Under the pieces are notes generated by a model that saw only the letters and a list, made by a program, of their open reading frames with translations, made no database searches and was not told where the DNA came from. This document shows, in pieces, positions 1 through 64,000 of a stretch of DNA of 64,000 nucleotides (positions are counted from its first letter, which is position 1; each line of letters begins with the position of its first letter). Where the stretch lies: assembly GCA_013001285.1 (NCBI GenBank), contig JABDMU010000057.1:1-64000 (forward strand). The letters are read 5' to 3'. The position numbers and the translations under genes were made by a program. The DNA comes from Flavobacteriaceae bacterium. GTDB taxonomy: Bacteria; Bacteroidota; Bacteroidia; Flavobacteriales; Flavobacteriaceae.

Positions 1-726
1 TAGTTTCAAATTCACAAAGTTCACGTCATTGCGATGCGTGGTTGGTTTATTATCTTCATAATTATACCATTGTAAAGTCTTAGGTAAAACAAGACCCTTC
101 ACTGTTTGCCAATCGCTATACTTAATAAAATGGAACTCCTTGCTCTTTTCCTTTGAGAAATAGGTGACCGTATAGCCCAACCAGGTCATTTTATAAGTGT
201 CTGGATCATAATATAGAATGTATTCATCTTCAGGAGATTCTCCGATACCAGATTCATAGGTGATCAAAATACCAGGATAGGATTTACCGTCCATTTCTAA
301 AGCTTTGGCTTCACCATAATTAATGCCATCATCTCCTAAAATAAAAGGCATGGCATAAAAATAGAACATCAGGTTATAGTAAAATCGCGGATTCGACTTG
401 AATTTAACGGTATCCAGATCTTTCAGCCAAACATTTTCACCGTCAAATCCGAGCAAATGATCTTTGTATTCTATTATGGATTTTCTGCTTTTTAAATTGA
501 CCGTATGCTTCTCCATAAAATCTTCGCGCTCGATTTCATAATACAATCCGCTCATTGCATTCCAAGTATCATAACCGCCATGAGCATTAAAAACCTTTGT
601 GACATTATCGGGAAAGACAGAAGTGCTCACATCGAGGTTTTCTTTAGTATAATCTTCAATTTTTTTCTCATTTTTACATGAGCTAATAAGTGTAAATGCA
701 ACAAGTAATACTGCTATTTTTTTCAT
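1..726 (-). CDS. Putative lipoprotein, DUF6503-like, C-terminus cut by window edge
   Basis: An open frame of 242 codons starts at the ATG at 726 and runs off the left edge without a stop, so the C-terminus is missing. The first 17 residues form a lipoprotein signal: a lysine pair, a hydrophobic stretch and a Leu-Ile-Ser-Ser-Cys lipobox with Cys17. The mature part opens with charged residues, then an aromatic-rich, beta-strand-like region including a YNLMFYFYAMPF stretch and a YYDPDTYKMTWLGY segment. The overall look matches the DUF6503 outer-membrane lipoproteins of Flavobacteriia, whose function is unknown; that family call is from memory. It is transcribed divergently from the methyltransferase at 802. 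Confidence 0.75.
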   Translation of the reverse strand, partial: MKKIAVLLVAFTLISSCKNEKKIEDYTKENLDVSTSVFPDNVTKVFNAHGGYDTWNAMSGLYYEIEREDFMEKHTVNLKSRKSIIEYKDHLLGFDGENVWLKDLDTVKFKSNPRFYYNLMFYFYAMPFILGDDGINYGEAKALEMDGKSYPGILITYESGIGESPEDEYILYYDPDTYKMTWLGYTVTYFSKEKSKEFHFIKYSDWQTVKGLVLPKTLQWYNYEDNKPTTHRNDVNFVNLKL

Positions 727-786
727 TTGATTGATTTTAGTTCTTCAGTTTGTCGGAAGCATTTAAAGTTAATAACATTTATTGGT

Positions 787-794
787 TATTTTTG
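787..794 (+). promoter_or_regulatory. Bacteroidota -7 box (TATTTTTG) before the TrmH-family gene
   Basis: TATTTTTG fits the TAnnTTTG consensus exactly and lies 7 bases before the ATG at 802, so the transcript would be nearly leaderless. I see no TTG at the ideal upstream distance. Confidence 0.5.
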
Positions 795-801
795 CCGAAG
801 A

Positions 802-1599
802 ATGATAAAACAAATCAGTAGCCTGCAAAATCCGATGATTAAGGAGTTGATCCTCATTAAGGAAAAGTCCAGAGCCCGAAGACGGTCAGGAAAATTCCTT
901 ATCGAAGGCCTTCGTGAAGTATCCTTGGCTATAAAGGGTGGTTACACCATGCAATCTATTCTATTTAATCCTTCGGTTATTTCTATTGAAAAAGTCAATG
1001 ATCTCATAGGAAATCAAACCGAATGTATTGAAGTGTCTAACGAGGTTTATGAACGATTGGCTTATCGCGAATCTACTCAAGGCATAATTGCAGTTTCGGA
1101 AGCCAAATCATTCGACCTGGAATCTATTTCGCTGTCTGAAAATCCGCTGATCTTAGTTGCCGAAGCACCTGAAAAACCAGGAAATATCGGCGCACTTTTG
1201 CGTACGGCAGATGCCGCCAATGTCGATGCAGTGATCATTGCCAATCCGAAAACAGATCTTTTTAATCCCAACATCATTAGGTCCAGTGTAGGCTGTGTAT
1301 TTACGAATACCATTGCTACAGGATCTACAGAGGAGATCATTACTTTTTTAAAGCAGCATAATATTAATATGTATTGCGCTTCCTTACAGGCTTCGATCCC
1401 ATACCATACTGCCGATTTCAAGTCCCCTACAGCCATCGTTGTTGGTACAGAATCGACAGGATTATCGGCCTCATGGATTGACAATGCAACGCAAAATATA
1501 ATCATCCCAATGCAAGGCGAAATTGATTCATTGAATGTTTCGGTTTCTGCAGGAATTCTAATCTTTGAAGCGAAACGCCAACGCAATTTTAACTCATGA
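802..1599 (+). CDS. TrmH/SpoU-family RNA 2'-O-ribose methyltransferase
   Basis: A 265-residue SPOUT-class enzyme expected to transfer a methyl group from S-adenosylmethionine to a ribose 2'-OH of rRNA or tRNA. The N-terminal ~90 residues look like the SpoU substrate-binding domain (ISSLQNPMIKEL, then a FLIEGLREV motif). The C-terminal knot carries the three family motifs: PEKPGNIGALLRTADA, then IVVGTESTGLS and finally IPMQGEIDSLNVSVSAGIL. The frame stays open up to a TTG at 727, but the ATG at 802 gives the family's usual N-terminus and leaves a promoter box just upstream. The stop overlaps the next start as ATGA, so the two genes are translationally coupled. Whether it is RlmB-like or another subgroup cannot be told. 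Confidence 0.88.
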   Translation: MIKQISSLQNPMIKELILIKEKSRARRRSGKFLIEGLREVSLAIKGGYTMQSILFNPSVISIEKVNDLIGNQTECIEVSNEVYERLAYRESTQGIIAVSEAKSFDLESISLSENPLILVAEAPEKPGNIGALLRTADAANVDAVIIANPKTDLFNPNIIRSSVGCVFTNTIATGSTEEIITFLKQHNINMYCASLQASIPYHTADFKSPTAIVVGTESTGLSASWIDNATQNIIIPMQGEIDSLNVSVSAGILIFEAKRQRNFNS

Positions 1600-2828
1600 C
1601 AGCAACCACACTTTTTTATATCATCATTGGGATCTTGATCCTGAACTTTATTATTGAAAAGATCTTAAGCGCATTGAATGCCAAACATTTTAACGATACC
1701 ATTCCGGAGCAACTTAAGGATGTTTACGATGAGGCCGAATATAAAAAATCGCAAGCCTATAAGAAAACCAATTATAGATTTGGAATTATTACATCAAGCT
1801 TTTCCCTTATAATAACTTTAGCTTTCTTTTTTCTCGACGGATTTGAACTTGTCGATAATTTTGCGCGATCCAATACTGAAAATCCAATTTGGATCGGCTT
1901 GATCTTTTTTGGCATCATCATGATTGGAAGCGATATCATCATGACACCCTTTTCTTATTATGGCACCTTTGTGATCGAAGAACAATTCGGTTTTAATAAA
2001 ACAACTAAAAAAACCTTTGTACTTGATAAAATAAAAGGCTGGTTAATGACTGCCATAATTGGTGGTGGTATCCTTGCCCTTATTATTTGGTTCTATGAAT
2101 TTGCTGGCACTGCGTTTTATCTTTATGCGTGGGCTGCTATAACAGTATTCACCATATTCATGAATATGTTCTATTCAAGATTGATCGTGCCTTTGTTCAA
2201 TAAACAAACACCTTTAGAAGAGGGTAGTCTTAGAACTAAGATCTCTAATTATGCAGCTACTGTTGGATTTAATTTGAATAAGATCTTTGTCATTGATGGC
2301 TCTAAACGTAGTACAAAAGCGAATGCTTATTTTTCTGGATTTGGAAGTGAAAAACGGGTGACGCTGTATGATACCCTAATCAATGACCTTGATGATGATG
2401 AAATTGTAGCTGTTTTGGCACATGAGGTTGGCCATTACAAAAAAAAGCATATCATTTTTAATTTAGTAGCCTCTATCCTACTCACTGGATTAACCCTTTT
2501 CATTTTATCCATATTTATTGCGAATCCATTGCTTTCTGAAGCCCTTGGCGTATCGCAGCATAGTTTTCATATTGGCTTGATCGCTTTCGGCATACTTTAC
2601 AGTCCGTTATCCCAGATCACAGGGCTGATCATGAATGTTTTTTCTAGAAAATTTGAATACCAAGCCGATAATTATGCAAAAACAACATACGCAGCAGATC
2701 CGTTGATCACCTCATTAAAAAAGCTCTCAAAAAATAGTTTGAGCAATCTAACTCCTCATCCTGCTTATGTATTCATGCATTACTCCCATCCTACTTTGCA
2801 TGATCGTATATTAAATTTGAAGAAATAA
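1596..2828 (+). CDS. M48-family membrane metalloprotease (Ste24/CAAX protease type)
   Basis: A 410-residue integral membrane zinc protease. The zinc motif HEVGH is at about residues 276-280 and the third ligand Glu is in the FEYQAD segment near 354, as in Ste24-type M48 peptidases. There are about six hydrophobic segments: one at the extreme N-terminus, pairs around 65-85, 100-120 and 148-195, and two after the zinc site. The full length and both catalytic motifs suggest an active enzyme. In bacteria these proteases act in membrane protein quality control; prenylated substrates are not expected. It overlaps the preceding methyltransferase by four bases. Confidence 0.9.
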   Translation: MTATTLFYIIIGILILNFIIEKILSALNAKHFNDTIPEQLKDVYDEAEYKKSQAYKKTNYRFGIITSSFSLIITLAFFFLDGFELVDNFARSNTENPIWIGLIFFGIIMIGSDIIMTPFSYYGTFVIEEQFGFNKTTKKTFVLDKIKGWLMTAIIGGGILALIIWFYEFAGTAFYLYAWAAITVFTIFMNMFYSRLIVPLFNKQTPLEEGSLRTKISNYAATVGFNLNKIFVIDGSKRSTKANAYFSGFGSEKRVTLYDTLINDLDDDEIVAVLAHEVGHYKKKHIIFNLVASILLTGLTLFILSIFIANPLLSEALGVSQHSFHIGLIAFGILYSPLSQITGLIMNVFSRKFEYQADNYAKTTYAADPLITSLKKLSKNSLSNLTPHPAYVFMHYSHPTLHDRILNLKK

Positions 2829-2841
2829 AGTGAAAAAGCTA

Positions 2842-2872
2842 TTGCGCAGTTATTTTCTTTACACTATTTTTA
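2842..2872 (+). promoter_or_regulatory. Promoter for the RelA/SpoT gene, TTG-N20-TATTTTTA
   Basis: TTG at 2842-2844 and TATTTTTA at 2865-2872 are 20 bases apart, matching the Bacteroidota layout with one change in the -7 box (final G to A). The ATG at 2877 follows after four bases, so the message would be leaderless or nearly so. Confidence 0.5.
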
Positions 2873-2876
2873 GTCT

Positions 2877-5081
2877 ATGACTGATGTAGAGATTGAAAAA
2901 GAAAATGCAGCAATCGCCAAAGCCTACAAAGAGCTTCTCAAAATAAGTTATCGGATTCTTTCGGAAGATGACAAAAAACTCATCAGAAGCGCCTTTGATA
3001 TTGCTGTTGACGCACATAAGGATCAGCGGCGAAAATCTGGCGAAGCTTATGTTTTCCATCCCATTGCTGTAGCAAAGATCGTTGCTGCAGAAATTGGATT
3101 GGATGCCACTTCCATTGCTGCTGCCCTACTTCATGATGTTGTAGAAGACACCAGTTATTCCCTTGATGATATTGAACAAATGTTTGGAGAAACGGTAGCA
3201 AAGATCGTTGACGGCCTGACAAAGATCTCCTCTCTTAAGAAGGATATGGATATCTCGCTTCAAGCGGAAAATTTCAGAAAAATGCTCCTGACCCTAAATG
3301 ATGATGTGAGGGTGATCATTATAAAAATTGCCGATCGCTTGCACAATATGCAGACCTTAGAGCATATGCGCGAGGATAAACAAGTGAAAATCGCTTCGGA
3401 AACCTTATATATTTATGCGCCTCTTGCCCACCGAATTGGACTTTATAATATTAAGACAGAGCTTGAAGATCTCGGGTTGAAATACACCCAACCAGAAGTA
3501 TATAATGACATCCTTACTAAAATGAAAGAAAGTAAGGAAGAACAAGATGCTTATATAAAAGAATTCAATAATGAACTTAAATCTTCATTAGATAAAGAAG
3601 GTTTGAATTATGATATAAAAGGGCGACCGAAATCAATTTTTTCAATTCGCCGTAAAATGGCTAAACAGGGTGTTTCTTTCGAAGAAGTTTATGACAAGTT
3701 CGCTGTACGTATCATCTATAAATCTGATTTGGAGAACGAAAAGTTTTTGGCCTGGAAGATCTATTCGATCGTCACAGATCATTTTAGACCAAATCCAACG
3801 CGTTTAAGAGATTGGATATCATCACCTAAAACCACTGGATATGAAGCTTTACATATCACCGTAATGGGTCCAAAAGGACGTTGGGTTGAAGTTCAAATTC
3901 GCAGTGAACGTATGAATGAAATCGCTGAAAAAGGTTACGCGGCACATTATAAATACAAAGAAGGCAATGAGGCCGAAGATAATTTGGATGCCTGGATCAA
4001 TAAGCTTCAAGAAGCTCTTGAAAATCCAGACATGAATGCCGTTGATTTTGTTGAGGAATTCAAACTCAATCTGTATTCAAAAGAAATTTTTGTGTTCACA
4101 CCTAAAGGTGATTTGAAATCTCTTCCAAAGGGTTCAACCCCATTAGATTTTGCCTTTAGTATCCATACCGAAGTAGGGATGAAAACAAGAGGAGCAAAAG
4201 TTAACGGAAAATTAGTCCCCTTAAGTCATGAATTAAAAAGTGGTGATCAGGTAGATATTTTAACTGCTGAAAACGCCAAACCTAACAGCAACTGGCTCGA
4301 TTATGCCACTACAGCCAGAGCAAGAAGTAAAATTAAATCTTCATTAAATGAAGAGAAAAAGATCATTGCCGAAGACGGTAAAGAAATTCTTCGCCGTAAA
4401 CTAAAGCAATTAAAAATTACGGTAAATGAGACAGTAATCAATGAATTGGTCAATCATTTTAAACTGAGCACAAGTTTAGATCTGTTTTATAGAATTGCTA
4501 TTGGAAGCATAGATAATACAATGCTTAAAGAATTCGCAGCGTCTAGGAGCAACGCTTTAATGACATTTATTAAGAGTAAAATTCGCAAGCCTACAACCTC
4601 TCCAGATATCGATAAAGACGAGATCATTGCCAAATATGATATGTTGGTTTTTGGAAAGGAAGAGGAACGTCTTAACTACAAACTTGCCAATTGTTGCAAC
4701 CCCATTCCAGGTGATTCTGTTTTTGGATTTGTCACTATTAATGAAGGCATAAAAGTGCATAAAAATAATTGTCCGAATGCCTTGAGCCTACAGTCGAATT
4801 ACGCTTATAGGATCATGCCTGCCAAATGGATAGATTCATCCCAGCAAGAATTTACTGCTGTAATCAAAATGACGGGTATAGACAATCTTGGTTTGGTAAA
4901 TGATATTACCAAACTAATATCAGATAGCATGCATGTAAATATGAAAAATGTAAGTTTTGATACAGATGGCGGCACATTTTCGGGTAAAATTACAGTGGTT
5001 GTAAAAAACAATAATGAAGTAAAAAAACTTATGGATCGCCTGAAAAAAATAAATGGCATCGACAAAGTGAGTCGAGTTTAA
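2877..5081 (+). CDS. spoT: Bifunctional (p)ppGpp synthetase/hydrolase, RelA/SpoT (Rsh) family
   Basis: A 734-residue long Rsh protein that makes and breaks (p)ppGpp. The hydrolase HD domain (about 30-190) is intact, with a conserved His near 47 and the His-Asp pair in [10 protein letters not shown] at 86-87. The synthetase domain (about 240-360) holds the [12 protein letters not shown] motif and a downstream acidic FAVRIIY region. A TGS domain starts at [14 protein letters not shown] near residue 400. A Cys-rich stretch (NCCNPIPGD, near 605) and a C-terminal ACT domain complete the regulatory half. Because both catalytic domains look complete, this is probably the main bifunctional enzyme. 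Fur-family and purA genes follow closely; PurA is a known target of ppGpp inhibition in other bacteria. Confidence 0.95.
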
Positions 5082-5089
5082 ATTTTGCT

Positions 5090-5097
5090 TAAATTTG
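5090..5097 (+). promoter_or_regulatory. -7 box (TAAATTTG) before the Fur-family gene
   Basis: TAAATTTG matches TAnnTTTG and ends 9 bases before the ATG at 5107. This box contains the in-frame TTG at 5095, which argues against that TTG being the translation start. Confidence 0.5.
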
Positions 5098-5106
5098 CGC
5101 CAGAAT

Positions 5107-5562
5107 ATGAGTGGTACTACAGCAGAAAATAATCAAGAGATCGTCAAAAATGTGTTCACCAAGTTTTTGGAAGAAAACGGACATAGGAAAACACCAGAAC
5201 GATACGCTATTCTTCAGGAAATCTATGACAGTTCTGAACATTTTGATATTGAATCACTTTACGTCAATATGAAAAATAAGAATTACAGGGTGTCGAGAGC
5301 TACGCTATACAATACTATCGATTTGCTTCTTGAATGTGCTTTGGTTAGAAAACATCAATTTGGTCAGAATCAGGCACATTATGAAAAATCTTATTTCGAC
5401 AAGCAACATGATCATGTAATACTGACCGATTCGGGTCAGGTTATCGAATTTTGTGATCCTAGAATCCAATCAATAAAAAAGACAATTGAAGAAGTTTTCG
5501 ATATAGACATCCACAATCACTCACTCTATTTCTACGGAACAAAAAAATCAACTAAAAATTAA
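5107..5562 (+). CDS. Fur-family transcriptional regulator
   Basis: A 151-residue metal-dependent repressor. The N-terminal winged helix has the recognition helix [12 protein letters not shown] (63-74). The metal-binding region shows His45, His91 and the His-Asp-His at 101-103, as in Fur/PerR/Zur proteins. There are only two cysteines (77 and 116) and no CxxC pair, so the structural zinc site typical of many Fur and PerR proteins is absent. Which metal or peroxide signal it senses cannot be read from the sequence. The ATG at 5107 was chosen over an in-frame TTG at 5095 that falls in the promoter box. It sits 25 bases after spoT and 11 before purA. Confidence 0.9.
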
Positions 5563-5573
5563 GCACTTACAGA

Positions 5574-6845
5574 ATGGCAGTAGATTTACTACTAGGATTA
5601 CAATGGGGCGATGAAGGCAAAGGAAAAATTGTTGATGTCCTCACCTCTAACTACAATATTATAGCGCGTTTTCAAGGTGGTCCGAATGCAGGACACACTT
5701 TGGTTTTTAATGGAATGAAACATGTTCTTCATACCATTCCATCAGGAATTTTTCATGATGACGCCGTAAATCTCGTCGGAAATGGTGTTGTTATCGATCC
5801 CGTCATCTTTAAACGAGAATTGGACAAATTAGAAGAACAAAATGTTGATTACAGATCAAAGCTTATCATTTCCAGAAAAGCGCATTTGATCCTACCCACA
5901 CACAGACTTCTTGATGCAGCCAGTGAAGCCGCTAAAGGGAAAGCAAAAATTGGATCTACCTTAAAAGGTATTGGTCCGACTTATATGGATAAAACCGGAA
6001 GAAATGGCATTAGAGTTGGTGACATTGAATTAAAAGGATGGAAAAAACGCTACCGAAATCTTGCTAACAAACATGAAGCTATGATCAGCTTCCATAATGT
6101 TGATATACAATATGATCTCGACGAATTGGAAAATGAGTTTTTTGAAGCTTTGGAAGTACTAAAATCACTCACATTTATCGATTCTGAAGAATATATTTTT
6201 CAGGCCATAAAATCTGGAAAATCCATTCTTGCTGAAGGTGCTCAAGGATCCTTGTTGGATATTGACTTTGGCACTTATCCATTTGTGACATCATCTAACA
6301 CAACGGCTGCTGGTGCCTGTACCGGATTAGGTATTGCTCCAAATAAAATTGGAGATGTTTTTGGAATCTTTAAAGCCTATACTACACGCGTTGGTTCAGG
6401 ACCATTTCCAACAGAATTATTTGATGAAGATGGTGAAACCATGGCAAGAGTGGGACAAGAGTTCGGTGCCACAACCGGTAGACCACGTCGCTGTGGTTGG
6501 TTAGATCTCGTGGCTTTAAAATATGCCTGTCAGGTTAATGGAGTCACACAATTAATGATGATGAAAGCAGATGTATTATCCGGATTTGATAAGATCAAAG
6601 TATGTACTTCTTACCAGTATAAAGGTGAGGCTATTTGGCATTTTCCATTCAACATAGATCCTGAAAATGTGACCCCGAATTACATAGAAATGCCAGGATG
6701 GTCTGAAGATCTTACAGAAATGGATGATATTTCTCAATTGCCTAAAACTCTGAATGATTACATTGATTTTCTTGAAAAGGAATTAGATACTCCTATTAAG
6801 ATCGTTTCGGTTGGACCAGATCGAAAACAAACTATTTTCAGATAA
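5574..6845 (+). CDS. purA: Adenylosuccinate synthase
   Basis: A 423-residue enzyme joining IMP and aspartate with GTP to give adenylosuccinate, the committed step to AMP. The P-loop-like LQWGDEGKGK is at about 9-18, the GPNAGHT IMP/phosphate motif follows near 37, and ILAEGAQGSLLDIDFGTYP and TTGRPRRCGWLDL are the later signature segments. Length and motifs are normal. It lies 11 bases behind the Fur-family gene and probably shares its transcript. PurA is inhibited by ppGpp in several bacteria, so its place behind spoT is suggestive, but regulation here is an inference. Confidence 0.97.
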   Translation: MAVDLLLGLQWGDEGKGKIVDVLTSNYNIIARFQGGPNAGHTLVFNGMKHVLHTIPSGIFHDDAVNLVGNGVVIDPVIFKRELDKLEEQNVDYRSKLIISRKAHLILPTHRLLDAASEAAKGKAKIGSTLKGIGPTYMDKTGRNGIRVGDIELKGWKKRYRNLANKHEAMISFHNVDIQYDLDELENEFFEALEVLKSLTFIDSEEYIFQAIKSGKSILAEGAQGSLLDIDFGTYPFVTSSNTTAAGACTGLGIAPNKIGDVFGIFKAYTTRVGSGPFPTELFDEDGETMARVGQEFGATTGRPRRCGWLDLVALKYACQVNGVTQLMMMKADVLSGFDKIKVCTSYQYKGEAIWHFPFNIDPENVTPNYIEMPGWSEDLTEMDDISQLPKTLNDYIDFLEKELDTPIKIVSVGPDRKQTIFR

Positions 6846-6942
6846 AATAGTAGCACTTCAATGGGTGGAGGTTCATAATTTTTACAGAATAATCCATTTC
6901 ATAAAAAATTCATAACGAACAATATCACATGAATTTAATAGT

Positions 6943-6950
6943 TATTTTTA
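6943..6950 (+). promoter_or_regulatory. Possible -7 box (TATTTTTA) before the OstA-like gene
   Basis: TATTTTTA, the same variant as before spoT, ends 15 bases before the TTG start at 6966. No TTG at the expected distance upstream was seen. Confidence 0.3.
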
Positions 6951-6965
6951 CGCAAACACTATAAT

Positions 6966-8750
6966 TTGAAGCGCAATCAATTCGCATATATATTCCTTAT
7001 TCTAATCCTGTTCAGCTTCATGACTAGTTATGCTCAGGAACGTCGTCGTATCGAAATTGATACGGCCGGATTTCTAGATCGTGATGAAGCCAAATTTCCA
7101 GGTGCTACAATTTTAACCCGTGATGATATGAACCAGGTTAAAATTTCTCATGAAGGTGCAACCATGTGGTGCGATCAGGCCATTCATTATGCTAAGGAAG
7201 ATTTTATTGAAGCCTACGGCAATGTTCGTATCAAACAAGGTGATACGGTTGACATGTCTGCCAAATATGTTGAATACAGTGGGAAAACGAAATTGGCATT
7301 CGCAAGTGGCGATGTCATTCTTACAGAACCATCATCTACCCTGACAACAGATACACTTTACTTTGACCGTGTTAAACAACAAGCCTTTTACAAATCAGGA
7401 GGACAAGTGGTCCGAGATTCGTCTGGAACCATAACCAGTACTATTGGGCGTTATTATATGGACAAACAAAAATATCAGTTTGTAAACGATGTAAAATTGG
7501 TTAATGAAGAATATACCATTGATTCAGATCGCTTAGATTTTTTTTCGGAAACTGGTCATGCCTATTTATTCGGTCCTACAACAATAACCAGTGATGAAAG
7601 TACCATTTACTGTGAACGTGGGTTTTATGACACCAATAGTGATACTGGATACTTTATAAAGAATTCGAAGATCAACTATGACAATCGCATTTTTGAAGGC
7701 GACAGCATGTATTTTGATCGTTCCAAAAGTTTTGCTTCGGCAACTAATAATATAAAGGTTACAGATACCTTAAACAACACTATTGTAAGAGGTCATTATG
7801 CCGAAGTTTTTCGAGAATTAGACTCAGTATTTATCACGAAACGCGCTTTGGCCATAACTGTTCAGGAACAAGATTCTATTTATATTCATGGGGACACACT
7901 AATGGTTACCGGAAAACCAGAAAATAGGATCACGAGAGCTTTTTATAATGTAAAATTGTTTAAGTCTGATATTAGTGGGAAAGCCGATTCAATTCATACC
8001 AACCATAAAACGGGTTTAACACAACTCATTAATATTTATAGGAATGCTCAAACAGATGCATTTGCCGTAAAAAGGCATCCCATTTTGTGGAATCTGGACA
8101 ATCAAATGACTGGCGATTCGATTCATTTAATTGCCAATACCGAAACAGAAAAATTAGATTCCTTGAAAGTATTCGACAATGCTTTTGTGATTAGTCGAGA
8201 CACTTTAGGTGAAGGTTATAATCAAATTAAAGGTCAAAAATTATATGGCTTGTTTAAAGAAAATGAATTGTATACCATCGATATTCTGAATAATGCAGAA
8301 TCTGTGTATTACCTTAGAAATGATAAAAATGAATTGGTTGGAATCGATAAGGCGAAATCTGGAAGTATGAAAATTTGGATCACAGATAATACGATTGATG
8401 AAGTTCGGAAAATAAAACAGATTGATGGCAGTACCTATCCGGAGGAGCAGTTTCCCCAGAATGAAAGAATTCTGAGTGGATTTGCATGGCGAGATGATGA
8501 ACGACCGCGCAGTGTTGAAGATCTTTTTAAAGATGATCCTCCGCTGGAGTTACCCATAATAAAAGGTCTTGACGCCTATGTTCCGCAAGATGAGTTTTTT
8601 GATGGTGCCATGTTAAAACGCGTAAAGGAAGCCGATAAGAATTCGTCGGGAAAAGATAAAAAGAAAGCCGGGCGGAATATTCCTGAAGATCAGACTTTAA
8701 AAGTTAAGCCAACACTTAAAAATCTCAAAAAACAGAAAGATCAAAACTGA
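6966..8750 (+). CDS. OstA-like protein, probable LPS-export component
   Basis: A 594-residue exported protein with repeated beta-strand segments of the OstA/LptA organic-solvent-tolerance type. Family members bind LPS in the periplasm and bridge inner and outer membranes. Residues 1-23 are a signal peptide (KRNQF, then a hydrophobic run ending SYAQ). The body repeats short motifs such as YVEYSGKTKLAFASGDVIL and ADSIHTNHKTG, typical of stacked beta-jellyroll turns. The C-terminal ~40 residues are basic and low in complexity. No ATG fits; the TTG at 6966 places the signal peptide exactly, so a TTG start is likely. A class III aminotransferase follows at once, and the two coding regions may overlap. 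Confidence 0.85.
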   Translation: MKRNQFAYIFLILILFSFMTSYAQERRRIEIDTAGFLDRDEAKFPGATILTRDDMNQVKISHEGATMWCDQAIHYAKEDFIEAYGNVRIKQGDTVDMSAKYVEYSGKTKLAFASGDVILTEPSSTLTTDTLYFDRVKQQAFYKSGGQVVRDSSGTITSTIGRYYMDKQKYQFVNDVKLVNEEYTIDSDRLDFFSETGHAYLFGPTTITSDESTIYCERGFYDTNSDTGYFIKNSKINYDNRIFEGDSMYFDRSKSFASATNNIKVTDTLNNTIVRGHYAEVFRELDSVFITKRALAITVQEQDSIYIHGDTLMVTGKPENRITRAFYNVKLFKSDISGKADSIHTNHKTGLTQLINIYRNAQTDAFAVKRHPILWNLDNQMTGDSIHLIANTETEKLDSLKVFDNAFVISRDTLGEGYNQIKGQKLYGLFKENELYTIDILNNAESVYYLRNDKNELVGIDKAKSGSMKIWITDNTIDEVRKIKQIDGSTYPEEQFPQNERILSGFAWRDDERPRSVEDLFKDDPPLELPIIKGLDAYVPQDEFFDGAMLKRVKEADKNSSGKDKKKAGRNIPEDQTLKVKPTLKNLKKQKDQN

Positions 8751-8787
8751 TTTTTATAAATATCAAGCGCAAACCACCACCCATCCT

Positions 8788-9921
8788 TTGGCTATGGAAA
8801 TATCACATGCCGAAGGTGTCTATATTTATGACAAACAGCAAAAAGCCTATCTCGATTTTGTAGCTGGAGTTTCGGCATGTAGCCTTGGTCACCGTCATCC
8901 TAAAGTCGTTGATGCCATAAAACAGCAACTGGATAAATACATGCATGTCATGGTTTACGGAGAATACGTTCAAGAACCAGCAGTAGCTCTAACCAAATTA
9001 CTTGCACAAGTCTTCCCCGATTCAATAACAACGACCTATCTCACTAATTCCGGCACTGAAGCTATTGAAGGCGCCCTGAAATTGGCCAAACGATACACAG
9101 GACGTTCAGAAATAGTTTCTGCAAAAAATGCCTATCATGGGAATACTATGGGAGCCATGAGTGTGATGGGTTATGAAGCACGTAAACGCGCCTATCGTCC
9201 ACTCATCCCAGATGTTCGATTTATAGATTTTAACAATGAATCGCATTTAGATCAGATCACCGAAAAAACAGCAGCAGTCATTTTAGAAACCATTCAAGGC
9301 GGTGCTGGATTTATTGAACCTAAGAACAATTATCTTCAAAAAGTGAGATTGAAATGTGATGCCGTTGGTGCTCTTCTTATTTTAGATGAAATACAACCTG
9401 GAATTGGACGTACTGGAAAAATGTTTGGTTTTGAAAATTATTTTTGCATCCCTGATATCATTGTATTAGGAAAAGGTCTGGGTGGAGGATTACCAATTGG
9501 TGCATTTTCATCATCTCAGGAAATCATGTCGGTTTTAATGGAACATCCAAAATTAGGCCATATCACAACGTTTGGAGGTCATCCGGTTATTGCGGCTGCA
9601 GCATTAGCAACGCTTACAGAAATCTCAAATTCTACAATTCTTAATGACGTGGCTAAGAAGGAAGCCATCATTAGGGCGGAACTTCAGCATCCTTTAATTC
9701 AAGAAATAAGAGGAAAAGGATTAATGCTTGCCTTGTTATTGCCTTCGCCAGCACTAGTAAATGAGGTGATCTTAAAGTGCCAAGACGCTGGATTAATATT
9801 GTTTTGGTTATTGTTTGAACCACATGCTATCAGGGTCACTCCCCCGTTAACCATAAGTGATGATGAGCTTAAAAAAGGCTGCAAAATCATTCTCGACGTA
9901 CTCAATGCTGTCGCTATTTAA
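8788..9921 (+). CDS. Class III pyridoxal-phosphate aminotransferase; true start probably upstream at an AUC
   Basis: A class III (ornithine/acetylornithine type) aminotransferase, 377 residues from the TTG at 8788. The PLP lysine lies in GKGLGGG near residue 229, with LILDEIQPG before it and YLTNSGTEAIEGALKLAKR near the N-terminus. The amino donor cannot be deduced. The start is a problem: coding-like sequence in the same frame continues upstream of 8788 (KTDFYKYQAQTTTHPLA), as I recall for relatives, back to codon ATC at 8740-8742, which falls where they begin with Met. An in-frame TAA is at 8698 and no ATG, GTG or TTG lies between it and 8788. The coordinates given are the shortest conventional choice. 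The protein may instead begin at 8740 and overlap the OstA-like gene by 11 bases. Confidence 0.85.
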   Translation: MAMEISHAEGVYIYDKQQKAYLDFVAGVSACSLGHRHPKVVDAIKQQLDKYMHVMVYGEYVQEPAVALTKLLAQVFPDSITTTYLTNSGTEAIEGALKLAKRYTGRSEIVSAKNAYHGNTMGAMSVMGYEARKRAYRPLIPDVRFIDFNNESHLDQITEKTAAVILETIQGGAGFIEPKNNYLQKVRLKCDAVGALLILDEIQPGIGRTGKMFGFENYFCIPDIIVLGKGLGGGLPIGAFSSSQEIMSVLMEHPKLGHITTFGGHPVIAAAALATLTEISNSTILNDVAKKEAIIRAELQHPLIQEIRGKGLMLALLLPSPALVNEVILKCQDAGLILFWLLFEPHAIRVTPPLTISDDELKKGCKIILDVLNAVAI

Positions 9922-10035
9922 ATTGTTGTAATCATTTTCGTGTTAATTACTTTGTTGAAAACATTGAGTTGCTTTTCTCTATTAAGTAAGATAGAATGCT
10001 AAATTTATTTCATAGAAAAACTACCAATTTTGCCT

Positions 10036-11433
10036 ATGGAGTATAGTCAATACGACAACAATAATAACATGTCCCTTTCTAAATTTGAGTCCATGTTGAA
10101 AACGAACAGCATACTTTTCTTCGACTCTAATGAATTTGAAACCATCATCCACCATTATCTTGAAAACGGGAAAATAGCTTTAGCAAAAAAAGCCATTAAA
10201 CTAGGGTTAGAACAGCATCCAACGTCAACCAATCTTAAGTTATTTCAAATTGAGGTTTTTGTATTTGAGAATAAATTAGAAGAGGCAGAAGCGCTACTTA
10301 CTAAACTTCATGAGCTTGAACCTAGCAATGAAGAGATCTTTATTCAGAAGGCCAATATATTGTCAAAACAAGATAATCACATCGAAGCTATCGCTGTATT
10401 TTTAAGAGCCTTAGAGCTTACAAATGATGCTGCAGATATTTATTCTCTAATAGGGATGGAATACTTATTCCTTGACGAATTTGAGAATGCAAAATTATAT
10501 TTTATAAAATGTTTAGAAGCCGATCAAGAAGATTACTCATCATTATATAATATTATTTATTGTTTCGATTATTTAAAGCAAAATACCGAAGCTATCGAGT
10601 TTTTGAATGTGTATTTAGATAATAATCCATACTGTGAGGTGGCTTGGCATCAACTTGGGAAACAGTATGTTGAACTGCAAGCTTTTGACAAGGCATTGAC
10701 CGCTTTTGAATTTGCAGTCATTTCAGACGATACGTTCATTGGTGCCTATATTGAAAAAGGAAAAGTCCTTGAAAAACTAAATCGTTTTGAGGAATCCATT
10801 GAAAATTATAAGATTACCCTAGCATTAGAAGATCCGACCTCGTTTGCCTTATTGAGGATAGGACATTGTTATGAAAAGTTAGATCAAAAAGAGCTTGCCG
10901 TTCAACATTATTACAAAACCGTGCAGGAAGATCCCCTTCTTGATAAAGGGTGGATCTCGATCACCAATTTCTATTGTAAAAACAATAATTATCAAAAAGC
11001 CCTTTATTATATCAATAAGGCCATTAATATAGATGCAGAAAATGTCAACTATTGGAAGTTATATGCAACGATAAATCAAAATTTAAATTTCTTGGAAGAA
11101 GCCGAAAGAGGCTTTAAAAGAACTTTGGAGTTGGGGAATTATGAATTGGAAACATGGATCTCACGAGGTGATATACTCACAGAATTAGGAGAATTTCAGG
11201 CAGCAATTTACAATTTTGAACAGGCTTCAGAATTTTACCCGGAACTTGCAGAAATTGAATTTCGACTTTCTGGATTATACTTCACCCTTCATAAAACTAC
11301 TGAAGGCATTTTACATTTAAATACAGCATTACACCTTGATAAGGATAGCCTTTTTATTATTGAAGATTTATTTCCACGTATTTGTAAACGTAAATCGATC
11401 AAAGAAATAATAACCAATTTTAAAAATTCATAA
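10036..11433 (+). CDS. Tetratricopeptide repeat protein
   Basis: A 465-residue soluble protein made almost wholly of TPR helices from about residue 50 to the end. Typical repeat marks include the Ala-Lys-Lys-Ala-Ile region near 60, and later AWHQLGKQYVELQAFDKALT, AYIEKGKVLEKLNRFEESI and ISRGDILTELGEFQAAIYNF. There is no signal peptide or membrane segment, so it is probably a cytoplasmic scaffold whose partners are unknown. The ATG at 10036 is preferred over a TTG two codons upstream. The DUF368 pair follows 56 bases later but has its own promoter box. Confidence 0.85.
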   Translation: MEYSQYDNNNNMSLSKFESMLKTNSILFFDSNEFETIIHHYLENGKIALAKKAIKLGLEQHPTSTNLKLFQIEVFVFENKLEEAEALLTKLHELEPSNEEIFIQKANILSKQDNHIEAIAVFLRALELTNDAADIYSLIGMEYLFLDEFENAKLYFIKCLEADQEDYSSLYNIIYCFDYLKQNTEAIEFLNVYLDNNPYCEVAWHQLGKQYVELQAFDKALTAFEFAVISDDTFIGAYIEKGKVLEKLNRFEESIENYKITLALEDPTSFALLRIGHCYEKLDQKELAVQHYYKTVQEDPLLDKGWISITNFYCKNNNYQKALYYINKAINIDAENVNYWKLYATINQNLNFLEEAERGFKRTLELGNYELETWISRGDILTELGEFQAAIYNFEQASEFYPELAEIEFRLSGLYFTLHKTTEGILHLNTALHLDKDSLFIIEDLFPRICKRKSIKEIITNFKNS

Positions 11434-11446
11434 CATTATATTTCTT

Positions 11447-11454
11447 TACCTTTG
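11447..11454 (+). promoter_or_regulatory. -7 box (TACCTTTG) before the first DUF368 gene
   Basis: TACCTTTG matches TAnnTTTG and lies 35 bases upstream of the ATG at 11490, giving a leader of about 30 bases. No clear TTG lies 19-21 bases further upstream. Confidence 0.5.
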
Positions 11455-11489
11455 CATCTCTTAATTCGCTGTCAATACAAGGTCATTTT

Positions 11490-12443
11490 ATGGATAAAGT
11501 TTTACTGTTTTTAAAAGGATTGGCAATGGGAGCGGCTGATGTAGTTCCTGGTGTTTCGGGAGGTACAATTGCATTTATTTCTGGCATTTACGAAGAATTA
11601 TTAGAAAGTATAGATAAAGTCAATTTATCAGTTCTTAAAACATGGAAAACCAATGGATTTAAAGCAGCATGGCGTTCTATAAATGGTGGATTTTTACTGA
11701 CCCTTTTTACCGGAATAGCAGTAAGTATTTTATCCCTTGCAAAAGCCATCAAATGGTTGCTTACTAATGAACCTATTTTGCTGTGGTCCTTTTTCTTCGG
11801 ACTTGTACTTGCCAGTATTTTTTATATAGGAAAACAAATCAAATCGTGGAATATTATTGTCATTTTGGCGTTGATCTTATCTACGGTAGTTTCATATTTT
11901 ATAACTATTGCAGAGCCTTTTGCTTCACCTGATAGTAATTTATATCTGTTATTTTGTGGTTTCGTAGCAATTATTGCGATGATCCTGCCTGGTGTTTCTG
12001 GTGCATTTATTTTACTCATTCTTGGCGCATATCAAACTGCTATCGATACGGTAAATCAATTATCTGATGGTTTAGCGACATTAGATTTCAATATTTTAAA
12101 AGATGCCATGGTGAAATTTCTAATGTTGGCCATAGGTGCTATCATTGGATTAAAAACATTTTCGCGTATTTTAAACTGGATGTTCAAGCATCATAAAAAT
12201 CTCACGCTAACTATTTTAACAGGATTTATGATTGGTTCATTAAATAAGATCTGGCCCTGGAAAAATGTGTTGTCTTGGCGCATAAATTCGCACAATGAAA
12301 AAGTACCACTACTTGAAGAAAGTATATCACCGTTTTCCTACCCTGAAGACAATCAGTTAATTATGGCCATTATTTTAATGGTAGTTGGATTTCTTACTAT
12401 TTTTGTATTAGAGCGCTTAGGTCAGAACGAATCTACAAACTAA
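11490..12443 (+). CDS. DUF368 membrane protein, probable undecaprenyl-phosphate translocase (PopT-like), copy 1
   Basis: A 317-residue polytopic membrane protein of the DUF368 family, recently shown in other bacteria (PopT) to return undecaprenyl phosphate across the inner membrane for cell-wall and surface-glycan synthesis. The signature GAADVVPGVSGGTIAF is at about 16-31, and its internal echo MILPGVSGAFILLILGAY is near 162-180, consistent with an inverted-repeat transporter fold. About eight hydrophobic segments are visible. The second DUF368 gene starts three bases after its stop, so the pair is one transcription unit. Function is transferred from the family. Confidence 0.85.
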   Translation: MDKVLLFLKGLAMGAADVVPGVSGGTIAFISGIYEELLESIDKVNLSVLKTWKTNGFKAAWRSINGGFLLTLFTGIAVSILSLAKAIKWLLTNEPILLWSFFFGLVLASIFYIGKQIKSWNIIVILALILSTVVSYFITIAEPFASPDSNLYLLFCGFVAIIAMILPGVSGAFILLILGAYQTAIDTVNQLSDGLATLDFNILKDAMVKFLMLAIGAIIGLKTFSRILNWMFKHHKNLTLTILTGFMIGSLNKIWPWKNVLSWRINSHNEKVPLLEESISPFSYPEDNQLIMAIILMVVGFLTIFVLERLGQNESTN

Positions 12444-12446
12444 ACC

Positions 12447-13466
12447 ATGCAAAACACGCGGACTTTTAAAGACAAGTTATTCTTGATCATAAAAGGTCTA
12501 GGAATGGGAGCTGCGAACAAAGTGCCAGGCGTTTCTGGCGGCGTTGTAGCTTTCGTTGCCGGATTCTATGAGGAATTCATTTATTCACTTCAAAAATTTA
12601 ACACCAAGGCTGTTCTCTTATTAATTAATGGCAGGTTTAAAAGTTTCTACCAATATGTAAATGGACGGTTTCTATTTTTGCTTTTTTTCGGAATGATCGT
12701 AAGTTATTTTAGTGTCTCTAAAATTCTTGATTATTTAATTGAACATTACGAACTGTATGTCTGGAGTGTTTTTTTCGGAATGATCATTGGTTCTATTTAC
12801 TATATCGGTAAAGATTTTAAAAATTGGAACTCAAGAACCGTTATTGCTCTTATCATAGGAATTGCAATAGGATTAGGAATAAGTTTTTTAGATCCAGCAA
12901 AAGAAAATGACAATTTATGGTTTGTATTCTTTTGCGGTATTATAAGTGTTTCAGGAATGACCTTACCGGGATTTTCTGGTTCATTTATTTTAATCTTAGT
13001 AGGGAATTATGTCTTACTGCTAGTCGATTCAGTCAATGCCTTATACGATACAATTTTTAATATTTTATCTGGCGATTTCAGTTTTGTAAATGATCCTGAA
13101 CGAATAAGAAATCTAAAAGTACTTAGTATGTTCACACTGGGCTCAGTGGCTGGCTTGGTCACATTTTCACATATTTTGAGTTATGTTTTGAAACATTATA
13201 AAAACATCACCTTATCTATTCTTATGGGATTCATCATCGGATCACTTGGCGTCGTGTGGCCATGGAAAGAAACCATTTATAAATTGAATGCAGATGGTAG
13301 AATTTTAACCGATACATCTGGAAAATCTATCATTGAGAATTACCGACGATTTATTCCTGAATGGTCACAAGACACTTTATTTGCAATTGGTTTCATATTT
13401 TTAGGGATCCTTATTGTATTGGGACTAGAATGGTATGGGCAAAAAACAAAAAAAACAAATGCGTAA
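12447..13466 (+). CDS. DUF368 membrane protein, copy 2 with altered signature
   Basis: A 339-residue paralogue of the preceding gene. The first signature reads GAANKVPGVSGGVVAF, with Asn-Lys replacing the Asp-Val of copy 1 and Val-Val replacing Thr-Ile. The second reads GMTLPGFSGSFILILVGNY, with Phe for Val. The two share overall length, the WPWK motif after the last conserved membrane segment and a YGQ or LGQ ending, so they arose by duplication. Copy 2 may differ in substrate or may pair with copy 1 as a heteromer; neither can be decided here. Its 3' end overlaps the aroE start by eight bases. Confidence 0.85.
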   Translation: MQNTRTFKDKLFLIIKGLGMGAANKVPGVSGGVVAFVAGFYEEFIYSLQKFNTKAVLLLINGRFKSFYQYVNGRFLFLLFFGMIVSYFSVSKILDYLIEHYELYVWSVFFGMIIGSIYYIGKDFKNWNSRTVIALIIGIAIGLGISFLDPAKENDNLWFVFFCGIISVSGMTLPGFSGSFILILVGNYVLLLVDSVNALYDTIFNILSGDFSFVNDPERIRNLKVLSMFTLGSVAGLVTFSHILSYVLKHYKNITLSILMGFIIGSLGVVWPWKETIYKLNADGRILTDTSGKSIIENYRRFIPEWSQDTLFAIGFIFLGILIVLGLEWYGQKTKKTNA

Positions 13467-14190
13467 ATACGGACTCATAGGGCGGAATATCGATTATTCT
13501 TTTTCAAAAAATCATTTCGCTAAGAAATTCAAGAAAGAAAAACTTGATTGTGAATACACAAATTTTGATTTAAAATCAATTTCTGAATTTCCTCAATTGC
13601 TTAAGGACAATCCAAAGATTAAAGGATTGAATGTCACCATTCCTTACAAGAAAGCTATAATTCCATTTTTGGATAGCCTAAGTAGAAAGGCTGAAAAAAT
13701 TGGTGCTGTAAATACAATAAAGATCACAAATAAAGGTCAGCTTAAAGGATACAATACTGATTATTATGGCTTTAAGGAAAGTATTACGCCATTATTAAAA
13801 AAGTACCATAAAAAGGCATTGATTTTGGGAGCTGGTGGCGCGTCTAGAGCGATAATCTTTGCGCTTACTAAATTAGGAATACACACTACAATTGTTTCGA
13901 GATCTAAAAATATTTATATTGATTTTACATACAACGAACTTACCAATGAAATTATTGATGAGCATCTTATAATTATTAACTGTACCCCATTAGGTACATT
14001 TCCCAATGTTGAAGAATGCCCAGATATACCTTATAATGCCATATCTAAAAAACATATCCTTTATGATTTGGTGTATAACCCTCCTTTATCTTCATTTTTA
14101 ACTAGAGGAAAATTAAAAGAAGCTACCATTTGTAATGGTGAAAAAATGCTACGCCTACAAGCCGAGAAATCATGGCAGATCTGGAATTAA
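13459..14190 (+). CDS. aroE: Shikimate dehydrogenase
   Basis: A 243-residue enzyme reducing 3-dehydroshikimate to shikimate with NADPH, in aromatic amino acid synthesis. The shikimate-binding SFSKNHF motif is at 14-20, LNVTIPYKKAI holds the catalytic Lys, and GAVNTI and YNTDYYGF follow. The NADP fold begins with LGAGGASRAI. It is at the short end for the family but complete. The start ATG at 13459 lies inside the previous gene; eight extra Lys/Gln-rich codons from 13435 are DUF368 sequence read in another frame and were dropped. Confidence 0.93.
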   Translation: MRKYGLIGRNIDYSFSKNHFAKKFKKEKLDCEYTNFDLKSISEFPQLLKDNPKIKGLNVTIPYKKAIIPFLDSLSRKAEKIGAVNTIKITNKGQLKGYNTDYYGFKESITPLLKKYHKKALILGAGGASRAIIFALTKLGIHTTIVSRSKNIYIDFTYNELTNEIIDEHLIIINCTPLGTFPNVEECPDIPYNAISKKHILYDLVYNPPLSSFLTRGKLKEATICNGEKMLRLQAEKSWQIWN

Positions 14191-14286
14191 CACTATAATG
14201 GGTCTGATGATTTAACCTAATTGATTTGTAATTCTTTTAGTATCTTTAATACTTCAAAGTAATTGAAGAACCATAACATTGAAGAA

Positions 14287-16233
14287 ATGTCTGAGAAAGA
14301 TAACCTGCAAGAAGCAGATGGAAAGGAAGCAATAGAAGCTACCGAAATTAAAAAGGATTCTCCAAAAGAAGAAACAAACCCAGAAGCTGAACTATTAGAA
14401 TCAGAAAGGGAAGATACAAAGGAAGAATCTAAGGAAGATGATGAAGCCATTGATGAAATTGAAGCCTCAAATGCTAAAAAAGCTGAAGCTGAAACTAAAC
14501 ATGACGACGTTGTTGTTGAAGAGAAGAATTATGCCTCTATGCCTATGGAGGAATTGGTTTCTGAATTCGAAACACTAGTTAAAGGTGAAAAGATTCAAGT
14601 TTTAAAAAAACATGTTGAAAAGTTAAAAGCCGAATTTGATAAAAAATTTAGTGCATTACTTGAAGAAAAGAAGAAGGAATTTCTAGACGCAGGCGGGAAT
14701 TCTATTGATTTTCAATTTAATTTCCCACTTAAATCTGAATTCAATGCCATCTATAAGACTTATAGAGAAAAACGCCAACAATATTATAAGAATCTTGAAA
14801 CAACACTTAAAACTAATCTTGAGAACCGACTTGAGATCATTGATGAGATCAAGAATTTATTAAATGTTGAAGAAAATATAAATACCACCTATAAACATTT
14901 TAAAGCATTGCAAGAACGATGGCGCAATGCAGGTCCCATTCCAAGAGATAAGTACAATAATGTTTGGAACAATTACCATCATCATGTTGAAAATTTTTAT
15001 GACTTTCTTCACTTAAATCGTGATTTGAGGGATCTTGATTTCAAACATAATTTAGAACAGAAACAAAAGATCATTGCCCGGGCTGAAGAGCTGGCTCAAG
15101 ATTCAGATAGTAATCGCGCCTTTAGAGAATTGCAGGCCCTTCACAAAATGTGGAAGGAAGAACTTGGTCCAGTTGCTAAAGAATACAGGGAAGATATTTG
15201 GATGCGATTTAAAGCAGCAACCAAAGCTATTCATGATAAACGACAACTTTATTTTCAAGAATTAGATAAAGCTTATCTCAAGAATTTAGAGAAAAAACAA
15301 GAGATCATCAGTGAAATTGAGAAACTAGCTGAAGATGATTCAACCAATCATTCGGTTTGGCAGAAAAAAATTAAAAGTGTAGAAGATCTTAGACAACAAT
15401 TCTTTAATGCTGGAAAGGTACCCATAAAAGTGAACGAGGCCACATGGTCTAAATTTAAAGAAGCCGTGCGCGGTTTTAATAGAAAAAAGAACTCGTTCTA
15501 TAAAGGTTTGAAAAAAGATCAATATAATAATTTACAAAAGAAATTAGATCTTATAAAAATTGCCGAAGAGCATAAGGATAGTGATGATTTTGAAGCTACA
15601 ACCCCCTTGATGAAAAAAGTTCAAAGTGACTGGAAGCAAATTGGTCATGTGCCTAGAAAAGACAGTGATAAAATTTGGAATCAGTTTAAATCGGCATGCA
15701 ATCATTACTTCAATCGACTTCATGAACAGAAAAATGCAAGTAACAAAGAAGAAGAGGAAGCCTATGCAAAGAAAAATGAGGTTCTTGCCAAACTAAAATC
15801 TATTAAATTCACCAAAGATGTTCAAAAAAACTTGAAAACTATCCGATCTGAAGTTGAACATTGGAGAACTTTAGGCAAAGTGCCTTACAATAAACGATAC
15901 ATTGATGGAAAATTCAATAAAGCTATAAATGCACTTTACGGAAAACTCGATGTTGAGAAAAGTGAAGTTGAATTATTAAAATTTGATAATAAAATTGAAT
16001 CGTTTGCAAATTCAAATGACAAGCGATTATTAGATAATGAGCATAATTTTGTAAGAAAACGTATTGATGAGATCAAGGGTGAGATCAATCAATTAGAAAA
16101 TAACCTTCAGTTCTTTCAAAATGTTGATGATGATAATCCATTGGTCAAAGAAGTGCGGGATAAAATAGACCGACACAAAACAGAGTTTCAAACTTGGAAA
16201 GAAAAGCTTAAACGCATTAAGCAATTCTATTAA
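14287..16233 (+). CDS. DUF349-repeat protein
   Basis: A 648-residue, highly charged helical protein. The first ~80 residues are acidic and low in complexity (many Glu, Lys, Asp). After that come at least five DUF349-type repeats, each about 70 residues, marked by a W-K-E-I/L-G-x-V/I-P motif. Examples are ERWRNAGPIPRDKYNNVW, HKMWKEELGPVAKEYREDIW and SDWKQIGHVPRKDSDKIW. Coiled-coil propensity is high throughout. No export signal is seen, so it is cytosolic. DUF349 proteins are common in Bacteroidota but their role is not established. The ATG at 14287 was chosen over a TTG eight codons upstream. Confidence 0.85.
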   Translation: MSEKDNLQEADGKEAIEATEIKKDSPKEETNPEAELLESEREDTKEESKEDDEAIDEIEASNAKKAEAETKHDDVVVEEKNYASMPMEELVSEFETLVKGEKIQVLKKHVEKLKAEFDKKFSALLEEKKKEFLDAGGNSIDFQFNFPLKSEFNAIYKTYREKRQQYYKNLETTLKTNLENRLEIIDEIKNLLNVEENINTTYKHFKALQERWRNAGPIPRDKYNNVWNNYHHHVENFYDFLHLNRDLRDLDFKHNLEQKQKIIARAEELAQDSDSNRAFRELQALHKMWKEELGPVAKEYREDIWMRFKAATKAIHDKRQLYFQELDKAYLKNLEKKQEIISEIEKLAEDDSTNHSVWQKKIKSVEDLRQQFFNAGKVPIKVNEATWSKFKEAVRGFNRKKNSFYKGLKKDQYNNLQKKLDLIKIAEEHKDSDDFEATTPLMKKVQSDWKQIGHVPRKDSDKIWNQFKSACNHYFNRLHEQKNASNKEEEEAYAKKNEVLAKLKSIKFTKDVQKNLKTIRSEVEHWRTLGKVPYNKRYIDGKFNKAINALYGKLDVEKSEVELLKFDNKIESFANSNDKRLLDNEHNFVRKRIDEIKGEINQLENNLQFFQNVDDDNPLVKEVRDKIDRHKTEFQTWKEKLKRIKQFY

Positions 16234-16240
16234 AAATCAA

Positions 16241-16268
16241 ATCCTACTCGTTATCTAACAAGTAGGAT
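16241..16268. repeat. Inverted repeat just after the DUF349 gene
   Basis: The arms ATCCTACTCGTT and AACAAGTAGGAT pair over 12 positions with one mismatch and a four-base loop (ATCT). No T-run follows on either side, so it is not a plain intrinsic terminator. It could protect the 3' end of the mRNA, a second and stronger terminator lying 33 bases further on. Confidence 0.55.
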
Positions 16269-16301
16269 ATTGACCCCTAACTAAACTAAATAAAACTACC
16301 G

Positions 16302-16345
16302 TCTTAATCTTTAACCGCTTATATAAGATTAAGATCGTTTTAATT
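16302..16345 (+). terminator. Intrinsic terminator after the DUF349 gene
   Basis: A perfect 10-base stem, TCTTAATCTT (16302-16311) and AAGATTAAGA (16325-16334), is followed by a T-rich tract. Upstream A-rich sequence means it could also act on the opposite strand behind mazG. Confidence 0.65.
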
Positions 16346-16396
16346 TAGTGTATATACGTGGAAACCTCCTACTTTGGATGTTTTAAAATTAATTTT

Positions 16397-17170
16397 TTAT
16401 AAATTTTTTGCTTGTTCCCAATAAATATCCATTTCTGCTAAGGTCATTTCACTTAATGGTATATTGAGTTCTTTCGATTTTTTCTCGAGATATTGAAAGC
16501 GTTTTGAAAATTTCTTATTTGTTCTTTCTAAGGCATTCTCTGGGTTTATATTTAAAAAACGAGCATAATTTACCATGGAGAACAAGACGTCTCCAAATTC
16601 ACTTTCAATAGCATCAGGATTTCCTTCGGCTACTTCAGCTTTAAACTCACTTAGCTCCTCCTCTACCTTTTCCCAAACTTGATGCGAAGCTTCCCAATCA
16701 AATCCAACTCCTGAAACCTTATCCTGAATCCTGTTGGCCTTTACTAGCGCCGGGAGTCCGGCGGGAACACCCTCTAAAACACTTTTTTTACCTTCTTTCA
16801 GCTTTAGTTTTTCCCAATTTTGTTTTACTTCCTCCTCATTTTCAACATTGACGTCTCCATATACATGAGGATGGCGTGCTATTAACTTTTCACTAATAGA
16901 ATTTGCAACATCAGCAATATCAAAATCCTTAGTTTCACTTCCAATTCTGGCATAAAAAACAATATGAAGTAAAAGGTCGCCTAGTTCATTTTTAACTTCC
17001 TGAAGATCACCTTCTAAAATAGCATCACCAAGTTCGTAAGTTTCTTCAATAGTAAGATGCCGCAATGTTTGCATGGTTTGTTTTTTATCCCATGGACATT
17101 GCTCACGTAATTCATCCATAATGGTTAATAACCTATCGAATGCAGCAAGTTGTTCTTTTCGACTATTCAT
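16397..17170 (-). CDS. mazG: Nucleoside triphosphate pyrophosphohydrolase MazG
   Basis: A 257-residue two-domain MazG that hydrolyses NTPs and dNTPs to monophosphate and pyrophosphate, cleaning the nucleotide pool. The first domain has LREQCPWDKKQT near 18-29 and EETYELGDAI followed by ELGDLLLHIV, the EExxE...ExxD metal set. The second has EEELSEFKAEVAEG and FGDVLFSMVNYARF, again with the acidic residues kept. Both halves therefore look competent. It is followed downstream on the same strand by nothing and is separated by 57 bases from the ATP-grasp gene upstream. Confidence 0.94.
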   Translation of the reverse strand: MNSRKEQLAAFDRLLTIMDELREQCPWDKKQTMQTLRHLTIEETYELGDAILEGDLQEVKNELGDLLLHIVFYARIGSETKDFDIADVANSISEKLIARHPHVYGDVNVENEEEVKQNWEKLKLKEGKKSVLEGVPAGLPALVKANRIQDKVSGVGFDWEASHQVWEKVEEELSEFKAEVAEGNPDAIESEFGDVLFSMVNYARFLNINPENALERTNKKFSKRFQYLEKKSKELNIPLSEMTLAEMDIYWEQAKNL

Positions 17171-17227
17171 AATGAAAATTTTGATAAAAGTACAATTAAA
17201 TTGCCTTGTGTAAACAGCCTTATTGGT

Positions 17228-18343
17228 TTACTTGAAACTTCTAATTAGATATTCCCAAAGTCTGAACATTGAAGGTTTTGGATCTTTTAAAAACGAATCA
17301 AAAGTTGAACGGTACGTATACACTTTCGGATTAAATATCATCCATGGTTTTTGTGCAAAATATTTAAAATATCCCTTGAATATTATCACCTTCTTCGTTT
17401 CATAACCTAAATGTTCGACCTCATAACCTTCTGTTTTACGTAATATTAATTCAGGGAAATTCACCCCAACTTTTTTTGATCCAAGTAAGGAACCCCAAAA
17501 TCGACCATTTACCTCTAAAACTTTATAGTTTTTTTCCTTTTCATCATATATGAGATCAATATGAGCCACACCATTCCAGTCAAGGGCTGCCATAAGTTTT
17601 GACACCGTTCTTAAAACTTCATCATTTTGAATAAATTCAATACCCAACTGCGGCATATAAGGGGTTTTTCTAGGTATGAATCCCTTCTGAATTGTATAGG
17701 TCAATATCTTACCTTTTTCGCATAAAACACTGCAATCAATATCGTAGCCCATGATGAGTTCTTGTATGATGGCGTCCTCTAAATTGGCATTACCAGAAAC
17801 ATATTGTGATAAATCTTCATAAGCATCGAACCTGATGATGCCCTCTCCACCTTTTCCATTAATCGGTTTTAAAAGTACTGGAAACCTAAGGTGCTCTTTA
17901 ACACTAACAAGCTCATGAAGGTGATTAAACTTAAATGATTTAGGCGCTGCTATCTCATTAGCAAGCATAAAATCATAAAGCAAATTCTTATGGATGGCAA
18001 TTTTGAACTTATCTTTAGAAGACAATGGAACCATTTTCGCCTTTGGGTTTATCTTAGATACATTAGCTAAAAGTAATTCCATTATTTTCTCTGCAATTGG
18101 CAAGATAATCGCAATTTCTCTTTCATCAATAACTTCATTTATCCAATCCAATCGTTCTTGGCTGTCTTTGGCTAAAGGTCTAAAACCAAATGAAGCAATG
18201 TTGTTTGAATATTTAATAGCCGTTTTTTTTTCACCAGAAAGTACATGGAAATCATAGGAAGAATTCTTATTGAAACATTGAATAACATTTTTTGCCCAGG
18301 TGCTTTCGCCATCGGGAATTAATACATTCAACTTTGTACTCAT
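17228..18343 (-). CDS. ATP-grasp domain protein of unknown substrate
   Basis: A 371-residue cytosolic protein with a carbamoyl-phosphate-synthase-like ATP-grasp fold from about 115 to 310. Visible marks are FPVLLKPINGKGGEGIIRF (the ATP-lysine and glycine loop) near 155, AIIQELIMGYDID near 190, and LEVNGRFWGS near 285 carrying the metal-binding Glu/Asn. Such ligases join a carboxylate to an amine or thiol using ATP. The N-terminal ~110 residues look like the pre-ATP-grasp Rossmann half. The substrate is not evident. It is 12 bases downstream of the nitronate monooxygenase-like gene on the same strand. Confidence 0.8.
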   Translation of the reverse strand: MSTKLNVLIPDGESTWAKNVIQCFNKNSSYDFHVLSGEKKTAIKYSNNIASFGFRPLAKDSQERLDWINEVIDEREIAIILPIAEKIMELLLANVSKINPKAKMVPLSSKDKFKIAIHKNLLYDFMLANEIAAPKSFKFNHLHELVSVKEHLRFPVLLKPINGKGGEGIIRFDAYEDLSQYVSGNANLEDAIIQELIMGYDIDCSVLCEKGKILTYTIQKGFIPRKTPYMPQLGIEFIQNDEVLRTVSKLMAALDWNGVAHIDLIYDEKEKNYKVLEVNGRFWGSLLGSKKVGVNFPELILRKTEGYEVEHLGYETKKVIIFKGYFKYFAQKPWMIFNPKVYTYRSTFDSFLKDPKPSMFRLWEYLIRSFK

Positions 18344-18355
18344 GAATACCTGAAT

Positions 18356-19306
18356 TTAAAATTTATTCTTGTTGGAGATACTTTCTTTAGCTATTTTATA
18401 TTCAGAAAGGATCTGTTCTACGATTTCGGAAACCGGTTTTATATCATGAATCAATCCTGCTACTTGGCCAATTTCAAGCTCACCATCATCAAGATCACCT
18501 TCAAACATCCCTTTTTTAGCGCGAGCTCTACCCAACAAGGTCTTTAATTCTTCTAAGGTGGCTCCTTTTTGATAATGCGCAACAATTTCGTTATAGAACT
18601 TATTTTTTATCAATCGTACCGGCGCCAATTCTTTTAAGGTTAATTGAGTATCGCCTTCCTTCGCTTCAACCACTACATTTTTGAAAGCTTCATGAGCAGA
18701 GCTTTCTTCACTAGCTACAAATCGGCTTCCAATTTGAACACCATCTGCTCCTAGGATCATGGCGGCCAACATTCCTCTTCCAGTGGCAATTCCACCAGCA
18801 GCAATTAATGGAATGGAAATTTGTTCTTTTACCATAGGAATTAACGTGAACGTCGTTGTTTCATCTCTTCCATTATGACCACCTGCTTCGAAGCCTTCAG
18901 CAACAATAGCATCAACACCAGCCTCTTGAGCTTTTAAAGCAAATTTCACACTACTTACAACGTGTACCACCGTTATGCCATTAGATTTCAGCCATTCGGT
19001 CCAGGTTTTCGGATTTCCTGCGGAAGTAAATACAATTTTCACATCTTCCTCTACTATGATATCCATGATTTTTTCAATATCAGGATAGAGCATTGGCACA
19101 TTTACTCCAAAAGGTTTATCCGTTGCTTTTTGACATTTCTGTATATGTTCACGTAATACTTCAGGATACATGGAACCTGCACCAATCAAGCCTAATATGC
19201 CAGCATTACTTGATGCTGAAGCTAAACGCCAACCGCTATTCCATATCATTCCAGCTTGAATGATCGGATATTGTATTTTAAAGAGTTCTGTGATCTTATT
19301 ACTCAT
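18356..19306 (-). CDS. Nitronate monooxygenase / FabK-like flavoprotein
   Basis: A 316-residue FMN-binding TIM-barrel protein of the nitronate monooxygenase (2-nitropropane dioxygenase) and FabK enoyl-ACP reductase superfamily. The N-terminal YPIIQAGMIW, VAEGFEAGGHNGRDETTT (with the family His), IAAGGIATGRGMLAAM and GADGVQIGSRF phosphate-binding segments are all present. From the sequence alone I cannot separate detoxification of alkyl nitronates from fatty acid synthesis. Its ATG directly follows the TAA of the upstream subtilase gene with no spacing. Confidence 0.87.
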   Translation of the reverse strand: MSNKITELFKIQYPIIQAGMIWNSGWRLASASSNAGILGLIGAGSMYPEVLREHIQKCQKATDKPFGVNVPMLYPDIEKIMDIIVEEDVKIVFTSAGNPKTWTEWLKSNGITVVHVVSSVKFALKAQEAGVDAIVAEGFEAGGHNGRDETTTFTLIPMVKEQISIPLIAAGGIATGRGMLAAMILGADGVQIGSRFVASEESSAHEAFKNVVVEAKEGDTQLTLKELAPVRLIKNKFYNEIVAHYQKGATLEELKTLLGRARAKKGMFEGDLDDGELEIGQVAGLIHDIKPVSEIVEQILSEYKIAKESISNKNKF

Positions 19307-20914
19307 TTATTCCTTTATAAGTTTAAAGGTTTGAGATGTATTATTGGCTGCATTAATTTTTGCCAAATATATACCATTAGATAAATTTTGAAGGTCTATC
19401 TTAGAATTTTCGGAAGAGATAGATATTGCATGTATTAGTTTTCCAAGTACATCAAAAACAAAAAATTCAGCTTGATCTACATTCCCCGGGAAAATAATAT
19501 TTACATGATCTACCAAAGGATTTGGAAATAATTTAAATTCGGTGCGCTGGGCTGCCTGTACTAACAATCCGTTTTGTAGAGCCAATTGAAAGTCAGGAAT
19601 ACCATAGCCCATAAAATAATCTGGCATCGTGAATTGAGATCCCGATTCACGAATAAAAGTCATGATCTGCTCATTGGTCATTTCGGGAAATGCTTGCCAT
19701 AAACATGCGGCCGCTCCTGCCAAAATGGGTGAACTGAAAGAAGTCCCACTATTCTGAACCATAATACCGCTACCACTGATCACAAAACTAGCTGAACCAC
19801 GTGCCATAACATCTGGCTTCAATGTGGGCTGTAAATCGCTCCCCTGCGAACTAAAGGAGGCATAATTACCATTTTCATCAACCGCTCCTATACTTAAAAT
19901 ATTTATAGCATCGGCTGGAGCATTTATACCATTAGCACCTCCGTTGCCAGCAGAATTGACCACAAGCATACCTTTCTCAGATGCAATTGTCGAGCCTCTG
20001 GTTATAAAAGCCGTATTTCCATTAAAGTCTGATGGCAAATAAGAGTAATTAGGATTGTCATAATTTTTATAGCCGAGTGATGTATTTAAAATATTGACTC
20101 CCAAACTATCGGCGCGTTCGGCGGCTTCAACCCAGTAACTTTCTTCGACGGGGTTCTCTGAACCAGCATCCTCGGTTCTAAATAAATAATAAGAAGCATC
20201 TGGAGCCGTTCCAACGAATTCATCTTGTAAAAAACCACCCATAGTACTTAAGACTTTGGCACCGTGATCATTACCGGTGTACGCATAAACATCTTCATCA
20301 CGATTTACAAAATCGTATCCATCCAAAAGTTTACCCTGATCTCTTAAACGCTGATAAGCTGCTTGCGTATTCACTGTGGGAAAACCTGCGTCTAAGACTG
20401 CAATGGTCATGCCTTCGCCTGTATAATCTGATTGATGTAATAAGTGCAAATTGAGCATTTCTACCTGATTTGCTGTATTGCCATAATTGAAGACCACTCG
20501 AGCGTTTTCAACTTCAAACTTATCATTATATGTCAATTGAGCTCTTGAACCATTAAGACTGCGGTCTGCAAATTCAATTTGATCAACAAAAGCCAAGTTT
20601 AAAAGCGCATTAATATCAGTTTCTGTACCTCTTACATGAACTGCATTAAACCATTTTGATTTGGCATAAACAGTTATTCCTGTACTCATTTTCACTTGAT
20701 CAATATAGGATTCATTAACAGGAACATCCCTTTCGTCTATTGGGATAGTATGGAGTGCTTTACGATCGATCGAGGCTTGAGTTAGAATAGTGATGGGATT
20801 GGCAATACTCTCGGCTACATTTTCTTTATCTGAAAAGAAAACCCATGCATCTTCTTGAGAAAATATGAAAGAATGAAGAAAAAATAGGCTAATAAAAAGT
20901 ATTTTCTTAATCAT
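19307..20914 (-). CDS. Secreted S8 (subtilisin-like) serine protease with type IX sorting domain
   Basis: A 535-residue exported protease. Residues 1-19 are a signal peptide ending FIFSQ. The S8 domain spans about 165-420, with the catalytic triad Asp175 (IAVLDAGFP), His217 (NDHGAK) and Ser392 (GTSFSSP), and oxyanion Asn324 (SAGNGG). Residues ~455-535 are a type A T9SS C-terminal domain, opening with FKLFPNPLVDHV and closing with GIYLAKI and a FKLIKE end. So it should cross the outer membrane by the type IX system and stay surface-bound or be released. It sits between mnmA and the flavoprotein gene with minimal spacing, an odd functional mixture. Confidence 0.93.
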   Translation of the reverse strand: MIKKILFISLFFLHSFIFSQEDAWVFFSDKENVAESIANPITILTQASIDRKALHTIPIDERDVPVNESYIDQVKMSTGITVYAKSKWFNAVHVRGTETDINALLNLAFVDQIEFADRSLNGSRAQLTYNDKFEVENARVVFNYGNTANQVEMLNLHLLHQSDYTGEGMTIAVLDAGFPTVNTQAAYQRLRDQGKLLDGYDFVNRDEDVYAYTGNDHGAKVLSTMGGFLQDEFVGTAPDASYYLFRTEDAGSENPVEESYWVEAAERADSLGVNILNTSLGYKNYDNPNYSYLPSDFNGNTAFITRGSTIASEKGMLVVNSAGNGGANGINAPADAINILSIGAVDENGNYASFSSQGSDLQPTLKPDVMARGSASFVISGSGIMVQNSGTSFSSPILAGAAACLWQAFPEMTNEQIMTFIRESGSQFTMPDYFMGYGIPDFQLALQNGLLVQAAQRTEFKLFPNPLVDHVNIIFPGNVDQAEFFVFDVLGKLIHAISISSENSKIDLQNLSNGIYLAKINAANNTSQTFKLIKE

Positions 20915-20937
20915 AATCTGGGCTATGTTTCTGCAAG

Positions 20938-22125
20938 TTAAGAAATTACTCCTGAACCAACTAATTCATCTTCAAGGTACCAGGCAACAAACTGTCCTTC
21001 GGTAATGGCGGACTGATCTTTTTCAAATTCGACGTATAGACCATGCTCAAACTGGTACAATTTGGCCTTTTCTAATGGCTGTCTGTACCTAATTCTAGCC
21101 ATAACTTCCATTGATTCTTCCATTTGAAGCGCAAGATCTTCGCGAATCCAATGGATGTCGTCAGATTTTACAAAAAGGGCTTTTTTAAGTAGTCCTGGAT
21201 GGTTTTTTCCTTGTCCGGTATAGATCACGTTTTCATCCACATCAGTATCAAGAACAAACAATGGTTCAGCTGTACCTCCCACAGCAAGACCTTTACGTTG
21301 CCCTTTTGTGAAAAAATGTGCGCCTTGATGCTCGCCAACAATTTTTCCGTCAGCTTTTGAATATTGAATCTTTCGAGCTAAATAGTCTAGCTTCTCCTTT
21401 TGAGAATTAAAATTAGGGGTCGCTTCAAAATAATACTCCTGCTCTTCCGGAATTTCAACGATCACACCTGCTTTAGGTTTTAATTGTTGTTGTAAAAAAT
21501 CTGGAAGTTTGACTTTACCAATAAAACAAAGTCCCTGAGAATCTTTCTTTTCAGCTGTAACCAAGTCTAATTTCGTTGCAATAGCTCTCACTTCAGGCTT
21601 GGTTAATTCACCTATTGGAAATAAGGTTTTTGACAGTTGTTCCTGAGATAATTGACATAAAAAATACGACTGATCTTTATTTTGGTCTTTCCCTGCAAGT
21701 AATTGGTAAATGGTTTTTTCATTTTTTTCTAAATGTCCTTTTCTACAGTAGTGTCCAGTTGCGACAAAATCGGCGCCCAAGTCTAATGCAATTTTCATAA
21801 ATACATCAAACTTGATCTCACGATTACACAGCACGTCTGGATTTGGAGTTCGGCCACTTTCATATTCTTTGAACATATAATCAACAATACGTTCCTTATA
21901 TTCTTTACTCAAATCGACCGTTTGAAAAGGGATACCCAATTTTTCGGCAACAAGCATGGCATCATTACTATCGTCAAGCCACGGGCATTCATTAGAAATA
22001 GTAACCGAATCGTCATGCCAATTTTTCATGAACAACCCTATGACCTCATAGCCTTGCTCCTTCAATAAATAGGCAGCAACGCTAGAATCTACTCCTCCTG
22101 ATAAACCAACAATGACTCGTTTCAT
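20938..22125 (-). CDS. mnmA: tRNA-specific 2-thiouridylase MnmA
   Basis: A 395-residue enzyme that puts sulfur on U34 of tRNAs for Lys, Glu and Gln. The PP-loop SGGVDSS is at 9-15 for ATP activation. The catalytic pair is Cys100 (NPDVLCN) and Cys200 (DSQGLCFIG). A segment of about 40 residues rich in Glu, Tyr and Lys (roughly 225-265) is inserted compared with the E. coli enzyme; I recall such insertions in Bacteroidota. The start ATG at 22125 is preceded by a promoter box only four bases away. Confidence 0.96.
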
Positions 22126-22129
22126 GCTG

Positions 22130-22137
22130 CAAATTTA
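22130..22137 (-). promoter_or_regulatory. -7 box (TAAATTTG) abutting the mnmA start
   Basis: On the minus strand TAAATTTG is separated from the mnmA ATG by only CAGC. If used, transcription would begin at or next to the start codon, giving a leaderless mRNA. Confidence 0.5.
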
Positions 22138-22142
22138 CGAAT

Positions 22143-22168
22143 AAAAAAAAGTAACCGCGAGGGTTACC
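22143..22168 (-). terminator. Intrinsic terminator after the YwqK-like gene
   Basis: On the minus strand GTAACC and GGTTAC form a six-base stem with a short loop (CTCGC), followed by a run of eight Ts at 22143-22150. It ends the transcript of the gene at 22201-22911 and lies just before the mnmA promoter. Confidence 0.7.
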
Positions 22169-22200
22169 ATTTAATAAACTTTAGGTTAAATAAAGATTAT

Positions 22201-22911
22201 TTATTGTTTCTTTTTAAACTTTGGAACGTAAGTAAAATCTTTTTGATCATACAATTCACCATTGCGGTAATATTTCCAAATCCCGGTTTTCTTGCCGCGC
22301 TTATAAGGCCCTTCAATTACCAGATCTCCGTTACCGTTATAGTGTTTGGACATGCCGTGTAATTCAGCATTGTCATAAATATAGGATTTCACCAAAACAC
22401 CGTCTAACGAATAATATTTGGACTCCCCCTGAAGTTTGCCGTTTACATAATTTAATTCCTCAGCCTTTGCACCAGTATCATAGAATACAGATTTTGGTCC
22501 ATGCAATTGCCCCTGGTCATTGTAGTTCTCAATGGTCATGATCACATCTGAGTTCTTGTGATAATAGACCCATTTTCCGATATACAATTTCCCTTTCATT
22601 TTCCCTTCGCTTATTGGTTTTCCTTTCAGGGTTAGAAATGTAACCTCAGCAATATCATTATCAGGATTAAAGATTTTAGTTGCTGCTAATTTGCTCTTTG
22701 TACCTACAATTTGATAATACTTGAACTCCCCAATTTCTTTGCCATGTTCAAACTGACCACTATATCTTACTTCTTTGGTTCCTTCAAAATTTTTGGTCCA
22801 AATCCCATGGCGTTCACCATTGGCATCAAACTGATTAACAGGGTTTTGAGACATAACAAAGAAGGGCAATACTGTTAAGATTATTATAAATTTTATATTT
22901 TGTTTAATCAT
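22201..22911 (-). CDS. Exported YwqK/MORN-like repeat protein
   Basis: A 236-residue protein with an N-terminal signal peptide (KQNIKFIIILTVLPFFVMSQ) and about seven beta-hairpin repeats of roughly 22 residues. Typical units contain NGERHGIWTKNF, HGKEIGEFKYYQ, QGQLHGPKSVFYDTG and NGKLQGESKYYSLDG. These resemble MORN/YwqK repeats. Databases label this family 'antitoxin YwqK' after B. subtilis, but the signal peptide and repeat count do not support a toxin-antitoxin role here. The molecular function is unknown, and it is probably periplasmic or surface-exposed. Confidence 0.82.
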   Translation of the reverse strand: MIKQNIKFIIILTVLPFFVMSQNPVNQFDANGERHGIWTKNFEGTKEVRYSGQFEHGKEIGEFKYYQIVGTKSKLAATKIFNPDNDIAEVTFLTLKGKPISEGKMKGKLYIGKWVYYHKNSDVIMTIENYNDQGQLHGPKSVFYDTGAKAEELNYVNGKLQGESKYYSLDGVLVKSYIYDNAELHGMSKHYNGNGDLVIEGPYKRGKKTGIWKYYRNGELYDQKDFTYVPKFKKKQ

Positions 22912-22949
22912 TTTAACAAAAGTTTAAACATTTATTGAATTCTTTGATA

Positions 22950-22957
22950 TAGTTTTG
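22950..22957 (+). promoter_or_regulatory. -7 box (TAGTTTTG) before the fasciclin gene
   Basis: TAGTTTTG fits TAnnTTTG and lies 26 bases upstream of the ATG at 22984. Confidence 0.4.
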
Positions 22958-22983
22958 AAAATGTAACATAAAAACTCAAAAAA

Positions 22984-23973
22984 ATGAAATTTATTTTAAA
23001 CATTCCAAAAATCATTCCAATTCTATTAATGGTCACCACTTTCACATTATCATGTAGTAATGACGATGACAATACCCCACCTCAGGAGTTGAGTATCGTT
23101 GAAACGGCATTAGCTACACCAGATTTAAGTTCATTAGTAGCAGCTCTACAAGCCGCCGATGGCGATTTGATCTCAGTAATTAACAGCGGAACATTCACAG
23201 TTCTTGCACCAACCAACGCTGCATTTTCAGCATTTTTAACGGCAAACGGATTTGCTAGTCTAGATGACGTTCCTACTGATGTATTAGCAACGATTTTATT
23301 GAACCACGTCATTACTGGCGAGGTAGCTTCAGCGACCTTGGTCAATAGCGGTGCGGGATATACAGAAACCAATGCAACAAATGCAGATGGTGATAACATC
23401 AGTTTATATTATAATACTACTGGAGGTGTGACTTTCAATGGTGTATCGACAGTGACAACTGCAGATGTATCAGCATCAAATGGAATTGTACATATAGTAG
23501 ATGCTGTAATTGGATTACCAACCGTTGTAACTTTTGCAACAGCCGATCCTACTTTCTCAACTTTGGTAGCCGCCTTAACTAGAGACGATCTCACTTTTGA
23601 TTATGTGACGACACTATCTACTCCAGCGGGTACTTCTCCAGCACCATTTACAGTATTTGCTCCGACCAATGATGCTTTTGGCGATCTTTTAACCGAATTA
23701 AATGCGACCTCATTAGACGATATAGATGAACCAACATTAAAAGCAACACTGGACCATCATGCAGTAGCTGCTGCGAATGTTCGCGCTGAAGATCTGTCTC
23801 AAGGACAAGTGGTAGGTACACTAGGTGGAGACATCACGATTAGCTTAGATGCAGGACCTCAAATTACAGATGCCAATGATAGAGTAAGTAATATTATAGC
23901 AACAAACGTTCAAGCGATGAATGGCGTTATACATGCCATCGATAAAGTAATCTTGCCACCATTAGGTGAATAG
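22984..23973 (+). CDS. Fasciclin (FAS1) domain lipoprotein
   Basis: A 329-residue outer-membrane or surface lipoprotein. The signal ends in a Leu-Ser-Cys lipobox with Cys24, followed by an acidic SNDDDN stretch that in Bacteroidota can favour surface export. Two FAS1 domains follow, about 37-180 and 185-327. Each shows the family start (SSLVAALQA; STLVAALTR), the FTVLAPTNAAF or FTVFAPTNDAF motif and the closing NGIVHIVDAV or NGVIHAIDKV. FAS1 domains serve in adhesion and matrix binding. It stands alone on the plus strand between two minus-strand blocks and has its own terminator. Confidence 0.92.
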   Translation: MKFILNIPKIIPILLMVTTFTLSCSNDDDNTPPQELSIVETALATPDLSSLVAALQAADGDLISVINSGTFTVLAPTNAAFSAFLTANGFASLDDVPTDVLATILLNHVITGEVASATLVNSGAGYTETNATNADGDNISLYYNTTGGVTFNGVSTVTTADVSASNGIVHIVDAVIGLPTVVTFATADPTFSTLVAALTRDDLTFDYVTTLSTPAGTSPAPFTVFAPTNDAFGDLLTELNATSLDDIDEPTLKATLDHHAVAAANVRAEDLSQGQVVGTLGGDITISLDAGPQITDANDRVSNIIATNVQAMNGVIHAIDKVILPPLGE

Positions 23974-23994
23974 ATAAGTTGATTAATAGCAACG

Positions 23995-24026
23995 AAAAAG
24001 CCTTCCAAATTGGAAGGCTTTTTTTA
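23995..24026. terminator. Bidirectional terminator between the fasciclin gene and yidC
   Basis: A perfect stem AAAAAGCCTTCCAA / TTGGAAGGCTTTTT is followed by Ts on the plus strand and, read in reverse, by Ts from the A-run. It serves both convergent genes and overlaps the yidC stop codon. Confidence 0.85.
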
Positions 24027-25937
24027 TTTTCCTTTTTGTTGTTTTCGTTTCTGTTCTTCAGCTTGTTCCATCATTTCGGCCATTTTTCGCTGAAAGCGAT
24101 TTTGTTTTTTTGGCTTTTTCTTATTCACCTGAATCTGTGCATGTATCTTATCCTCATCCAGAATATAATTCTTAATCACCAACATAATTCCGATGGTAAT
24201 TAAATTCGAAATAAAATAATACAAACTCAATCCACTGGCATAATTATTAAAGAAAACAAGCATCAAAATTGGTGAAAAATAGATCATATATTTCATCATT
24301 TTTCCCATGTCTGGCATCCCTTCCTGAGTTGGCTGAGTAGCCATTTGCTGACCTGTTGTCATTTTCATATAGAAGAAAATGGCAATGGAGGCTAGTATTG
24401 GAAATAAACTTACATGATCGCCATAAAACGGAATACTGAAACCTTCCGGAAATTCGTAAATAGTATCATAAGAGGACAAATCTTCAGCCCATAGAAAACT
24501 CTTTTGCCGAAGATCAAAGGCCGTAGGGAAAAACATGAACAACGCATAGAACACAGGTAATTGCACCAAAGCGGGTAAACAACCACTCATTGGGCTTGCT
24601 CCTGCTTTACTATACAAAGCCATAGTTTCCTTCTGCTTTTTCATTGGATTGTCCTTATACTTCGCACTGATCTCAGCAATTTCAGGTTTTAAGATTTTCA
24701 TCTTCGCTTGTGATAAATACGATTTATATAATACAGGCGACAACACCAAGCGCACTAATATGGTCATTACAATGATGGCAATACCATATGGAAATATTCC
24801 ACTTAAAAATCCGAATAATGGAATAAATACCGATTTATTGATCCATCCAAAAAGTCCCCATCCAAAAGGTATACTCTCTTCAAGATTTTTATCATATTTC
24901 TTTAAGGTTTTACTATCGGTTGGTCCATAATAGATACTCATAACGTTGTTGAATTCACCACCTTCAAGTTCAAGTGGGATCTTAGACGCATAACTTTTTG
25001 TAAATACCGTATCTATATCTTCATCTTCAACAAGATCTTTGGAATTCAATAATGCCGATTTAAATGGCTTTTCAGGAACTAAAATAGAGCTGAAAAAGTG
25101 CTGACGATAAGAAATCCAACTGACATCCTCTTCGGTTTCTTCATCATCAGACATTTGACCTAATTTATCAACTTTTCCATCTTCATACTCATAAGTCAAT
25201 CGGGTATATCTATTTTCATAGGTAATACTTTTAGCATGACTATATCCTTTTTGTTTCCATTCTAAATTAATGTCTTGAGAACTATTGATGACATTGCTTA
25301 ATCCTTGTGATCTTACTGTAAATCCTAACATATAATCATTAGGCTTTATTTCATAGCGATACTCAAGGAATTTGGTATCAGAAACCATTAATTTCATCGA
25401 TAACACTTTATTTTCTCCAGATGTGGTCAAAGTTGGCACAAATGGGAGGTCTTTTGTATTAAATATCCTGTTATCGGTAGCGCCAAAATTTATATTAAAA
25501 ATGGTATTCTCATCCTTTATAAGAAATATGGGTAAGGAATCATGATTCACAAATGCCTTTAATTTAACCTCAGATAAAAATCCTCCTTTATTATTGAACT
25601 TAAGATAAAGTACGTCGTTCTCAAGAATAGTGACTTGATTATCATCACTTTGCATTGCTGCTGAATAAGCAAAGGCCCCTAATTGGTTTTTTAAATTTTC
25701 TAGCTGCGTTGAATCGGTAACTGTACTATTAGGTGTAGCAAAATCTTCTGGTGTGGCTTGAAATTCTTCCTGAATTTCTTCTGCTTTCTTTTCGGCCTCA
25801 ACTTGCTCCTTATTGGCTTTTTCTTGAGCTTCAATTTCTTCCGGAGTTGGCTGATTTTGATAAAGCATAAAAAGCAAAATCGCGAAAATAAGTACAAATC
25901 CTATAATTGAGTTTAAATCTAATTTCTTTTCTTCCAT
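24024..25937 (-). CDS. yidC: Membrane protein insertase YidC
   Basis: A 637-residue YidC (Oxa1 family) that inserts and folds inner-membrane proteins alone or with SecYEG. An N-terminal anchor (about 12-25) and an acidic coiled linker lead to the large periplasmic beta domain (about 80-350). Five C-terminal membrane segments follow; LSQAKMKILKPEIAEISAKYKDNP is the cytosolic coiled hairpin and GASPMSGCLPALVQLPVFYALF the hydrophilic-groove region. The tail is Lys/Gln-rich, suited to binding ribosomes. It lies downstream of pyrG on the same strand with an inverted repeat between them. Confidence 0.95.
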   Translation of the reverse strand: MEEKKLDLNSIIGFVLIFAILLFMLYQNQPTPEEIEAQEKANKEQVEAEKKAEEIQEEFQATPEDFATPNSTVTDSTQLENLKNQLGAFAYSAAMQSDDNQVTILENDVLYLKFNNKGGFLSEVKLKAFVNHDSLPIFLIKDENTIFNINFGATDNRIFNTKDLPFVPTLTTSGENKVLSMKLMVSDTKFLEYRYEIKPNDYMLGFTVRSQGLSNVINSSQDINLEWKQKGYSHAKSITYENRYTRLTYEYEDGKVDKLGQMSDDEETEEDVSWISYRQHFFSSILVPEKPFKSALLNSKDLVEDEDIDTVFTKSYASKIPLELEGGEFNNVMSIYYGPTDSKTLKKYDKNLEESIPFGWGLFGWINKSVFIPLFGFLSGIFPYGIAIIVMTILVRLVLSPVLYKSYLSQAKMKILKPEIAEISAKYKDNPMKKQKETMALYSKAGASPMSGCLPALVQLPVFYALFMFFPTAFDLRQKSFLWAEDLSSYDTIYEFPEGFSIPFYGDHVSLFPILASIAIFFYMKMTTGQQMATQPTQEGMPDMGKMMKYMIYFSPILMLVFFNNYASGLSLYYFISNLITIGIMLVIKNYILDEDKIHAQIQVNKKKPKKQNRFQRKMAEMMEQAEEQKRKQQKGK

Positions 25938-25957
25938 TAATTTTATTCTAATAATTA

Positions 25958-25983
25958 AGTGTTCTTTTATTTACAAGAACACT
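25958..25983. repeat. Perfect inverted repeat between pyrG and yidC
   Basis: Arms AGTGTTCTT and AAGAACACT are a perfect 9-base match around an 8-base AT-rich spacer. It lies 20 bases upstream of the yidC start. No T-run follows in either direction, so it looks more like an operator or an mRNA hairpin than a terminator. Confidence 0.6.
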
Positions 25984-26026
25984 ATATGTAGCCTTTTACA
26001 AAACAAAAAGCTATCCACTTTTACAT

Positions 26027-27670
<1,644 letters not shown>

Positions 27671-27681
27671 TTAAACGCGAA

Positions 27682-27689
27682 CAAATTTA
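27682..27689 (-). promoter_or_regulatory. -7 box (TAAATTTG) before pyrG
   Basis: On the minus strand TAAATTTG lies 20 bases upstream of the pyrG ATG. No TTG stands at the ideal distance further up. Confidence 0.45.
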
Positions 27690-27773
27690 CAAATTTGAAA
27701 TGAAAAAAATCCGATAAATGTTGTTTAGTTTTGCAGCTTGTCAACAAAACCACAATTAGTTTTAAATCCCAAA

Positions 27774-28307
27774 TCAATATGAAAATTTATTCAGCTTCTT
27801 TAATTCTGATTTAATATACTCTTGCCATTTCAATTGCTGAGGCACAAGTCTTGAATGGCTGGTTTCTAAATCATATTGGTTTTGCATGACTCGCAATTCA
27901 TCATGAATTTCAGCATTTAAGGATTCCATTTCATCATCTATTTTCTGTGAGAATTTAAAGCTGGAAACACGTTGTCTAAATTTTCGCGCATGCAATTCGG
28001 TAATATCAAAATGTAAGCGTTCATGCGATAAGGTGATGTCGGTGACATGCTCTTTAACATACCATGATTTATCTGGATAAAAGTGTGCAGTAACATCAAA
28101 TTCGTATTCAATTCTACCCGTAGAAAAACGTTTTGTTGAATACCCAAATGATAAGCCAGAAGCTGTTACAGCAATGACATCTTCATAGGTCTTTGGTTCA
28201 GCTTGAAAATCTGACCAATTCAATTTGTCTGTTGCATTCCAAGAAATGGTAGGTTCATCCTGAACAAGAAAAAAACTAAGAAAAATTAAAATTATGACTC
28301 TTAACAT
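27774..28307 (-). CDS. Exported DUF922-like protein with HERLH motif
   Basis: A 177-residue protein with an N-terminal signal segment (LRVIILIFLSFFLVQ). The body has ISWNATDKLNWSDFQAEP, a beta-rich centre, then LSHERLHFDITELHARKF, in which His-Glu-x-x-His resembles a zinc-protease site. This pattern matches the DUF922 family, described from memory as possible zinc peptidases. The ATG at 28307 overlaps the OsmC stop as TGATG; a TTG three codons earlier is less likely. It is the last gene of the guaA operon. Confidence 0.72.
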   Translation of the reverse strand: MLRVIILIFLSFFLVQDEPTISWNATDKLNWSDFQAEPKTYEDVIAVTASGLSFGYSTKRFSTGRIEYEFDVTAHFYPDKSWYVKEHVTDITLSHERLHFDITELHARKFRQRVSSFKFSQKIDDEMESLNAEIHDELRVMQNQYDLETSHSRLVPQQLKWQEYIKSELKKLNKFSY

Positions 28308-28708
28308 CAGTTCCAATTAAAGGTCACCACCTTTTCAATATCTGGATGCAGACTAAATAAGACTGGGCATGTTCTTGCAGTATGCTCTAAAATCTTTTGT
28401 GTTTTTTCATCAGTTTTTAGATGCATTACAATATGCACATCTATTTTTGAAATTCGCCTTGGATCTGAAGCCATTGTTTTGGTGACTTCCGCGTAAGATC
28501 CTGACATATCAACATGCATTTGTTGCGCTTTTATACCCATTACAGTAAGCATACAGTTTGCCAATCCAGTAGCAACAGTATCTGTAGGTGAAAACGCTTG
28601 TCCTTGTCCATTATTGTCTAAAGGAGCATCGGTTAGGAAAGTATTGCCAGACCGCAAATGAATGTTTTCTGTTCTTAATTGGCCTTGATATATAACTTTA
28701 GACGTCAT
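28307..28708 (-). CDS. OsmC/Ohr-family peroxiredoxin-like protein
   Basis: A 133-residue OsmC-fold protein. The family reduces organic hydroperoxides with a pair of cysteines, here Cys in GLANCMLTVMG near 52 and Cys in ARTCPVLFSLHPD near 114. Both are present, so activity is plausible. The closing VTFNW is also typical. It overlaps the LysM gene upstream by four bases and the DUF922 gene downstream by one, so it is fully embedded in the operon. Its link to the neighbours' work is not obvious. Confidence 0.88.
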   Translation of the reverse strand: MTSKVIYQGQLRTENIHLRSGNTFLTDAPLDNNGQGQAFSPTDTVATGLANCMLTVMGIKAQQMHVDMSGSYAEVTKTMASDPRRISKIDVHIVMHLKTDEKTQKILEHTARTCPVLFSLHPDIEKVVTFNWN

Positions 28709-30630
28709 TTTTTTGCTTCTATAATTCTGAGGTCGTCAAACTTTAATATATAGGCGGATTCGTTATAGTAGCCTCCAAACAATTTTTTCGCGTATCGAAA
28801 TTTATTCTCTACATATTCTGTTTCCAGGTCATTACCCGAAGCTTCATCTAAGGTATCTTTATAAGCCAGTCTTAATATTATGTCCATGGCAAGGTCAAAT
28901 CCGCGCGTTGCATATTTATTGGGCTCTGATCTGTACTTAGCTTTATAGCGTTTCACAAAGCCATTATCACTGTTTTCAGCAAGCGTTCGATTTACTGAAG
29001 GATAGTGAAATTTAAGACTAGAAAGATCATAATTGGAAACATTTGTTCCTTCAAAAGCACGATTATAATTAGTGGTCATTAATATGATCTCTCGCTTTTC
29101 CTGAGTTTCAAAATCGGTGCCATTTATGGCACTTAACATACTTGTCACATTAGAAACAAAGCCTTCATTTGCTGTTTGAAGAAATACAATATTTAATCCT
29201 TTTTGAATTTCAGTCTCAATATCACTTATCAAAATATAATTGGCATCGTCGCCTTTTTTATTTTTTCTTGAAAATATTTGCTTCGCCGAAGGAAAATCAC
29301 TTTTAAGTGCGTCACTAACCGATTTATTTTTTTGGTCAGATATGATGATGATTTTTTTCGGAAGGGAATCAGATTGTACAAAACTGGTTAAGGTCTTTCT
29401 TAAATACTCGTCTGAGGGAATGGTTTGATATACATTTGCGTATAATTTCTTTGGCATGGTCACCGGAGCAAAAACAGGAACCCTTTTGTTTCGGAGTTCA
29501 TCAGCGATACGATCAAAATTCTCTGATGTGAAGGGACCAATAACCGCATCATAATTAGAAAAATCATTTGATGCTAAGATCTTCGAGACTTCTGATAATC
29601 TTGCCTGAGTATCAAAAACATCCAAATTTGTCGATATTCCCAATTGTTTCGCCGAATCTAATGCCATTAAAACACCAGAATGAAAATCAATTGAAATACT
29701 CATATAACTATCCCGTTGCAGTATGTCCTTGGCTTCTCTAATTGAATCAAGATCTATTCTGTGTAATCTAAATGGCAACATAATAGCCAGTCGCTTCGTG
29801 CTAAAATTGGTCAATTTAGACTTCAAAGCGGTTTGGTCAATATTGGTAAGCTCTGAAGAAGTTCCAACATCTCTAGGCACTTTTAAGACCATACCAGCTT
29901 TTAATCCCGTTGAACTAAGTTGTGGATTAAGGTCTTCCAATTCCATTTGGGACAATCCTAATTTCAGTTTTAATCTGTAAAATCCTTCCTTGGGTAAAAC
30001 CGTATAATAACCAAATTCGTCATCCACTTTTTTAACCTCATTGTCTGCAAGGTTAGGCACATTAATTTCTTCACCTTCTTGAAGCGTTTCAGACATTTTC
30101 GGATTAAGAGTTTCTAATTCATCAACTGTAATGCCAAACTTATAAGCTATACGCCACTTTCCTTCTTTGGGTTGAACTTTGTATTTTCTGATGGTGTTCT
30201 CCAAATTATTTGTGACCTGTATCGTACTGAATTGAGGAATATTAATTTTATCGCCCTTTCTTAGATTTTCAGAATACAACCGTTTATTATGTTTTTTAAT
30301 ATCATCTATTGATACATTGTACTTTTTGGAAATACTAAAAAGAGTCTCCTTTCGTCTTACCTTGTGTTTTTTAAAACCAGACACTTTTTGTTCGGTCGTT
30401 GTTGTTGGGTTTTGGGCAATTCTCGATTTTGGAATGACAATAACCTCATTGGGTTGAAGATCGATTTTGGCATCAGGGTTTAAGGCATAAATATCATATG
30501 GTGTGACCATATATGTTTTGGCAATACTTTCGATGGTTTCACCAACTTTTACCTTATGAGTTTTATAATCCTGAGCAAAGCCCATGGCCATGCACAATAA
30601 GAGGTTAAGACTTAAAAATAATTTCTTCAT
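28705..30630 (-). CDS. LysM-repeat protein fused to a type I periplasmic binding fold
   Basis: A 641-residue exported protein. A signal peptide (KKLFLSLNLLLCMAMGFAQ) is followed by four LysM domains in about the first 250 residues: HKVKVGETIESIAKTY, HKVRRKETLFSISKKY, and two more diverged ones starting YKVQPKEGKWRIAY and YYTVLPKEGFYRLK. LysM binds peptidoglycan. The rest resembles a type I periplasmic binding protein, starting near KRLAIMLPFRLHRID and including YDAVIGPFTSENF and VPVFAPVTMP. This layout recalls LpoA-like activators of cell-wall synthases, an inference only. The ATG at 30630 was preferred to one six codons upstream that lies inside guaA. Confidence 0.85.
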   Translation of the reverse strand: MKKLFLSLNLLLCMAMGFAQDYKTHKVKVGETIESIAKTYMVTPYDIYALNPDAKIDLQPNEVIVIPKSRIAQNPTTTTEQKVSGFKKHKVRRKETLFSISKKYNVSIDDIKKHNKRLYSENLRKGDKINIPQFSTIQVTNNLENTIRKYKVQPKEGKWRIAYKFGITVDELETLNPKMSETLQEGEEINVPNLADNEVKKVDDEFGYYTVLPKEGFYRLKLKLGLSQMELEDLNPQLSSTGLKAGMVLKVPRDVGTSSELTNIDQTALKSKLTNFSTKRLAIMLPFRLHRIDLDSIREAKDILQRDSYMSISIDFHSGVLMALDSAKQLGISTNLDVFDTQARLSEVSKILASNDFSNYDAVIGPFTSENFDRIADELRNKRVPVFAPVTMPKKLYANVYQTIPSDEYLRKTLTSFVQSDSLPKKIIIISDQKNKSVSDALKSDFPSAKQIFSRKNKKGDDANYILISDIETEIQKGLNIVFLQTANEGFVSNVTSMLSAINGTDFETQEKREIILMTTNYNRAFEGTNVSNYDLSSLKFHYPSVNRTLAENSDNGFVKRYKAKYRSEPNKYATRGFDLAMDIILRLAYKDTLDEASGNDLETEYVENKFRYAKKLFGGYYNESAYILKFDDLRIIEAKK

Positions 30631-30638
30631 ACTAAATT

Positions 30639-32174
30639 TTATTCCCATTCTATTGTTGCCGGCGGTTTTGAACTGATATCGTACACTACTCTATTAACGC
30701 CTTTAACTTTATTTATTATATCATTTGAGACCTTCTGAAGGAATTTATATGGTAAATTCACCCAGTCAGCGGTCATTCCATCTGTACTTTCAACAGCTCT
30801 TAGCACAACACATTTTTCGTAAGTTCTTTCATCACCCATCACACCAACACTGTTTACTGGCAGCAACATTGCTCCTGCCTGCCATACCTTATCGTATAAA
30901 TCCCAGTCACGCAAGCCATTAATAAATATGGCATCAACCTCTTGTAATATACGAACTTTTTCAGCAGTTAGATCTCCTAAAATACGAATCGCCAAGCCTG
31001 GTCCAGGGAACGGATGTCGTCCTAATAATTCAGGATCAATGCCCAAAGATGCACCAACACGTCTTACTTCATCTTTAAACAATGTATTCATTGGTTCGAC
31101 TACTTTCAATTTCATAAAATCTGGCAATCCACCTACATTATGATGACTTTTTATGGTTGCTGAAGGACCTCCTGTTGCTGAAACACTTTCAATTACATCG
31201 GGATAGATGGTTCCTTGAGCTAGCCATTTCACATCTTCAATGTGATGGGCTTCATCATCAAAAACTTCGATAAAAGCGTTCCCAATAGCTTTTCGTTTTA
31301 GCTCAGGATCGCTTAATCCTTTAAGAGCTTCCAAAAAGCGTGCCGAAGCATCAACACCTTTAACATTGAGTCCCATCCCTTCGTATTGTTTCAACACGTT
31401 TTCAAATTCATTCTTTCGCAATAAACCGTTGTTAACAAAAACGCAATAGAGGTTTTTACCAATGGCCTTATTTAGCAGGACCGCTGCTACTGTTGAGTCA
31501 ACACCTCCAGATAAACCAAGCACCACTTTATCGTTCTTAAGTTTTTTCTTTAACCAATCTACTGTTTCTTCAACGAAAGAATCTGGTGTCCAATCTGGAT
31601 TTATCTTGGCAATATCAATAAGAAAATTTTTAAGAAGCTGCTTGCCATCAGTCGTATGATAGACCTCAGGATGAAACTGAATGGCATAGGTCATTTCGTT
31701 TTTAATTCTGTATGCAGCATTGGAAACGTCATGAGTACTTGCTAATAAAATACCACCTGTTGGCAATTCTTTTATCGTATCACTATGACTCATCCAAACC
31801 TGGCTACCTTCGGAAATATCATTAAAAAATGGTTCGTTTTCTTTGATAAAGGATAAATTGGCTCGACCATATTCTCTTGTATTGGAAGGTGACACATTTC
31901 CACCGGAAAAATGAGCAAGATATTGCGCACCATAGCATACTGCAAGTAAGGGTTTCTTGCCTCTGATCTTTGAAATATCTGGATGTAGGGCTTCCTCGCC
32001 TCTAACAGAAAATGGGCTTCCTGAAAGAATAACAGCCTTATAAGATTCAATATCGTCGGGAATTTTGTTGAATGGATGTATTTCGGAATAGACGTTAAGC
32101 TCTCTTACACGTCGCGCAATTAACTGGGTGTACTGCGATCCGAAATCTAAAATTAATACCTTGTCATGTTGCAT
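30639..32174 (-). CDS. guaA: GMP synthase (glutamine-hydrolysing)
   Basis: A 511-residue two-domain enzyme converting XMP to GMP. The class I glutaminase domain has nucleophile Cys80 ([10 protein letters not shown]) and the IQFHPEV His/Glu pair near 168-170. The ATP pyrophosphatase domain has the P-loop GLSGGVDST near 222. The C-terminal dimerisation domain ends with KPPATIEWE. An apparent N-terminal extension from a TTG at 32207 was dropped, because that TTG is the -33 element of the promoter and the Met at 32174 gives the normal start. It heads an operon with the LysM, OsmC and DUF922 genes. Confidence 0.96.
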
Positions 32175-32177
32175 GTG

Positions 32178-32207
32178 CAAAATTAATAATTTGACCTTGT
32201 GATGCAA
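32178..32207 (-). promoter_or_regulatory. Full Bacteroidota promoter for the guaA operon
   Basis: On the minus strand TTG (32207-32205), a 19-base spacer and TAATTTTG (32185-32178) match the Flavobacterium consensus exactly. The guaA ATG follows after only three bases, so the operon's first gene is probably translated from a leaderless message. Confidence 0.75.
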
Positions 32208-32267
32208 TCAAAATTATCTATATTTTTAAAACGTTATGAACATTAAATTAGGTAAATAAAAGTAAAC

Positions 32268-32283
32268 AAACCAGTCTCGGTTT
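32268..32283 (-). terminator. Weak hairpin after bshC
   Basis: On the minus strand AAACC and GGTTT form a five-base stem around a six-base loop, followed by a T-rich stretch (TGTTTACTTTTATTT). It may end bshC transcription, but the stem is short. Confidence 0.3.
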
Positions 32284-32331
32284 TAAAATTATTGAATACT
32301 TCTAGAAGAAATTGAGGTGTTTTATTAAAGT

Positions 32332-33927
32332 CTATAACTCAATGATGAGAAATTCGCCTTTTAAAGGCTCTAATTCCTCCATTAATTTTGGAATTAGTGA
32401 CTCACCATATTCCAAATAGAATTCAGAAAAATTTGTTTGACGTTCCTGAAGACTTCCATTTGGAAAAAGTTCATAATGTAAGCTTTTCACTCTATCCAAC
32501 TGTTCACTTAATTTTCGCTTTTGCGCTTTCAACAAACGTTTTTCTAGATGCTCCAGTCCTTTTATTTGTTTTCTTTCCTGAGCACCTACCGCTCCTATAA
32601 AGGATTTATCCGTTTTTTCGGCAAGTTGATATAAGGCTTCAAATTGCTTTTTTAAATGTGCCTTCTGATCATCGAAATCAATTTTAAAATCTGATAATTT
32701 CTTTGTTTGAACTTTTATCAATTGTTCTTGATCTAAAAAGAGATCGCTTAACGTTAAATGTAACTTTTCCATTCTAGCCAACTGCTTCTCAGAGATAAGA
32801 AGCGCTGAATTCCGAAGTAATAACATGGGAAATGGCACCTGCTCTGCATCAAAAAATGATTTAAGTTGAAGCCAATAAGCCAATTCTCCACCACCTCCAA
32901 TATAACACAGATTGGGCAGAATGACCTCTTGATACAAGGGACGCATGATAACATTTGGAGAGAATCGTTCAGGATGATTTTGCAATAGGTCTAAAAGTTC
33001 CTCCTTGTTCCAAACCGTTGACGTATTTAATACGCGATAGTGTTCACCCTCTTTTACAATGCGTTCGCGTTGGGATTCAGATAAATAAAACAAATTGATC
33101 GCTCTAGGGCTGACTTGAACTTTATAATTAAGTTTTTCAATTTTAGAATTTGTATCTAAAACCTGCCTATGAGCCACAGATTCCATCAACTCACGCTTCA
33201 TAAATGGACCAAATACTTTCTTTAGTTCAGGATCATCGGCATCGATGATCACTAATCCGTAGTGTCCAAATAATGCATTTGCAAGAAATCGCGTTGCGTC
33301 TGCTAAATTTTCATGTTCGTAATATGCCTTTTTAAATAAACTTACTAATTGTTTCGCATTTTCAGTTTGACCCAATTGCGATGCAAATACCTTTGCAACC
33401 TCATCTAAACCACTTGTTTCAAAATGACCAACTGCTCCTCCTGAGTTTCGAGACCAGGTCACTTTTTTCCCTTTAAAATTAAAATAATTGATCTCTTCAA
33501 AGTCATGATCTTCAGTAGCCATCCAGTATACAGGAACAAAATTATAATTTGAATATTTTGCTTTTAACTGTTTGGTCAAATTTATGACAGAGATGATCTT
33601 GAATAAGAAATATAAAGGTCCTGTAAATAAATTAAGTTGATGACCAGTGGTGATGGTAAAGGTATTAGAATTGGACAGACTCGTGATATGCTCATGCGTC
33701 AATAAAGATGCATCACTATCGTGATATTGCTTGAGCAAAACCCGTTCAAGAATTTGTCTGTTTTCATTCTGAAAACTTTCAGATTTCTCTTTGATCTGAG
33801 CCGAGAAATTCTCCATTTTAGGGAATCGGTTATAGAGCATATCTAACTCCGATTTCTCATCGAGGTAATCACAAATAAGATCTGAAAAATAATTAGTTTC
33901 TTTAAACGAAATACAATCTGATGGCAT
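32332..33927 (-). CDS. bshC: Putative cysteine ligase BshC (bacillithiol biosynthesis)
   Basis: A 531-residue protein matching BshC, proposed to add cysteine to glucosaminyl-malate in the last step of bacillithiol synthesis. Family marks are TGHQLNLFTGPLYFLFKI near 95, PVYWMATEDHDFEE near 130, and a C-terminal coiled coil rich in Lys and Gln around residues 400-490. The length is typical. BshA and BshB are not in this window. Low-molecular-weight thiol production would fit with the OsmC and Msr repair genes nearby. Confidence 0.92.
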   Translation of the reverse strand: MPSDCISFKETNYFSDLICDYLDEKSELDMLYNRFPKMENFSAQIKEKSESFQNENRQILERVLLKQYHDSDASLLTHEHITSLSNSNTFTITTGHQLNLFTGPLYFLFKIISVINLTKQLKAKYSNYNFVPVYWMATEDHDFEEINYFNFKGKKVTWSRNSGGAVGHFETSGLDEVAKVFASQLGQTENAKQLVSLFKKAYYEHENLADATRFLANALFGHYGLVIIDADDPELKKVFGPFMKRELMESVAHRQVLDTNSKIEKLNYKVQVSPRAINLFYLSESQRERIVKEGEHYRVLNTSTVWNKEELLDLLQNHPERFSPNVIMRPLYQEVILPNLCYIGGGGELAYWLQLKSFFDAEQVPFPMLLLRNSALLISEKQLARMEKLHLTLSDLFLDQEQLIKVQTKKLSDFKIDFDDQKAHLKKQFEALYQLAEKTDKSFIGAVGAQERKQIKGLEHLEKRLLKAQKRKLSEQLDRVKSLHYELFPNGSLQERQTNFSEFYLEYGESLIPKLMEELEPLKGEFLIIEL

Positions 33928-34045
33928 AGCTAGAATTGAAATCTTTTGTAAATATAATGCACTTGAATATTTTAACTCCTAATTTTTAGTTAATTCGTTT
34001 TCGGTTACTATCTTTAGGTTTATTTTTCAATTCAAATCCGACCAA

Positions 34046-36529
34046 ATGCAAAAGGTATATCAATTTCTATTCATCACTGTTTTTTCATTTTCCATAGCTC
34101 AAGCTCAAACCATCCAATCTCCAAGTGACTTTTTAGGTTATGAATTAGGCACTCAATTTTCTCGACATCATCAGGTTGTAGATTATTTTAAACATGTCGC
34201 TAATGCAGCGCCAAATCAAGTGCTCCTTGAAAAATATGGAGAAACTTATGAACGTCGGCCATTGTATTTGGCTTATGTTTCTTCGGAAGAAAATCTTAGG
34301 AATTTAGAAACCGTTCGCCAAAACAATTTAAAAAATGCGGGGATTCTGGCTGGAAATCCCTCATCGACAGATGTAGCTATAGTTTGGCTTAGTTATAATG
34401 TGCATGGTAACGAAGCATCCAGTATTGAAGCCTCGATGCTCACCATTTATAAGTTGCTCACTGAAAAGCAGGCCTGGTTAGAAAATACAGTTGTCATCAT
34501 TGATCCTTGTATTAATCCAGATGGACGTGATCGCTATGCGAACTGGTTTAATGAAACTGCTAGCCGACCATATGATATTGATCAACAAGCGAGCGAACAT
34601 CATGAGCCTTGGCCTGGTGGACGCGCTAATCACTACTTGTTTGATCTGAATAGAGATTGGGCGTGGGCTTCTCAAATTGAATCACAGTCACGTATTAAAG
34701 TTTATAATAAATGGATGCCTCATATTCATGTTGATTTCCATGAACAAGGCATTAATGAACCCTATTATTTTGCGCCAGCAGCCGAACCTTATCACGAGAT
34801 CATAAGTGATTGGCAACGTGATTTTCAAGATCAAATTGGAAAGAACCACGCTAAATATTTTGATGCTAATGGCTGGCTCTTTTTTACCAAGGAACGCTTC
34901 GATCTTTTTTATCCGAGTTATGGAGATACCTATCCTATGTTTATGGGTGCTATTGGAATGACCTATGAACAAGGTGGACATGGTCGCGGGGGATTGGGTG
35001 TTTTAAACGATGAAGGCATCATTCTCACCCTTAAGGACAGAATTGCTCATCATACAACTACAGGATTGTCAACAGTTGAAATTTCTTCGAAAAATGCTTC
35101 ACAATTAAATTCAGAATTTAAAAATTTCTTTAATACTACAGGATTGAAATATAAGAGTTATGTGATGAAAGGTGATGCTGATAAAATTGAAACCTTAAAA
35201 ACATTGCTCGATCGACACGACATCAAGTATGGTAGTCCGTCAAGCGGAAGGGTTACAGGGTTTAAATATGACACCAATGCTTCAGGTAGTATGTCTACAT
35301 CGAGTAATGATCTCGTTGTAAGTACGAATCAACCAAAGGCTAAGATGATCAAAGCGCTTTTTGAACCTAATGGTAAACTTGTTGATTCACTAACCTATGA
35401 TATAACGGCTTGGAGTTTACCATATGCCTATGGCTTAGAAACGATTGCCAGTTCAAATCTAGTAAACGCGTCTTCGTCTATCTCAAAAACAGTAACTAAT
35501 GCAGCAAATGCTAATGCTTCGGGATATGTCTTACGTTGGGATAGTATGCAGGATGCACAATTTTTAGCAGATCTTTTAAAACAGAATATAAAAGTACGAT
35601 TTACAGAAAAACCAATGACAACCTCTGGAAATACCTTCGATAGAGGTTCATTGATCATAGTGAGAGGTGATAACGCTGAAGTTGACAATTTAGATGAGCT
35701 TTTAGTTAAAACAGCAAACGCTCATAACAGGCAATTATATGCTGCAGCTTCTGGTTATTCAAGTTCAGGGCCTGATTTTGGTTCCCCTGATATTAAATTG
35801 GTAAACAAACAAAAGATCGCGATGCTTTCAGGTGAAAATACGTCTTCCTTAAGCTATGGGGCTTTATGGCATTTCTTTGAACAGCAATTGCAATATCCAG
35901 TGACTTCGATAAATACCGAGCATTTTGGACGTATTGATTTAGATAAATATGATGTTTTGATCTTGCCTAGTGGGAATTATCGCGGACTTTTAAATGAAGC
36001 CCATATGACCAAATTAAAAACCTGGGTTCGTGCAGGTGGGAAGGTAATCGCTATTGATCGTGCATTAGGAGCATTCGCAGGTCAGGAAGGATTTAGTTTG
36101 GCTTTTAATCAGAACGAAAACGGCAAGGACAATAGTTTGATCCCTTATGCATATCGCGAGCGGGAATATGCCAAACAAATGATCACTGGAGCAGTATTTA
36201 AAACCAATGTTGATAATACACATCCAATGGCATTTGGATATTCTGATACTTATTTTTCTTTAAAACTAGGAAGTGCTTCTTATAGTCTGCTAAATGGAGG
36301 CTACAATGTCTCTTATCTAGGCGAAAAACCCTTAAAAGTATCTGGATTTGCTGGTAGCGATGCTATTAAAAGATTACCGAATTCTTTGGTTTTTGGCGAA
36401 GAACGCATGGGTCGCGGTAGTATGATCTATATGGTTGACAATGTCATGTTCAGAAGTTTTTGGGAGAACGGAAAGCTATTTTTGGTAAATGCTATCTTTT
36501 TTGTGAATAATAACGCCTTCGAATTGTAG
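34046..36529 (+). CDS. Exported M14-family zinc carboxypeptidase
   Basis: An 827-residue exported metallopeptidase. Residues 1-20 form a signal peptide ending SIAQAQ. The M14 domain (about 30-370) has zinc ligands His120 and Glu123 in NVHGNEASSIE and His232 in HVDFHEQG, and a likely catalytic Glu in MTYEQGGHGRGG near 311. The second half (about 370-827) is beta-rich with a Rossmann-like segment VLILPSGNYRGLL near 647, as in the long M14 proteins of Bacteroidota. No T9SS sorting domain is seen, so it is probably periplasmic. It converges on rimO with only six bases between stops. Confidence 0.9.
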   Translation: MQKVYQFLFITVFSFSIAQAQTIQSPSDFLGYELGTQFSRHHQVVDYFKHVANAAPNQVLLEKYGETYERRPLYLAYVSSEENLRNLETVRQNNLKNAGILAGNPSSTDVAIVWLSYNVHGNEASSIEASMLTIYKLLTEKQAWLENTVVIIDPCINPDGRDRYANWFNETASRPYDIDQQASEHHEPWPGGRANHYLFDLNRDWAWASQIESQSRIKVYNKWMPHIHVDFHEQGINEPYYFAPAAEPYHEIISDWQRDFQDQIGKNHAKYFDANGWLFFTKERFDLFYPSYGDTYPMFMGAIGMTYEQGGHGRGGLGVLNDEGIILTLKDRIAHHTTTGLSTVEISSKNASQLNSEFKNFFNTTGLKYKSYVMKGDADKIETLKTLLDRHDIKYGSPSSGRVTGFKYDTNASGSMSTSSNDLVVSTNQPKAKMIKALFEPNGKLVDSLTYDITAWSLPYAYGLETIASSNLVNASSSISKTVTNAANANASGYVLRWDSMQDAQFLADLLKQNIKVRFTEKPMTTSGNTFDRGSLIIVRGDNAEVDNLDELLVKTANAHNRQLYAAASGYSSSGPDFGSPDIKLVNKQKIAMLSGENTSSLSYGALWHFFEQQLQYPVTSINTEHFGRIDLDKYDVLILPSGNYRGLLNEAHMTKLKTWVRAGGKVIAIDRALGAFAGQEGFSLAFNQNENGKDNSLIPYAYREREYAKQMITGAVFKTNVDNTHPMAFGYSDTYFSLKLGSASYSLLNGGYNVSYLGEKPLKVSGFAGSDAIKRLPNSLVFGEERMGRGSMIYMVDNVMFRSFWENGKLFLVNAIFFVNNNAFEL

Positions 36530-36535
36530 ACGTCC

Positions 36536-37840
36536 CTATTTAACAACCTCAGCATATAGATCGAAATCGGCAGCATCTGTTATTTTAACCTGGGCAAATT
36601 CTCCGGTTTTTAGATAGGTTTGAGTGGCATCAATTAGAACTTCGTTATCAACGTCTGGTGAATCGAACTCCGTTCGACCAACAAAATAATTGCCTTCTTT
36701 TCGGTCGATAACCACTTTAAATTCTTTCCCGATCTTTTCTTGATTGAGTTCCCATGATATCTGAGATTGGATCTCCATGATCTCATTAGCACGCTCTTGT
36801 TTCACGTCTTCTGGCACATCGTCCTCAAGACTGAAGGCATGCGTATTTTCTTCATGGCTGTAGGTAAAACAACCCAAACGTTCAAAACGCATGTCCCTAA
36901 CCCACTCGCGTAATTCTTCGAAGTCTTCCTGAGTTTCACCTGGATAGCCAACGATTAAGGTAGTCCGGATGGTCATATCAGGAACTGCTTTTCTAAATTC
37001 CTGAAGTAGCTTAGTTGTTTTTTCCTTTGTAGTTCCACGACGCATACTTTTTAAAATATGGTCTGAGATATGTTGCAAAGGAATGTCAATATAGTTACAG
37101 ATCTTTGGCTCGCGATTCATAACATCTAACACATCCATAGGAAATCCTGTAGGGAAGGCATAATGCAATCGAATCCATTCTATACCATCCACTTTTACCA
37201 GTGCTTCTAGTAATTCGGCGAGATTTCGTTTTTTATACAGATCTAATCCGTAATAGGTCAAGTCTTGTGCAATAAGGATCAATTCCTTTACGCCATTTGC
37301 AGCTAACTTTTCGGCTTCGGTGACAACATCTTCAATTGGAGTAGATTTATGTTTACCTCTCATTAAAGGAATCGCACAAAAGCTACACGGACGATCACAG
37401 CCTTCAGCAATTTTTAAATAGGCATAATTTTTTGGCGTTGTTGTTAAGCGCTCACCAATGAGTTCGTGCTTATAATCGGCTCCTAGCGCTTTTAAAAGAC
37501 CAGGTAATTCAGTTGTCCCAAAATACTGATCGACATCGGGAATTTCCTTTTGTAAGTCAGGTTTATAGCGTTCACTTAAACACCCAGTAACAAAAACTTT
37601 ATCAACTTCACCTTCTTCCTTCTTCTTCATATATTCAAGGATGGTGTTGACACTTTCCTCTTTAGCATTATTGATAAAACCGCAGGTATTGATCACCACG
37701 ACATTACCTTCCTCTTCATGTACAACATCTTTGCCACTAGCTTTAAGTTGGCCCATGAGCACTTCGCTGTCGTAAACATTCTTACTACAGCCAAGTGTGA
37801 CAACGTTGATCTTATTTTTTTTAAGTGATTTTGTACGCAT
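36536..37840 (-). CDS. rimO: Ribosomal protein S12 methylthiotransferase RimO
   Basis: A 434-residue radical-SAM enzyme that adds a methylthio group to the conserved aspartate of ribosomal protein S12. The N-terminal UPF0004 domain carries Cys18, Cys53 and Cys87 for the second 4Fe-4S cluster. The radical-SAM motif is Cys148-x3-Cys152-x2-Cys155 (GCDRPCSFCAIP). A C-terminal TRAM domain covers about the last 65 residues (IGKEFKVVIDRKEGNYFVGRT). TSVDPD-like features that would mark MiaB are absent. ftsY lies 26 bases upstream on the same strand. Confidence 0.95.
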   Translation of the reverse strand: MRTKSLKKNKINVVTLGCSKNVYDSEVLMGQLKASGKDVVHEEEGNVVVINTCGFINNAKEESVNTILEYMKKKEEGEVDKVFVTGCLSERYKPDLQKEIPDVDQYFGTTELPGLLKALGADYKHELIGERLTTTPKNYAYLKIAEGCDRPCSFCAIPLMRGKHKSTPIEDVVTEAEKLAANGVKELILIAQDLTYYGLDLYKKRNLAELLEALVKVDGIEWIRLHYAFPTGFPMDVLDVMNREPKICNYIDIPLQHISDHILKSMRRGTTKEKTTKLLQEFRKAVPDMTIRTTLIVGYPGETQEDFEELREWVRDMRFERLGCFTYSHEENTHAFSLEDDVPEDVKQERANEIMEIQSQISWELNQEKIGKEFKVVIDRKEGNYFVGRTEFDSPDVDNEVLIDATQTYLKTGEFAQVKITDAADFDLYAEVVK

Positions 37841-37866
37841 GATCTAGGCTAAACCCATTTTAGATA

Positions 37867-38820
37867 TTATTTAAAAAACGAATCGACGAATTCGAACTTA
37901 TTGAATACTTGAAGATCTTCAATTCCTTCCCCAACACCAATATATTTCACAGGCACTTGAAATTGATCACTAATACCAATAACGACGCCTCCTTTTGCTG
38001 TGCCATCAAGTTTTGTAACCGCGAGAGAAGTTACTTCAGTTGCCGCGGTAAATTGTTTGGCTTGTTCAAAAGCGTTCTGACCAGTTGATCCATCAAGAAC
38101 TAAAAGAACATCATGAGGTGCATCATCAACCACTTTTTGCATGACACGTTTCACTTTAGTGAGTTCGTTCATGAGGTTGACCTTATTATGTAAACGCCCA
38201 GCAGTATCTATTATAACCACATCGGCGTCACTTGAAACTGCGCTATGAAGTGTATCAAAGGCCACGGAAGCTGGATCAGACCCCATATCCTGCTTTACAA
38301 TTGGTACATCAACACGATCTGCCCAAACTTGAAGCTGATCGATAGCTGCAGCTCTAAAGGTATCTGCAGCACCGAGAACGACCTTTAGTCCTTTTTTCTT
38401 GAACTGGAAGGCCATTTTCCCAATAGTTGTTGTTTTCCCTACGCCATTTACACCAACAACCATTATGACATGTGGCTTTTTAGTGTCGGGAATACCAAAC
38501 TCGGTGTCTTCACCTACATTGGTTTCTGAAAGTAATCCAGCAATTTCTTCGCGAAGGATTTTATTCAACTCGTCTGTACCTAAATATTTGTCTTTTGCAA
38601 CACGAGCTTCAATACGCTCGATGATCTTCAAAGTTGTATTGACACCAACATCACTAGACACCAACACTTCTTCGAGGTTATCAAGTACATCATCATCAAC
38701 TTTTGATTTTCCTGCAACAGCCTTACTTAATTTATTAAAGAATGTATTTTTCGAGGTTTCAAGACCTTTATCGAGCGTTTCTTTTTTTTCTGAAGAAAAT
38801 ATGTTTTTAAATAAACCCAT
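37867..38820 (-). CDS. ftsY: Signal recognition particle receptor FtsY
   Basis: A 317-residue SRP GTPase that docks SRP-ribosome complexes at the membrane. After a short charged N-terminus (no long acidic A domain as in E. coli) come the N domain and the G domain. The G motifs are GVNGVGKTTTIGKMA near 126, DTFRAAAIDQL, DTAGRLHN, and TKLDGTAKGG near 270, with a closing GVGEGIEDLQVF. It is probably cotranscribed with rimO downstream. The DUF4295/L33/L28 operon upstream is separated by a terminator. Confidence 0.96.
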   Translation of the reverse strand: MGLFKNIFSSEKKETLDKGLETSKNTFFNKLSKAVAGKSKVDDDVLDNLEEVLVSSDVGVNTTLKIIERIEARVAKDKYLGTDELNKILREEIAGLLSETNVGEDTEFGIPDTKKPHVIMVVGVNGVGKTTTIGKMAFQFKKKGLKVVLGAADTFRAAAIDQLQVWADRVDVPIVKQDMGSDPASVAFDTLHSAVSSDADVVIIDTAGRLHNKVNLMNELTKVKRVMQKVVDDAPHDVLLVLDGSTGQNAFEQAKQFTAATEVTSLAVTKLDGTAKGGVVIGISDQFQVPVKYIGVGEGIEDLQVFNKFEFVDSFFK

Positions 38821-38909
38821 GTAGTTTTTATGTTTTACTTCATTTCAGTATCAAAAGTCCTGCCTTTACTGTGTGACTGCAAAAATGTCATTGTAATAGC
38901 AGGTAAATA

Positions 38910-38945
38910 TAAAATAAAAGCTGCTCTCGTAAGGAAAGCAGCTTT
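38910..38945 (-). terminator. Intrinsic terminator after the L28-L33-DUF4295 operon
   Basis: The stem arms AAAGCTGCT (38918-38926) and AGCAGCTTT (38937-38945) pair perfectly. On the minus strand a T-rich run (TTTTATTTTA) follows. It lies between the DUF4295 stop and ftsY. Confidence 0.75.
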
Positions 38946-38967
38946 AAATTCTTTAAAAACAACAGGA

Positions 38968-39120
38968 TTACTTTTTGTTTAAAAAGTCATTTACCTGTTC
39001 TGGAGCCATAATTGATTCAACAAACATATAAGCACCCGTTTTAGGTGACTTAACCATATTGATTGCCTTTGTTAATCTTTTTGATCCTGTTTGTAATGAT
39101 GCTACTGATTTCTTTGCCAT
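38968..39120 (-). CDS. DUF4295 small basic protein
   Basis: A 50-residue Lys-rich protein, too short for an ordinary ORF cut-off. It begins AKKSVASLQTGSKRLTKAI and ends in APEQVNDFLNKK. The family is found next to L33 and L28 in Bacteroidota and its place in the operon points to a role at the ribosome, but the function is not established. It follows rpmG by 42 bases on the same strand and is followed by the operon terminator. Confidence 0.88.
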   Translation of the reverse strand: MAKKSVASLQTGSKRLTKAINMVKSPKTGAYMFVESIMAPEQVNDFLNKK

Positions 39121-39162
39121 GACTCAAATACTTTATAGATGAGATTAATTTAAAATCTCTAA

Positions 39163-39345
39163 TTATTTAATTTCTTTATGAACTGTCATACGCTTTAAGA
39201 CAGGATTAAACTTTTTAACCTCTAATCTGTCCGGCGTGTTCTTTTTATTTTTAGTTGTAATATATCTTGAAGTTCCCGGTTGTCCTGATTCTTTGTGCTC
39301 GGTACACTCTAATATTACTTGAACTCTGTTTCCTTTCTTTGCCAT
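39163..39345 (-). CDS. rpmG: 50S ribosomal protein L33
   Basis: A 60-residue ribosomal protein opening [17 protein letters not shown], with the usual [20 protein letters not shown] core and a basic end. It contains a single Cys rather than the four-Cys zinc ribbon of the C+ form, so it is the zinc-free type. It lies 26 bases after rpmB in the same operon. Confidence 0.96.
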
Positions 39346-39371
39346 TTTTCCAGTCTTTAACTATATAGCTA

Positions 39372-39608
39372 TTATTTTAAAAATCCTTTTGATCTCGCCT
39401 CTTTGATGGCTGCAGTAATACCAATTCTGTTTATTGTTTTTAATGCAGCAGCAGAAACTTTTAAAGTCACCCACTTATCTTCTTCAGGAAGATAAAAACG
39501 CTTTTTCAGCAAATTCACATTAAACCTGCGCTTTGACTTATTCATCGCATGCGAGACGTTGTTTCCAACCATCGCCTTTTTTCCTGTAAGTTCACAAACT
39601 CTTGACAT
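39372..39608 (-). CDS. rpmB: 50S ribosomal protein L28
   Basis: A 78-residue ribosomal protein with the classic start SRVCELTGKKAMVGNNVSH, RRFNVNLLKKRFYLPEE in the middle, and a C-terminal TINRIGITAAIKEARSKGF. Only the first of the zinc-ribbon cysteines (Cys4) is seen, so this is the zinc-free form. It is the first gene of the L28-L33-DUF4295 operon and has a strong promoter just upstream. Confidence 0.96.
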   Translation of the reverse strand: MSRVCELTGKKAMVGNNVSHAMNKSKRRFNVNLLKKRFYLPEEDKWVTLKVSAAALKTINRIGITAAIKEARSKGFLK

Positions 39609-39649
39609 GTTTCTCTAACTTTAAATATTAGCTTATTTCAAACGAGGTG

Positions 39650-39680
39650 CAAATTTACGAATTCTTTATTACCGCACAAA
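39650..39680 (-). promoter_or_regulatory. Full Bacteroidota promoter for rpmB-rpmG-DUF4295
   Basis: On the minus strand TTTG (39680-39677), a 19-base spacer and TAAATTTG (39657-39650) match the consensus exactly. The leader would be about 36-40 bases. This is the clearest promoter of the window with a real 5' UTR, as expected for ribosomal protein genes. Confidence 0.78.
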
Positions 39681-39681
39681 C

Positions 39682-40938
39682 TTAATTAATCAATTTTTTA
39701 AGAATTTCTTTCTCAAATAACTCAAGTGCTTTATTTACGGCTTTATTAATAACTTTTGTTCTGTGATTTCCAAGGTGAAATTCTTCAGAAAAAACACCGG
39801 AAGGCGTTGCAATAGCTATAAAAACTGTACCTACCTCTGCATCAGAATCACCTTTGGTTGGGCCTGCGTTTCCTGTGGTTGAAATACCATAATCTGTATT
39901 AAAAAGGTTTTTAACTCCAATTGCCATAGCCTCAGCAACTTGGCTGCTCACTACCGAATGAGCCTCAATTAGGGAAGAATCAACACTTAATAAATTGATT
40001 TTCGACTCTGTTGCATAGCTCACAAGTCCGCCCTTAAAAAAATTAGATGCTCCAGAAAATGCGGTCAATTGTTCGGCTATTTTTCCTCCAGTACAACTTT
40101 CTGCGGTTGAAAGGGTCTGACCTAACTCACTTAACTGCTTGCCAATAAGTTCTTCAAGGCTATGGTCATGCTCAAATCCAACAAAAATATCCTTTATCAG
40201 AGGTAAAAGTGCTTTAATTTGCCGTGACATTTCTTGATTTACATTGTCTTTATCTTTTCCCTTAGCAGAGAGACGCAATCTAACCTTTCCTAAATTTGGA
40301 AGATAGGCCAGTTTAATGAATTCAGGTAAATTGTCTTCAAAATTCTTAAGACGATGAGCAATCATACTTTCACCTAAACCATAGGTCATCAGCGTTCTAT
40401 GTAGTATATAAGGAAGTTTGAATCTTTGTTGTAATCTTGGTATTACCTCATTGCTCATTAGAGCCTGCATTTCAAAAGGCACACCTGGCATTGCAATAAA
40501 AATAGTGTTATTTTGTTCCAACCACATGCCTGGAGCACTTCCATAGCGATTCATCAATGTGGTAGATCTAGTAGGCACTAAGGCTTGATCTATATTAACT
40601 TGGGTCAGTTCTTGGCGGACATATCTTTTCCACATTTCTTTAATGTTCTCTAAAACTGTATCATCTTGTTTTAGGGTATCATTAAAGTATTCTGCAATTG
40701 TCTTTTTGGTGATGTCATCCTTAGTTGGGCCAAGACCGCCGGTAATAACAACGACATCCGCATTGGCTTCGGCTTCTTTTAAAGCTTTTAAAATATGCGT
40801 TCTATCGTCTTGTACCGAAGTGATTTGATACACTGATATACCTATTTTATTAAGGTGTTGAGAAATAAAGGCAGAGTTAGAATCAACTATTTGACCGATA
40901 AGTATCTCATCTCCAATAGTTATGATCTCTGCTTGCAT
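39682..40938 (-). CDS. cinA: CinA-family protein (competence/damage-inducible, NMN deamidase type)
   Basis: A 418-residue two-domain protein. The N-terminal MoCF/COG1058 domain (QAEIITIGDEILIGQIVDSNS; VVITGGLGPTKDD) resembles nucleotide pyrophosphatases acting on ADP-ribose. The C-terminal CinA domain (about 255-410; STAESCTGGKIAEQLTA; ISTTGNAGPTKGD) is the NMN deamidase type, recycling NMN in NAD metabolism. Both are complete. Its ATG shares a base with the stop of the Hpt gene upstream, so the two are coupled. Confidence 0.9.
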   Translation of the reverse strand: MQAEIITIGDEILIGQIVDSNSAFISQHLNKIGISVYQITSVQDDRTHILKALKEAEANADVVVITGGLGPTKDDITKKTIAEYFNDTLKQDDTVLENIKEMWKRYVRQELTQVNIDQALVPTRSTTLMNRYGSAPGMWLEQNNTIFIAMPGVPFEMQALMSNEVIPRLQQRFKLPYILHRTLMTYGLGESMIAHRLKNFEDNLPEFIKLAYLPNLGKVRLRLSAKGKDKDNVNQEMSRQIKALLPLIKDIFVGFEHDHSLEELIGKQLSELGQTLSTAESCTGGKIAEQLTAFSGASNFFKGGLVSYATESKINLLSVDSSLIEAHSVVSSQVAEAMAIGVKNLFNTDYGISTTGNAGPTKGDSDAEVGTVFIAIATPSGVFSEEFHLGNHRTKVINKAVNKALELFEKEILKKLIN

Positions 40939-41279
40939 TACAAATTAAAATCTTCTTTAATTTCAGTTGCTGCTCGAGCTATAGCACCGAGTACCATATC
41001 TAATTTGGGTGTAATATTTACGTCTTTTTGCTCATGTTTGCCCCAATCTTGGACTTCAATGAGCTCATTCAAAACCCCTAGCTCGAAAAGATCGACTGTT
41101 GGTTTCATTTTATGTGCCGTTTTATAGGTCGCTAAAAAATCGCGACTATCAACTGCAATTTTAAGAAGTCTTGCATCTTCTGGTACTTCTTCAAGAAAAG
41201 TTGAGACCAAAACCTCGATAAAGTCGGTATCGTTACCCGACAGTTCACGTATTTTGTGAAGTTTATAATGTTGTTCCAT
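40938..41279 (-). CDS. Hpt-domain phosphotransfer protein
   Basis: A 113-residue single-domain histidine phosphotransfer protein. The phospho-acceptor is His56 in the YKTAHKMKPTVDLF helix, with the expected Lys following. Hpt proteins relay phosphate between hybrid kinases and response regulators. No kinase or regulator is adjacent, so it acts in trans. It starts one base before the FAH-family stop ends and overlaps cinA by one base, so it is locked into the exonuclease-FAH-Hpt-cinA operon. Confidence 0.87.
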   Translation of the reverse strand: MEQHYKLHKIRELSGNDTDFIEVLVSTFLEEVPEDARLLKIAVDSRDFLATYKTAHKMKPTVDLFELGVLNELIEVQDWGKHEQKDVNITPKLDMVLGAIARAATEIKEDFNL

Positions 41280-41891
41280 TTATTTAACTGTAATTGAGAA
41301 TAATTCTTTATTCTCTATAAATCCCTTTAGTTTATCATTAGCAATTACCTTGCCAACTCCTGATGGAGTTCCTGTAAATATAATATCTCCAATCTTCAAA
41401 GTAAAATATTTCGAGACATATTCTATTAATTCGTCTATTTTCCAAAGCATTAACTGAGTATTTCCCTTTTGAACAATATTTTCGTTCTTTTCTAAACTAA
41501 AATCGATATTATTCACATCATCAAAGTTTTTTTTGGAGATCCATTTCCCAATAACTGCTGCACCATCAAAGGCTTTTGCTTTTTCCCATGGCAATCCCTT
41601 TTCTTTTAATTTGGACTGAAGGTCACGTGCGGTAAAATCAATACCTACACTTATTTCGTCGTAATATTTATTAGCGAATTTTTTATCGATGTGTTTTCCT
41701 ACTTTATTGATCTTGACAAGAATTTCTACTTCATGATGAACATCTTTAGAAAAGTCAGGAATAAAAAACGCCTGTTTTTTCAATAGAATAGCAGTATCCG
41801 GTTTTAGGAAGACAACTGGATCTGAAGGACGTTCGTTATGTAATTCTTCAATATGTTCGGTATAATTCCGACCAATACAAATGATCTTCAT
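41280..41891 (-). CDS. Fumarylacetoacetate hydrolase (FAH) family protein
   Basis: A 203-residue single-domain FAH-fold enzyme. Family marks are KIICIGRNYTEHIEEL at the start, VVFLKPDTAIL, HHEVEILVKI with the metal-binding Glu pair, a GIDFTARDLQ segment with the metal Asp, and IIFTGTPSGVG near the end. Related proteins are acylpyruvate hydrolases or oxaloacetate tautomerases/decarboxylases. The exact substrate is not clear from the sequence. One base separates it from the exonuclease gene. Confidence 0.87.
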   Translation of the reverse strand: MKIICIGRNYTEHIEELHNERPSDPVVFLKPDTAILLKKQAFFIPDFSKDVHHEVEILVKINKVGKHIDKKFANKYYDEISVGIDFTARDLQSKLKEKGLPWEKAKAFDGAAVIGKWISKKNFDDVNNIDFSLEKNENIVQKGNTQLMLWKIDELIEYVSKYFTLKIGDIIFTGTPSGVGKVIANDKLKGFIENKELFSITVK

Positions 41892-41892
41892 A

Positions 41893-42669
41893 TTAAAGTA
41901 GTTTGTTATTGAATTGGCGTAATTTTATGGCGGTTAGGACTTTCTTTGTGTACAACGGGAAATCGGCATTTAAAAGCCATCCAAAATAGCCTGGTTCCTG
42001 TTCCATAACATCGACTACACGCTTTCCTTTATGCTTTCCAAAAGAAAAACATTCTTCGCCATCTTTATTAAACGTAATGAAACCAGCAAAATCTGCAAAC
42101 TTCTTCCGAGAACTGAATTCGGCTAAAAAAGAAACATCATTTTCCAAATTGTCATATTTACTTAATTGTGCTTTTAAAACCTCAAATGTAGCCTTAGTAT
42201 CTGCTTCAGCGCTATGAGCATCATCTAAATTTTTATCACAATAAAATTTATAAGCAGCCGACAAAGTACGTTGCTCCATTTTATGAAATATGGTTTGAAC
42301 ATCAATCGCTCGTCGATTTTTCATATCAAAATCAATTTCAGCTCTCAACATTTCTTCGGCTAATAAAGGGATATCAAATCGGTTGGAATTAAATCCGCCG
42401 AGATCAGAATCTTTTATCATTGTAAAGATCTCTTTTGCCAATTCTTTAAATGTTGGTTCATTGGCAACATCAGCATCAGAAATACCATGAATGGCAGTGA
42501 CTTCTTTTGGAATAGGCATTTCTGGATTGACCAACCAAGTTTTACTTTCTTCTTGGCCATCGGGATGTACTTTTAAGATCGAAATTTCAACGATTCTGTC
42601 TTTGGAAATATTTATTCCTGTAGTTTCAAGATCAAAAAAACAGATTGATTTTGATAGGTTGAGTTGCAT
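41893..42669 (-). CDS. DEDD-type 3'-5' exonuclease (DNA polymerase III epsilon-like)
   Basis: A 258-residue exonuclease of the DnaQ/RNase T family. Exo I is FFDLETTG near 10-17 (Asp and Glu), Exo II is GFNSNRFDIPLL near 103, and Exo III is HSAEADTKATFEVL near 155, giving the DEDDh set. The C-terminal ~70 residues contain an exonuclease-associated segment with FGKHKGKRVVDV and PGYFGWLLNADFP. The Met at 42669 was used; an upstream Met eight codons earlier is not needed for the fold. It is first in the operon with the FAH, Hpt and cinA genes. Confidence 0.88.
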   Translation of the reverse strand: MQLNLSKSICFFDLETTGINISKDRIVEISILKVHPDGQEESKTWLVNPEMPIPKEVTAIHGISDADVANEPTFKELAKEIFTMIKDSDLGGFNSNRFDIPLLAEEMLRAEIDFDMKNRRAIDVQTIFHKMEQRTLSAAYKFYCDKNLDDAHSAEADTKATFEVLKAQLSKYDNLENDVSFLAEFSSRKKFADFAGFITFNKDGEECFSFGKHKGKRVVDVMEQEPGYFGWLLNADFPLYTKKVLTAIKLRQFNNKLL

Positions 42670-42753
42670 GTATGGTTTTTTTATCTCACACAAAAATAAG
42701 AAAACCCTTGGGTTTTAAGGTCAGGAATTTAATTTGATTCGACTATGCTATGA

Positions 42754-44091
42754 TTATATTTCTCGATTAGGATCCCAATCTTCCAAATAATCCTTTACAG
42801 CTTTAACAAATTGACCTCCTAAAGCACCATTTACGACGCGATGATCATAAGAATGGGACATAAACATTTTGTAACGGATCCCAATAAAATCGCCTTCAGA
42901 AGTTTCAATAACTGCTGGAACCTTACGAATTGCACCTAAAGCTAAAATTCCAACTTGAGGTTGGTTGATGATAGGCGTGCCCATGATACTGCCAAAAGTC
43001 CCAACATTGGTTACCGTGTAAGTACCATCTTGTATGTCGTCTGGTTTTAATTTATTCTCCCGTGCACGAGCAGCGAGATCATTTACTTGTTTGGTCATAC
43101 CTATCAAGTTTAATTGATCGGCATTCTTTATCACAGGAACTATAAGATTACCATCAGCCAAGGCTGCGGCCATTCCTATATTTATATTTTTCTTCACGAT
43201 GATCTTATCGTCTTGAACCGATATATTCAACATAGGAAAATCGCGAAGCGCTTTCGCTACGGCTTCCATAAAAATTGGCGTAAAGGTTAAATTTTCTCCT
43301 TCACGCTTTTTGAAATCGTCCTTTACCCTAGTTCGCCAATTCCAAATTTTAGTAACATCGGCTTCAATAAATGATTGTACATGGGCAGATGTTTGAACAG
43401 AATCAACCATATGTTTAGCTATAAGCTTACCCATACGTGTCATCTCAATAATTTCATCTTCCCCTGTTGATACAACTGGTTGAGCACTTTTTATAGCTGA
43501 TGCGGCTACATTTACCGCCATGCCATTTGATGGTATTGTTTCTTTTTGCGGTGTAGGTGCTACCGTTTGTTGAACTCGGCTTCCCAAATAGCTTAGAATA
43601 TCATTTTTAGTCACTCTACCTTCTTTACCTGTACCCTGCAAGGCGTCTAGTTCTGATTGAGAAATACCTTCTTTTTTAGCAATGTTTTTTACCAGTGGCG
43701 AATAAAAGCGCTCACCGTTTGAAGCAATTGGTGTTGCTGCTTCTTGAGCAACTGCAATGGTTTCTTCAACCTTTTTTACCTCAACCGGAGCATTTTCAAC
43801 TGCTGCAACAGTCTCTTGCTTTGGCACATCATGTGATTGATCAACTTCAGCATCAGTGTCGATTACGGCAATGGTTTGTCCTACTTTTACGACATCATCA
43901 ACTTGAAAAAGAATTTCGGTAAGTATACCATCGACTTCGCTAGGTACTTCGCTATCCACTTTATCTGTTGCGATCTCTAAAACGGCTTCATCAGCTTCAA
44001 TGGTATCACCTACTTCTTTTAACCAAGCTGTGATGGTTGCTTCTGCAACACTTTCTCCCATTTTTGGTAACTTCAGTTCAAATTTTGCCAT
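42754..44091 (-). CDS. 2-oxoacid dehydrogenase E2 (dihydrolipoamide acyltransferase)
   Basis: A 445-residue E2 core subunit. A lipoyl domain (1-78) carries the lipoate-accepting Lys44 in ATDKVDSEVP. A linker rich in Val, Glu and Pro follows, then a peripheral-subunit-binding domain (about 133-170, SPLVKNIAKKEGISQSEL) and the catalytic domain with His417 in SYDHRVVNGALGG. It could serve branched-chain, pyruvate or 2-oxoglutarate complexes; the branched-chain type seems likeliest in Flavobacteriia. No E1 or E3 genes are adjacent. The Met at 44091 was chosen over a start 12 codons upstream that lacks lipoyl sequence. Confidence 0.9.
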   Translation of the reverse strand: MAKFELKLPKMGESVAEATITAWLKEVGDTIEADEAVLEIATDKVDSEVPSEVDGILTEILFQVDDVVKVGQTIAVIDTDAEVDQSHDVPKQETVAAVENAPVEVKKVEETIAVAQEAATPIASNGERFYSPLVKNIAKKEGISQSELDALQGTGKEGRVTKNDILSYLGSRVQQTVAPTPQKETIPSNGMAVNVAASAIKSAQPVVSTGEDEIIEMTRMGKLIAKHMVDSVQTSAHVQSFIEADVTKIWNWRTRVKDDFKKREGENLTFTPIFMEAVAKALRDFPMLNISVQDDKIIVKKNINIGMAAALADGNLIVPVIKNADQLNLIGMTKQVNDLAARARENKLKPDDIQDGTYTVTNVGTFGSIMGTPIINQPQVGILALGAIRKVPAVIETSEGDFIGIRYKMFMSHSYDHRVVNGALGGQFVKAVKDYLEDWDPNREI

Positions 44092-44128
44092 ATCTATAAA
44101 AAAAACTCCTTCATTTGGTTTCTGCATG

Positions 44129-44136
44129 CAAAATTA
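44129..44136 (-). promoter_or_regulatory. -7 box (TAATTTTG) before the E2 gene
   Basis: On the minus strand TAATTTTG lies 37 bases upstream of the chosen ATG, which supports that start and a leader of about 33 bases. Confidence 0.45.
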
Positions 44137-44172
44137 ATGAAAAAACATAAATTTCGTTGCAGTTTATTTAAA

Positions 44173-45246
44173 TTATTCTTCTTTAAAAACGATAATTTCT
44201 CCTCTATTTATGGAGTCGTCACTACCTATTATGAAACTGGAATCGTTAGGTAATATTTTGAACTTAATATCTGTTACTGCATTCCAAAATTCCATGGCGT
44301 TAATTATGGATTTATATGAATTATCATCGGCATTAAAAATGACTTCCGAATGAGGAGGAACGCCATCCAATTTCGAAATTTGTTTTAAGTTATCTCCATA
44401 TAATGCTTGAAGTGCTTTTCTAGCAACGTTCGAAACAAACAGGTAGTTCGTTGCTTCAAACGAACTTGATTTCGGCTTCCGACGGACTAAAAAAGCTACT
44501 TGCAGTCCGAACCAAACTGCCAGATCAAAAAGAATATTTGAACTAAAATGCTTTTTGTAAAACAATTGCATAGCGCCATAAAATCGTTTAGCATAAGAAC
44601 GGTCTTTTAATGTACTTTCACCTTTGTAATGGATAATACTGGTTTTACCGTAATAATAATTTGAATAGCCCGATTTTAATAATCTGTATGATAAGTCAAT
44701 GTCTTCGCCGTACATAAAATAATCCTCATCAAATCCGCCAACTTCTAAGTAGGTATTACGATTGAACATCATAAATGCGCCAACCAATACATCAACTTTC
44801 CCAACTTCGTCTTTACTTAAATGATTGGCATAATAATTTCTAGTATTGCCTAACATCTTTTGAGCAGCAACTCTAATCAAGGGGATATTTCGCTTACTCT
44901 CTGGTAAATAAGCTCCAGTGCCATCGATGAGCTGACAGCCAAGTGTTCCAAGGTCCTTTGCTTCATTAGCAAATTTTATAAGTTGAACAAAGGTATCTTC
45001 GGCTACAACAGTATCCGGATTTAAAATACAAACATAGTCTCCTTGAGCTGCTTTAACGCCTTGATTATTTGCTTTGGAAAATCCTATATTTTCTGAGTTT
45101 TTAATCAGCTTGATCTCAGGGAACAAAGTTTCAAGCATTTGACAACTATCATCAGATGAATTATTATCAACGACTATGATCTCAGCATCCAAGTGTTCAA
45201 GTGAAGCTTGGACACTTTTTAGGCACAACTCAAGGAAATAGCGCAC
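44173..45246 (-). CDS. Family 2 glycosyltransferase; true start probably upstream at a CUG
   Basis: A GT-A fold family 2 glycosyltransferase, 357 residues from the GTG at 45246. Motifs are IIVVDNNSSDDS, an internal ILNPDTVV (the DxD-like metal site) and GGFDEDYFMYGEDIDLSYRL, with a membrane-prone segment near 240. It probably adds a sugar for a surface polysaccharide. The GTG start cuts into the first beta strand: the same frame upstream reads LSVVILNYN, the universal GT2 opening. Between it and the recR stop no ATG, GTG or TTG exists; the CTG at 45279-45277, three bases after the recR TAG, would give Met-Val-Leu-Ser. I list the conventional coordinates and treat the CUG start as likely. Confidence 0.87.
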   Translation of the reverse strand: MRYFLELCLKSVQASLEHLDAEIIVVDNNSSDDSCQMLETLFPEIKLIKNSENIGFSKANNQGVKAAQGDYVCILNPDTVVAEDTFVQLIKFANEAKDLGTLGCQLIDGTGAYLPESKRNIPLIRVAAQKMLGNTRNYYANHLSKDEVGKVDVLVGAFMMFNRNTYLEVGGFDEDYFMYGEDIDLSYRLLKSGYSNYYYGKTSIIHYKGESTLKDRSYAKRFYGAMQLFYKKHFSSNILFDLAVWFGLQVAFLVRRKPKSSSFEATNYLFVSNVARKALQALYGDNLKQISKLDGVPPHSEVIFNADDNSYKSIINAMEFWNAVTDIKFKILPNDSSFIIGSDDSINRGEIIVFKEE

Positions 45247-45282
45247 ATTATAATTTAGTATGACAACAGATAAGACCAGTAG

Positions 45283-45900
45283 CTAAGATTTTAATGAAGA
45301 TTCGAATGGGATTCGGTTAACAATACTTCTGCCTAATGTGATCTCATCGGCATATTCTAATTCATCTCCGACTGAAATTCCTCTAGCAATTGTAGTCGTA
45401 GTAATGTTATAATCCTGGATTTGTTTAAAAATGTAGAAGTTCGTGGTATCACCTTCCATAGTTGAGCTTAGCGCAAAGATCAATTCCTTCACATGGCCTT
45501 GTTTGACCTTATTGACCAATTGTTCGATATTTAAATCATGTGGACCAATACCATCCATTGGTGATATTTTTCCTCCGAGAACATGGTACAAACCTTTAAA
45601 AGAGCTCGTGCTTTCAATCGCCATGACATCTCGTATATCTTCAACCACACATATGATCGATTCATCACGATTTGGATTAGCGCAAATTTGGCACACCTCC
45701 ACGTCGCTTAAATTAAAACAGCTTTTGCAGTATTTGATACCACCTCTAAGATTGATTAAGGCTTTACTCAAATGTTCGGTCTGACTTAAAGGTTGACGTA
45801 ATAAATGCAAAACCAAACGCAATGCAGTGCGCTTGCCAATTCCTGGTAATTGCGCCATTTCATTCACGGCATTTTGTAATAATTTTGATGAAAAATCCAT
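45283..45900 (-). CDS. recR: Recombination protein RecR
   Basis: A 205-residue RecR acting with RecO and RecF in loading RecA at gaps. The helix-hairpin-helix is [17 protein letters not shown] near 19-35. The zinc finger has Cys57, Cys60 and the CQIC pair at 69-72. The Toprim domain follows ([17 protein letters not shown]). The stop is immediately followed, in the same frame, by the glycosyltransferase coding sequence. The -7 region (TAAATTCG) just before its ATG is one base off consensus. Confidence 0.96.
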
Positions 45901-46012
45901 TGCTGCGAATTTACGATTAATTCTGAATTAGATATAAATTTGAGTACGAACTTTCGTTAAATTTGGAAATTGAAAATTTTAATTTGTACTTTGAAACACC
46001 AATGCAAAATTT

Positions 46013-47470
46013 ATGACCGCCACCGAAATTCTTATCCTGATCGCTGCCTATTTTGGCGTGCTCATGCTCATATCTCATTTTACGGGAAAAAACGATTCCA
46101 ACACCGACTTCTTTAAAGCTGGAAAACAATCGCCATGGTATCTGGTGGCCTTTGGTATGGTTGGAGCTTCACTATCTGGTGTGACCTTTATATCAGTTCC
46201 AGGTTGGGTGGAAGGCTCACAGTTTAGCTATATGCAGGTGGTCTTTGGTTATCTGGTGGGATATTTTGTTGTGGCCTTTGTATTGATGCCCATTTATTAC
46301 AAACTCAACGTAACCTCAATTTACGAGTATCTAGAACAACGATTTGGAGTTGTTAGTCATAAAACTGGCGCCTTCTTTTTCTTTGTGTCTCGGGTTATTG
46401 GTGCTGCTTTTAGATTGTTTTTGGTTGCTATTGTATTACAACAATTTGTCTTTGACGATTGGAATGTTCCCTTTGAAATCACAGTTGTTATTTCCATTTT
46501 ATTAATATGGATCTATACCAACAAAGGCGGTATAAAAACCATTGTTTGGACCGATACATTACAAACCCTATTTATGATCTTGGCAGTCGTACTTTCTATT
46601 TATTTTATCAACCAAGAACTCGGGTGGACTTTTACAGAATTTTTAGCTTCAGACGAACTGAAACAATACAGCAACGTCATTGTCAACGACAGTTTTCTTG
46701 AACGCAGTCATTTCATAAAATCATTTCTTGGTGGTATGTTCATTACCATTTGTATGACAGGATTGGATCAGGATATGATGCAAAAGAATTTAACCTGTAA
46801 AACATTAGCTGATGCTAAAAAAAATATGGTGTCATTCAGTTTTGTATTGGTAGGCGTGACCTTCTTATTTATGTTATTAGGCGCACTATTGTTCATTTAT
46901 GCGAACAAAAACAACATCAGTATTCCATTGATGGATGGCTCTCCAAAAACAGATCTTCTATTTCCTGAAATAGCTTTAAATACTGGTCTCGGAAAAACTG
47001 TTGCTATAACCTTTATGCTAGGTTTGATCGCCGCAGCATATAGTAGTGCCGACAGCGCCTTGACGTCATTAACCACCTCTTTTTGTATTGATTTTTTAGA
47101 TATAGAAAAAAAACCTAAACAAGACCAGAAACGTATTCGTAAAAGAGTTCATGTGTTAATGAGTGTACTTCTGGTAATCGTTATTATTATTTTTAAATAT
47201 GTGTTGAGTAGTAATGTCATAGACAGTTTGCTCACCGTTGCAGGATACACCTACGGACCATTATTAGGTTTATTTGCCTTTGGGATCTTTACAAAATTCA
47301 AGATCTATGATAAATATGTGTGGATCGTTACTGTCATTTCAGTTATTCTTGCCGCTATTCTGGGAAATATTCCTTCGGAAGCTTTAGGAGGTTACGTGGT
47401 TGGTTATGAATTATTACCAATAAATGGCTTGATCACATTTATAGGTTTAATACTGATTCGTAGAAAGTAG
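46013..47470 (+). CDS. Sodium:solute symporter (SSS family)
   Basis: A 485-residue polytopic membrane transporter with about 13 membrane segments. SSS marks include [34 protein letters not shown] (positions roughly 34-67), YEYLEQRFG near 103, and [20 protein letters not shown] near 340-360, which carries the Ser/Thr sodium-site residues. It couples sodium entry to uptake of a solute that cannot be named from the sequence. It is transcribed divergently from recR. Its 3' end overlaps the CoA-binding gene on the opposite strand by 24 bases. Confidence 0.92.
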
Positions 47471-47815
47471 AACTAGCGTACAAGCCACTTCAAACTCGAT
47501 TGCCTTTTCCTTCAAAATATCGTAAAATTCAGGATTTTCAGTTCCTGGATTAAAAATGACGCGTTCGGGCTTCAGCGATATGATATAGTCGTAATATGCT
47601 TTTTGTCTGGCTGGATTGATATATAAGGTTACGGTATGAATATCATCGTATGGCCTAAGCTCAGTATCGATTGGCACACCGTCAATTTGTCCTGATTTTA
47701 ATCCATAGGCTACTACATTTTCTCCATTTCGTACCAATCGCCCAATGACCATATGAGATATTCGTTCAGGTTTTAAGGAAGCTCCAAAGACTAAAGTTTT
47801 GCTTTTTGCATTCAA
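47447..47815 (-). CDS. CoA-binding domain protein (YccU-like), TTG start
   Basis: A 122-residue Rossmann-fold protein of the CoA-binding family. It shows [19 protein letters not shown] at the start, [19 protein letters not shown] and [16 protein letters not shown] later, and a [13 protein letters not shown] end. No ATG precedes the first strand. The TTG at 47815 fits the usual family start; a longer frame to 47872 reads through a run of TGTTAA repeats that look regulatory. The function is unknown; relatives bind CoA. Confidence 0.85.
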
Positions 47816-47833
47816 ATTCTTGATGTTTTTTAC

Positions 47834-47860
47834 TGTTAAAGGGATGTTAACTAATGTTAA
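47834..47860. repeat. Three TGTTAA repeats, 10-11 bases apart
   Basis: TGTTAA occurs at 47834, 47845 and 47855, about one helical turn apart, in the divergent region between the CoA-binding gene and the outer membrane protein gene. This phasing suits a DNA-binding protein reading one face of the helix. Confidence 0.55.
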
Positions 47861-47948
47861 ATTGAGTAACAAGATTCAAATATAGTCGTCTCTTTAATTA
47901 TAATCAAGGAACCAACTAAAATTACTAAATCAATCAATCAAAAAACCA

Positions 47949-50429
47949 ATGAAGAAATTAATCACTCTTTGTGCAATGCTGTTATTTGTTGCACAAACTT
48001 CACCAGCCAGCACGTTCAATGACGTTTTTAAAGATGGACAGATCACAGGAACAGTCATTGATGACACTTTAAACGAGCCTTTACCCTATGTAAATATTAT
48101 CGTAAATAAACCTAATGGAGAATTGCTCCTGGGTGGAATTACTGGAGATGATGGGGCATTTAAAATAGGAAAGATCCCCGAAGGGAGTTATCAAGTTGTG
48201 ATCCAATTTATCGGATTTAAAAAAATAATACGTGATATAACGATTACAAGAAGAAATTCTAAAATAGATCTCGGCGAGATCAGACTCGAAGAATCTGCTG
48301 AAGGTTTGGACGAAGTAACTGTTGTTGCTGAAGTTTCTACAATTCAGCAAAAAGTAGATCGTAAAGTTATCACTATTGGAAAAGATCTTGCTGCAACTGG
48401 AACAGCCTCAGAACTTATGGTTGGAATTCCATCGGTTAGTGTGGATGCTCAAACTGGAGACATCAGCTTGCGAGGTAATTCCAATGTGCAAGTTATGGTC
48501 GATGGAAAATTATCAAACATTCCGACTGCTCAATTATTAAGGCAAATTCCTTCAAGTGCGATCAAGTCTATTGAATTGATCACAAACCCATCGGCAAAAT
48601 ACAACCCGGAAGGGATGAGTGGGATCATTAATATTGTACTTCATAAGAACGTGCTTCAAGGATTTAATGGTAGTGTAAGCACCAATTTAAGCTACGAAAG
48701 AGAAGCCAAATTCAATAGTTCATTAAACCTTAACTACCGAACGGGGAAAATCAATATTTATGGTAATTGGAGCGGAAATATTGCCAAAAACCAGAATAGA
48801 GGAAATGTATTCAGACCAGAAAATAATTCAGATCAATTTTTTAAGTTTTTAGACGATAGAAAATCACATCTCTTTAAAGTTGGGCTAGATGTTTATTTAG
48901 ATGAAAAAAATACAATTTCAGTTTTTACAAGCCAGAACATAGCTAAAAATAGTACCCTCGGACAGACCGATGCATTTTTTTATGACAATCCATCTTTCAA
49001 CCAACAGCAAATGTTTATTGCTGACGGTGACAATAATTCGGGACAATATAATTTTAATTACAAACGAGACTTTTCGAAAGAAGGACACAATATTGAACTT
49101 GAAGTAGATCATAATGATTTTAATAGTGATAACCCAGTAGAATATGACTTTACTTTAGGAGGACAAAATGATTTTGTCGAAGTTAATGCTACCGATCGTG
49201 TTAGAACAACTATTAATTTAGATTATATAAACCCACTTTCTGAAAAATCAAAATTAGAATTGGGATTGCAAGCACGATTGTTTAATACTAATATCGATTA
49301 TAATTCAACGGGTGATTCATTCAACGAAATGGGTGAATTAGCTCCGACACCTAGTACAATATTTGATTATACAAGAGACATCTATTCTGCTTATGCAACT
49401 TATAGTAAGACTTTAGAAAAATGGACTTATCAAGTTGGTGTGAGAGCAGAAACTGTACAAGTCGATGCATTAGCACTTCAAACAGATGTTGTATCAGATA
49501 TTACAACACCATTTGAGTTTAAGAACGACTACGTTGAACTATACCCTTCCGCATTTTTAACCTATTCCCCTTCTGAAAAGAATTCATATCAGGTAAGTTT
49601 TAGCAGACGTGTAGATCGTCCGGGAATTGGCCAAGTAAATCCTATTAGAGAATGGGCAACACCACTTATTTCATCTTTTGGAAATCAACAATTAGAACCA
49701 CAGTTTACGAATTCAGTTGAGGCTAATTATACAAGAAATTTAAAAGATCGTAAGGGTAGCATAACCGCAGGTGTATTTTATCGTGCAATTTCGAATGAAA
49801 TTAACAGAGCTTTATTTATAGATAGAAGCGATGTGAATTCTGGACGTATCATTTTAACTCATGATAATTTTGATGATACTTCAGCATATGGCTTTGAATT
49901 ATCATCAAATTACCGACCAACATCATGGTGGAGTATAAATGGGAGTTTCGATATTTATTCACAAACGCAGAAGGGAATTGCAGAGACCTTAGATGCACCA
50001 ATTGAAACTGCTACTATTGACGATATTGTAAGAGAAGTTCGTGAAGTTGATAACGTTGCCTGGAATTTTAGAATGTTTAATAATTTTAAAGTCAATAAGA
50101 CTTTGACCTTCACAGCTTTCGGTTTCTACAGAGGAAAAAACAGAACACTCCAATTTGACATAGATCCAATGTATTTTGTAAACCTTGGAGCTCGTGTAAG
50201 TTTTGCTGAAGGTAGAGGTTCGTTCAGCTTAAACTTTAACGATGTTTTTAATACCATGGATTTCTCCGGACAAGGTAACTTACCATTTGAACAAGTGATC
50301 CTATTTGAATGGGAAAGTCAAACTATTTCTGCTGGATTAACCTATAGTTTTGGAAGTGGAAAATACAGAGCGAAATCGCGTAAGAGAAGAGATAGCGATG
50401 TAAAAGAAGGAAGCGGAGGCGTTTTCTAG
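47949..50429 (+). CDS. TonB-receptor-like outer membrane beta-barrel protein (OMP_b-brl_3 type)
   Basis: An 826-residue outer membrane protein. A signal peptide (1-20), then a carboxypeptidase-regulatory-like domain (about 32-110, GTVIDDTLNEPLPYVNIIV), then a plug-like segment (TASELMVGIPSVSVDAQTGDISLRG; LITNPSAKYNPEGMSGIINIV). The remaining ~580 residues form the barrel, with alternating aromatic strands and a basic tail. It lacks a clear SusC-type TonB box. No SusD gene is beside it. Such proteins are thought to import ligands, but the ligand is unknown. TGTTAA repeats lie on both sides of the gene. Confidence 0.9.
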   Translation: MKKLITLCAMLLFVAQTSPASTFNDVFKDGQITGTVIDDTLNEPLPYVNIIVNKPNGELLLGGITGDDGAFKIGKIPEGSYQVVIQFIGFKKIIRDITITRRNSKIDLGEIRLEESAEGLDEVTVVAEVSTIQQKVDRKVITIGKDLAATGTASELMVGIPSVSVDAQTGDISLRGNSNVQVMVDGKLSNIPTAQLLRQIPSSAIKSIELITNPSAKYNPEGMSGIINIVLHKNVLQGFNGSVSTNLSYEREAKFNSSLNLNYRTGKINIYGNWSGNIAKNQNRGNVFRPENNSDQFFKFLDDRKSHLFKVGLDVYLDEKNTISVFTSQNIAKNSTLGQTDAFFYDNPSFNQQQMFIADGDNNSGQYNFNYKRDFSKEGHNIELEVDHNDFNSDNPVEYDFTLGGQNDFVEVNATDRVRTTINLDYINPLSEKSKLELGLQARLFNTNIDYNSTGDSFNEMGELAPTPSTIFDYTRDIYSAYATYSKTLEKWTYQVGVRAETVQVDALALQTDVVSDITTPFEFKNDYVELYPSAFLTYSPSEKNSYQVSFSRRVDRPGIGQVNPIREWATPLISSFGNQQLEPQFTNSVEANYTRNLKDRKGSITAGVFYRAISNEINRALFIDRSDVNSGRIILTHDNFDDTSAYGFELSSNYRPTSWWSINGSFDIYSQTQKGIAETLDAPIETATIDDIVREVREVDNVAWNFRMFNNFKVNKTLTFTAFGFYRGKNRTLQFDIDPMYFVNLGARVSFAEGRGSFSLNFNDVFNTMDFSGQGNLPFEQVILFEWESQTISAGLTYSFGSGKYRAKSRKRRDSDVKEGSGGVF

Positions 50430-50477
50430 AACATAAATTAAGCCAATTAATAACCTACATAAATAGTTGATGGTTAG

Positions 50478-50570
50478 TGTTAATGTTTGGTTATTAAGGA
50501 AAGCCCGGGGTGTCACTGCTCTGGGCTTTTCATTTTAAAGAATATGTTAAAATTGGTTAAATAATGTTAA
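50478..50570. repeat. TGTTAA/GGTTA repeats downstream of the outer membrane protein gene
   Basis: The unit TGTTAA followed a few bases later by GGTTA occurs at 50478-50493 and 50545-50560, with a further TGTTAA at 50565 and a third full unit at 50629-50644. The first and third units each lie directly ahead of a terminator hairpin. Confidence 0.45.
50500..50531 (+). terminator. Intrinsic terminator after the outer membrane protein gene
   Basis: AAAGCCC (50500-50506) and GGGCTTT (50523-50529) pair perfectly, followed by TTTTC. It lies 70 bases after the stop codon of the outer membrane protein. Confidence 0.7.
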
Positions 50571-50579
50571 CGAATGAAA

Positions 50580-50689
50580 TAATTTTGAACTTTTTACGTC
50601 TTAAAGTATATAGGCATTTTTTAGTAAATGTTAATGTTGGTTAATAGCAAAAAAACCGAGGTCGTTCTCAACGTCTCGGTTTTTTTTAT
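50580..50689 (+). ncRNA. Possible small RNA with its own promoter and terminator
   Basis: A consensus -7 box TAATTTTG at 50580-50587 lies between two terminators. A transcript starting near 50594 would run about 95 bases to the strong terminator ending at 50688. There is no ORF of note within it. It contains a TGTTAATGTTGGTTAA unit just before the hairpin. A TTG lies 24 bases above the box, longer than ideal. This is a prediction from promoter and terminator alone. Confidence 0.35.
50649..50688. terminator. Strong bidirectional terminator
   Basis: AAAAAAACCGAG and CTCGGTTTTTTT form a perfect 12-base stem with a 14-base loop. The T-run on one side and A-run on the other let it stop transcripts from both directions, including the KASIII-like gene on the minus strand. 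Confidence 0.85.
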
Positions 50690-50720
50690 TTTTATAAATC
50701 TAATGGGTTTAGTTGCCTAA

Positions 50721-51728
50721 TTAAGCCCATTTCATAATGACACTTCCCCAAGTGAAACCGCTTCCAAATGCAGCTAAAACAACATTGTCACCTTCTTTTA
50801 TTTTTCCTTCTTCCCAGGCTTCGGTCAAAGCAATGATAACAGAAGCAGCAGTTGTATTGCCATACTTCATTATATTGTTGAAAACTTGATCGTCTCTCAG
50901 TTTAAATTTCTTCTGAATGAATTGCGCAATACGCAAATTGGCTTGATGCGGAATAAGCATATCGATGTCTTCCTTGTTCAAATTGTTTTTTGCCAATCCT
51001 TCCATGATCACTTCGCTAAAACGCACCACTGCATTCTTAAATACGAAGGTCCCATCCATATATGGAAAATAGGACACATCTTCTTCACTATTCTCTAAAA
51101 TTTCAGGCACCCAATGTCCTATACTTGGTGAAGCAACGATCAGTTTGTCGGCATATTTTCCTTCACTATGTAAGTGCGTCGATAAAATTCCTTTGGAATT
51201 ATCTTCTTCTCTCGACAATACGCAAGCTCCTGCACCATCGCCAAAAATTACTGTTACTCCTCGTCCACGTGTTGTTTTATCCAATCCATTTGAATGGTAT
51301 TCTGCCCCAATAACTAAGATGTTCTTATACATTCCTGTTTTAATGAATTGATCGGCTGTGGCAATGGCATAAACAAATCCGGAGCACTGATTTCTAATAT
51401 CGATGGCTCCTATGGTATCCATCTCTAACATATCCTGCACTTGAACTCCACAACCCGGGAAATAATAATCTGGACTTAAAGTAGCAAATACAATAAAATC
51501 GATATCATCTTTTGTCAATCCAGCGCGTTCAATGGCAATTCTTGCAGCTTTGGCACCCATGACTGCCGATGAATCTCCAGTCCCTTTTTTGATCCATCTG
51601 CGTTCTTTAATTCCAGTACGCTCTTGAATCCAGGCATCATTCGTATCCATCATTTTTGACAGATCATCATTTGTTACCACATTGTCTGGGACATAGTGAC
51701 CAAGACCAATTATTTTTGAATTGTACAT
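50721..51728 (-). CDS. 3-oxoacyl-ACP synthase III (FabH/KASIII) family protein
   Basis: A 335-residue thiolase-fold condensing enzyme. The Cys-His-Asn triad is complete: Cys115 (RNQCSGFVYA), His261 (PHQANLRIA) and Asn291 (KYGNTTAAS). It opens SKIIGLGHYVPDN and has IQERTGIKERRW. Classical FabH starts fatty acid synthesis from acetyl-CoA, but here no fab genes are adjacent. It could be a second KASIII for a special lipid or pigment. The Met at 51728 gives the family start; the open frame extends 27 codons further but lies beyond the promoter box. Confidence 0.88.
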   Translation of the reverse strand: MYNSKIIGLGHYVPDNVVTNDDLSKMMDTNDAWIQERTGIKERRWIKKGTGDSSAVMGAKAARIAIERAGLTKDDIDFIVFATLSPDYYFPGCGVQVQDMLEMDTIGAIDIRNQCSGFVYAIATADQFIKTGMYKNILVIGAEYHSNGLDKTTRGRGVTVIFGDGAGACVLSREEDNSKGILSTHLHSEGKYADKLIVASPSIGHWVPEILENSEEDVSYFPYMDGTFVFKNAVVRFSEVIMEGLAKNNLNKEDIDMLIPHQANLRIAQFIQKKFKLRDDQVFNNIMKYGNTTAASVIIALTEAWEEGKIKEGDNVVLAAFGSGFTWGSVIMKWA

Positions 51729-51755
51729 ATAATTATTGTTTGAAAAGGCAAAGTA

Positions 51756-51763
51756 CAAAATTA
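51756..51763 (-). promoter_or_regulatory. -7 box (TAATTTTG) before the KASIII-like gene
   Basis: On the minus strand TAATTTTG lies 27 bases upstream of the ATG at 51728, supporting that start. No well-placed TTG was seen. Confidence 0.4.
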
Positions 51764-51803
51764 ATGACTTTAAGACAACGTGTAAAACGATGTCTGGAAC
51801 TAA

Positions 51804-51817
51804 TGTCACTTTGTCAC
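51804..51817 (+). promoter_or_regulatory. Tandem TGTCAC repeat upstream of htpG
   Basis: TGTCAC occurs at 51804-51809 and again at 51812-51817, eight bases apart. It lies 10 bases upstream of the sigma-54-like element, a place where an activator or repressor could bind. Confidence 0.5.
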
Positions 51818-51827
51818 ATTTTAATTC

Positions 51828-51844
51828 TTGGTACTTTTTTTGTC
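51828..51844 (+). promoter_or_regulatory. Sigma-54-like promoter before htpG
   Basis: TGGTACT-TTTT-TTGTC (from 51829) aligns with the -24/-12 consensus TGGCACG-N4-TTGCW in exact spacing, with three T-for-C/G changes. The GG and TG landmarks are in place. The start point would be near 51855, about 20 bases before the htpG ATG at 51874. No TAnnTTTG box was seen in this interval. Confidence 0.45.
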
Positions 51845-51873
51845 TATATGCTAAAAACTAAAATAGATTTATT

Positions 51874-53754
51874 ATGAAAGGAAATATTAATGTTTCGGTA
51901 GAAAATATCTTTCCGTTAATTAAAAAGTTTCTATACAGCGATCACGAAATATTTTTACGTGAACTTATAAGTAATGCGACTGATGCCACTTTAAAACTTA
52001 AACACTTGTCCAATATTGGTGAAGCCAAAGTTGACTATGGCAATCCTCAAATTGAAGTTAAGGTCGATAAGAAAAACAAAAAACTACATATCATTGATCA
52101 GGGCCTTGGAATGACGGCCGAAGAAGTTGAAAAATACATCAACGAAGTGGCCTTTTCAGGTGCGGAAGAATTTTTAGACAAATACAAAGACAAGGTTGAT
52201 GATGCTGGGATAATCGGACATTTTGGACTTGGATTTTATTCGGCCTTTATGGTTGCCGATAAAGTTGAGATCAAAACAAAGTCCTATTTAGATGAAGATG
52301 CAGCGCACTGGACTTGCGATGGTTCACCAGAATTTACTTTGGTAAAGGGGAAGAAAAAAACAAGAGGTACTGAAGTCATATTGCATATTGCTGACGATTC
52401 AACTGAGTTTTTAGAAGAAGCCAGAATTCGTGAGCTTTTGTTGAAATACAACAAATTTATGCCTGTACCCATTAAATTTGGTACCAAAGAAGAAACCCTT
52501 CCCTTACCTGAAGGTGCCGATAAAGATGCAAAGCCAAAAACAAAAACTGTAGATAACATCATCAACAATCCGGATCCGGCATGGACCAAACAACCTGCTG
52601 ACCTTAATGATGAAGACTATAAGAATTTCTATCGTGAATTGTATCCAATGCAATTTGAAGAACCTTTATTCAATATTCATTTGAATGTTGATTATCCGTT
52701 CAATCTTACAGGAATCCTATATTTCCCGAAGATGACCAACGATCTGAACATTCAAAAAGATAAAATTCAGTTATACCAAAACCAGGTATTTGTCACAGAT
52801 AATGTTGAAGGTATAGTTCCTGAATTCTTAACCATGTTGCGTGGCGTCATCGATTCGCCAGACATTCCTTTAAATGTGTCGCGTAGTTATTTGCAAGCCG
52901 ATGGCAATGTTAAAAAGATCTCGTCTTACATCACAAGAAAGGTTGCCGATAAATTGAAGTCTTTGTTTAATGACAATCGTGAAGATTTTGAAAAGAAATG
53001 GGATGATATTAAGATCGTTATAGAATACGGAATGCTTAGCGAAGAGAAATTCTTTGAAAAAGCCGATGCCTTTGCATTATACCCTTCAGTAGATGGTACC
53101 TATTACACGTATGATGAATTATATAATAAGATCAAAGCAAATCAAACCGATAAGGATGATAAATTGGTCATTTTGTATGCTTCAAACAAAGACGAGCAGC
53201 ACAGCTATATCGAAAGCGCAAAGGCTAAAGGATATGAGGTCCTTCTATTAGATTCACCAATCGTTTCTCACCTCATCCAAAAATTAGAAACGTCGAAAGA
53301 TAAGATCTCTTTTGCTCGTGTTGATGCTGATCATATTGATAATTTGATCAAGAAAGAGGATACGCGCATTTCGAAACTTTCGGATGACGAAAAAACAGCC
53401 CTAGATACCTTATTGAAGGAGGTTATCCCAGCCGAAAAATTCTCGGTGCAATTAGAAGCTATGGATAGCGAGGCAGCACCATTTATTATTACGCAACCAG
53501 AATTTATGCGACGCATGAAAGAAATGCAGCAAACTGGTGGGGGTATGTTTGGTATGGGCAATATGCCGGAAATGTTCAATTTAGTAGTGAATACTAATCA
53601 CCAGTTAGTTGGTGATATTCTGAACACCAAAACTAAAAAGAAACAAGAACGATTGATCAATCAAAGTTTAGATCTTGCTCGACTATCGCAAGGCCTTTTA
53701 CGAGGTGAAGAGCTCACCAACTTTATTAAGAGAAGTTATGATATGATCAAATAA
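51874..53754 (+). CDS. htpG: Molecular chaperone HtpG (Hsp90)
   Basis: A 626-residue bacterial Hsp90. The N-terminal GHKL ATPase domain has ELISNATDA near 29-37, IIDQGLGMT near 74 and HFGLGFYSAFMV near 115, including the ATP lid. The middle domain carries the conserved Arg near NVSRSYLQ (about 337). The C-terminal dimerisation region ends with LARLSQGLL and a KRSYDM tail. It has a short charged insertion near residues 210-225. It is monocistronic, with its own upstream regulatory sites and downstream terminator, as expected of a stress gene. Confidence 0.97.
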   Translation: MKGNINVSVENIFPLIKKFLYSDHEIFLRELISNATDATLKLKHLSNIGEAKVDYGNPQIEVKVDKKNKKLHIIDQGLGMTAEEVEKYINEVAFSGAEEFLDKYKDKVDDAGIIGHFGLGFYSAFMVADKVEIKTKSYLDEDAAHWTCDGSPEFTLVKGKKKTRGTEVILHIADDSTEFLEEARIRELLLKYNKFMPVPIKFGTKEETLPLPEGADKDAKPKTKTVDNIINNPDPAWTKQPADLNDEDYKNFYRELYPMQFEEPLFNIHLNVDYPFNLTGILYFPKMTNDLNIQKDKIQLYQNQVFVTDNVEGIVPEFLTMLRGVIDSPDIPLNVSRSYLQADGNVKKISSYITRKVADKLKSLFNDNREDFEKKWDDIKIVIEYGMLSEEKFFEKADAFALYPSVDGTYYTYDELYNKIKANQTDKDDKLVILYASNKDEQHSYIESAKAKGYEVLLLDSPIVSHLIQKLETSKDKISFARVDADHIDNLIKKEDTRISKLSDDEKTALDTLLKEVIPAEKFSVQLEAMDSEAAPFIITQPEFMRRMKEMQQTGGGMFGMGNMPEMFNLVVNTNHQLVGDILNTKTKKKQERLINQSLDLARLSQGLLRGEELTNFIKRSYDMIK

Positions 53755-53771
53755 GTTCGATATTATTTCAT

Positions 53772-53807
53772 AAAAAACCACTATGATTTATCATGGTGGT
53801 TTTTTTA
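53772..53807 (+). terminator. Intrinsic terminator after htpG
   Basis: AAAAAACCAC-ATGA pairs with TCAT-GTGGTTTTTT (one bulged position on each side), followed by Ts. It lies 17 bases after the htpG stop. Confidence 0.8.
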
Positions 53808-53832
53808 TGCCTAGTTACGTCATCATTTAATC

Positions 53833-53840
53833 TATCTTTG
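53833..53840 (+). promoter_or_regulatory. -7 box (TATCTTTG) before the DEAD-box gene
   Basis: TATCTTTG fits TAnnTTTG and lies 23 bases upstream of the ATG at 53864. Confidence 0.5.
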
Positions 53841-53863
53841 TAACGTTATTTTATCACAAATGC

Positions 53864-55099
53864 ATGTCCTTTAAAGACCTTGGCCTTAATAAATCCTTAT
53901 TGCGAGCGGTAGCCGAAGCTGGTTACGACAATCCTACACCTGCGCAGGAACGAACAATTCCAGAAGTTTTAGAAAAGCGAGATGTCATCGTATCTGCGAA
54001 GACCGGAACCGGAAAGACAGCAGCATTCGCTTTGCCTATATTACAGTTGTTATTCGGTAAACAAGACGCTGCTAAAAAAGGAAAGCAAATAAAAGCCTTG
54101 ATCATAAGTCCAACTCGAGAATTAGCAATTCAAATTGGTGAAAATTTCAAAACCTATAGCACATATACGAATTTAAGAACCACTGTTATTTTTGGTGGTG
54201 CTTCTATTGATCCACAGAAAGATGTTTTGCGAAAAGGCGTCGATATTTTAATCGCTACGCCAGGTCGCTTATTAGATCTTCAAAAACAAAATATTGTGAA
54301 CCTGGATTTCGTTGAAATTCTTGTACTGGACGAAGCCGATCTCATGCTTGATATGGGCTTCATAGATGATGTAAAAAAAATAGAACGACTGTGCACAAGA
54401 GAAAAGCAAATTTTATTATTCTCAGCGACTATACCGTACAAAGTTGAACAGCTTGCTAGCAGCATTTTAAGAGCACCTCAACGCATTGAAGTTTCTCCTA
54501 ACGCATCAACATCGACCCATGTTGATCAATTGCTGTACTATGTCCCTAAACGCAACAAGATTGAATTGTGTCTTCATCTCCTAAGAAATACAATAAAAGG
54601 AAGCATCATTATATTCCGCCGCACAAAATTTGGTGTAGATAAGTTAGAAAAAACTTTAGCTAAAAATAATTATGAAGTACTTAGTCTTCACGGTGATAAG
54701 AGCCAAAGTGCGCGACAAATAGCATTAAACCGATTTAAAAAAGGGGAAGTCAATATTTTAATAGCAACTGATGTTGCTGCTCGGGGTATTGATATTGATG
54801 ATCTGGATGCCGTAGTCAATTTTGATCTGCCGAATATTCCGGAAACCTATGTGCATCGCATTGGAAGAACCGCTCGAGCTGGCCAATCAGGAACGGCGTA
54901 TTCATTTTGTTCGGCTGATGAAAAATCTTATGTGAAAAAAATTGAGGATCTGATCCAAAAGAAGATCGAAATCATTACAGATCATCCTTATCCACTAGAT
55001 CCTAAAGCGAAGAAAGAGATTCACAAATCAAAGGGTAGTAAATATAAAAAAGGCAGAAAGAGTAAGGCTTCAAAAAAGAAAAAGAAACGCTGGTACTAA
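53864..55099 (+). CDS. DEAD-box ATP-dependent RNA helicase
   Basis: A 411-residue RNA helicase with all family motifs. The Q motif region is YDNPTPAQERTIP, motif I AKTGTGKTAAF near 46, Ia PTRELAIQ, II DEADLMLDMGF near 157, III SAT near 190, and VI HRIGRTARAG near 325. The C-terminal ~40 residues are a Lys/Ser-rich basic tail likely to bind RNA. Such proteins in Bacteroidota (RhlE-like) help in ribosome assembly or RNA turnover. Its stop is directly adjacent to that of the convergent CotH-like gene. Confidence 0.94.
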   Translation: MSFKDLGLNKSLLRAVAEAGYDNPTPAQERTIPEVLEKRDVIVSAKTGTGKTAAFALPILQLLFGKQDAAKKGKQIKALIISPTRELAIQIGENFKTYSTYTNLRTTVIFGGASIDPQKDVLRKGVDILIATPGRLLDLQKQNIVNLDFVEILVLDEADLMLDMGFIDDVKKIERLCTREKQILLFSATIPYKVEQLASSILRAPQRIEVSPNASTSTHVDQLLYYVPKRNKIELCLHLLRNTIKGSIIIFRRTKFGVDKLEKTLAKNNYEVLSLHGDKSQSARQIALNRFKKGEVNILIATDVAARGIDIDDLDAVVNFDLPNIPETYVHRIGRTARAGQSGTAYSFCSADEKSYVKKIEDLIQKKIEIITDHPYPLDPKAKKEIHKSKGSKYKKGRKSKASKKKKKRWY

Positions 55100-56158
55100 T
55101 TATTTTAAGCGTGCCTGATCTAATATTTGATTCTTATATTTCCTTTCGTTAGCGATAATTTCGAAAAAATCTAGCACATAATTTCTTGCTACTGAAAATT
55201 CTTTTTCGTTATCAAAATAGCTTTGGCAGGCATCGATGGTTGCCATGATCTCAGGTTTTTTTTCAATGAATTCATTACGCACTTGTTCAAAAAGAGCCAT
55301 GTCCCGTTTAAAACCTCTAAATTTTCTTTGTGTCACAGATTCAATACCCATGTCCTTATCACCTATTTGAGAGACAATAGCATAACTACAATTTACTAAT
55401 CCCGCCAAATCAAAATCATACGGAACTGGTGTGATCTTTTTCTCAACAAAAATAAGTTTGACATTATGCTGGTAGGCTTGTGAGAAATCGGTGTTCCCAA
55501 TCATAAATTGAAAAAAGGCATTGCGTACAGAAGTGAGATCATCTTGTTGCAAAGGGTGTACCGATCTGTCGTAAACCTTGCCGTCTATTCTTTTGGCCAA
55601 GCGTTCATCATCTTCTATTAAAAATCCTTTTACGAGATGAATTTTGCTCTTATTCTTTTTTAATTCTTCAAATTCAATATCAACCATTCGCACTTTGAAA
55701 TAGTATGGTGAAATTATCTCAAATATTTTATAGGCAATATACTCTTTGATGACATTGTCGTTTTTATCTGACTGATTAATACAAGGTAAAACCAGTTTTA
55801 ATCGTTTTTCACCTTTAAATATAGTTTCTTTTAGATCGGACTTTTTAAACTTCAATTTTATCGGTGGAAAATAGCAATTCTTCAATCTGAAATTTCCCCT
55901 TGCTCGTATTTTTACATTTAAGGAATCCCATAAACCTTCATTATTTTTATAAATGAAATGCGATGCGACATAAGTAGAATCGTTTGTTTCTTTTTTAATA
56001 TTCTTTATTGAAAAGGATAGTTTTATTGGAAGAATTTCTTTTTCAGAAAACAACGAGGCTTCCTGTTCAGAAATTTTGGTTGGTTCATTCTGAGAAAAAC
56101 AAATGCTATTTAAAGTAACACAAATTAATAGTGCCAGTATTAGGCTTTGCTTATTCAT
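55100..56158 (-). CDS. Exported protein with distant CotH-kinase-like features
   Basis: A 352-residue exported protein (signal peptide ending SICFSQ). I do not recognise a firm family. Several segments recall CotH-type atypical kinases: a basic strand VKIRARGNFRLKNCYFPPIKLKF, then KRLKLVLPC, an ATP-site-like KGFLIEDDERLAKR near 183, QFMIGNTDFSQAYQHN near 225, and PVPYDFDLAGLVN near 255, where Asp-Phe-Asp resembles the CotH DFD metal motif. If so it would phosphorylate secreted proteins. The assignment is an inference from motif order. It is convergent with the helicase and divergent from a membrane protein. Confidence 0.6.
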   Translation of the reverse strand: MNKQSLILALLICVTLNSICFSQNEPTKISEQEASLFSEKEILPIKLSFSIKNIKKETNDSTYVASHFIYKNNEGLWDSLNVKIRARGNFRLKNCYFPPIKLKFKKSDLKETIFKGEKRLKLVLPCINQSDKNDNVIKEYIAYKIFEIISPYYFKVRMVDIEFEELKKNKSKIHLVKGFLIEDDERLAKRIDGKVYDRSVHPLQQDDLTSVRNAFFQFMIGNTDFSQAYQHNVKLIFVEKKITPVPYDFDLAGLVNCSYAIVSQIGDKDMGIESVTQRKFRGFKRDMALFEQVRNEFIEKKPEIMATIDACQSYFDNEKEFSVARNYVLDFFEIIANERKYKNQILDQARLK

Positions 56159-56164
56159 ATTTAT

Positions 56165-56941
56165 GTGTTAACTTTAACAAATATAACTATTTACCATCAA
56201 CCAATTAAAAAATATCTTTCCATATTAAATTACAGAACAGCAATTGTTCTGATTATTTCGGTAATTGTTACCTACATTTCCTATAAATATGATATCAATT
56301 TCAATGTTGATCTTACCTTATTGAGTATAGCTATTATTTTTCCATTGGTATTTACCATTCGTGGTTCCTTTAGACGTAGAGAAAAGGCTTTAGAACATTT
56401 AAGTGAATTTAGAAGTACCATTAAAACTGTGAAGTATTTCTTATTGAGCAATCAAGAACTTTCAGATAAATACAAACATGAAATCGAGGAAATATTGCTT
56501 AATATAAACTCAAGCGTGCTTTCACATTTGGAAAAAAAGGACTCAACTATGAAAGATTTAGATGATATCATTCATAATGTTTATCAATTCGTATTAGATA
56601 AACATGACGATATTCCAAGACAAATCAGGGAAAAGGTATTTCGATTTATGAAAGACATGCATGAATCTATAGAAAATTTACATGCCATTCATACGCATAG
56701 AACCCCTATAAGTTTAATGGCATATTGCTTGATTTTTATTTACATCTTTCCTCTGATCTATGCACCAACTATGATCAATAATATAGGTGTATACGCACCA
56801 GAATGGGTTGCTTACCTCGTTGTAGTGCTCACCGAATTCATACTTATTTCATTATATAATATTCAGGATCAGTTAGAATATCCTTTTGATAAAGTGGGCA
56901 TGGATGATATTAATCTGGATAATTTCCGTATCGATCGCTAA
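56165..56941 (+). CDS. Membrane protein of unknown function, GTG start
   Basis: A 258-residue protein with two hydrophobic pairs: about 25-65 and about 185-235. Between them is a charged helical region of ~110 residues (HLEKKDSTMKDLDDIIHNV, then QIREKVFRFMKDM). The C-terminus LEYPFDKVGMDDINLDNFRI recalls the end of bestrophin-type channels (FDxxGxDDI), so a remote bestrophin relationship is possible. No ATG fits; the GTG at 56165 lies just outside the divergent CotH-like gene and is the simplest start, although a TTG six codons earlier exists. Confidence 0.65.
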   Translation: MLTLTNITIYHQPIKKYLSILNYRTAIVLIISVIVTYISYKYDINFNVDLTLLSIAIIFPLVFTIRGSFRRREKALEHLSEFRSTIKTVKYFLLSNQELSDKYKHEIEEILLNINSSVLSHLEKKDSTMKDLDDIIHNVYQFVLDKHDDIPRQIREKVFRFMKDMHESIENLHAIHTHRTPISLMAYCLIFIYIFPLIYAPTMINNIGVYAPEWVAYLVVVLTEFILISLYNIQDQLEYPFDKVGMDDINLDNFRIDR

Positions 56942-57000
56942 GAACAATTGCCTAATTTCTTTTATTTATAATGCAGCATTTTCTTGAAAATTTTTCTTTG

Positions 57001-57008
57001 TAATTTTG
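57001..57008 (+). promoter_or_regulatory. -7 box (TAATTTTG) before msrB-msrA
   Basis: TAATTTTG lies 42 bases upstream of the msrB ATG at 57051. An in-frame TTG at 57006 falls inside this box and is therefore rejected as a start. Confidence 0.5.
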
Positions 57009-57050
57009 AAAAGAATTTACGACAGAGTATATTCAATCTATATACAAAAT

Positions 57051-57503
57051 ATGACCTGGAAAGATATCATTCATTATGCGGTAAACGGAAGTCCAAAACC
57101 CGATCGTATTGTCATGAAAACCGAAGCCGAATGGCGGGAACAATTGACGCCTGAGCAATTCCGAATTACTAGAGAAAAAGGCACCGAACGCGCTTTTAGC
57201 GGCGCAAGTTGTCATAGATATGATCCCGGAATTTATAATTGTATCTGTTGCAACACATCCTTGTTTGATTCTAATTTAAAATTTGAATCCGGCAGTGGAT
57301 GGCCAAGTTTTACAGAACCCGTTAAGGCGAATGCTATCAAATACGAAAAAGATTCGTCCTTTGGAATGGTAAGGGTAGAAGTCATGTGTAATACCTGTGA
57401 AGCACATTTAGGTCATGTCTTTCCCGATGGTCCGAAACCTAGCGGATTGCGTTTTTGTATCAATTCGGAATCTTTAATCTTAGATGAAGATGGCAAACAA
57501 TAG
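57051..57503 (+). CDS. msrB: Peptide-methionine (R)-S-oxide reductase MsrB
   Basis: A 150-residue enzyme reducing methionine-R-sulfoxide in proteins or as free amino acid. The zinc site has Cys64 and Cys67 (NCICC) and Cys113 and Cys116 (VMCNTC). The catalytic Cys136 is in [19 protein letters not shown] and [10 protein letters not shown] are classic. There is no signal peptide, so it is cytosolic. Its last 20 bases overlap the msrA start, so the R- and S-specific enzymes are made together. Confidence 0.94.
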
Positions 57504-58023
57504 TACAGCAACGGTTGGAGGTGGTTGCTTCTGGTGTGTAGAAGCCGTTTTTCAAGAAGTAAAGGGCGTTGAAACAATTGTTTCGGGTTATAGCGGCGGA
57601 AATGCTCCTGGAAAACCAACCTATCGCGAAGTATGTTCAGGCTTAACTGGTCATGCTGAAGTTGTTCAGATAACTTATAATCCAGAACATATAGCTTATG
57701 CCGATATTCTGGTTATTTTCATGACAACACACGATCCTACTACCTTAAACCGGCAAGGAGCCGATGTTGGATCTCAATATCGATCTGTTATTTATTATCA
57801 TGATGAGGATCAAAAAAAAATAGCAGATGAAGTTGTCAAACAAATGGCTCAATATTATGAAGATCCCATTGTAACTGAAGTTTCTCAATTAGATGTTTTT
57901 TATGAAGCTGAAAAAGAACATCAGGATTATTATCGCAACAACCAATCAAATGGTTATTGCAGTTTTGTCATCACCCCAAAACTTCAGAAATTAAGGAAAA
58001 TTCATCGGGATAAATTGAAATAA
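57484..58023 (+). CDS. msrA: Peptide-methionine (S)-S-oxide reductase MsrA
   Basis: A 179-residue enzyme reducing methionine-S-sulfoxide. The nucleophile is Cys15 in GGGCFWC, with Cys18 also conserved in this motif. [27 protein letters not shown] and [17 protein letters not shown] are the family signatures, and [11 protein letters not shown] gives a further recycling Cys. An alternative ATG two codons in (57490) is equally plausible. Both starts lie within the 3' end of msrB, implying translational coupling. Confidence 0.95.
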
Positions 58024-58212
58024 ATCCATTGCAACAACAACCTGATTGCATTATTCGAAAAGGACTTAAAAATGAGCTGGAATTCCAATTAATTGTTCTC
58101 TAAAAAACTTTGAGGACGGCAAATAATTACTTAAAGAAATCGGTAAGAGAACAGGTCGAGGTGGCACTTTTAAAAAACTGGTTTAACATATTTCTTTTTG
58201 ACTCTCATCAGA
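58024..58212. other. Gene-free interval with coding-like scraps
   Basis: No intact gene is seen. On the plus strand one frame reads IRKGLKNELEFQLIVL before a stop. Another reads LLKEIGKRTGRGGTFKKLV before a stop, preceded by a stop after KNFEDGK. They may be decayed remains of a gene or chance. No terminator hairpin with a T-run was found between the convergent genes. Confidence 0.35.
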
Positions 58213-58623
58213 CTAAGTTGCCAGGCGTTTATCGAAATAATTTTTTAAGGTGGTTACCTGAATAAACATTAATATTCCAAAAATGATGGTAGTGTATAAT
58301 ATGGTTTTAGAAATGACCATTCCTGACAACAATTGCTCAAGTTTACTTTCTTCCGCATATCGCCAGCTTATGTTATCAAACCATCCCAAAGAAGACTCAT
58401 TTCCATACAACACATAAGACACAAGTCCTAAAACAACAATTGCAAAAATAAAGAACCAAGCTCTTTTTGAAATTGGTGGTTTATAAGCTATTGTCGATTC
58501 TTGTGACACCTTCAATTGTTGCATAATATTGGCTGTAAAATCAGGTCCAGGTGAATCTAATTTTGTAGCCTTCATCATCTTCTTGGCCAATGCATTATAA
58601 TGCTGTTCTGAGTGTTCCTCCAT
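58213..58623 (-). CDS. Small membrane protein, likely partner (anti-sigma-like) of the ECF factor
   Basis: A 136-residue protein overlapping the sigma factor gene by 29 bases. The N-terminal ~50 residues are soluble (HYNALAKKMMKATKLD; DFTANIMQQL). Two membrane segments follow at about 51-71 and 105-127, separated by an ~30-residue loop with WFDNISWRY. An N-terminal cytosolic part ahead of membrane anchoring is the plan of anti-sigma factors, and the overlap argues for a shared job, but no zinc-binding HxxxCxxC motif is present. The role is inferred from position. Confidence 0.65.
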   Translation of the reverse strand: MEEHSEQHYNALAKKMMKATKLDSPGPDFTANIMQQLKVSQESTIAYKPPISKRAWFFIFAIVVLGLVSYVLYGNESSLGWFDNISWRYAEESKLEQLLSGMVISKTILYTTIIFGILMFIQVTTLKNYFDKRLAT

Positions 58624-59191
58624 AACTTTCTAAAATATCATTATCTAATTGTAATCTAAATATAGTCGCCAATTTTTTTCTCGCTCTAAATAATTTCACT
58701 TTTATATTATTTGGTTTTAGTCCAACAACTTTTGAAATTTCCTCTAAAGATTGTTCTTCAAAATAATACAAAGTAATTAAAAAACTATCTTCACTAGGCA
58801 ATTGGTCTAAGCAGGCCTCAATAGCGCTCTTTTTTTCGACTGCTGCCATAAGATCAAAGGCCGTTTCTAAGCTTTTTAATTTATGTTCGGTAAATGCATC
58901 TATAGTTACAGTTGCCTGTTGGCGTTTATTCTTTTTTAAACGATCCAAACAGGAATTATAAGTTACTTTATAGATCCAAGTTGAAAATTTTGAATCGCCT
59001 TTGAACTTGTCCAATGACCTGTATACTTTAATAAAAGTATCTTGAGCGACTTCTTCAGCCTCCTCTTTATGCTTCATCATCCTTAACGATAATGAATACA
59101 CTAAATCTTTATAACGATCCACAAGTATGCTAAATGCATGCATGTCTCCATTCAAGATTTTATCTATATAAACCTGGTCGTTGGTGGTCAT
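58595..59191 (-). CDS. ECF-type RNA polymerase sigma factor
   Basis: A 198-residue sigma-70-family factor of the ECF group. Region 2 spans about 20-90 (RYKDLVYSLSLRMMKHKEEA, FIKVYRSLDKFKGDSKFSTW) and includes the -10-binding IYKVTYNSCLDRLKK. Region 4 spans about 130-185 with the helix-turn-helix QSLEEISKVVGLKPNNIKVKL. Its start codon lies only ten bases downstream of a GTAACC-N16-CGTC promoter of ECF type, so it probably activates itself. The membrane protein gene follows with overlap. Confidence 0.92.
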   Translation of the reverse strand: MTTNDQVYIDKILNGDMHAFSILVDRYKDLVYSLSLRMMKHKEEAEEVAQDTFIKVYRSLDKFKGDSKFSTWIYKVTYNSCLDRLKKNKRQQATVTIDAFTEHKLKSLETAFDLMAAVEKKSAIEACLDQLPSEDSFLITLYYFEEQSLEEISKVVGLKPNNIKVKLFRARKKLATIFRLQLDNDILESYGGTLRTAL

Positions 59192-59201
59192 TTATAACTA
59201 A

Positions 59202-59227
59202 GACGATTCCTAATGTGATTTGGTTAC
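59202..59227 (-). promoter_or_regulatory. ECF-type promoter for the sigma gene itself
   Basis: On the minus strand GTAACC (59227-59222), 16 bases and CGTC (59205-59202) give the AAC/CGT pattern of ECF promoters. The ATG at 59191 follows after ten bases, so little or no leader is expected. The same motif pair with identical spacing faces the other way at 59252. Confidence 0.65.
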
Positions 59228-59251
59228 AGAAATAAAAAAATATTTAAAAGT

Positions 59252-59277
59252 GTAACCTAATTACAAACTCTGTCGTC
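59252..59277 (+). promoter_or_regulatory. ECF-type promoter for the DUF6249-like gene
   Basis: GTAACC (59252-59257), 16 bases and CGTC (59274-59277) on the plus strand. Predicted start near 59285 gives a leader of about 60 bases before the ATG at 59348. It matches the divergent promoter of the sigma gene in both boxes and spacing. Confidence 0.65.
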
Positions 59278-59347
59278 ATAAGCTAATGAAACCAATGTTA
59301 TGAAACAGGGTTATCATTTAAAATTAATCAATTAAAAACAAACAATT

Positions 59348-59686
59348 ATGGAAGTAGCAATTTTAGCAATAATTTTCGGGACGGTATTCGGTGTATTTTA
59401 TTTATATTTTTCGACCAGAAACAAAGAACGTATGGCATTGATAGACAAAGGAGCTGATGCTACAATATTTGCCACAGGAAAATCACACACGGCGCCCTTC
59501 TGGAAGGTATTTATCTTAAATCTTGCGCTCCTTTTCATGGGAATCGGACTTGGCATCTTAATCGCAACAATTATCGATTATTACACCGATCTTGAAAGTG
59601 AAGCCATTTATCCGGCAATTATCTTTCTAACCGCAGGAGCCGGTTTGTATGTAGGCTTTAATATGACAAAAAAATTAGACGAATAA
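59348..59686 (+). CDS. Small membrane protein, DUF6249-like
   Basis: A 112-residue protein with three hydrophobic segments, about 3-20, 50-73 and 84-104. Between the first two lies a cytosolic-looking stretch, TRNKERMALIDKGADATIF, whose RMALIDKG piece I recall from DUF6249 proteins of Bacteroidota. The function is unknown. It is divergent from the ECF sigma gene and carries the same promoter motif, so it is a probable member of that regulon. Confidence 0.8.
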   Translation: MEVAILAIIFGTVFGVFYLYFSTRNKERMALIDKGADATIFATGKSHTAPFWKVFILNLALLFMGIGLGILIATIIDYYTDLESEAIYPAIIFLTAGAGLYVGFNMTKKLDE

Positions 59687-59711
59687 CACTGCGCACAATC
59701 CAACATATTTT

Positions 59712-59744
59712 AACCGTTTCCCATCAAGGAAACGGTTTTTTTAT
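59712..59744 (+). terminator. Intrinsic terminator after the DUF6249-like gene
   Basis: AACCGTTTCC (59712-59721) and GGAAACGGTT (59728-59737) form a perfect ten-base stem with a six-base loop, followed by seven Ts. Confidence 0.85.
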
Positions 59745-59789
59745 TCGCTTTTTTAGCTATCTTTAGGGATTATTTATTCTAAACACTAC

Positions 59790-61586
59790 ATGAACATGTT
59801 TAAAAATTTTCTGGTTTTCATCTGTTTGATAACTGTTCTCACAGCTTGTAAAAATGATGCGAATTCAAATTCAACACAAATGACCAAATCTTCAACTAAA
59901 GCATTTAATGAAATGCTCAATAATTATTATGAAGATGGGCTAAAATTAAACCCATTAGCTGCTACTTTTTCAGGAGACCATAGATACAACGATTATTTCC
60001 CCAATTTGCTCAGTGATGAGTATAGAAAGGAGCTTAAGAACTATTATACCAAATATTTGGAAGCACTTTCCAAATTTGATGATAACAAGCTTTCTAAAAG
60101 CGAACAAATGTCTAAATCCATATTAAAATGGGAATGTGAGATCAACTTAGAAGGGTTTAATTACAGACAAGATTTGCGCCCTATTGATCAAATGTGGTCA
60201 CCTCATTTAATGGTTGGACAATTAGCCAGTGGTGCAAGTGCGCAACCCTTCAAAACCGTTGAAGATTATAACAATTGGTTAAAACGTCTGGATGGGTATA
60301 TTGCCTGGCTACATTCGGCAAAAAAGAAAATGGAAGAAGGCATAGATCTCGGTCATGTACTGCCAAAGGCATTGATCAAAAAGGTACTGCCTCAATTAGA
60401 ATCAGGAGCCATTGATAAGCTGGAAGAACACTTGTTTTACAGCCCTATTAAAAACATGCCAGAAGATTTCTCTGAAAAAGACAAAAAAGCCCTAACTGAA
60501 GCTTATAGCAACAAATTAACCAATGAACTGATTCCTGCCTATAAAAGCTTACATGCATTTATGAGCAGCGATTATATGGCTGCTGGACGTGAAAGTTCTG
60601 GAATCGATGCCATTCCTGATGGCGAGGCGTACTATAGGTATATGATAAAATTCTTTACAACAACAGATATGACCGCTGATGCAATTCATGATTTGGGGCT
60701 TTCTGAAGTGGCACGAATTTCTTCCGAAATGGAAAAAGTAAAGAAAGATGTTGGCTTTGAAGGAACACTTAAAGAATTTTTTGATCATGTGAGAACAAGT
60801 AAAGCGCTTATGCCGTTCACAACACCTGAACAAGTGATCGCTAATTTCAACGAGATTCATGAGCGCATGAAGCCACAAATTGAAAAGCTATTCGATCTTA
60901 AACCGAAAACAGCTTTTGAAGTTCGGCGTACTGAAGCATTTAGAGAAAATTCGGCAAGTGCAGAATATAATCCAGGCTCAAAAGATGGTTCGCGACCAGG
61001 TATTTTTTACACACCAATTCCAAATGCTTCCGAATATAACATTCATCAAGATGAATCTTTGTTCTTACATGAAGCCATTCCTGGACATCATTACCAAATT
61101 TCATTAACCCAGGAAAGTGATGAACTACCAGAATTTAGAAAAACACTTTGGTATAGTGGTTATGGTGAAGGTTGGGCACTTTATTCTGAATCTCTTGGAA
61201 AGGAACTCGGACTTTACACAGATCCTTATCAATATTTTGGAACTTTGGCCGCAGAGATGCATCGTGCTGTGAGATTGGTCGTAGATACAGGATTACATTC
61301 AAAAGGATGGACTCGAGAACAAGCGATTCAATATTCTTTGGAGAATGAATCAGAAAGTGAAGCCAGTATTATTTCAGAAATTGAGCGTTATATGGCCATG
61401 CCAGGTCAAGCCTTATCCTATAAGATCGGGCAGTTAAAAATTCGTGAACTACGTACAAAAGCTGAAAATGAATTAGGAGATAAATTTGATATTGGTCAAT
61501 TTCATAATGAAGTCTTAGAAACAGGCTGTGTTCCTCTTGCGCTTCTAGAAGAAAAGATTAATTCCTGGATTTCTGAATCGAAATAA
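59790..61586 (+). CDS. DUF885 lipoprotein, probable metallopeptidase
   Basis: A 598-residue lipoprotein; the signal ends LTAC with Cys20. The DUF885 domain fills the rest. Its core is LFLHEAIPGHHYQ near residue 425, an expanded HExxH-like zinc motif, and a downstream Glu in GYGEGWALYSESLGKELG completes a plausible gluzincin site. DUF885 proteins are regarded as zinc carboxypeptidase-like enzymes and are often exported in Bacteroidota. Anchoring in the outer membrane facing the periplasm is likely. It is followed after 37 bases by the ICMT-like gene. Confidence 0.88.
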   Translation: MNMFKNFLVFICLITVLTACKNDANSNSTQMTKSSTKAFNEMLNNYYEDGLKLNPLAATFSGDHRYNDYFPNLLSDEYRKELKNYYTKYLEALSKFDDNKLSKSEQMSKSILKWECEINLEGFNYRQDLRPIDQMWSPHLMVGQLASGASAQPFKTVEDYNNWLKRLDGYIAWLHSAKKKMEEGIDLGHVLPKALIKKVLPQLESGAIDKLEEHLFYSPIKNMPEDFSEKDKKALTEAYSNKLTNELIPAYKSLHAFMSSDYMAAGRESSGIDAIPDGEAYYRYMIKFFTTTDMTADAIHDLGLSEVARISSEMEKVKKDVGFEGTLKEFFDHVRTSKALMPFTTPEQVIANFNEIHERMKPQIEKLFDLKPKTAFEVRRTEAFRENSASAEYNPGSKDGSRPGIFYTPIPNASEYNIHQDESLFLHEAIPGHHYQISLTQESDELPEFRKTLWYSGYGEGWALYSESLGKELGLYTDPYQYFGTLAAEMHRAVRLVVDTGLHSKGWTREQAIQYSLENESESEASIISEIERYMAMPGQALSYKIGQLKIRELRTKAENELGDKFDIGQFHNEVLETGCVPLALLEEKINSWISESK

Positions 61587-61623
61587 GCAACTCGACAGAA
61601 TGAATTAGTGAGAAAATTATTTT

Positions 61624-62130
61624 ATGGCAAATAATTCATTTTTTAATCATTTAAAAAACATCATTCTTCTTCCGGGAACAGTAACTGTTCTTATACCCTA
61701 TTTGCTGTATGTCTATTTAAATCCGTTTGAAATTACAGATGAACATATGTTATTGCTAATTGCGGGAATACTATTTGTTTGTTGCGGTGTTTTACTTTTA
61801 TTTAGAAGTATATTTTTATTTAGTTCGAAAGGGAAAGGCACATTAGCACCTTGGAATCCAACACGAAAACTTGTGATTTCCGGTCTTTATAGTCATGTGA
61901 GAAACCCCATGATCCTGGGAGTTTTGTGTATTTTAATTGGTGAAGCGCTCTATTTTAATTCTATTAGCATACTTGTTTGGGCCATGGTGTTCTTTATAAT
62001 AAATTCCATTTATTTTGAATTTATTGAAGAACCTAAATTAGAACGAAAATTTGGTGATGCTTATCTGGACTACAAAGAAAATGTATCCAGGTGGATACCT
62101 AGTTTAAAACCTTATCAAAACAAGAATTAA
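61624..62130 (+). CDS. Isoprenylcysteine carboxyl methyltransferase (ICMT/PEMT)-like membrane protein
   Basis: A 168-residue integral membrane methyltransferase-like protein with four to five hydrophobic segments. The SAM-binding signature is WNPTRKLVISGLYSHVRNPMILG (positions about 79-101), with the RNP triad, and EEPKLERKFGDAYLDYKENVSRWIP ends the protein (about 138-162). Bacterial members have unknown acceptors; prenylated proteins are not expected. It is probably cotranscribed with the DUF885 gene. Confidence 0.88.
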   Translation: MANNSFFNHLKNIILLPGTVTVLIPYLLYVYLNPFEITDEHMLLLIAGILFVCCGVLLLFRSIFLFSSKGKGTLAPWNPTRKLVISGLYSHVRNPMILGVLCILIGEALYFNSISILVWAMVFFIINSIYFEFIEEPKLERKFGDAYLDYKENVSRWIPSLKPYQNKN

Positions 62131-62139
62131 GCTTCAATT

Positions 62140-62271
62140 TTAATCAACATCAGTAGCAACGTTCTTAAAATGTGAATCTGGAAATCCATGATTTTCAGCT
62201 AATTGGGCGAGGATTATTTCAAAATAAGGGGAGTGATCAACTTTACTAGAGAACGTTTTGTTTGGTTTCAA
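62140..62271 (-). pseudogene. Short coding-like frame, possibly a gene remnant
   Basis: A frame of 43 codons from a TTG at 62271 (open since a stop at 62281) reads KPNKTFSSKVDHSPYF, then EIILAQLAENHGFPDSHF and KNVATDVD before TAA. Its amino acid use looks like real protein rather than chance, but there is no ATG and I do not recognise a family. It may be the decayed end of a gene, or a very small one. Confidence 0.35.
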
Positions 62272-62319
62272 AGTAAGTGGTCAACAGTGATGAGGAAATT
62301 AAATTTACAAAAAAGAGGA

Positions 62320-62985
62320 TTACTGTACAGGAAAATTGAAGTAGGTATCAGGAAAGGGTTCTGCGCGTAGGGTGAAATGCCACCACTCTTTTGGATAATT
62401 TCTGAAGCCATGTTTCAACATTACCGATTGCAACAACATTCTATTAGCACGTTGCTGAGGGGTTAGATCCTTGTTGTTTACCCAAGATTCCATGCCGAAA
62501 AAATCATAGGGACTACCCATATCAAGTGCTTCACAAGTTGATAGATCTACTAATGTAATATCAAGTGTACTACCTCTACTGTGTCCAGAACGCGTTGCGA
62601 TATATTCTTCTTTAAATAAATGGCGTTTTGCAACATCCGGATAAAAGCGATGTTTGTTAATCGTATCATTTAGATCACGTGCCCACCGCATAAAATGATC
62701 AACTGCTTGCTGAGGTCTATAACTATCATAAATCATTATCGACAGATCATAAGCTTTTAATTCTTCCTGAACTTTTTTAAGTGCCATGGTTGCAGGCGTC
62801 GATAATATGGCTTTTTCGGTGATGTAGCCATCGATTCGTTTTCCAACGAAATTATTATCAGATAAATATCTCAATTCGACCTTTATACTTGGAATGACAG
62901 ATTCGACGTAGGAAAATCCTTTAGGCAACTGAGCGCCAACCAGGTTACATAAAACAAAGGCAAGAAGAGTCAATTTAAACTTCAT
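62320..62985 (-). CDS. D-alanyl-D-alanine dipeptidase (VanX/DdpX type, M15D)
   Basis: A 221-residue exported zinc dipeptidase (signal peptide ending VGAQ) that cleaves D-Ala-D-Ala. Zinc ligands are His135 and Asp142 in SGHSRGSTLDITL and His203 in EWWHF, with catalytic Glu200. Arg90 of the YRP motif is the conserved substrate-site Arg. In the absence of vanA/vanH neighbours a role in peptidoglycan peptide recycling is more likely than glycopeptide resistance. Confidence 0.92.
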   Translation of the reverse strand: MKFKLTLLAFVLCNLVGAQLPKGFSYVESVIPSIKVELRYLSDNNFVGKRIDGYITEKAILSTPATMALKKVQEELKAYDLSIMIYDSYRPQQAVDHFMRWARDLNDTINKHRFYPDVAKRHLFKEEYIATRSGHSRGSTLDITLVDLSTCEALDMGSPYDFFGMESWVNNKDLTPQQRANRMLLQSVMLKHGFRNYPKEWWHFTLRAEPFPDTYFNFPVQ

Positions 62986-63025
62986 AAGTAAAATTATAAA
63001 TACTAATTTAGAGAAATAAAATTTT

Positions 63026-63388
63026 ATGATGATCTATCCTTGGCATTTATATGTTATGGCCTTGCTTTATGTATTGGCCGGAATTTATCATTTTCTCAAA
63101 CCTAATCTTTACATGCGTATCATGCCAGGCTATCTTCCCAATCATAAAATGTTGGTTTATCTAAGTGGATTGGTTGAAATAGGCTTAGGGATTATGATCT
63201 GTTTTGAAGATTATCAAAAGATTGGTCTATATGGCATAATAGCCATGCTTTTTGTATTTCTTCTTGTGCATTTTTACATGTTATCAGGAGAAAAGGCCTC
63301 TGCAGGCATTCCAAGATGGATCTTAATTTTAAGGATTCCTTTGCAATTTGTATTGATGTTTTGGGCATATTCATATATAAATTTATGA
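63026..63388 (+). CDS. DoxX-like small membrane protein
   Basis: A 120-residue protein with four membrane segments (about 6-22, 43-60, 64-82 and 96-117). It has the DoxX-family look: LYVLAGIYHFLKPNLYMRIMPG near 14-35 and LSGLVEIGLGIMIC near 47. DoxX-like proteins are of uncertain function. It overlaps the alkB start as ATGA, so the two genes are translated together. Confidence 0.85.
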   Translation: MMIYPWHLYVMALLYVLAGIYHFLKPNLYMRIMPGYLPNHKMLVYLSGLVEIGLGIMICFEDYQKIGLYGIIAMLFVFLLVHFYMLSGEKASAGIPRWILILRIPLQFVLMFWAYSYINL

Positions 63389-63978
63389 GTAATCATATCG
63401 TATATAACTTGAATTTGCCAGATGCTGATGTATATTATTGTGCTCAATTTTTTTCTTCGAAGGTATCCTTGGCATTATTTGAAAAATTAAATGCGACAAT
63501 CGCTTGGCAACAAGACCATATCAAACTTTTTGGTAAAACTTATGCTCAACCGAGATTAACTGCGCTTTATGCCAATAACTCAAACCCTTATAGCTATTCT
63601 AATATAACGATGTATCCAAGAGCCTTTACCGAAGAATTACAATTTTGTAAATCGGAAATCGAAAAGATTGTGGATGTCAATTTCACGACCTGCTTATTAA
63701 ATTTATATCGACACGGTCAAGATAGTAACGGTTGGCATGCCGATAATGAAAAAGAACTGGGGGATGCCCCTGTAATAGCCTCATTGAGTCTGGGTGCAGA
63801 GCGCATGTTTCATATGAAGCATCGCAAAGATTCGAAACTAAAGCATAAAATAAAACTTGAAAACGGCAGTTTATTAATAATGAAAGGTAGTACGCAAACT
63901 AATTGGTTGCATCAGGTTCCAAAAACGAAGAAAGTCATTGGGCCTCGAATTAATATGACCTTTAGGGTCATAAAATAA
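63385..63978 (+). CDS. alkB: Alpha-ketoglutarate-dependent dioxygenase AlkB
   Basis: A 197-residue Fe(II)/2-oxoglutarate enzyme repairing alkylated bases in DNA or RNA. Iron ligands are His118 and Asp120 (GWHADNE) and His176 (NWLHQVP). The 2-oxoglutarate-binding arginines lie in GPRINMTFR near the C-terminus. LNLYRHGQDSNG and IASLSLGAERMF are typical of the family. The ATG at 63385 overlaps the DoxX-like stop; a longer frame starting at 63316 is only the other gene read in a second frame. Confidence 0.93.
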   Translation: MSNHIVYNLNLPDADVYYCAQFFSSKVSLALFEKLNATIAWQQDHIKLFGKTYAQPRLTALYANNSNPYSYSNITMYPRAFTEELQFCKSEIEKIVDVNFTTCLLNLYRHGQDSNGWHADNEKELGDAPVIASLSLGAERMFHMKHRKDSKLKHKIKLENGSLLIMKGSTQTNWLHQVPKTKKVIGPRINMTFRVIK

Positions 63979-64000
63979 GAAACCGAGTTCCCTCAAACTC
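63979..64000 (+). terminator. Left half of a probable terminator cut by the window end
   Basis: AAACCGAG (63980-63987) is followed by a ten-base loop and then CTC at the very edge. If the next bases are GGTTT the stem would close as a terminator after alkB, much like the one at 50649. Confidence 0.4.

Follow-up and report, generated by a model that had tools for sequence, protein, structure and literature searches.

Paired divergent ECF-type promoters predicted between a sigma factor gene and a DUF6249 gene in Bacteroidota

The locus among described ECF systems

Autoregulated ECF sigma factors have been described by a set of shared hallmarks, namely a two-domain sigma factor, an AAC-type -35 element, a CGT-type -10 element, a promoter ahead of their own operon and a linked membrane partner (PMC8103513, in the portion available). 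Among the Bacteroidetes ECFs, only 6% have a class I anti-sigma neighbour, and their RpoE-like group ECF03 is noted as being without a conserved anti-sigma factor, as far as the accessible text of PMC7406223 goes. The window analysed here (the whole 64-kb stretch of flavobacterial DNA) contains a locus that, like the autoregulated sigmaE/RpoE, SigW and EcfG types, displays these hallmarks, including a conserved AAC-type -35 and CGT-type -10 at the sigma gene's own predicted promoter (GTAACC-N16-CGTC). Judged from its sequence, the locus probably belongs to this autoregulated kind. Unlike these types, however, it combines two promoters with a fixed, divergently oriented DUF6249 gene, nothing in the window's genome points to a regulon beyond it, and the sigma start codon lies so near the -10 box that a near-leaderless mRNA is predicted.

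Comparisons with particular systems are more partial. The combination of a Bacteroidota ECF sigma factor with an adjacent membrane protein recalls Dma/Das of Bacteroides, in which an ECF21 sigma factor is paired with a dual membrane-spanning anti-sigma factor; Dma, however, reaches the outer membrane via a C-terminal beta-barrel (PMC13088901, available in part), whereas the partner at the present locus has 136 residues and is all-helical in its structure model. The two short predicted helices that precede the membrane helix resemble the CnrY-type (class II) anti-sigma factors, in which two helices wrap the sigma factor and whose plan we took from the accessible text of PMC7406223. This likeness is one of architecture only; the partner, unlike CnrY, has two long C-terminal helices, and no sequence or fold match was found. 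Finally, the CGT-type -10 is shared with the SM6 motif of Flavobacterium psychrophilum, which includes one ECF/anti-sigma operon; SM6 covers T9SS and other genes (PMC9723704, in the sections available), and the likeness is one of the -10 box. Our search of the openly licensed literature found no description of the module itself.

The preliminary description of this DNA had reported GTAACC-N16-CGTC on each strand between an ECF sigma gene and a DUF6249-like gene, and both sites were indeed found, with the neighbours as described (Table 1). A search for GTAACC-N15-17-CGTC returned exactly two matches in the 64-kb window, both with a 16-nt spacer, at 59252-59277 (+) and 59202-59227 (-). This pair is more than chance would provide, because dinucleotide shuffles of the window (n=100) gave a mean of 0.04 matches and not one shuffle contained two. 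The twin boxes lie back to back, with -35 facing -35, between the start codon of the sigma gene (59191, - strand) and that of the DUF6249 gene (59348, + strand).

Table 1. Features of the module and their positions in the window
Feature	Position	Strand	Details
Membrane partner gene, 136 aa, candidate anti-sigma	58213..58623	-	Model with two N-terminal helices followed by two long ones interpreted as spanning the membrane
ECF sigma factor gene, 198 aa	58595..59191	-	Pfam Sigma70_r2 70.7 bits, Sigma70_r4_2 52 bits
Sigma-ward ECF promoter (predicted)	59202..59227	-	-35 GTAACC 59227-59222, N16, -10 CGTC 59205-59202, TTA 59201-59199
A/T-rich spacer separating both -35 boxes	59228..59251		24 bp at this locus
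DUF6249-ward ECF promoter (predicted)	59252..59277	+	-35 GTAACC 59252-59257, N16, -10 CGTC 59274-59277, ATA 59278-59280
Conserved element TTAATCAATTAAAAAC in DUF6249 5' leader	59324..59339	+	Single exact copy in the window's genome
DUF6249 (PF19762) small membrane protein gene, 112 aa, divergent target	59348..59686	+	Pfam 53.6 bits (cut-off 33)
Terminator-like hairpin with T tail, 3' of DUF6249 gene	59712..59737	+	1 found against 1.0 expected in shuffles; weak alone

The sigma protein carries both of the promoter-binding parts of ECF (group IV) sigma factors, regions 2 and 4, as judged by Pfam, and the solved chains that match it best are ECF sigmas. Its ORF overlaps that of the membrane partner by 29 nt (58595-58623). 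The DUF6249 family has a single match in the 2.88 Mb draft genome, and its structure model returned no PDB match at E <= 0.001. Across the alignments, DUF6249 is better conserved than the partner, with a mean column identity of 68% versus 37%. Beyond the three module genes the neighbourhood varies, the commonest other neighbour being present in 35 of 111 loci. Outside this conserved three-gene unit, msrB and msrA, which overlap each other and encode SelR and PMSR domains, head towards the sigma operon at 57006-58023 in the window.

Conservation of the paired boxes

We scanned GTDB, with one genome per species, for the twin DNA pattern alone, which yielded at least 116 stretches. Among those listed, 108 are flanked by both a sigma gene and a DUF6249 gene, and a further six are cut by the edge of the stretch while having at least one correct neighbour each. 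In four of these six, the beginning of an ORF is visible before the stretch ends (sigma-like in L105, L113 and L142, DUF6249-like in L111), and in the other two (L094 and L145) one side is too short for the neighbour to be judged. The list contains two misses, L063 and L156, the latter having a sigma homologue 957 bp away and no DUF6249. The matches include Flavobacteriaceae, Chitinophagaceae, Saprospiraceae, Cyclobacteriaceae, Adhaeribacter and Lentimicrobiaceae, several of them MAGs, and because they span these taxa the sigma/partner/DUF6249 module, as recognised by sequence, is not confined to one family. One contig with both flanking genes (L116) is labelled Azovibrio restrictus, a proteobacterial MAG, and is likely to have been mis-binned.

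A phylum-wide draw of 395 genomes gave the looser twin pattern in 22, comprising 12 of the window's family and 10 outside it (hand count). Two of these 10 sit at module genes in another family, one at DUF6249 (G464) and one at sigma (G709); most of the remainder look G+C-rich and like chance matches. A homologue of the membrane partner was present in 255 of 268 sigma-bearing stretches, a count in which the window's own locus figures three times and the sets overlap.

Orthologues were also picked by protein alone, independently of the boxes. Searches with the sigma protein found matches in 32 of 99 relatives (E<=1e-30) and in 167 of 397 family genomes (E<=1e-33). The 155 loci analysed comprise 55 that the searches returned (among them the window's own) and 100 retrieved by position; lower-scoring sigma matches without a listed or retrieved position do not enter this set. 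In 140 of these 155 loci the two boxes lie opposite each other at a distance of at most 110 bp, and the strict twin (GTAACC-N16-NGTC on both sides) is present in 137 of the 155, as against 0 of 3100 dinucleotide-shuffled copies. The recurrence of the twin boxes across sigma orthologues is thus, on this sequence comparison, not a matter of chance, and the comparison of the intergenic region in relatives that the preliminary description had called for finds the boxes kept together with both genes. The sixth base of the -35 is C on both sides in all 140 loci, and the -10 pair reads CGTC/CGTC in 109 of them; as the locus search demanded GTAAC, only this sixth base and the -10 count as independent observations. 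The spacer between the two -35 boxes measures 18-36 bp in 135 of the 140 loci and 44-104 bp in the other five.

The 15 loci lacking a twin within range fall into several arrangements. Eight (L041, L042, L055, L198, L199, L243, L252 and L261) keep both -35 boxes with the promoters more than 110 nt apart. In three (L031, L034 and L036), the two genes share a strand, DUF6249 being the upstream one, and a single GTAACC-N16-CGT site stands ahead of DUF6249, so that the linkage of DUF6249 to an ECF-type site appears from their sequences to be kept after rearrangement. In L024 the sigma and DUF6249 genes are separated by approximately 1 kb and each has its own site, the sigma-ward one with N15. Two loci (L239 and L256) have the sigma-ward site only and no DUF6249 within the stretch, and L030 has a degenerate site. 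Among 15 more distant sigma matches, nine contain the twin (L309, L311, L312, L316, L317, L318, L319, L320 and L323), with a wider gap in L318, four show one site only (L310, L314, L315 and L321), and two (L313 and L322) show no site, the twin being present at the other match of these genomes. As a side observation, the eight wide-gap loci carry extra sequence between the -35 boxes, some of it repetitive-looking.

Probable recognition of the promoters and extent of the regulon

Taken together, the conserved boxes are very likely paired ECF promoters of a sigma/membrane partner/DUF6249 module. Across the family genomes, GTAACC-N16-CGTCWTA is present in 147 of the 167 genomes with the sigma gene (E<=1e-33), versus 16 of the 230 without it (hand tally); among these 16 is G242, where the twin occurs together with a DUF6249-like ORF and a sigma-like ORF ending after 80 aa. 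This co-occurrence, the DUF6249 site kept in the same-strand loci and the two -35 boxes kept in the wide-gap loci favour recognition of both boxes by the adjacent sigma factor rather than by another ECF. Positive autoregulation of the sigma gene is likewise suggested by the conserved site ahead of it. The best reading would then be that this sigma factor directs transcription of its own gene, the partner gene and the divergent DUF6249 gene. To the reading as a whole, that is, divergent ECF promoters read by the adjacent sigma factor, restrained by its partner, in a largely closed loop, we give a probability of roughly 0.87.

In the mechanism that we propose, the overlapping membrane partner, a putative anti-sigma factor, would hold the sigma factor off until a membrane or envelope cue frees it. 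RNA polymerase carrying the freed sigma would start at both promoters, with one transcript yielding further sigma and partner and the divergent one the DUF6249 membrane protein. The loop would be largely closed, the promoter code seemingly being used at this locus alone, and DUF6249 may be its only output or else belong to the sensor as a third component.

The preliminary description had regarded the boxes as promoters driving the sigma factor's own operon and its divergent neighbour, and had offered the pair as a query with which further members of the regulon could be sought. It had also taken the locus for a stress module, a reading that none of the present results supports. The boxes do behave as conserved promoters tied to the sigma and DUF6249 genes, in the family and beyond, but the search pattern did not fare as proposed: the four further GTAACC-N15-17-CGTC matches in the window's genome (2.88 Mb draft; L001, L002, L003 and L006) all lie inside ORFs, and a backward-read control pattern gave 17 matches in the same genome. 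The looser GTAACC-N17-GTC-WTA found the twin and one match that is antisense inside another ORF. Nor was a third site found near the module in the 900,214 bases of the 116 listed stretches, in which the mirrored control gave one.

The longer motif was also located in the 397 family genomes, and of the 150 matches listed, 126 are at the module and the other 24 away from it (hand tally); its backward-read control produced 103 matches over the same genomes (hand count), a rough comparison given that the composition differs. We inspected five of the 24 off-module matches. In one of these (L298, G120:C1:190275), GTAACC-N16-CGTCTTA stands 22 nt before a 486-aa protein with a Pfam Beta-lactamase match (207.7 bits), and this site looks like a real promoter. 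Of the other four, one lies inside an ORF (L299), one has no ORF start downstream (L281), one has an ORF start 194 nt away (L301) and one is followed only by a 51-aa ORF (L304). Since the other matches in the window's genome all lie in ORFs, the regulon looks private, with two promoters by default and what appear to be occasional additions in relatives, as seen by motif scans that would miss degenerate targets, other spacings and other boxes. A site very similar to that of L298 was also noted at G104:C75:8948.

Other readings of the boxes have to be weighed against this one. Their main reader might be a different ECF sigma factor, or several of them, the sigma gene being one target of a shared ECF network, and F. 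psychrophilum offers a precedent, as the CGT-type -10 of SM6 is common to T9SS genes and one ECF/anti-sigma pair, with its reader among seven ECFs left open (PMC9723704, in the part available). A shared network should, however, give the motif in genomes without the sigma gene and extra matches outside ORFs; the full motif is confined to the few such genomes tallied above, and the window's genome has no other match outside ORFs, which weakens this explanation and makes it unlikely. It is rather less probable still that the genes are transcribed from ordinary primary-sigma promoters of the TAnnTTTG type, with the ECF boxes playing a minor part. ECF loci can have several promoters, and the first sigma molecules need a basal start, which counts for such a contribution. 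Yet the most constrained positions, besides the bases required by the search, are the last base of the -35 (140/140) and the sigma-ward GTC (98-99%), and a scan with an E. coli-type consensus, which does not model the Bacteroidota primary promoter, found seven matches where 8.1 were expected, hence no excess.

The least probable of the explanations considered, to which we attach very little weight, takes GGTTAC...GTAACC as the two halves of an operator bound by a dimeric or a looping transcription factor, with CGTC secondary. It would account for the inverted repeat that the -35 boxes form in every twin locus, but the gap from half to half varies (18-36 bp in 135/140, more than 100 bp in some), GTAACC stands in fixed register to GTC, usually followed by an A/T-rich triplet, and the same-strand loci have a site ahead of DUF6249 without a divergent partner. 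We retain paired ECF promoters, read by the adjacent sigma factor, as the preferred explanation.

On this explanation, the locus provides a Bacteroidota ECF whose partner and target are both conserved and whose promoter code hardly varies across well over a hundred genomes, so that the question of the missing regulator becomes testable in a laboratory flavobacterium. At most loci two promoters are apparently read by one sigma factor, which would make them natural data for sigma-promoter co-evolution, and a regulon that is truly private would clearly exemplify an ECF sigma devoted to one locus. More tentatively, as a proposal that we would sooner doubt than assert, this may be a closed-loop module that is wide in Bacteroidota, in which the entire regulon would be its own operon and one small membrane protein, the mRNA would be near-leaderless, and the two-helix partner would represent the anti-sigma type so long missing for many RpoE-like ECFs of Bacteroidota.

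Predicted start sites, the membrane partner and variation of the -10 box

The ATG of the sigma gene lies 9, 10 or 11 nt past the -10 box in 128 of the 140 loci, and 10 nt after CGTC in the window. In the open complex of Mycobacterium tuberculosis sigmaH, the -10 GTT ends at -9 (PMC6411747, available in part). Placing the last C of CGTC at -9 by this numbering puts the +1 of the sigma transcript at 59193, from which we infer a leader of approximately 2 nt before the start codon at 59191, and the sigma mRNA is thus predicted to be near-leaderless. Of the F. psychrophilum mRNAs whose starts have been mapped, 5.5% are leaderless (PMC9723704, in the sections available). The DUF6249 transcript would start approximately 62 nt ahead of its start codon.

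This longer leader holds a conserved element, TTAATCAATTAAAAAC, which contains a short inverted repeat (TTAAT-CA-ATTAA) and had seven matches in 40 genomes, the window's included, five of them at the module as judged by place. Among the 129 DUF6249 leaders of at least 35 nt, TAATCAATTAAAA is present in 64 and the shorter string ATCAATTAAA in 66, as compared with 17 of 6450 shuffled leaders for the latter. The ATCAATTAA core ends 11-13 nt ahead of the DUF6249 start codon in 60 of the 67 leaders that have it.

The membrane partner was examined in an alignment of 67 sequences chosen for diversity from 250, in which M1 and F29 are invariant and P25, S26, Y47, P49, L50, I51 and W56 nearly so. Its low-confidence structure model (pLDDT 75, pTM 0.37) places two short helices at residues 5-19 and 27-43 and two long ones at residues 53-73 and 106-135. 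The window's partner matches no Pfam family above cut-off (a DUF6688 match falls below it), none of the Pfam anti-sigma families was found among the 67 partners at E<=0.01, the few Pfam matches being weak and scattered, and the model returned no Foldseek match. The partner can be regarded as a candidate anti-sigma factor. We considered and set aside assignment to two of the described types. The class I domain (ASDI) is a four-helix N-terminal domain, and approximately 52 residues with two helices precede the first long helix of the partner, in a model (pLDDT 75) that is not firm on this point; the Hx3Cx2C zinc signature of some ASDI is also absent, there being no cysteine in the window's partner. 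Dma-type anti-sigma factors were set aside likewise, as the short helical model offers no counterpart to their C-terminal beta-barrel at the end of a long tether.

Within the -10 box, GTC is nearly fixed and the first base varies (C, then A, T and G). Leaving out three loci without NGTC on both sides, this base is C at both promoters in 109 loci, mixed in 13 and 4, and non-C at both in 11 (Fisher p 4e-7, calculated with no tree). On the sigma tree, supported branches hold only two independent pairs of joint change, and such change cannot be told from shared ancestry with these sequences. An association between sigma residues and the -10 base was dropped, as many columns score alike and follow ancestry. 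One locus (L033, G038) has CATC/CATC in place of CGTC; no second such pair was present among the 15 further distant loci, and its genus is represented by one genome. The region-2 loop of its sigma factor reads FAYNSKF, and in most of the 17 loci compared this loop is F-x-G-x-S/A-K-F/L.
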